A stretch of DNA of 21,845 nt from a virus. The DNA lies in the IMG/VR virus record IMGVR_UViG_3300046816_000127, positions 1 through 21,845 of that record; one strand, given 5' to 3'. Under the pieces are notes generated by a model. That model was not told where the DNA came from and did no database searches. It saw nothing but the letters and a program-made list of their open reading frames with translations. Shown in pieces: positions 1 through 21,845 of the stretch. Each line of letters opens with the position of its first letter. Positions within the stretch are counted from its first letter, which is position 1. Made by a program: the position numbers and the translations under genes.

Positions 1-85
1 CAGGCGCGATCGAGCCCCAGGCGCGATCGAGCCCCAGGCGCGATCGAGCCCCAGGCGCGATTGGAGCCCAGGCGCGATCGGAGCC
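1..85. repeat. Five tandem 17-bp direct repeats (iteron-like)
   Basis: Units of CAGGCGCGATCGAGCCC start at 1, 18, 35, 52 and 69. The first three are identical; the last two differ by small changes around the central GATCG. The array is cut by the window edge, so its true length is unknown. A 17-bp period is not a multiple of three, and no start codon opens a convincing gene in it. Direct repeats of this size can be iterons or protein-binding sites, or simply slipped-strand repeats; the sequence alone does not decide. Confidence 0.8.
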
Positions 86-273
86 TAGAGGCGAGGACGG
101 GATCGCGGCCGCGCGAGGATCGCGCGTAGGCAATGCTTGCAGCGCGCATGGCGAGGCGTTGCAGGGGCGTCGCTCCAGCGCAGGCGATGGATGAGCCCGC
201 GCGCGATCCGGCCGCAGGCAGTCATCCCAAGCGCTGAGCGGGCAAGGTGCACGCGGTTAAGAGGGTTTGCCAT
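85..273 (-). CDS. Small Cys/His-rich protein of unknown function (62 aa)
   Basis: A 62-residue protein starting at the ATG complementary to 271-273, with a weak GGAAAGG-type ribosome site just upstream. It contains a His followed by ACGR near the middle and a CKHCLRA motif near the C-terminus, a spacing that looks like a one-site zinc-binding fold. Small phage proteins with an H...C...CxxC layout ending in CLR are common, but I cannot name a family. It lies downstream of the VWA gene on the same strand, behind a strong hairpin, so it may be expressed separately or by read-through. A longer in-frame start exists further upstream, but it lies inside the hairpin and has no ribosome site. The protein is rich in Arg and Ala, like much out-of-frame GC-rich sequence, so the call rests mainly on the CxxC motif. 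Confidence 0.5.
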   Translation of the reverse strand: MANPLNRVHLARSALGMTACGRIARGLIHRLRWSDAPATPRHARCKHCLRAILARPRSRPRL

Positions 274-301
274 GGGGCCCTTTCCAGGAGCGCAAGGGAA
301 G

Positions 302-367
302 CTTGCTGAGCGCCAAGCGGCGGAACCCTGTCGGGGGACAGGGCGCGGCCGCTTGGCGCCTGGCAAG
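302..367 (-). terminator. Three-tier stem-loop after the VWA gene
   Basis: Perfect arms GCGCCAAGCGGC (310-321) and GCCGCTTGGCGC (348-359) flank an inner perfect hairpin CCCTGTC (326-332)/GACAGGG (337-343) with a GGGG loop. An outer CTTGC (302-306)/GCAAG (363-367) pair closes the structure. It starts 6 nt past the stop of the VWA gene on the - strand. There is no clear U-tract, so it may end transcription with Rho, protect an mRNA 3' end, or be a structured element of another kind. Confidence 0.6.
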
Positions 368-372
368 GCTCC

Positions 373-2259
373 CTACTCCGCTGCGGTGGGGTTGGCGTCC
401 TCCAGCATATCGACGAGGACGCCTAAGCCCTTGGCCGATAGTTGGTCCAGGTCATCCACGTTGATGCTGTACTGCGGGGGGAAAGCGGCAATCACGCGTG
501 GGGCGTTCAGGCCGATCCCGACGGTTTCGACGCCTCGCGCGGCGGCCAAGCGACAAGCGGCTGTCACGGTTGCAGGGCCAAGGTCGCAGTCGCCATCGGT
601 CAGGACCATGATGATGCGGCGCGATGCATCGATCCCGGCAAGCATGTTTGCCGCTTCGACGATGGCAGGCGAAAGCGGGGTTTGCCCGCCCGGGCCGATC
701 GCCCAAATGGCCGTAGCGCAAGCGGCCATCGGCATGCTCCAGGGCTTCACCATTTCAAGCTCTGTGTAGGATGACCCTGTGACACCATCGCGCCAATGAA
801 AGCTGGCAATGCCAAGCTTGGCGTTGGCGCTTTCCGCCGCGCGGCCGATGTGCCACGCGGTGGTCTGGGCAAGCTCCATTCGGGAATGACCGCTCGGGGT
901 GCTGAGCCGCATCGATGAGGATGCATCGATGAGGATCAACAACGCGGTATCGATCCCGGGCGTATCGGAGCGGCGCGAATAGACATCGGTTGCGCCCGTG
1001 CGCATGCGCGCCAGCGCGCGCCGATCGAGCCTGCCGCTGCTTTCATGGTGCGTCACACGGCGTTGCTCGTCGGTGACAAGCAAGCGCGCGATCTGACCAT
1101 GCAGGACCGAATTGCGAGGCATGCGCTCGGCGAGCATGCGCGCGGTACCTGTATCGACATAACCGGGCGCGGTCGGGTAGCGGTGCGCTTGCGTAACTTT
1201 GGTGGTCAAGGTTGGCAGGAGATAGCTTTTATCGGTCGCATTGTGATCGTCCAGGTCGGCAATGCCCGCGCGCTTGGCGATTGCATCGATTGCGTCCGTA
1301 AGATCAACGTCCGAAGCAATCTCATTGCCGGAACCATCTCCGGGTTTGGTATCGCCCTGAGCGTCATCGTCCCCTGCGGGGTCGGCATCGCCCTGAGCGT
1401 CATCGCCCTGAGCGTCATCGCCCTGTTCTTCCATCATGCGTCGCGCATTTTCTTCGCGGGTTGGCATTGAATTTTCATTGCCCTTGCTCTGAGCGTCATC
1501 GTCCTGAGCGTCATCGTCCCCTGCGGGGTCGGCATCGCCCTGAGCGTCATCGCCCTGAGCGTCATCGCCCTGAGCGTCATCGCCCTGAGGATGTTGAGGA
1601 AGCGCTTGCTCTATCGCGACAAGTTCAAGCGCAAGCTCCACAACGTCCGAAGTGTTCTTGCATCGGCCGATACGTGCAAGCGCATGGTCAACAAGCCAGC
1701 GGGTATCGCGGGACAAGCCAGCAGCAAGCCCCGCGCCAGCAGGGATCGCGTAGGCGTTGGCAACGCGTCCTAGGATGCATGCGACATAGGGGGCATCCGC
1801 AACGCCAGCGCCAATGATGCGGCCATGCGCTGCGGCCGCTGTCACGGCTTCGTAGTGCAGGTGGTTTGCCATGCCAGCGAGCACGGTGCGCAAAGCCGGA
1901 AAATTCCCGGCTTCGATTTCGCGCGCTTCGATCCTGACATCCTCCAGCGCATTGGTCCAAGCTTGCACGCGTGCGCCAGCAGCGCATGCGCGCTGCCATT
2001 GCCCGCGATCGGAGTGCAGGACGTGGCAGCATTCATGCGCAATGAAAGCCACCAAGCGATCCGCCTCAGCGCGCGTCAATATCGCGTCGGGGGGAAGGCT
2101 CGGCATGTTGATGGTCGCATGGTTGCTGGACCAATCGACGGAAGCGGTTTTTCCGCCTCGCGTCGTGATGGCAACCTTGTGCGCATTGGCGCTGCGCAAC
2201 GCGAGAAGCTTGGTGGCTGTCTCGCGCGCGGCCGCAGTAACTTCGATGTAGCGCGGCAT
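373..2259 (-). CDS. CobT-like VWA-domain protein with N-terminal HExxH motif
   Basis: Predicted partner of the adjacent AAA+ ATPase. The ATG is preceded by AAGGGGGGAA at good spacing. N-terminal region (about 1-220): helical, with HECCH at residues 75-79 in AFIAHECCHVLHSDRG, a zincin-like HExxH as in metallopeptidase-like domains paired with VWA domains. Residues about 224-310: acidic low-complexity linker built from QGDDA-type repeats. C-terminal VWA domain (about 437-628): complete MIDAS with DASSS (445-449), Thr527 in GGQTPLS and Asp555 in VLTDGD, so it should bind a divalent metal. CobT of cobaltochelatase has an acidic linker plus VWA and works with CobS, but no CobN or cobalamin gene is here; a general MoxR/VWA remodelling role fits better. 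Whether HECCH is catalytic is unknown; a clear third ligand was not identified. It follows the ATPase gene by 3 nt, so the two are probably co-translated. Confidence 0.85.
   Translation of the reverse strand: MPRYIEVTAAARETATKLLALRSANAHKVAITTRGGKTASVDWSSNHATINMPSLPPDAILTRAEADRLVAFIAHECCHVLHSDRGQWQRACAAGARVQAWTNALEDVRIEAREIEAGNFPALRTVLAGMANHLHYEAVTAAAAHGRIIGAGVADAPYVACILGRVANAYAIPAGAGLAAGLSRDTRWLVDHALARIGRCKNTSDVVELALELVAIEQALPQHPQGDDAQGDDAQGDDAQGDADPAGDDDAQDDDAQSKGNENSMPTREENARRMMEEQGDDAQGDDAQGDADPAGDDDAQGDTKPGDGSGNEIASDVDLTDAIDAIAKRAGIADLDDHNATDKSYLLPTLTTKVTQAHRYPTAPGYVDTGTARMLAERMPRNSVLHGQIARLLVTDEQRRVTHHESSGRLDRRALARMRTGATDVYSRRSDTPGIDTALLILIDASSSMRLSTPSGHSRMELAQTTAWHIGRAAESANAKLGIASFHWRDGVTGSSYTELEMVKPWSMPMAACATAIWAIGPGGQTPLSPAIVEAANMLAGIDASRRIIMVLTDGDCDLGPATVTAACRLAAARGVETVGIGLNAPRVIAAFPPQYSINVDDLDQLSAKGLGVLVDMLEDANPTAAE
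1351..1590 (-). repeat. 15-bp repeats and 69-bp duplication in the VWA gene linker
   Basis: Within the VWA gene, 15-bp units (on the + strand, GCGTCATCGCCCTGA) encode QGDDA. They occur in two blocks, about 1351-1425 and 1487-1590. A 69-bp stretch at 1357-1425 is repeated without a visible mismatch at 1504-1572, 147 bp (49 codons) away. The phase keeps the reading frame, so expansion and contraction change linker length without breaking the protein. Confidence 0.9.
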
Positions 2260-2262
2260 GGT

Positions 2263-3690
2263 TCAGTTCCCCCCTTGCGCAACGGCTTCGAGCGCACGCT
2301 TCACGTTGCTCGCGTCGTAAGCCAGCAAGCATTGCTCGCGCAACGCTTCAACGTCTTGCTCGGCGGCGCAATTCAGAATTGCCATTTCAAAAGCATCGGC
2401 CGCGCCAATGCCGTCGGTGAGCAATTCCGCCCATGCAAAGAGGCGGCGCAAGCCAATGCCATGCGATAGCGTTGCATCGTTGGCCGCAGCGCGCGTCACA
2501 GTCGCGGCCGATACCAGCAAGCTTGCCAATGCGAGGGTGCAACCCGTCTTTGCGACAATGACGCGTGCTTCGCTGTCGGGGGACATATAATCGAATTTCA
2601 CGCGCACGCTTAAGCGATCGAGGAACGCGTGATTGAGACGATTGGTATCGGTGTAGCCTTTGCGGCTCCCGCCCCCTGTCCCGTTGGTGTTGTCGGTTGC
2701 GCTGAAAATCACGCTGGGCGCGACTGTCACGCGTTCACCTGTCTCATCGAGAAACAGCTTGCGATCCTCCAGCACGTTTTGCAGGACGAACAGCGCTCCA
2801 GAACGCGCCACGCTCGGCTCGTCCAGGCATATGATGCATCCAGGCGTCTTGATGGCGCGCGTCAATTGCCCGTCTTGCCATGTCACGCCTCCGGCCGCGT
2901 CGGGCACTGTCATGCCTTTCAGCGCGGCTGCTTCGGTCCCGTTGTCGCAGCTTATGAGCGCATAGGGACGGCCGGTTTTGGCCGCAAGCTGAGCCATGAA
3001 TTGCGTCTTGCCCGTCCCTGCGGGACCAAACAGCATGATGTTTTTCCCGCGCGCGATTTGGGTGAGGATCGCAGCGGTGCAAGCGGGCCACACATAGCGG
3101 TCATCGATCGCGGGTGTGTGCGGATGCATGCCGTCCCATAGCGCAGTCTCGCGCTTGCCCAGCGGTCCGGTGATACCGAACAGCTTGTTCCACGTTGCAT
3201 GCTTGCCCGTTGGCTTGCTTGCATGCGCGATTGCGGTGCCGCCACCATCGGTTGGCACTTCAACGCGTATCACTTCTGCAGGCTTGCGCGCTTCGATCAC
3301 CAGCGCGCGCAAGCGATCGTCGAAAGCGCTAAAGCCACCCGTTGCGATTAACCCGCGAATTGATTGCATTTCTGCTTCGATCGCGGCCGCATCACCGTGA
3401 GGGTCCTCGTCGGGTGTCGGCTCGTCCTTGATCGCAGGAGCCTCGATCGCTTGCGGCTCGTCCTCGATCGCTTGCGGCTCGATCGCTTGCGCTTGCGTTG
3501 GAGCGTAAAGCGGATTGAGTGCAGCGTGCGCGATCGCGTCGGGGTCTTGCCCTAGCGCGATAAGTGCAGCATGCAGGTCCGTGATTGTGAGGATGTTGAC
3601 AATGCGACCGTTCAAGACGGTTGCGGCGTTGGGGTGTTCACGAAGCGCGCGGCGAAGCGCAGTCCGCACAATGTGAGATGGATAAGCCAC
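2263..3690 (-). CDS. CobS/MoxR-type AAA+ ATPase
   Basis: A 475-residue AAA+ ATPase. I chose the GTG complementary to 3688-3690 because AAGGA lies 9-10 nt upstream; the longer frame to 3861 overlaps the promoter region and has no support. From this start: an N-terminal helical region; a QAIEPQ/QAIEDE repeat linker (about 66-95); Walker A GPAGTGKT (222-229); Walker B CIICLDE (285-291); a sensor-1-like FSATDN (about 329-334); a candidate arginine finger in FLDRL (about Arg359); and a C-terminal lid with GLRRLF. The order and the stretch around NGTEAAALKG resemble CobS-like AAA+ proteins found in bacteria and phages. Such ATPases form hexamers that act on a VWA-bearing partner, here the next gene. 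Substrate unknown. First gene of a two-gene - strand operon, opposite to the virion genes, so probably expressed at a different time. Confidence 0.88.
   Translation of the reverse strand: MAYPSHIVRTALRRALREHPNAATVLNGRIVNILTITDLHAALIALGQDPDAIAHAALNPLYAPTQAQAIEPQAIEDEPQAIEAPAIKDEPTPDEDPHGDAAAIEAEMQSIRGLIATGGFSAFDDRLRALVIEARKPAEVIRVEVPTDGGGTAIAHASKPTGKHATWNKLFGITGPLGKRETALWDGMHPHTPAIDDRYVWPACTAAILTQIARGKNIMLFGPAGTGKTQFMAQLAAKTGRPYALISCDNGTEAAALKGMTVPDAAGGVTWQDGQLTRAIKTPGCIICLDEPSVARSGALFVLQNVLEDRKLFLDETGERVTVAPSVIFSATDNTNGTGGGSRKGYTDTNRLNHAFLDRLSVRVKFDYMSPDSEARVIVAKTGCTLALASLLVSAATVTRAAANDATLSHGIGLRRLFAWAELLTDGIGAADAFEMAILNCAAEQDVEALREQCLLAYDASNVKRALEAVAQGGN
3441..3505 (-). repeat. QAIEPQ-type short repeats in the AAA+ gene
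   Basis: Approximate 15-18 bp repeats carrying TCGATCGCTTGCGGCTCG encode QAIEPQ, QAIEDEP and QAIEAP segments in the linker between the N-terminal region and the ATPase core. They resemble in style the GCGATCGAGCC repeats at the window's left edge, but that array has a 17-bp period. Confidence 0.6.
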
Positions 3691-3711
3691 TGATTTAGTT
3701 CCTTCTTTCGC

Positions 3712-3770
3712 TTGGTGTAGGTTGGTGTGGTTAGGTGTCGCAACAAAAGGTATAGTCGCAAGACACAACC
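3712..3770. promoter_or_regulatory. Direct TTGGTGT repeats in the divergent intergenic region
   Basis: Three consecutive near-copies at about 10-bp spacing: TTGGTGTAG (3712), TTGGTGTGG (3722) and TTAGGTGTCG (3731). An inverted relative, GACACAACC, lies at 3762-3770. Roughly one helical turn between copies places them on the same DNA face, as expected of an operator. They lie just downstream of the candidate leftward promoter, before the AAA+ start. No repressor gene is visible in the window. Confidence 0.45.
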
Positions 3771-3777
3771 AAGACAA
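3749..3777 (-). promoter_or_regulatory. Candidate sigma70-like promoter for the AAA+/VWA operon
   Basis: Reading leftward: -35 TTGTCT (complement of 3772-3777), a 17-bp spacer, and -10 TATACC (complement of 3749-3754), each matching four of six consensus positions. The predicted start would lie about 50 nt before the GTG of the ATPase gene. On the other strand the same site reads TATAGT (3751-3756), a possible -10 for the rightward genes, but I see no good -35 for it. Confidence 0.3.
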
Positions 3778-3793
3778 GCGAAAAGCGGGACCA

Positions 3794-4255
3794 ATGCGCA
3801 AAGCACAGCAACTAGGCGAGGTTAAGAGGGTTGGTGGTTGGCGAGGATCCCCGAACAGCATTGCAGCGCTGCTGCGCTGTCAGGTCCCGTTCTCGCTGGC
3901 GCGCAAGTGCAAGCGTTGCACTCAGCCAGCGCTTAGGGGACAAAAGCATTGCGTCCGGCATAGCGGTGGGTTGTCCCGACAGTCGGCTGCATATGGTCGG
4001 GGCGAAACTCGCATGCTGGCGAGGCTCGAAACGGCAGGCTTGCTGCCGCTCGAATTATTGGCGTTGCCAGTGTGGCGAAACCTGAACGGGATTGAGACAA
4101 GCAAGCGCGCGCCGCAACGCTTGGCGCTTGTCCTGGCATGGGATAGGCGTTTCACGGCGCCGCTGCATTGGTCCCAGGTGCAGCGTCAAGCGATCGACCT
4201 GGCAGCGGCTCCCGGCCGCCGCTCGACAACGGCATGGTGGTATGAAAACCGCTAA
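3794..4255 (+). CDS. Zinc-knuckle protein of unknown function (153 aa)
   Basis: I start at the ATG at 3794 (MRKAQQLG); the frame is open to 3722, but that runs through the divergent control region. Residues 39-56 hold C-x2-C-x10-C-x2-H (Cys39, Cys42, Cys53, His56) followed by SGG, the pattern of the short zinc knuckles ending in C..HGG found in many phage and alphaproteobacterial small proteins. These sometimes sit beside terminase genes, and a nucleic-acid role is plausible but unproven. The remainder is basic and helical, without another motif I recognise. No strong ribosome site is visible. It overlaps the next gene by 14 nt, suggesting joint expression with the possible small terminase. 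Confidence 0.7.
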   Translation: MRKAQQLGEVKRVGGWRGSPNSIAALLRCQVPFSLARKCKRCTQPALRGQKHCVRHSGGLSRQSAAYGRGETRMLARLETAGLLPLELLALPVWRNLNGIETSKRAPQRLALVLAWDRRFTAPLHWSQVQRQAIDLAAAPGRRSTTAWWYENR

Positions 4256-4586
4256 ACGCGTGCTGGTCCCGGGCAAGTTGCGGGACAAGCCCGGGACCAA
4301 GCCCGGGACTAGGCTTGTCCCGACTAAGGCTGTAGGGCAGGACACTACAAAACGTGGTGGTTATCAGGTCGCTGAAACTTTAACTAACCTATTGAACTCA
4401 AACGACATTCCAGCATCGGCGCGAGTGATCGCAGCGCGCACTCTAGCAGAGATAGAAGGGCTCATTGGCAGGCATCAGGCAGCGCCCGAGCGGGCTGGGG
4501 CTGCGCTTGCATCCTTGTCCCGGGCCGAGCTGGTGGCTGAGCTGGAACGCCTTCGGTCGCTGATCGGCATGGGACTAATCAGCTAA
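4242..4586 (+). CDS. Possible terminase small subunit-like protein (114 aa)
   Basis: Starts at ATG 4242, inside the end of the previous gene. The N-terminal third is basic and low in structure (GKLRDKPGTKPGTRLVPT). The central helical part, with NSNDIPASARVIAARTLAEIEG, resembles the helical segment seen in small terminases and related phage DNA-binding proteins, and the C-terminal LVAELERLRSLIGMGLI could form a short oligomerising coiled coil. TerS proteins recognise the packaging site and hand DNA to TerL. Against this: TerL lies about 5.6 kb downstream beyond the tail-fibre genes, and no clear N-terminal helix-turn-helix is visible. Treat as a candidate. Confidence 0.5.
   Translation: MKTAKRVLVPGKLRDKPGTKPGTRLVPTKAVGQDTTKRGGYQVAETLTNLLNSNDIPASARVIAARTLAEIEGLIGRHQAAPERAGAALASLSRAELVAELERLRSLIGMGLIS
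4282..4321. repeat. Inverted repeat GGGACAAGCC / GGCTTGTCCC
   Basis: Perfect 10-bp arms at 4282-4291 and 4312-4321 with a 20-nt loop, inside the 5' part of the 114-aa gene. The loop itself carries CCGGGACCAAGCCCGGGAC, so several alternative pairings are possible. If the gene is a small terminase, a structure here could be a packaging site; that is speculative. Confidence 0.6.
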
Positions 4587-4890
4587 GTCATTGTTCCTGT
4601 TCACTTGTCCCTTCCCTATCTGAGGGAATGGTCCCGGTCCCGGTGTGGTCCCGGCGGTCCCGGGACCACGGTCCAGGGCTTTCGCCACCCCCGGGGGGAT
4701 CCCGCCCCGCGCGCGCTCCCCACATGATGACCTCGCGAGGAAATTTGCGCGATTTTAACTTTCATAGGCTCTAGCTAACGACCGCACTTTTCCTTGGGTC
4801 CTGGGGGTCCGCCGGGGGCTATATGTTGATTTTGTCTTTTGTCTGGCGTGTTTCACGTGTAACGTGCGCGGCGGAAGGACAAAACCTGCG
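4587..4890. other. Non-coding region with GGTCCC repeats
   Basis: About 300 bp without a supported gene. The left part has four direct GGTCCCG copies (starting 4630, 4636, 4647 and 4656), a 12-bp palindrome GGTCCCGGGACC (4656-4667) and a TGGTCCC/GGGACCA stem (4646-4652 with 4662-4668), then GC-rich sequence with CCCCCGGGGGG. This could end the upstream transcript. The right part is more AT-rich (about 4740-4860), with TTTTGTCTTTTGTCTGG and a CACGTG palindrome. A promoter for the tail-fibre block is expected here, but I could not pick a convincing -35/-10 pair. Confidence 0.6.
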
Positions 4891-6246
4891 ATGGATGGAA
4901 CGCCCTCGCGCGCGCCCATGCCGGTAGCGCCCGATAAGCAATATTCATTTACCGACTTCCAGGTAAACCATCCCGCGTCCCCGCCGCCCGGCGATCGGCT
5001 CGACGCCGAGCTTGCCCGTCTTCGCAAAGTCATTTCCGCGATCATCGCATGGGTCGGCACGAGCCTCAACTCGGATGGCACGTTGCGCCCGGGCGCGGTC
5101 GGAAAGCCGCAGCTCGTGAATGCTTTGTTTGAATTTATCGCCAGCGACGCGGTCGCCAAGCTCACGCCCTTTGCAGAAACCGCTGCGGCGCAGGCACAAC
5201 TTGCACTCAGCGCCGCGGCCATGTCGGAAGCCACGCTGCGCGTAACAGAGACGCGGCATGCTGTCATTCAGGACGCAGCAGCGCGCGCGGATCAAGACAC
5301 GCTCGACGCGGCGAACTCCGCGGCGGAAGCCGCGCAGTCCGCGCTCGAAGCCGCGGCCTCGGCGACGGATGCCGAGAATGCCGCGAACAATGCGGACGGC
5401 TCGGAAGCGATCTGCGCGGATTACGGCGTGCTCACCCAGGCTTGGGCCGAGCACATGCCGGACACGATCCCGCCGAATATCTTGGCGGTGATGGATGTGA
5501 CCGGGGACCATTGGTCCTCGCGGTGGTGGGCGAACAAAGCCAACCTCATCGTCACGGATGCATCCGACGTCGCGGTCTGCGCGATCCAGAACTATTGGCT
5601 CGGTGCATACGCCAGCCCGCCGACGCAAACGACGTGCGGCGAGCCGATCGCGCCCGGCGCGATGTATTGGGATCTCACCGAGCAAGTGACGAAGGTCTAT
5701 GACGGCGTGATCTGGCATGACGTCGTGCAGCCTGCGCCCGGCAAGGTTGTTGCCTTCCTCTTTCTTCCGCTCGCGCCGACGACGGTCTTCACCGGCGCGG
5801 ATCATTACGGCGTGACCCTCACGCTCGATCCCGTGTCCGACGTGATCGAAGTCTATCTCAACGGGGTCAAGCTGCTTGCGACGGTCGATTACTCGGTGAC
5901 GACAACGAGCGTCACGCTGCTGAATGGCTCGGTCACGACACCCAGCACGGTCGAGATCGTCGCCGTCGAGAAGTTCGCTCCGGCCGCGCCGCATGCGACC
6001 GGGACGAAGGTGAACACGAATGCTTGGGCGTTCAACGGCACGCTGCAGACTTTTGCGCTCAAGGATAGCGGCGGCGTTGCGATCACGCCCGCGAGCCCGG
6101 CGGATTGCATCGTCTCGATCAACGGCGTGATCCAGGAGCCGGGCGGCGACTTCACGATCGCGGGCAGCTCGATCAACTTCATCACGGCACCGGAAGCCGA
6201 CGCCGATAAGTGGATGGTGGTCGGCCTTGCGATGGGTGGGCCTTAA
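4891..6246 (+). CDS. Tail fibre / appendage protein, proximal type (451 aa)
   Basis: I start at ATG 4891, preceded by GGAAGGA 11 nt upstream, rather than the GTG at 4864. N-terminal region: a short segment with PASPPPGDRLDAELARLRK and AIIAWVGTSLNSDGTL, a pattern frequent at the start of alphaproteobacterial-phage fibres. Then an Ala-rich helical stalk (about residues 95-180), probably a trimeric coiled coil; then a WAEHMPDTIPPN...DHWSSRWWA segment typical of fibre proteins. The C-terminus has two related beta modules, each with a VYLNGV or VSINGV turn followed by a D-[FY]-[ST] strand, ending MVVGLAMGG. It probably anchors or forms the upper shaft of the fibre. First gene of the adhesin block; the next gene starts 2 nt after its stop. 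Confidence 0.8.
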   Translation: MDGTPSRAPMPVAPDKQYSFTDFQVNHPASPPPGDRLDAELARLRKVISAIIAWVGTSLNSDGTLRPGAVGKPQLVNALFEFIASDAVAKLTPFAETAAAQAQLALSAAAMSEATLRVTETRHAVIQDAAARADQDTLDAANSAAEAAQSALEAAASATDAENAANNADGSEAICADYGVLTQAWAEHMPDTIPPNILAVMDVTGDHWSSRWWANKANLIVTDASDVAVCAIQNYWLGAYASPPTQTTCGEPIAPGAMYWDLTEQVTKVYDGVIWHDVVQPAPGKVVAFLFLPLAPTTVFTGADHYGVTLTLDPVSDVIEVYLNGVKLLATVDYSVTTTSVTLLNGSVTTPSTVEIVAVEKFAPAAPHATGTKVNTNAWAFNGTLQTFALKDSGGVAITPASPADCIVSINGVIQEPGGDFTIAGSSINFITAPEADADKWMVVGLAMGGP

Positions 6247-6248
6247 AA

Positions 6249-6689
6249 ATGTCAAACGCATGGGGTCTCGCCACCGGCACGAACACGCCGACGATCGCGA
6301 CCGCCGCGGGCGGCAAGATCACGATGAGCGATCTGCAGTTTCTCGCCATCGCGGGCGGCGTCGACGGCGCAGCGCTGTCGACGGACGGCAGCTCGCATAT
6401 GAGCTGGCGCGTGCCCGCGGGCGGTCCGGGCGGTCTCGTCGACGCGCCGAGCGACGGGACCATCTACGGCCGCAGTAACGCTCTCTGGGTGAACGTCCTG
6501 CCCCTGACGGGCGGTATCTTGACCGGCTTGCTCACGCTGAGCGGGCCGCCGACTGCGCCATTGCATGCGGCGACGAAAGCCTATGTCGACGCGCAAGTCT
6601 CGCCGGTCTCGGTTGATGGAACGTCGATCAAAGGAAATGGCACGACCACGCCGCTGAATGTCAGCGCAATCGATGCAGGGTCATACTGA
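6249..6689 (+). CDS. Tail fibre-associated protein with LTG repeat (146 aa)
   Basis: Starts at ATG 6249, just behind the previous stop, with GGTGGG upstream. The protein is Gly/Ser/Thr/Ala rich with beta character. It carries one copy of the fibre repeat GGILTGLLTLSGPP...ATKAYVDAQV, found three times in the next protein. It probably forms part of a fibre shaft or connects two fibre chains. Its stop overlaps the next start (TGATG at 6687-6691), so the two are coupled. It could be a remnant or linker that once was continuous with the next fibre, but no frameshift signal is seen and each has its own start. Confidence 0.72.
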   Translation: MSNAWGLATGTNTPTIATAAGGKITMSDLQFLAIAGGVDGAALSTDGSSHMSWRVPAGGPGGLVDAPSDGTIYGRSNALWVNVLPLTGGILTGLLTLSGPPTAPLHAATKAYVDAQVSPVSVDGTSIKGNGTTTPLNVSAIDAGSY

Positions 6690-8068
6690 TGGCGCAGACG
6701 ATCCAGATCCTTCGCACGAATACCAACGTCGCGCCGACGACGCTCTTGCCCGGCGCGCTCTCGGCCGAGCTGGGACCGCAAACGAAGTTGTGGATCGGCT
6801 CGGGCAGCGGCAATCGGTTGCTGCTTTCGTCCGACCCCGCGGATGCGGCCGCGGCGGGCGGCGCGTATTTGAAGCTCGCGGGCGGAACGCTTACGGGACC
6901 ACTGGTCCTCGCGGCGGATCCGTCTCTCGCGCTCGGCGCGGCAACGAAGCAGTACACCGACGCCAAGGATGCGCTGCGCCTGGCGCTCACCGGCGGCGCG
7001 CTTTCGGGGCCTCTGACTTTAGCCGCGGACCCGTCAGCCAATCTCGGCGCGGCGACGAAGCAGTATGTCGACGCAGCCGCCGCGGCCTCAGCCGCGGCCG
7101 ATACGGTGATCCGTAATACCTATCTCGCGATCGCGGGCGGCACCCTCACCGGCGCGCTCACCTTAGCCGCGGACCCTGCCGCGGCGCTGCAAGCAGCGAC
7201 CCGGCAATACGTCGACGGCAAAGCCGGTGCGACGGTCGCGACGGCGGCGCCGAGCAGCCCCAAGCCGGGGCAGCTGTGGTGGGACGCGAACGGCGGGCAG
7301 CTCTACGTTTATTATGATGACGGCAACACGCAGCAATGGGTGCCCGCGTCGACCGTGCCCGGTCTCAGCGTGCCGATCGCCATTGCGCAAGGCGGCACGG
7401 GCGCGGTCACAGCGCCCGCAGCGCTGGTCAATCTCGGGATCATCGCGACCGCGCCGACGACGCAAAGCTTCACGGGCGGCAGCGGTACTTATACGACACC
7501 GGCAGGCGTCAAGTGGATCGAGGTTCATATCGTCGGCGGCGGTGGCGGCGGTGGTGGCTCAGGACAAGGCGGTGCCAGCATTGGCGGCAATGGCGGCAAT
7601 ACCACCTTCGGCGGCATGACGGCGGGCGGCGGCGGCGGCGGCAGCGGAGCGGGCGGCGCCGCGACCGCTACCACCGGGGTTGATTTTTTCGTCAACGCGG
7701 GCAGCGGTGGCTATCCTGCTTCCAACATCTCGCAGAGCGCGGGACAGGTCAAAGGCGGCGACGGCGGAAGCTCTTTTTATGGTGGCGCGGGTATGGCCGT
7801 GGTCGGATCGTTCGGCAACTTGGCGACCACCGGCAGCGGCAGCGGCGGCGCGGGTGGCGGCGCGACTACGGCAGCGCCCGGCACCGTGTTTACGGGCGGC
7901 GGCGGCGCGGCTGGCAGCTATGGCCGCAAGATCATCGGCAACCCTGCAGCAACCTATCCTTATGCCGTGGGCGCTCTCGGCGCGGGCGGCGCGGCAGGCA
8001 CCAACGGCTTCGCGGGCGGCAACGGCGGCAGCGGCTCGGTGCTCGTCATCGAGCATTATAACTACTGA
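6689..8068 (+). CDS. Tail fibre with LTG repeats and glycine-rich tip (459 aa)
   Basis: N-terminus (about 5-45): R-T-N-T...LLPGALSAEL...KLWIGSGSGN, a fibre head module also recognisable in the Ig-like gene downstream. Then three imperfect repeats (about 65-92, 102-128, 149-176) of GGTLTGPLTLAADP...ATKQYVDA. Then PGQLWWDANGGQLYVYY (193-209) and IAQGGTGAVTAPAALVNLG (232-250), both common in phage fibre shafts. The C-terminal 200 residues form a glycine-rich domain beginning YTTPAGVKWIEVHIVGG and closing GSVLVIEHYNY, matching the layout of Gly-rich fibre tips; such tips can carry host-range determinants. The role in receptor contact is inferred. Coupled to the preceding gene by TGATG. Confidence 0.85.
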   Translation: MAQTIQILRTNTNVAPTTLLPGALSAELGPQTKLWIGSGSGNRLLLSSDPADAAAAGGAYLKLAGGTLTGPLVLAADPSLALGAATKQYTDAKDALRLALTGGALSGPLTLAADPSANLGAATKQYVDAAAAASAAADTVIRNTYLAIAGGTLTGALTLAADPAAALQAATRQYVDGKAGATVATAAPSSPKPGQLWWDANGGQLYVYYDDGNTQQWVPASTVPGLSVPIAIAQGGTGAVTAPAALVNLGIIATAPTTQSFTGGSGTYTTPAGVKWIEVHIVGGGGGGGGSGQGGASIGGNGGNTTFGGMTAGGGGGGSGAGGAATATTGVDFFVNAGSGGYPASNISQSAGQVKGGDGGSSFYGGAGMAVVGSFGNLATTGSGSGGAGGGATTAAPGTVFTGGGGAAGSYGRKIIGNPAATYPYAVGALGAGGAAGTNGFAGGNGGSGSVLVIEHYNY

Positions 8069-8079
8069 GATATAGCGCT

Positions 8080-9057
8080 ATGGCCCTCGATTTCCCCAGC
8101 TCCCCGACCACCGGCCAGCTCTATACCGGCCCCGACGGCACGGTGTGGAAATGGGACGGCGCGAAGTGGGTGAGCGGCGTCACAACCGGCGTGCTCTCGG
8201 CGTCGCAGATGGACCTGGGCACGCGCCTCGCCGCGGCCGGGACCAAGCTCAACGCGCTGGGACCGACGACGTTCAACAACGGGCAAACAGCAGCAGCGAC
8301 CAACACCGCCTTGGACGCGGGCTTTAACGCGTATAACGGCGCAGCGACGGCTTGTGAGTGGGACTTGCCCGCGGCGATTGCGGGATCGTGTCTCACGATC
8401 TGCATAAATACCACGCCCGTCGTCACGACGATCCGTCCCGCTGGTACGGACATCATCGTCGCGCCAGGAAATGTCATCTACAATAGTTCTTCAGCACTGC
8501 TGACTATCCCTAATCTTCCGAAGGGTATGCGCGCAGCAATTACTTTTGCTGCCAGAAACACCACCTGGGACATCCTTTCAGTCTCGTCCGAGATTGCTGA
8601 GGCGATGGGCTGGGTCTCGCATCCGTATTGCGAAGCAACATATAACGGCCCCTCTGTCACGATTACCACTAGTACTTGGACGCACTTTAACTGTGATTTA
8701 GTGGTGCAAGACAGTCACGGCTGGTGGGACGCGGCAAATCATCGTTACAACCCGAAGCGCGCTGGCCGTTACCTGGCGACTTTTATTGCGGCGCTCGGGG
8801 ACACTCAGACTGGAAACTCCGTCGTTCAGGCGCAGTGCCAAATAACTCTTAACGGTGCGAACGGCGCTACCACTCAGATTGGCAGCAATGGTGTCACTAT
8901 GCTCGGTAACATTAATGCTTTGCCAGTGACGCACATTTTCACCATGAACGGATCGACGGATTATATAGACCTGTGGGTTTTAGTTATGTCAGCGGCAACG
9001 CCGACGCTGATCGGCAGTGGTCTTTCCCGGTTCACTGTCACCTATCTCGGGCCATGA
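8080..9057 (+). CDS. Receptor-binding-like tail protein, C1q-like C-terminus (325 aa)
   Basis: N-terminal module MALDFPSSPTTGQLYTGP...WKWDGAKWV (1-31) is a common fibre attachment segment. The middle (about 90-175) looks like a beta-rich spacer (a TIRPAGTDIIVAPGN segment is typical of phage appendage proteins). The C-terminal 130 residues (about 195-325), with a NPKRAGRYLATF-type strand and a closing SRFTVTYLGP, resemble trimeric C1q/TNF-like jelly-roll domains found at fibre tips. DNA from about 8460 to 9050 is visibly richer in A/T than its neighbours, suggesting exchange of the tip. Only a weak ribosome site is visible before 8080. The next gene starts inside its stop codon (ATGA). Confidence 0.72.
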   Translation: MALDFPSSPTTGQLYTGPDGTVWKWDGAKWVSGVTTGVLSASQMDLGTRLAAAGTKLNALGPTTFNNGQTAAATNTALDAGFNAYNGAATACEWDLPAAIAGSCLTICINTTPVVTTIRPAGTDIIVAPGNVIYNSSSALLTIPNLPKGMRAAITFAARNTTWDILSVSSEIAEAMGWVSHPYCEATYNGPSVTITTSTWTHFNCDLVVQDSHGWWDAANHRYNPKRAGRYLATFIAALGDTQTGNSVVQAQCQITLNGANGATTQIGSNGVTMLGNINALPVTHIFTMNGSTDYIDLWVLVMSAATPTLIGSGLSRFTVTYLGP

Positions 9058-9296
9058 CCATCATGGCTCAGCCCTTCAATCCAACCGATCGGCTCACCGT
9101 CACGCTCGAAGCGCAGCAATGGAACCAGGTGCTCGCGGCGCTGGGCGAGGGGCCTTTCCGCGTCGTCAATCCGATCATCCAGGCGCTGCACGATCAGCTC
9201 TATGCGCAGCAAGCCGAATATGAACAGCTCTGTGCGAAGCAAGCTGAACCCATACAGCGCAGCGACAACGTCCTTTCGATGGAGGTCGGTCAGTGA
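9054..9296 (+). CDS. Small fibre-block accessory protein of unknown function (80 aa)
   Basis: Starts at ATG 9054 in an ATGA overlap with the fibre gene's stop; a second in-frame ATG at 9063 is possible. The sequence has a hydrophobic-helical middle (AQQWNQVLAALGEGPFRVV) followed by a Gln/Glu-rich helix (DQLYAQQAEYEQLCAKQ). Small proteins of this kind, with an AQQWN..L..L..GP motif, often lie beside phage fibre genes, but I know no function; a fibre chaperone or assembly role is a guess from position. It overlaps the next start by GTGA. Confidence 0.75.
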   Translation: MTIMAQPFNPTDRLTVTLEAQQWNQVLAALGEGPFRVVNPIIQALHDQLYAQQAEYEQLCAKQAEPIQRSDNVLSMEVGQ

Positions 9297-9742
9297 GCGT
9301 TGATCCCGAAACCGTTATATTGATGTCGACGTATCGCGTCGGCTTCATCCCGCCCAAGCGCGGCAGCCTCGCCCCCGGCGAGCTTTATATCGAGCTGGTG
9401 CCGCCCGCAGGCGGCGGCATGCCGCGGATGTGGGTCGGCGCGATCGATGCGACCGGCGATATCGCGCTGCTGGTCCCGGAAGTCGCGGCGCCGATCAACC
9501 TCGACGTGCCGCTCGTCTATCAGGAAGGCGCCGAGGCGAAGACCACCGACGGCAACTGGATCGGCGAGCCGACAGCTTACGCCTATCAGTGGCAGCTCGA
9601 CGGCGCCGATGTCGGCGACGGCACGAACATTTACACCGTTCTTCCGGAGGACGCAGGCAAGAGCCTTCTTTGCATTGTCTCGGCCACCAATGCGGACGGC
9701 ACGACAGCGGCCCCGCCCTCGAACGCGATCGTTCTCGTCTGA
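9293..9742 (+). CDS. Ig-like domain virion protein (149 aa)
   Basis: Starts at GTG 9293 (GTGA overlap) with a strong GGAGGT 6 nt upstream, which decides the start. The N-terminus (about 14-50) carries PPKRGSLAPGELYIELVP...MWVG, the same head module as in the 459-aa fibre. The C-terminal half (about 92-149) matches a bacterial/phage Ig-like domain: YAYQWQLDGADVGDGTNIY, EDAGKSLLCIVSATNADG and a terminal SNAIVLV strand. Ig-like domains decorate tail and head proteins and can bind surface polysaccharides weakly. It probably sits on a fibre or baseplate through the shared N-terminal module. Confidence 0.78.
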   Translation: MSVDPETVILMSTYRVGFIPPKRGSLAPGELYIELVPPAGGGMPRMWVGAIDATGDIALLVPEVAAPINLDVPLVYQEGAEAKTTDGNWIGEPTAYAYQWQLDGADVGDGTNIYTVLPEDAGKSLLCIVSATNADGTTAAPPSNAIVLV

Positions 9743-9754
9743 AGGAGCAAAGCG

Positions 9755-9928
9755 ATGCCCGATCCGAAACGCTCTGAGCCGGAGCCGCGGCAGCACACCG
9801 CGCCAGCACCGCAAGTCGTGCCTCCCGCGCCTTATGCCACCCCGGCGTTGATGCGCGTGCATCGGCAAGCATACCGCGACTACATCGCTGCCGGTGGCAC
9901 CCCGATGACCGACACCCCGCCAGCCTAG
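9755..9928 (+). CDS. Small proline-rich protein of unknown function (57 aa)
   Basis: ATG at 9755 follows a strong AAGGAG at good spacing and ends at TAG 9926-9928. The sequence begins MPDPKRSEPEPRQH, is Pro/Ala rich, and has a short helix VHRQAYRDYIAAGGTP. It is below the length usually kept by gene callers. It lies between the Ig-like gene and another proline-rich small gene; together they could be short structural or regulatory peptides. Function unknown. Confidence 0.62.
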   Translation: MPDPKRSEPEPRQHTAPAPQVVPPAPYATPALMRVHRQAYRDYIAAGGTPMTDTPPA

Positions 9929-9939
9929 GAGTGAGTGCT

Positions 9940-10200
9940 ATGCCCGAGCCGACCCCGACGCCGAACCCGAGCGATCCCCCGCATATCCCGCAGCCGGTGA
10001 GCAACCCGCCTTACATCCCGCCGGTGACGCCGGGACAAGACGTGCCGCCGCCTGCTCCTGCGCCGTCGGCTCCTGTTCCCGCTGCTGAGCCCAAGCATGA
10101 GCCGGAGCCCAAGCATGAGCCGGAGCCCGAGCCCGAGCACACGACGCGCGCGCGCCCGCATGAAACGCACACGTCGCGGGGGCCGCTGCACCGCAAATGA
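9940..10200 (+). CDS. Proline-rich small protein with KHEPEP repeats (86 aa)
   Basis: ATG at 9940 is 8 nt from GGAG (9928-9931); the in-frame GTG at 9931 would sit on top of that ribosome site. The protein is nearly all Pro, Glu, Ala and Thr with EPKHEPEPKHEPEPEPEH, ending in a basic TRARPHETHTSRG...K tail. It is very probably disordered. Its stop overlaps the TerL start (ATGA), so it may couple TerL translation. Position upstream of TerL and a basic C-terminus could hint at a packaging accessory role, but there is no domain evidence. Confidence 0.68.
   Translation: MPEPTPTPNPSDPPHIPQPVSNPPYIPPVTPGQDVPPPAPAPSAPVPAAEPKHEPEPKHEPEPEPEHTTRARPHETHTSRGPLHRK
10090..10125 (+). repeat. Two 18-bp tandem repeats encoding PKHEPE
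   Basis: CCCAAGCATGAGCCGGAG occurs at 10090-10107 and again at 10108-10125, followed by the shortened CCCGAGCCCGAG. It is in frame within the proline-rich gene. Confidence 0.9.
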
Positions 10201-11771
10201 CGCCGGATCTCGTCCGTTACGAAACCACCTTAAAGCGCCTCATTGCGGTGACGGACGCCGAGACCAGCATGCTCGCGTTCACCAAGCTGATGATGCCGAA
10301 CCCGAACCATGCCGATGATCCCGATTTCTCGCGCTATGAGGTGCAGCGCTTTCACGAAGTGATCTGCGCCGCGCTCGAAGAACTCGAAGCCGGGCGCATC
10401 CGGCGTTTGATCATCAATCTGCCGCCGCGGCACGGCAAGACGCAGCTCGCGTCGAAGATGTTCACGGCGTGGTTTGCGGGCAAGCACCCCGAGCTGAGCG
10501 TCATCTTCGGGACTTACAACGAGAAATTCTCCCAGGACATCGGCCGCGCCGTGCGCGATATCATGCTGAGCCCCGCCTATGCGCAGGTCTTCCCGCAAAC
10601 CGCGCTCAAATCCGACAGCAAAGCCAGCGACCGGCTTGAGACCAACGCGGGCGGCATCCTCGCCTTTGTCGGCCGCGGCGGGACCACGACCGGCCGCGGC
10701 GGTGATCTGCTGTGCATCGACGACCCGATCAAAGACCGCATGGAAGCCGACAGCCCGACCATTCGCGACACGCTCTGGACGTGGTTCACGCAAGTCATCG
10801 CGTCGCGGCTCATGGATGAGACCGGCCGCATCATGCTGATCCAGACGCGCTGGCATCAGGACGATCTGATCGGTCGGCTCACCGATCCGCATAATACCTA
10901 CTACGACCCCGAGGAAGCGGCCGAATGGCATATTATCGACCTTCCCGCCTTGGCTTTCGACGACGGCAAGGACCCTTTGCATCGCCAAGTCAACGAGCCT
11001 TTATGGCCTGGCCGTTTCGGCAAATCCTATCTGCAATCGCTGCAGCGTCGCGACGTGCGTGGCTTCAGCGCGCTCTATCAAGGGCGGCCGAGCCCGGCAG
11101 GCGGGACCTTTTTTAGCGTCGACTGGCTGCACACGTATCGCCCCAACGATCTGCCCGCCAACCTTCGCTGCTACGCCGCATCCGATCATGCGGTCGCGCT
11201 CAAGCAAGGCTCGGACAAGACCTGCCTGATGATGATCGGCGTCGATAAGGAAGACACGATCTGGGTGCTGCCGGATCTCGTGTGGCGGCAGATGACGGCC
11301 GAGCAGACGGTCGAGAGCATGCTGCGCATGATGAAGCTGCATAAGCCCCTCTTTTGGTGGGCCGAGCGCGGTCATATCTCGAAATCGCTGGGGCCTTTCC
11401 TCCGCAAGCGCATGCTTGAGACGCACACTTTTTGCTCGCTCATCGAGATGCAGCCGATCGCCGACAAGCAGACCCGCGCGCAGAGCATTCAGGGCCGTCT
11501 CTCCATGAACCGCGTGCGCTTCCCCGAGCGCGCGCCGTGGTGGCCTGCGGCGCGGGACCAGCTCTTGAAGTTCCCTTACGACGCGCATGACGATTTCGTC
11601 GACACGCTGGCCTATATCGGGCTTGGGCTCACTTTGCAGGTCTCGGCAAGCGAGGCGCGCAAAGGGGACCAGGACAACAAGCCGCTGGAGAACACCTATG
11701 GCTGGCTCAAGATGCAGCGGGACCAGGCCGAAAAGAGCGTGAAACTCGGCTTTGGTAGTGGAGGCTGGTGA
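10197..11771 (+). CDS. terL: Terminase large subunit (ATPase and nuclease)
   Basis: Motor that packages DNA into the procapsid and cuts it. ATPase domain: Walker A PPRHGKT (76-82), the usual variant in this family; Walker B LLCIDDP (171-177); coupling motif QTRWH (216-220). The RNase H-like nuclease domain has candidate acidic residues Asp330 in AASDHA, Glu390 in WAERG, and Asp465/466/469 in AHDDFVDTLAY. The 524-residue length is normal. Starts at ATG 10197 in an ATGA overlap. It opens the head-gene series, directly followed by a two-TM small protein and the portal. The packaging type (headful or cohesive end) cannot be read from this sequence. Confidence 0.95.
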   Translation: MTPDLVRYETTLKRLIAVTDAETSMLAFTKLMMPNPNHADDPDFSRYEVQRFHEVICAALEELEAGRIRRLIINLPPRHGKTQLASKMFTAWFAGKHPELSVIFGTYNEKFSQDIGRAVRDIMLSPAYAQVFPQTALKSDSKASDRLETNAGGILAFVGRGGTTTGRGGDLLCIDDPIKDRMEADSPTIRDTLWTWFTQVIASRLMDETGRIMLIQTRWHQDDLIGRLTDPHNTYYDPEEAAEWHIIDLPALAFDDGKDPLHRQVNEPLWPGRFGKSYLQSLQRRDVRGFSALYQGRPSPAGGTFFSVDWLHTYRPNDLPANLRCYAASDHAVALKQGSDKTCLMMIGVDKEDTIWVLPDLVWRQMTAEQTVESMLRMMKLHKPLFWWAERGHISKSLGPFLRKRMLETHTFCSLIEMQPIADKQTRAQSIQGRLSMNRVRFPERAPWWPAARDQLLKFPYDAHDDFVDTLAYIGLGLTLQVSASEARKGDQDNKPLENTYGWLKMQRDQAEKSVKLGFGSGGW

Positions 11772-11932
11772 TGATCCTGCAAATCCTTTTCGTGGTGGAT
11801 ATGTTTCTTTGGTTTCTCTCCTGCCTGCCCGTGCCGCAAATGGCGCCTTACGGCTGGGCCAGCAACTGGCTCGCGTTCATCGCTGTGCTGCTGCTCGGGT
11901 TGTTCTTGTTCATGCCTGCCTTTCGCGCGTGA
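11771..11932 (+). CDS. Small membrane protein with two TM helices (53 aa)
   Basis: ATG at 11771 overlaps the TerL stop (TGATGA); ends TGA 11930-11932. Begins MILQILFVVDMFLWFLSCLP, then a short loop with PQMAPYGWASN, then LAFIAVLLLGLFLFMPAF and a basic end. Two hydrophobic segments with a short turn would fit a class II-like holin, but also many other small membrane proteins; no lysin is near. Found by reading the gap between TerL and portal. Portal starts 7 nt downstream, behind GAGAGGT. Confidence 0.72.
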   Translation: MILQILFVVDMFLWFLSCLPVPQMAPYGWASNWLAFIAVLLLGLFLFMPAFRA

Positions 11933-11939
11933 GAGGTAG

Positions 11940-14360
11940 ATGCCGAAAGTAGGAGTTCCGCCACCCTCCAATCTGGGCGCAGCCGGTGCGGCCCCGCCGG
12001 GTATGGGCGGCCCGCCACCGCAGCAGCCGGGTGGAATGCCGCCGGGCATGCCGCCGCTCGATCCGACGCCAGCGACGATCAACCCGGCGCTGGCGCAGTC
12101 GCAGAACAAATTCATCCAGCGCGATGCGCCGGAGCCCGACGAGCCCCGGCGCAAGCTGGTCAAGCGCTGGCAGGATCGCGTCAAGCGCGCGCGCAAGCAT
12201 TGGCGCGTGCCCTTCCGGCGCATGCGCGAGAACGAGGAATTTTGCGAAGGCCGCCAATGGCCGGAGCTGCAGAAATCGGAGAAGCGTGACGATCGCTATG
12301 TCGCGAACATCTGCATCCGGCATGTGCTGCAGCGCACCGCGGAACTCTACCCCAACAACCCGACGATGCAGGCCAAGATCAAGGAGAAGCTGCTCGCGCA
12401 GAATTGGGACGGCAGCAGTCAGCAACTCGGGCAAGCGCAGCAGAAGATGGCGATGGCGATGCAGGCGGGCGTCCCGCCCGATCCCGAGAGCGCGGCCATC
12501 ATGCAGGACGCCGCGCAGGTCAAGCAATGGCATGAGATGATGACGCGGGTCGGCAAGACCCTTGAGCTGCTTTACGAGTACAACATCGGCGAGCAGACGC
12601 ACAGCTTCAAAGGCTCGATGAAGATGACGATCCGGCGCGCGATCGTCACCGGCGTCGGCTATGTCAAGCTCGGCTTCCAGCGTGCGATGAAGCTCAGCCC
12701 GGAGATCGAGCATCGCATCGCCGATATGAGCGAGCGCCTTGCCAATATCGAGCGCCTGGCCGCCGATCTCAGCGACGAGGAAATCGACAAGGACAGCGCC
12801 GACGCCGAGGAATTGAAGCTCGCGATCCAAAGCCTCACCGCAGAGGCGCAGCTGATCGTGCGCGAGGGCCTGACCTTCGATTACCCGGACAGCACCGCGA
12901 TCATTCCCGACACGCGGTGCCGGACCTTGCGGGGATTTCTCGGCGCCGATTGGGTGGCGCAGGAATACCTGCTGACCGAGGACGAGATCGAAGAAATCTA
13001 CATGGTCGACATCGGGACCAGCTACACCGCTTATAACGAGGACGGTCAGAGCCGCGGCTACGAGCCCGGCTCCGAGCAGCGCAGTTACGCGGCGGGCGAT
13101 CCGCATAGCGGCGGCCGCGACAGCGATGGTCCGGCCTCGCTGGCTTGCGTGTGGGAGATCTACAATCGCAAGGACGGCTCGGTTTACATCGTCTGCGACG
13201 GCTATCCCGATTTCCTGCAGGAGCCGAACCCGCCCGAGGCCGAGATCACGCGCTTTTGGCCGTGGTTCGCGGTCACGCTCAACGAGGGCTATGACGAGAA
13301 GACGCTCTTTCCGCAGAGCGATATCGATCTGATCCGCGACATGCAGCTGGAACTCAACCGCGCGCGCCAGGGCTTGCGCGAGCATCGCCGCGCCAACCGG
13401 CCCAAGGTCGCGGTCGCGGCGGGGCTCCTTGAGGAAGCCGATCTCGACAAGCTGCGCACGCATCCCGCCAACGCCTTGCTCGAACTCAACGCGCTGGCGC
13501 CCGGCCAGAAGATCGACGACGTGCTGCAGGTCATCAAGATGCCGGGGATCGACAGCGCGGTCTACGACACGCAGCCGGTCTTCGAGGACGTCTTGCGGGT
13601 CCTGGGCTCGGACCAGGCCGATCAGGGGACCACGTCGAGCGCGACCGCGACCGAGGTCTCGGTCGCGCAGTTCTCGCAGAACACCGATCTCAGCTCGACC
13701 ATCGATGACATCAACGACGTGATGACGGAGCTGGCCCAAGCCGCCTCTCAGGTCCTGGTCCTCAACGTCAGCCAGCAGACCGTGGTCCGGGTGGTCGGTC
13801 CCGGCGCCGTGTGGCCGCAGCTCAATAAACAGATGGTTGCGGATAACATCTGGCTTGAGGTCGACGTCGGCGCCAACGGACCGCCGAACCGGCAGCAAGA
13901 CGTGCAGGTGCTGACGCAGCTCGTGCCGCTCCTGCAGCGCATTCCCGGGATCTCGCCCGAGTGGCTGGCGCGGCAGCTGATCCGCCGCATGGGCGACGAC
14001 ATCGATATCAGCGAGGCTTTCGCCGAAGGCGTGCCGAGCATGGAAGCGCTGAACCAGCTAATGTCGAAGCCGCCTGCCGCGCCTGGAGCGGCTGGCGGAC
14101 CGCCGGGACCAGAGGGTCCTACCGGCGCCGGTCGCGGTCCGCCGCGGCCGCCGGGACCGGGTTCGGACCCGAACGCGCAAGGACCGGCTGGGGCCAATCC
14201 CGCAGCTGCAACCAATGCGATGACTGGTCCCGGCACCGCCGGTCCGTTGGGGCCCAGAGTGCCGCCGCTGCAGATCTACGGCCGTAACGGCAATCGTCCC
14301 GGCACCGGCGGCGGCATGCCGCGCGGCGCGATGGGTAATCCCGGGATGCCAACGCCATGA
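11940..14360 (+). CDS. Portal protein, podovirus type
   Basis: Dodecameric ring at the capsid vertex through which DNA enters and to which the adaptor binds. The 806-residue length matches large podoviral portals. Features: a Pro/Gly-rich N-terminus (1-50); a basic helical start RRKLVKRWQDRVKRARKHW and FCEGRQWPE; the core with FDYPDSTAIIPDTRCRTLRG, the WEIYNRKDGSVY strand and a long helical stem around IDLIRDMQLELNRARQGLREHRRANRP; a TSSATATEVSVA segment typical of portals; and a Gly-Pro-rich, collagen-like C-terminal tail (about 705-806). Start ATG 11940 with GAGAGGT upstream. The long low-complexity ends are unusual. Next gene starts within its stop (ATGA). Confidence 0.9.
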   Translation: MPKVGVPPPSNLGAAGAAPPGMGGPPPQQPGGMPPGMPPLDPTPATINPALAQSQNKFIQRDAPEPDEPRRKLVKRWQDRVKRARKHWRVPFRRMRENEEFCEGRQWPELQKSEKRDDRYVANICIRHVLQRTAELYPNNPTMQAKIKEKLLAQNWDGSSQQLGQAQQKMAMAMQAGVPPDPESAAIMQDAAQVKQWHEMMTRVGKTLELLYEYNIGEQTHSFKGSMKMTIRRAIVTGVGYVKLGFQRAMKLSPEIEHRIADMSERLANIERLAADLSDEEIDKDSADAEELKLAIQSLTAEAQLIVREGLTFDYPDSTAIIPDTRCRTLRGFLGADWVAQEYLLTEDEIEEIYMVDIGTSYTAYNEDGQSRGYEPGSEQRSYAAGDPHSGGRDSDGPASLACVWEIYNRKDGSVYIVCDGYPDFLQEPNPPEAEITRFWPWFAVTLNEGYDEKTLFPQSDIDLIRDMQLELNRARQGLREHRRANRPKVAVAAGLLEEADLDKLRTHPANALLELNALAPGQKIDDVLQVIKMPGIDSAVYDTQPVFEDVLRVLGSDQADQGTTSSATATEVSVAQFSQNTDLSSTIDDINDVMTELAQAASQVLVLNVSQQTVVRVVGPGAVWPQLNKQMVADNIWLEVDVGANGPPNRQQDVQVLTQLVPLLQRIPGISPEWLARQLIRRMGDDIDISEAFAEGVPSMEALNQLMSKPPAAPGAAGGPPGPEGPTGAGRGPPRPPGPGSDPNAQGPAGANPAAATNAMTGPGTAGPLGPRVPPLQIYGRNGNRPGTGGGMPRGAMGNPGMPTP

Positions 14361-15031
14361 GCGACCCGCTCGACTTCACCGGCAGATACAACACGCAGCT
14401 GACGCCCGATCAGGAAGCACAGTATCAGCAATGGGTTCAGCTGCAGTCGGCGCTCAACCATCGTGACATGAGCCAAGACACGTATAACTACGACATGCGG
14501 GGCGCGTTTCTTGGTGGTGCGGGGCGAGCCGGTAACGGGCATTATCCCGATACTTACAAGAAGCCGAACCACCCCAGCTTTTCGGATCAAAGCCAGTACA
14601 ATGGCGCGGACGGCCAGGTCGGCGGCAGCTGGACCCAGATCCCTAACGGCGGATGGTCCTTCGTCCCGGGACCAGCCAACCTGCAAAATCATGGCGCTCA
14701 GGGTCTGCAGAGCTATTTTCAGCGCTCGGACCCGACCGTCCAGCTGGTGTTGCCGCCGCAGCCTGCGCCGAACATGCAGGACTACGTGCGCCAGCAGATG
14801 GCACCGCCTCCGCAGCCACCACCAATTGGACCTCCCATGTCTGGCCCGCCGCAGCCACCACCACCAATTGGACCTCCCATGTCTGGCCCGCCCCAGCAGC
14901 CACCGCCGGTGGGTCCGCCCGTGCAAGGGCCGCAGGACTGGCGGATGATGGCTCCGCCGCCGTCGATGCAGGACTACGTGCGGCAACAGTTAGCGCCGTT
15001 GCCGCCGGGGACGCTGGGTCAGCCGCCGTGA
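14357..15031 (+). CDS. Portal-adjacent proline-rich phage protein (224 aa)
   Basis: The N-terminal half (MSDPLDF...TPDQEAQYQQW, RDMSQDTYNYDMRGAF, GNGHYPDTYKKPNHPSF, SQYNG) is a conserved phage domain that recurs in many tailed phages of Proteobacteria; I do not know its function, though it often lies in head/portal clusters. It is followed by GGSWTQIPNGGWSFVPGPANL and LQSYFQRSDPTVQLVLPP. The C-terminal 90 residues are proline-rich tandem repeats with two copies of MQDYVRQQ. Coupled to the portal by ATGA and to the next gene by GTGA. It is probably a virion or procapsid component, inferred from position. Confidence 0.75.
   Translation: MSDPLDFTGRYNTQLTPDQEAQYQQWVQLQSALNHRDMSQDTYNYDMRGAFLGGAGRAGNGHYPDTYKKPNHPSFSDQSQYNGADGQVGGSWTQIPNGGWSFVPGPANLQNHGAQGLQSYFQRSDPTVQLVLPPQPAPNMQDYVRQQMAPPPQPPPIGPPMSGPPQPPPPIGPPMSGPPQQPPPVGPPVQGPQDWRMMAPPPSMQDYVRQQLAPLPPGTLGQPP
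14813..14893 (+). repeat. Two tandem 39/42-bp repeats encoding proline-rich units
   Basis: CAGCCACCACC...AATTGGACCTCCCATGTCTGGCCCGCC occurs at 14813-14851 and 14852-14893; the second copy has one extra ACC triplet. The repeats keep frame and encode QPPP-IGPPMSGPP. The flanks carry a second duplication, ATGCAGGACTACGTGCG at 14774 and 14966, encoding MQDYVRQQ. Near-identity suggests recent duplication. Confidence 0.9.
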
Positions 15032-15231
15032 CTGAGAAAGAGAGCGGTCTCCTGCACAAGGCGATCGACGTCGGCGGCGGCATTGTCGCCAGCCTTCCCG
15101 CCGTTTTCATCATGCTTTTGTTCATCAACGCGATCTTTCTCGGCTCCACGATGTGGTTCCTTGAGCGCCAGCTTGAGCGCCGCACCGAGCTTTTGACCCA
15201 AATCCTGATGACCTGCCTGCCCAAGCCTTAG
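15028..15231 (+). CDS. Small membrane protein with one TM helix (67 aa)
   Basis: Starts at GTG 15028 in a GTGA overlap with the previous stop. Begins VTEKESGLLHKAIDVGG, has one long hydrophobic segment (ASLPAVFIMLLFINAIFLGS) followed by a charged helix FLERQLERRTELLTQIL and ending CLPKP. The amphipathic tail after the TM resembles small phage membrane proteins of unknown role that lie in head clusters. It could be a holin or a virion membrane-contact protein; the sequence does not decide. Last gene before the non-coding gap ahead of scaffold. Confidence 0.7.
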   Translation: MTEKESGLLHKAIDVGGGIVASLPAVFIMLLFINAIFLGSTMWFLERQLERRTELLTQILMTCLPKP

Positions 15232-15234
15232 GGC

Positions 15235-15284
15235 TTTTGTCTCGCGGCATTTGGGCCCGCGCGAGACACAACCGCTAGACAAAA
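15235..15284. terminator. Nested hairpin ahead of the capsid operon
   Basis: GTCTCGCG (15239-15246) pairs with CGCGAGAC (15260-15267) over a 13-nt loop. An overlapping outer pair TTTTGTCT (15235-15242) and AGACAAAA (15277-15284) competes with it. It lies 3-50 nt after the stop of the one-TM gene. There is no U-tract, so it may be a partial terminator, an mRNA-processing site or an operator overlapping the promoter below. Confidence 0.45.
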
Positions 15285-15304
15285 CCTACACTTGAGCGCA
15301 TAAA
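15276..15304 (+). promoter_or_regulatory. Candidate promoter for scaffold and capsid genes
   Basis: -35 TAGACA (15276-15281, five of six consensus bases), a 17-bp spacer, and -10 CATAAA (15299-15304, four of six). The predicted start is about 27 nt before the scaffold GTG. Position before scaffold/capsid, just after a hairpin, supports it; sequence match alone is modest. Confidence 0.35.
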
Positions 15305-15337
15305 TCTTGCTGGTCCCAGCGGATCGGCAAGAGCCCT

Positions 15338-16450
15338 GTGGCAGATACCGAGACAAATGACGTAATTGCGCCCTCGTCGAGCGCGCCCGAACCTACACCG
15401 GCGCCGTCACCGGCACCGGCCGACAGCTCTCCCGCGCCTTCGTCAAGCGCACCCGACAGCACTTCGCCCTCGTCAGGCGACAGCCGCCAGTCAGATCGCG
15501 ATGGATTGCTTGCCGCAGTCAAACGCGTCGTAGAGACCACCCCCGAAAAGACAGCGCTCCCCTCCTTGTCCCAGGACCAGGACGCGGACGCCGAGCCTTC
15601 GGGACCAGTCTCTCAGGACCAGGCAGCGGCTACGGCCCAGGCGGAAACTCCCCCGCCGGATGCAACCACGACCGAAGCCGACCCGAGCGAGGCCGAGCTA
15701 AAGAAGCTCAGGCCGGAGACGCGTCGGCGCTTTGAGCGTCTTCTCAGTCAACGCAACGAAGCCCGTCAAGCCGTCGAAAACCTGCAACCGGAGCTGCAAA
15801 CGCACCGGCAGCTGCAGGGCTATCTCAAAGAGCACCAGCTGGCGCCGGAAGACGTCAACATGCTCTTGGGCGTCGGCGCCTCGCTCCGTCGCGGCGACTA
15901 CCAAGGCTTTCTTGCCGGTGTGACGCCTTACGTCATGGCGGCGCAGGAAGCATTGGGTCTTCGCATCAACCCGGATCTGCAGAAGCAGGTCGACGACGGG
16001 ACGATCGACGAAGACACGGCCAAGGAGCTGACGCGCACGCGGCATCGCGCCGCGCAAGCCGAAGCCAGGCTGCAAGACGCTAATCGGGAAGTGGCGACAA
16101 CTCAGCAGGTCCAGCACGTCGGCAATATCCGTGCTGCGGTCGACACCTGGGAAGCCGGTATCCAGCGACGAGACCCCGACTACGGCCAAATGGCGGGTGC
16201 TGTTCGCCGCTATGCCCAGGGTCTGTTGCAAGAGCGCGGCACGCCGCGCACCCCGCAAGAGGCCGTCGCGCTGACGCAGACGGCGTATGACGAGGTCAAG
16301 GCTACGTTCGCAGCGGTGCGTCCTGCCCCGCGGCCGACGCGTTCAAGTCCGTCCAGCATCCATGTCTCAACCGGCACGCCGAACGCTCAACCACGCGACC
16401 TCAGAGAGGCGGTGGTCATGGCGATCGCGAACTCGCGGCGGCCATCTTGA
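15338..16450 (+). CDS. Scaffold-like protein (370 aa)
   Basis: Internal scaffold that guides capsid assembly and then leaves or is degraded. Not recognised by a strong motif; the call rests on place directly before the major capsid gene, length and composition. N-terminal 120 residues are Ser/Pro/Ala/Asp/Glu rich and disordered. Residues about 120-300 are helical and charged (ELKKLRPETRRRFERLLSQR, then LQPELQTHRQLQGYLKEH and a long RTRHRAAQAEARLQDANR coiled-coil segment), as usual for scaffolds. The C-terminus has a short SSPSSIHVSTGTP stretch and a basic end, where scaffolds often bind coat. Start is GTG 15338; the ribosome site is weak. Confidence 0.78.
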   Translation: MADTETNDVIAPSSSAPEPTPAPSPAPADSSPAPSSSAPDSTSPSSGDSRQSDRDGLLAAVKRVVETTPEKTALPSLSQDQDADAEPSGPVSQDQAAATAQAETPPPDATTTEADPSEAELKKLRPETRRRFERLLSQRNEARQAVENLQPELQTHRQLQGYLKEHQLAPEDVNMLLGVGASLRRGDYQGFLAGVTPYVMAAQEALGLRINPDLQKQVDDGTIDEDTAKELTRTRHRAAQAEARLQDANREVATTQQVQHVGNIRAAVDTWEAGIQRRDPDYGQMAGAVRRYAQGLLQERGTPRTPQEAVALTQTAYDEVKATFAAVRPAPRPTRSSPSSIHVSTGTPNAQPRDLREAVVMAIANSRRPS

Positions 16451-16467
16451 CATGAGGACGAAGCATC

Positions 16468-17547
16468 ATGGCGTTCACCGCTGGTGAACTTTCCAACATC
16501 GCCAACGCGGCGTTGGATTTCTATTACAACAAGGGCGACACCTTCAAGCAAAGCATCCAGGCCAAGCCTCTGCTGCGCTTGTTCGAGAGCAGCGCGAAGT
16601 CCTTCCCCGGCGGCAAGGGCAATATCAGTCTTGCGGTGAAAGGCGATTACGGCGCAGGCGGCGTGAACGATCACGTCGTCGGCTACACGCACAACGACAC
16701 GGTCAGCTTCTACACGCCCGCCAACATCAAGCGCGTCAACTTCCCGTGGCGTGAGCATCACATGGGTCTGACGCTCACCCATACCGAGCTGAAGATCGAC
16801 GGCATCAGCGTCACCGACGAGGAAGGCGACGGCAGCTCGACCTCGAACCATAGCGATCGCGACGTCACGGTCCTCGTCAACTTGCTGCAGGACAAGCTCG
16901 AAGATTTCGGCGAGCAATATGCGCGCAGCATGAACGCGCTGATGTGGGGCGACGGCACCGGCGATGCGAAAGCCTTGGCGGGCATGCAGTCGATCATCGC
17001 TGCGGTTCCCAACGTAGGGACGCTCGGCGGGCTCGCGCGCACCACTTCCTGGTGGCAGAACCGCGCGGCGACGGCGGCGTTCGGCACGGCAGGCGGCCGC
17101 GGGGCGGTGACGTCGGCGACGACCAACGGCGGCGCGCTCTTGCAATTCCTGCAGTCGGAATATCGCCAGCTGATCCGCTACGGCGGCAAGCCGTCGAAGA
17201 TGCTGGCGGGCAGCGCATTCATCGGCGCGATGGAAGTCGAGCTGCGCGCGAACGGCAATTACACGATGACCGGCTTCACGGGACCCCAGGACGGCTCGAT
17301 GGGGCAGGTGAAGTTCATGAACACGGTGATCGAGTACGACCCGACGCTCGATGATCTCGGCTTCACGAAGCGCGCTTATTGGTGGGATCCACGGCACATC
17401 TACTTGATGAAGCAAGACGGCGAGTGGGATCACAAGTTCACGCCCGCGCGGCCTTACAACCAGTTCGTCATGTACAAGAGCATGACGCATACCGGGCAAA
17501 TCGTTGCACAGCAGGTCAACTCCGCTCTTGTTGTCGAAATCGCCTGA
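16468..17547 (+). CDS. Major capsid protein
   Basis: A 359-residue coat protein, probably HK97 fold. Start ATG 16468 with GAGGA 9 nt upstream. Begins MAFTAGELSNIANAALDFYYNKG, continues through SFPGGKGNISLAVKGDYG, and has FPWREHHMGLTLTHTELKIDGI, NLLQDKLEDFGEQYARSMNALMWGDGTG, then LAGSAFIGAMEVELRANGNY, ending with RPYNQFVMYKSMTHTGQIVAQQVNSALVVEI. The helix followed by a beta-rich second half and the position after the scaffold are standard. Codon use is regular, consistent with high expression. A stem-loop follows the stop, which would let capsid mRNA accumulate above the downstream genes. Confidence 0.9.
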   Translation: MAFTAGELSNIANAALDFYYNKGDTFKQSIQAKPLLRLFESSAKSFPGGKGNISLAVKGDYGAGGVNDHVVGYTHNDTVSFYTPANIKRVNFPWREHHMGLTLTHTELKIDGISVTDEEGDGSSTSNHSDRDVTVLVNLLQDKLEDFGEQYARSMNALMWGDGTGDAKALAGMQSIIAAVPNVGTLGGLARTTSWWQNRAATAAFGTAGGRGAVTSATTNGGALLQFLQSEYRQLIRYGGKPSKMLAGSAFIGAMEVELRANGNYTMTGFTGPQDGSMGQVKFMNTVIEYDPTLDDLGFTKRAYWWDPRHIYLMKQDGEWDHKFTPARPYNQFVMYKSMTHTGQIVAQQVNSALVVEIA

Positions 17548-17577
17548 CGCCTTTTCCCCGTAGGCGACAAACTTGGG

Positions 17578-17626
17578 GGCCAGCCCGTTCCACCCCTCTA
17601 CCCCGAAGCGGGCTGGTCCTCTCTTT
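17578..17626 (+). terminator. Stem-loop after the major capsid gene
   Basis: GGCCAGCCCG (17578-17587) pairs with CGGGCTGGTC (17609-17618) with one G-U pair and a 21-nt loop, followed by CTCTCTTT. It lies about 30 nt past the capsid stop and just before the AAGGAG of the next gene, so it is probably a leaky terminator or mRNA-stabilising hairpin. Confidence 0.65.
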
Positions 17627-17641
17627 AGCAAAGGAGATTTC

Positions 17642-17881
17642 ATGCCGAGCACATCCAAGGCTCAAAGCCGTCTGATGCACGGGGTCGCGTCGGGCGGCAT
17701 CAAAGGCAGCGGCGTGCCGAAGAAAGTCGCGAAGGATTTCGTCGCCGCCGACAAGGGCAAGAGCCAGGCGAAGCTGCCCGCGCGTAAAGTCCCGCTCGCG
17801 GCGGGGCCCAGCATGGCCGACACGGTGATGCCGCCCTCGATGCCGCCATCGCCGGGAATGATGAAGCGGGGTGGCGTCTGA
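17642..17881 (+). CDS. SKAQ-type small phage protein (79 aa)
   Basis: ATG 17642 follows a strong AAAGGAG at good spacing; the longer frame to 17573 runs through the stem-loop and is not supported. Begins MPSTSKAQSRLMHGVASGG and has GVPKKVAKDFVAADKGK, a pattern shared by small basic phage proteins that start with (P)SKSKAQQ. Function of those is unknown. The C-terminus is Pro/Met rich (MPPSMPPSPGMMKRGG). Position after the capsid gene suggests a head or DNA-binding minor protein, but this is inference. TGATG overlap with the next gene. Confidence 0.72.
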   Translation: MPSTSKAQSRLMHGVASGGIKGSGVPKKVAKDFVAADKGKSQAKLPARKVPLAAGPSMADTVMPPSMPPSPGMMKRGGV

Positions 17882-18534
17882 TGCCCGCCTTTCATCTTTT
17901 GCGCTGCATGGTGAACCTTGGCGGCGACGACAGCACGATCGTCTATCGCGATCGCTCGCGGCCGATCGTTTTTCCCGAGCTGCCGATCCTGCAATTCCTG
18001 CACGGCGAGGAAGCGATCACCGACGTCCATGTCGTGGGCGCTTGGGACGCGCCCAACGATGAAGTGCTGCAGCGGCTGCAGTCGATCTACGCGCCGGAGG
18101 TGATCGAGAAGGTCTTCCCCGGCGCGCGTCCGCGGCTGCCGCTGTCGGATGCGAGCATCCCGCGCTGCACGATGAAGGTCTTCAAGCCGCGCCCGGTCGA
18201 GCCGGACAGTCCCGATCCGAAGCTGCGCCCGCTCGATCAATTCACGATGCCCGAGGACGCGCCCGAGGGACCAGTGGTCCCGCGCGAGACCGAGCCGACG
18301 CCGGACGAGATCGCGGCGCATGCGCAGGACGAGGACGAGATCGAGGACGACGCGCTGGGGCTGGGGCCCCAAGCCGGGGACCAGCCGCATATCGTGCGCG
18401 ACACCAGCGGTCGCGGATCCTCGCGTCGCGCCAGCGCCGCACGCATTTCCCCAACTTTGCCGGACGTCAACGCAGGCGGCAGCCATCCGCCCGGCTTCGA
18501 GAACTACACCTCGAAAGTTCTTCCGCGCGAGTAA
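17881..18534 (+). CDS. Acidic phage structural-region protein of unknown function (217 aa)
   Basis: The N-terminal domain (about 1-110) contains MPAFHLLRCMVNLGGD and PELPILQFLHGEEAITDV, a layout seen in phage proteins encoded between capsid and adaptor. It ends with a conserved-looking EVIEKVFPGARPRLPLSD stretch. The C-terminal half is acidic and disordered, with QDEDEIEDDALGLGP and an STLPDVNAGG-like end. I do not recognise a named family. Between coat and adaptor, a minor head or neck role is possible. Coupled to the SKAQ gene by TGATG; 3 nt before the adaptor start. Confidence 0.72.
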   Translation: MPAFHLLRCMVNLGGDDSTIVYRDRSRPIVFPELPILQFLHGEEAITDVHVVGAWDAPNDEVLQRLQSIYAPEVIEKVFPGARPRLPLSDASIPRCTMKVFKPRPVEPDSPDPKLRPLDQFTMPEDAPEGPVVPRETEPTPDEIAAHAQDEDEIEDDALGLGPQAGDQPHIVRDTSGRGSSRRASAARISPTLPDVNAGGSHPPGFENYTSKVLPRE

Positions 18535-18537
18535 GCC

Positions 18538-19290
18538 ATGGGCAGAATGCTTTCCGACATGCTGACCGATCTCCGGGCCGAGGTCGGTCACAGCACCAAT
18601 GTCGCGCATGGGATCAACGACCGCGACACGCTGCTCTATTATCTTAACCGCACGCAGGTCCAGCTGTACCAGGACTACGACTGGCCGCAGCTGATCATCG
18701 ATCGCGACATCAAGCTCGTCGACGGGCAGCGCTACTACCCTTACCCCAGCGATCTCGCCTTCGACGACATCACGCATATCTGGGTGCTGATCAATACGGT
18801 CTATAGCGAGCTGGCCTACGGCATCGGCCCTTATGACATGGTGCTGTGGAACTCCGACGACGGCTTCAAGTGCTGGCCGACGCGCAAATGGATGCACCAC
18901 GCCGACACCAACATGATCGAGTTGTGGCCGATCCCGGACGGGACGGCGATGGACCCGAACGCGATCGTCCGCCTGCGCGGGACCAAGACCGTTACCAAGA
19001 TGATCGAGGACAGCGACGAGGCGACGCTGCCGGATAATATTATCGTGCTGTTCTCGGCGGTCGAGATCCTGCAGCGCGACAACGCCAAGGATGCGAGCCT
19101 CAAGCTCAACAAGGCGAACGAGGCGCTGCGCCGCCATCGCGTGCGGCAATTCAGCCATAAGCAAGTCCGGCCCACCGCGATCGGCGCGGGCGGCGGCGAC
19201 GCGCAGTCCCGGCCCGGGCATCAGCCGGTCCTGGGGCTCGACTACATCCCGCCGGGCTACGGGTCCGGTCCCGGTAGCGTGCAGCGCTGA
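18538..19290 (+). CDS. Head-tail adaptor, SU10/P22 gp4-like (250 aa)
   Basis: Ring protein between the portal and the tail nozzle. Start ATG 18538. The first 60 residues (MLSDMLTDLRAEVG..., DTLLYYLNRTQVQLYQDYDWP) match the N-terminal pattern of podoviral adaptors with an LNRTQ helix. Then a beta-rich middle (GQRYYPYPSDLAFDDITHIWV, KWMHHADTNMIELWPIPDG) and a helical end (EILQRDNAKDASLKLNKAN, EALRRHRVRQFSHKQ). The Gly/Pro-rich C-terminus probably inserts into a neighbouring ring. Order capsid-adaptor-nozzle matches P22-like and related podoviruses. Overlaps the next start by TGATG. Confidence 0.8.
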   Translation: MGRMLSDMLTDLRAEVGHSTNVAHGINDRDTLLYYLNRTQVQLYQDYDWPQLIIDRDIKLVDGQRYYPYPSDLAFDDITHIWVLINTVYSELAYGIGPYDMVLWNSDDGFKCWPTRKWMHHADTNMIELWPIPDGTAMDPNAIVRLRGTKTVTKMIEDSDEATLPDNIIVLFSAVEILQRDNAKDASLKLNKANEALRRHRVRQFSHKQVRPTAIGAGGGDAQSRPGHQPVLGLDYIPPGYGSGPGSVQR

Positions 19291-20714
19291 TGCCGGACCA
19301 GCGGGTCTTCAGTGTCACCGATTTCAAGGAAGGCTTCGATGTCCGCAAGACACCGCTGACCGCGCCGGGCGGCTCGCTGCGCATCTTGGAGAATGCCGTT
19401 CTCAATCAGGGCGGCGAGATCGAGAAGCGCTACGCCTTCGTCCCGATGACGACGATGCCGCCGGTCTATCTCTATTTGCTCGGTCATCGCGATACGCTGC
19501 ATGCTTTCGGCGTCAACACCGGCGGCGCTGTGATCCCGCAAGGGGCGTGCCCCGTGCCGATCGTCGCGCATAACATCGTCTTTGCGGGAACCGGCCCTTA
19601 CGACATTCTCGATGTCGAGCCTTACGACGAGCTGTTCTTCGTTTGCTTCCAGGATCTCGGCACCGGCGTCACCTACTGCTGGTATAACGGCGCGATGGTG
19701 CTGGAAGTCGACAGCAGCTATTCGCACGGCACCTACGCGCGGACCTGGAAGTCGAAGATGTATCGCCTCGACGGCAAATATCTTCGCTTCAGCGGCGTCA
19801 ACAACCCGGCGCAAAACGATCCGAACTCGACCGACGAGCCCGGCGCGGGCTTCATCAACACGGCGCTCAACGATCCGCTCGGCGAGCCGCTGATATCGAT
19901 GGAAGTCTACTATTCCAACATGGCGGTGATGTCGCAGCTGCAGACGCAGATCTGGGCGCTCGATCCCGACCCGACCAAAGACACGCTGGGGCAGCTGCTG
20001 CGCATCGGCGTGATCGCGCCGCAATCGGTGCTGCAGTTCGGCACCGGCGATATCTTGTTCCTCTCCGACAGCGGCGTTCGCTCGCTCAAGTCGAATGTCA
20101 TCAATCTGGCGGCTTCGGTCAACGATGTCGGCTCGCCGATCGATCTGGCGCTGATCCCGTGGATCCGGTCCAACGCGGCCGCCGTGCCGCATGCGGTGGC
20201 GACGGTGCAGCCGATCCAAGGGCGCTACTGGCTGGCGCTGGGTCCGACGATTTATGTGCTGTCGTATTTTCCCGCGGGACATATCACGGCGTGGTCCACC
20301 CTTAGCCCCGGCTTCAACGTGCGCACCTTTGCCCTGATCGGCAACATGGTCTTTTGCGACGACAACGCGGGCAACATCTATCTTTATGGCGGCGCAACGC
20401 GCACGGAGTTCGACAGCTGCAAGATCACGGTCCGCACGCCGCATATGTCGGCCGACAGTCCGACCGAGTGGAAGCGCATCAAGAGCGTCGACGTGATGTG
20501 CCAAGGCCAATGGTCCGTCAGCATCGGCATGCTGCCGAACCGCACCGATCTGTTCGAGCTCTGCGCCACGATCCAGGACAACACCTATGGGCTGCAGAGC
20601 ATCCCGTTCGCGGGCTACGGCACGCATATCGGCGTCCACATGGAGCACGAGGCCCCGGGTGAGGCGATCATGGCGGCGCTGCATTTCAACCTGCAAGAGG
20701 GCGTGACCAAGTGA
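19290..20714 (+). CDS. Tail nozzle / DNA-stabilisation protein, P22 gp10-like (474 aa)
   Basis: Closes the portal-adaptor channel and holds packaged DNA. Start ATG 19290 (TGATG overlap). The 474-residue length is close to P22 gp10. Starts VFSVTDFKEGFDVRKTPLTAPGG, with GGSLRILENAVLNQGGEIEKR, then repeated beta blades: YDELFFVCFQDL, WKSKMYRLDGKYLRFSGVNNP, GTGDILFLSDSGVRSLKS, a RYWLALGPTIYVLSYFPAG blade and GNMVFCDDNAGNIYLYGG, consistent with a beta-propeller-like hub. The GDILFLSDSGVRSL blade is a strong marker of this family. The next gene is coupled by GTGA. Confidence 0.85.
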   Translation: MPDQRVFSVTDFKEGFDVRKTPLTAPGGSLRILENAVLNQGGEIEKRYAFVPMTTMPPVYLYLLGHRDTLHAFGVNTGGAVIPQGACPVPIVAHNIVFAGTGPYDILDVEPYDELFFVCFQDLGTGVTYCWYNGAMVLEVDSSYSHGTYARTWKSKMYRLDGKYLRFSGVNNPAQNDPNSTDEPGAGFINTALNDPLGEPLISMEVYYSNMAVMSQLQTQIWALDPDPTKDTLGQLLRIGVIAPQSVLQFGTGDILFLSDSGVRSLKSNVINLAASVNDVGSPIDLALIPWIRSNAAAVPHAVATVQPIQGRYWLALGPTIYVLSYFPAGHITAWSTLSPGFNVRTFALIGNMVFCDDNAGNIYLYGGATRTEFDSCKITVRTPHMSADSPTEWKRIKSVDVMCQGQWSVSIGMLPNRTDLFELCATIQDNTYGLQSIPFAGYGTHIGVHMEHEAPGEAIMAALHFNLQEGVTK

Positions 20715-21259
20715 GCATCGTCGCGTCGCATCATGTCACGAGGCCGGCGCTTGCTTATATCGTGCGCAACTTGCGCCCGCGCGATCGCGCCGAGATCTTC
20801 GCCCTGCGCTGGGACGATAACGAAGACACGTTCCTCGATAGTCTTCTCCCTGTCGCTGGCGAGCTGTGGCGGATCTGGACGCTCGATGACGAGCCTGTCG
20901 CGATCAACGGTGTGGTCCCGATACGTCCCGGCGTCGTGGTCGCGGGCGCGTTCGGCACGGCGAAGTGGCGTGGCGTGATCCGCTCGATGACGCGCTGGTC
21001 CTTGGATTTCGTGATCCCGGTCCTGAAGAATGCGAACTATCACCGCGGCGAAGCCTATGTCCTGGCCGCGAACACCGACAGCCGTCGCTGGATCGAGATG
21101 CTGGGCGGCGAGATCGAGAGCGTGCTGAAAGGCTATGGCCGACAGCGCGAAGACTTTCTTTTGTACGCCTGGGACCTGACCCGGGACCATCGCGCTTCCC
21201 GCGTGACACGGCACTTGAAGCCGCGCCGTGGCTTCACGGCAAGCATAGGAGTGCAATGA
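20711..21259 (+). CDS. GNAT-fold phage protein, T7 gp13/DUF2833-like (182 aa)
   Basis: Start GTG 20711, overlapping the nozzle stop (GTGA). The fold pattern fits GNAT acetyltransferases: an N-terminal helix with LRPRDRAEIFALRW, strands at about ELWRIWTLDDEPVAINGV and PGVVVAGAFGT, a long helix KWRGVIRSMTRWSLDFVIPVL, then AYVLAANTDSRRWIEMLGGE and a last strand EDFLLYAWDL. The canonical acetyl-CoA loop (R/QxxGxG/A) is not clear, so it may be a non-enzymatic virion protein as for T7 gp13 relatives. The position between nozzle and internal virion genes supports a virion or internal-core assembly role. Confidence 0.72.
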   Translation: MSIVASHHVTRPALAYIVRNLRPRDRAEIFALRWDDNEDTFLDSLLPVAGELWRIWTLDDEPVAINGVVPIRPGVVVAGAFGTAKWRGVIRSMTRWSLDFVIPVLKNANYHRGEAYVLAANTDSRRWIEMLGGEIESVLKGYGRQREDFLLYAWDLTRDHRASRVTRHLKPRRGFTASIGVQ

Positions 21260-21260
21260 G

Positions 21261-21845
21261 ATGTGCATGGGCGGCGGCGGCGGGGGTAGCAGCGCTCCCA
21301 CGACACACGATGCGCCTTATATCGACGCGCAGGGAAACCGGGGAACGAGAAGCGTCCAAGATGGCGTTCCCGACGAGTATGCGCTCCGGGGCGCGATTAC
21401 GGTGCCGCAGTATCAGCAGATGGCGGCGGCGGATCTCAGCGACAAGCAGATCGCGGCGCAGAGGGAGATCGCCGATCAGCAGAACGCGCTCAATGTGCAG
21501 CAATTCCAGGCGCAGCAGGACCAATACGCGCAGCAGCAGAAGCAGGTGCAGGACCAGGCTGAGCGGCAGACGGCTTACGATACCGGCCGCTCGCAGCTGC
21601 TCGGCGAGGGCACGCAAAAGGTCAACGATGCTTTCGCATCGTTCAGCCCGGATTACTTCCAAAAATACGCCAACGACTATATGTCGAAGGCGCAGGACCA
21701 GATCGATTATCAAAAGCAGATCGCGCAGAAGGCGCTGGCTTTCGGCTTGGCGCGGCAAGGTATCTCATCGAGCCAGGCCGGGGTCAATCAGGCCGGGCAG
21801 CTGCAAGAGACGGCGGGCCGCGCCACCGCCGAGCAGACCGCCCAG
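21261..21845 (+). CDS. Internal virion / DNA ejection protein, 5' part (partial)
   Basis: ATG 21261 follows AGGAG (about 21247-21251) at normal spacing; the frame stays open to the window end, giving 195 codons. Begins MCMGGGGGGSSAP, a start style common to podoviral internal virion proteins of the T7 gp14 type, then a long Gln/Ala-rich coiled coil (about 70-115) and FSPDYFQKYANDYMSKAQDQI. Near the end is ALAFGLARQGISSSQAG, also typical of these proteins. They are ejected with the DNA and form a channel in the host envelope. Family placement is from composition and position; the rest of the gene is needed. Confidence 0.72.
   Translation, partial: MCMGGGGGGSSAPTTHDAPYIDAQGNRGTRSVQDGVPDEYALRGAITVPQYQQMAAADLSDKQIAAQREIADQQNALNVQQFQAQQDQYAQQQKQVQDQAERQTAYDTGRSQLLGEGTQKVNDAFASFSPDYFQKYANDYMSKAQDQIDYQKQIAQKALAFGLARQGISSSQAGVNQAGQLQETAGRATAEQTAQ

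Follow-up and report, generated by a model that had tools for sequence, protein, structure and literature searches.

The question raised by this locus is what a bacterial virus does with a CobS/MoxR-like ATPase encoded beside a VWA protein that also bears an HExxH motif. The pair lies in the window, that is, the whole stretch of 21,845 nucleotides analysed here from virus record IMGVR_UViG_3300046816_000127. The ATPase gene occupies 2263..3690 (-) and encodes 475 aa, and the gene for the zincin-linker-VWA protein occupies 373..2259 (-) and encodes 628 aa, with a gap of 3 nt (2260-2262) between them. The mechanical ORF of the ATPase extends to 3861; since four relatives begin at the position of residue 58 of P0002, where a GTG lies at 3690, the start was taken there. 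The first-pass annotation, made from the sequence alone, had described two adjacent genes 3 nt apart at 373-3690, and its coordinates, strand and 3690 start are confirmed. The two genes are also adjacent in viral relatives wherever both are visible. The other neighbour of the pair in the window is a divergent tail-fibre block; scans for promoters and terminators near the pair yielded nothing above chance, and the 17-bp repeat array of the window was not found at the equivalent place beyond one close relative, G001.

On its sequence, the product of 2263-3690 (-) is a MoxR AAA+ ATPase of the CbbQ/NorQ/CobS (CGN) group. The features of this group found here are an AAA_5 core (7.8e-20; 71.7 bits against a cut-off of 22) with Walker A GPAGTGKT (residues 222-229, 3004..3027 (-)) and Walker B IICLDE (residues 286-291, 2818..2835 (-)), both intact as the first-pass annotation had it, a CbbQ_C match (34.4 bits against a cut-off of 20.6) and an adjacent gene for a MIDAS-VWA partner. 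The protein also matches phrog_249 (1e-46), and its PDB matches include NorQ, CbbQ, CobS and Midasin.

The full-length AlphaFold model of the VWA protein was poor (pLDDT 55.5), and the VWA part alone was used, with the N-domain refolded separately. The C-terminal VWA domain (about residues 435-624, 388..957 (-)) is closest by VIA to the MIDAS of Midasin and to NorD: it matches Rea1 6qta_A with Z 15.5 and rmsd 3.4 over 201 aligned residues, and NorD 9qh8_G with Z 14.5 and rmsd 3.9 over 185. NorQ/NorD and CbbQ/CbbO likewise combine a CGN-type ATPase with a VWA partner. In the MIDAS DASSS (residues 445-449, 913..927 (-)), D445-S447-S449 is completed by T527 and D555. The domain is preceded by an acidic, low-complexity linker (about residues 223-385, 1105..1593 (-)), of which Asp and Glu make up 25% and in which GDDAQ units recur, encoded by 15-bp tandem repeats. 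The protein matches phrog_1576 (8e-16) and phrog_459 (1.4e-6); the presence of both PHROG families (249 and 1576/459) in adjacent genes is the layout of a viral CobST-like pair. HECCH (75-79), the acidic linker and the full-MIDAS VWA, which had been read together in the 373-2259 (-) product, are all three confirmed.

The N-domain (residues 1-225, 1585..2259 (-)) is supported by the phrog_1576 match and by model m9f666b144718 (pLDDT 88.8, pTM 0.86), in which a helix and three strands are followed by the HExxH helix and then by an NxxED..E helix. HECCH (residues 75-79, 2023..2037 (-)) lies in helix 63-82 and NALEDVRIE (residues 103-111, 1927..1953 (-)) in helix 96-117. In a set of 16 N-domains drawn from unrelated phages and plasmids, the only invariant residues are M1, P53, H75, E76, H79, N103, D107 and E111. 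HECCH does not vary in 10 viral relatives, the zincin site is also invariant in 23 viral-contig members, and an intact HExxH is present in 19 of 22 divergent members as well as in all of 47 further viral contigs or loci; judged from these alignments, its conservation is far beyond chance. Among the members with intact HExxH, D107 is present in 19/19, E111 in 18/19 and E106 in 17/19, all in helix 96-117, which is the probable source of a third metal ligand in the model. The zincin-like motif suspected at the outset is thus borne out: HECCH sits in a helix and yet is conserved, and the helix that comes after it bears acidic residues that are conserved as well. This HExxH signature is not known from the N-terminal domains of the NorQ/NorD or CbbQ/CbbO proteins.

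As modelled, the fold is apparently zincin-like and probably gluzincin-like. Many of the top VIA rows for the N-domain are metallopeptidases, namely APN1, DUF885, selecase, jannalysin, IRAP, DPPIII, ERAP2, M48, LTA4H, SPRTN and LasB; zincin peptidases are frequent among the best rows, but with modest scores (best Z 6.2), and the VIA list does not amount to a search, so that families missing from it may also apply. Foldseek with the N-domain model gave no match below E 0.001, and nothing was found in PDB profile searches with N-domain alignments that excluded CobT; the CobT hits obtained with alignment A2 were set aside as arising by construction, because A2 contained CobT. An NCBIfam XopG match to the HExxH stretch (17.1 bits against a cut-off of 150) was regarded as motif-driven noise, and a SprT-like match (13.1 against 25.6 bits) was dropped as below threshold. 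The DUF2201 family named for comparison by the first-pass annotation did not turn up either, with no PF13203 match in the record or in the VWA protein and a single weak one, at 0.034, in a relative.

HExxH is lost in nickie, BUCTxx99 and an Acinetobacter plasmid, and also in cellular CobT. The same three mobile-element proteins and CobT lack N103 and/or D107 too, while E106/E111 are kept, an association with Fisher p 5.6e-4 when relatedness is not corrected. Catalysis would therefore be dispensable in some lineages, and the main task of the domain may be binding. Extended to the whole family, this makes the zincin-like domain non-catalytic and the pair a pure AAA/VWA remodeller like NorQD, in line with the repeated loss of HExxH while the pair stays in place and with the retention of E106/E111 in its absence; however, H75, E76, H79 and D107 are strictly kept at less than 25% identity, as expected if a metal site were under selection, and we consider this general reading unlikely.

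Whether the pair serves cobalamin synthesis is a question posed by its annotation. Viral "cobST" was proposed as an auxiliary cobaltochelatase in archaeal and other tailed viruses (PLoS Biol 2021, PMC8651126), where the cyanophage 'peptidase' label was called a mistake. These viral 'cobST' genes, or cyanophage 'peptidase' and 'porphyrin biosynthesis' genes, correspond to PHROG 459/1576/17276 and 249 and are homologous to the window pair by PHROG matches, alignment and a common HExxH...NxxED...E signature, with N-domain identity of about 15-33% outside the window's own clade; the ATPase comes first in the window, whereas the VWA protein comes first in several other such pairs. The nearest annotated pair, ORF3/ORF4 of Microcystis phage Mae-Yong1326-1 (OP028995), has the same order, a similar module layout, an HETLH motif and about 32% N-domain identity to the window, and is annotated CobS/CobT. 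Cellular aerobic CobS/CobT also have in common with the window pair the layout of AAA protein plus N-domain, acidic linker and VWA. Under the published proposal, viral CobST would act with a host CobN to raise cobalamin output, and both the CobS/CobT annotation of phage relatives and the position of Rhizobium CobS/CobT inside the wider family agree with it. Against this, the ATPase scores 75.6 bits on the CobS equivalog TIGR01650 (cut-off 558.55), the VWA protein scores 13.4 bits on CobT_C (cut-off 21) and has no match to the CobT N-domain PF06213, and CobN (PF02514) is absent from the window record and four relatives of about 50 kb, as the first-pass annotation had noted for this DNA, although a host could supply it. 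Cellular CobT, the partner of CobN in vitamin B12 synthesis, differs from the window protein in having HExxH replaced, and Rhizobium CobS/CobT group with CRP-810/T5S1, apart from the window clade, whose closest relatives are phage proteins and not true cobaltochelatase subunits. Relatives occur moreover in plasmids of E. coli, which is not known to make corrins de novo. We therefore reject cobaltochelatase membership and disfavour the chelatase-like metal insertion once suggested for the pair; an auxiliary cobaltochelatase is highly improbable.

A relation to CobT is nevertheless apparent. PF06213 matches the N-domains of SSU5 (102 bits), CRP-810, T5S1, nickie, the Acinetobacter plasmid and IncC, and in Rhizobium CobT, HExxH, N103 and D107 are all replaced, so that cellular CobT resembles a family member whose site has degenerated. 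Profile-profile comparison of mobile-element with cellular CobT N-domains gave a probability of 58% (pairwise E 1e-4, 190 columns) with one alignment but only 3% with another, and the link therefore rests mainly on the PF06213 matches.

The distribution of the family bears on the stage at which it acts. A cyanophage member matches 463 phage records, and the CRP-810 member matches 47 phage records and, at E 0.01 or better, 2,020 plasmid records; hundreds of cyanophages have a relative annotated 'peptidase'. In G001 a primase/helicase adjoins the pair, in P-SSM4 gp46/gp47 and gp45/gp44 are near it, and primase, helicase or polymerase genes are in the neighbourhood in ICP2 and T5S1. DNA polymerase III alpha, ligase or primase is nearby in SSU5, RHph_N1_10, nickie, BUCTxx99, Cyrano and an Acinetobacter plasmid. 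The conjugative IncC and Marinobacter plasmids carry the same zincin-VWA protein, near ssb-bet-exo and an exonuclease gene, respectively. Gordonia GMA3 and haloarchaeal HCTV-16 contexts showed no clear replication neighbour. Relatives in unrelated phages and conjugative plasmids thus lie mostly in replication or recombination clusters, which favours a stage of replication or takeover. Because early phage genes often lie close to those for replication, this neighbourhood is a poor guide to the target.

The architecture itself is not new, contrary to what was implied at first: a MoxR AAA+ - vWA pair with an N-terminal metallopeptidase was described in group 2.2 jumbo phages in 2021 (Iyer et al., PMC7824862), with the domain order and MoxR partner seen here (ASV44729.1/ASV44728.2, compared by description only), and relatives labelled 'peptidase' occur in hundreds of cyanophages. 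Those authors proposed a virion assembly chaperone-protease: structural proteins would be folded or remodelled by the pair and processed by its metallopeptidase domain; a MoxR-type pair does act in tail development of Acidianus two-tailed virus (PMC7824862), and the window pair is divergent from tail-fibre genes. Yet p618, the ATPase of ATV, is a member of the RavA subfamily and not of CGN (PMC3893208), the IncC and Marinobacter plasmids make no virions, and replication modules hold most relatives. The window pair differs from the jumbo-phage pair in belonging to a group of phages of about 50 kb with an integrase, and its context favours replication over assembly, which leaves the virion role rather improbable. 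A counter-defence machine for taking apart a nucleoprotein defence complex of the host seems to us equally doubtful: plasmid copies are near recombination genes, and the window-type protein was found in viral records only, with no relative in 84,980 species genomes at the sensitivity of that scan, but for known defence systems a PADLOC scan gave nothing beyond weak P-loop matches.

With about even confidence, we favour an ATP-driven remodelling machine with a putative metallopeptidase domain, acting in replication or host takeover. The first-pass annotation's idea of an AAA/VWA remodelling pair that includes a zincin-like domain finds support in the ATPase type, the VWA matches and the conservation of HExxH. 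On the model of NorQ-NorD and CbbQ-CbbO, the MoxR/CGN ATPase of this two-component machine would form a hexamer, and the VWA protein would be an adaptor docking on the ring and holding a target via its MIDAS. H75-E76-x-x-H79 and an acidic ligand from the N103-x-x-E106-D107-x-x-I110-E111 helix would make up a metal site, presumably for zinc and catalytic. The ATPase would loosen a protein complex, of which the zincin domain may cleave or grip an exposed partner, during genome replication/recombination or early host takeover rather than virion assembly or cobalamin synthesis.

What appears new here is the zincin signature across the family, conjugative plasmids included, the mostly replication or recombination neighbours, and a CobT that looks like a degenerate-site relative. 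We suggest only tentatively that the family at large is an ATP-powered metalloprotease of mobile elements serving replication or host takeover, that CobST is a cellular offshoot in which CobT lost the protease site, and that the 'cobST' label, with its auxiliary-metabolism reading, is wrong for many phages and plasmids. Phages and plasmids commonly carry the family, and surveys list it under vitamin B12 auxiliary metabolism, so that viral ecology at large makes use of this annotation. Almost every mobile-element member examined keeps the putative peptidase metal site, none of the cellular CobTs examined has it, and present evidence does not support the vitamin B12 label on such pairs.

Two adjacent minus-strand genes, described in the first-pass annotation as an AAA+ ATPase and a VWA partner, are borne out by the sequence: the ATPase gene lies at 2263-3690(-), with the GTG start at 3690 preferred because four relatives start exactly there, and the VWA-protein gene follows 3 nt downstream at 373-2259(-). 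The motifs attributed to them are all present, namely Walker A and B, HECCH (residues 75-79 of the VWA protein), an acidic linker and every residue of the MIDAS (D445, S447, S449, T527 and D555). The ATPase matches Pfam AAA_5 and CbbQ_C above cut-off and PHROG 249 (1e-46), its PDB relatives being NorQ, CbbQ, CobS and Midasin, and it scores far under the cut-off of the CobS equivalog model. Towards its C terminus the VWA protein is similar to the MIDAS domains found in Midasin/Rea1 and NorD. Its N-terminal part gave no Pfam match over cut-off; the protein matches PHROG 1576 of unknown function (8e-16), as do 13 of 13 members of a divergent set. In the NorQ-NorD system, the ATPase ring is bound by the VWA protein, whose MIDAS is required for function and dispensable for ATPase binding, and docking by a VWA "finger" was proposed to be general to MoxR-VWA pairs (PMC9976466). 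By analogy only, the pair studied here might work likewise.

Modelled alone, the N-terminal domain (N-domain; pLDDT 88.8, pTM 0.86) shows a helix, three strands, the HExxH helix (63-82), an acidic helix (96-117) and further helices. Foldseek of this model against PDB returned no significant match. Many zincins stand among the best VIA-align rows: APN1 (Z 6.2, 80 aligned, 3.4 A), DUF885 (6.1), selecase (5.9) and jannalysin (5.5), with IRAP, DPPIII, ERAP2, M48, LTA4H, SPRTN and LasB; every single Z is modest, and the signal is the recurrence of one superfamily. Such model comparison suggests, without proving, a zincin-like and probably gluzincin-like domain.

Conservation was examined in relatives from viral contigs, annotated phages and plasmids. 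Across 16 N-domains (16-91% identity to the window's) only M1, P53, H75, E76, H79, N103, D107 and E111 are invariant. A second set, of 23 sequences from viral contigs, again has H75, E76, H79, N103, D107 and E111 without variation, together with A39, P53 and R165. All 47 viral contigs of SSU5 and cyanophage types keep HExxH intact, as do 19 of the 22 divergent mobile-element members; the motif is replaced by SEISK in nickie, REVST in BUCTxx99, QEVAK in an Acinetobacter plasmid and SMALR in Rhizobium CobT. Members without HExxH also lack N103 and/or D107 and keep E106 and E111 (HExxH loss versus N103/D107 loss, Fisher p 5.6e-4, uncorrected for kinship, and the independent losses may be just two or three events). 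Coupled loss of this kind would be expected of a metal site, with D107 or E111 the best candidates for its third ligand; E106 is substituted in two HExxH-intact members.

Cellular CobT has the same layout as these proteins. Several mobile-element N-domains match Pfam CobT (cut-off 26.1 bits) at 102 bits for SSU5, 45 for CRP-810, 40 for T5S1, 33 for Acinetobacter, 31 for nickie and 26.5 for IncC, and HExxH is present in SSU5, CRP-810, T5S1 and IncC, whereas 13 aligned cellular CobTs lack it at the corresponding place and carry an invariant Q at the D107 position. Trees tentatively place Rhizobium CobS and CobT beside CRP-810/T5S1 (support 96/90 and 91/88), apart from the window clade, on long branches and with one cellular row. 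Phage cobT was said to be "mistakenly annotated as a peptidase" (PMC8651126); since most mobile-element relatives keep the HExxH that the aligned cellular CobTs lack, this statement is doubtful for most members.

The window is a tailed-phage fragment, with terminase, portal, major head protein and tail-fibre genes on the strand opposite to the pair. In its structural region (18538-20714), two genes (250 and 474 aa) without PHROG match are conserved in relatives. In a closely related contig of 50,319 bases (G001; 82-98% DNA identity across long aligned pieces), the pair has the tail-fibre block on one side and a primase/helicase gene of 823 aa on the other. That genome also encodes an integrase and, by a weak match, a likely repressor, along with a Holliday-junction resolvase, a helicase, an exonuclease, an ssDNA-binding protein and a DNA polymerase; the gene block is therefore placed at the edge of a replication/lysogeny module. 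The pair is also present in three more relatives of ~50 kb, all of which keep a 2,423-aa open frame found at 13683-20954 of G001. Between the VWA and primase/helicase genes lies an iteron- or origin-like 17-bp tandem array (window 1-85, about 5 copies; 6 perfect copies at 12864-12965 of the G001 stretch L023), missing from that place in three other relatives. The reported Microcystis phage Mae-Yong1326-1 (OP028995) has the pair and a module layout like that of this group; the paper describing it names Devosia and Roseicella among its top matches, and its host assignment may be worth checking.

By our own annotation reading, a tally inflated by phage modularity, most of the element lineages whose annotation was read have genes for replication, recombination or repair no more than about 5 kb from the pair; HCTV-16 has nucleases only, and Gordonia GMA3 has no such neighbour apart from an integrase. 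In two conjugative plasmids, an IncC plasmid (L044, 3609-6767) and a Marinobacter plasmid (L045, 3054-5734), the zincin-VWA gene lies next to recombination genes and has a DUF3150 gene immediately before it, whose product may be a third partner. Because conjugative plasmids carry relatives and make no virions, virion maturation could serve locally but is ruled out as a general role; hosts such as E. coli, which has no corrin pathway, likewise rule out cobalamin supply as a general one. The best-supported reading of the observed gene pair, motifs, conservation and model is a remodeller of the AAA/VWA type that bears a metallopeptidase domain; it would assemble as a complex, bind zinc and cleave a target during replication or takeover.

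Papers of 2021 already describe the domain combination, paired with the ATPase in phages (PMC7824862), and viral cobST clusters (PMC8651126). Possible novelties are a zincin signature that extends across the family, plasmids included, the coupled loss of that signature and the new reading of CobT, none of which was found stated in a search of the open literature, with subscription papers and preprints outside its scope. Three pairs at the same position beside DNA polymerase III alpha genes (L052, L053 and L059) have lost HExxH, and these natural active-site losses are useful comparators for distinguishing a catalytic from a binding role.
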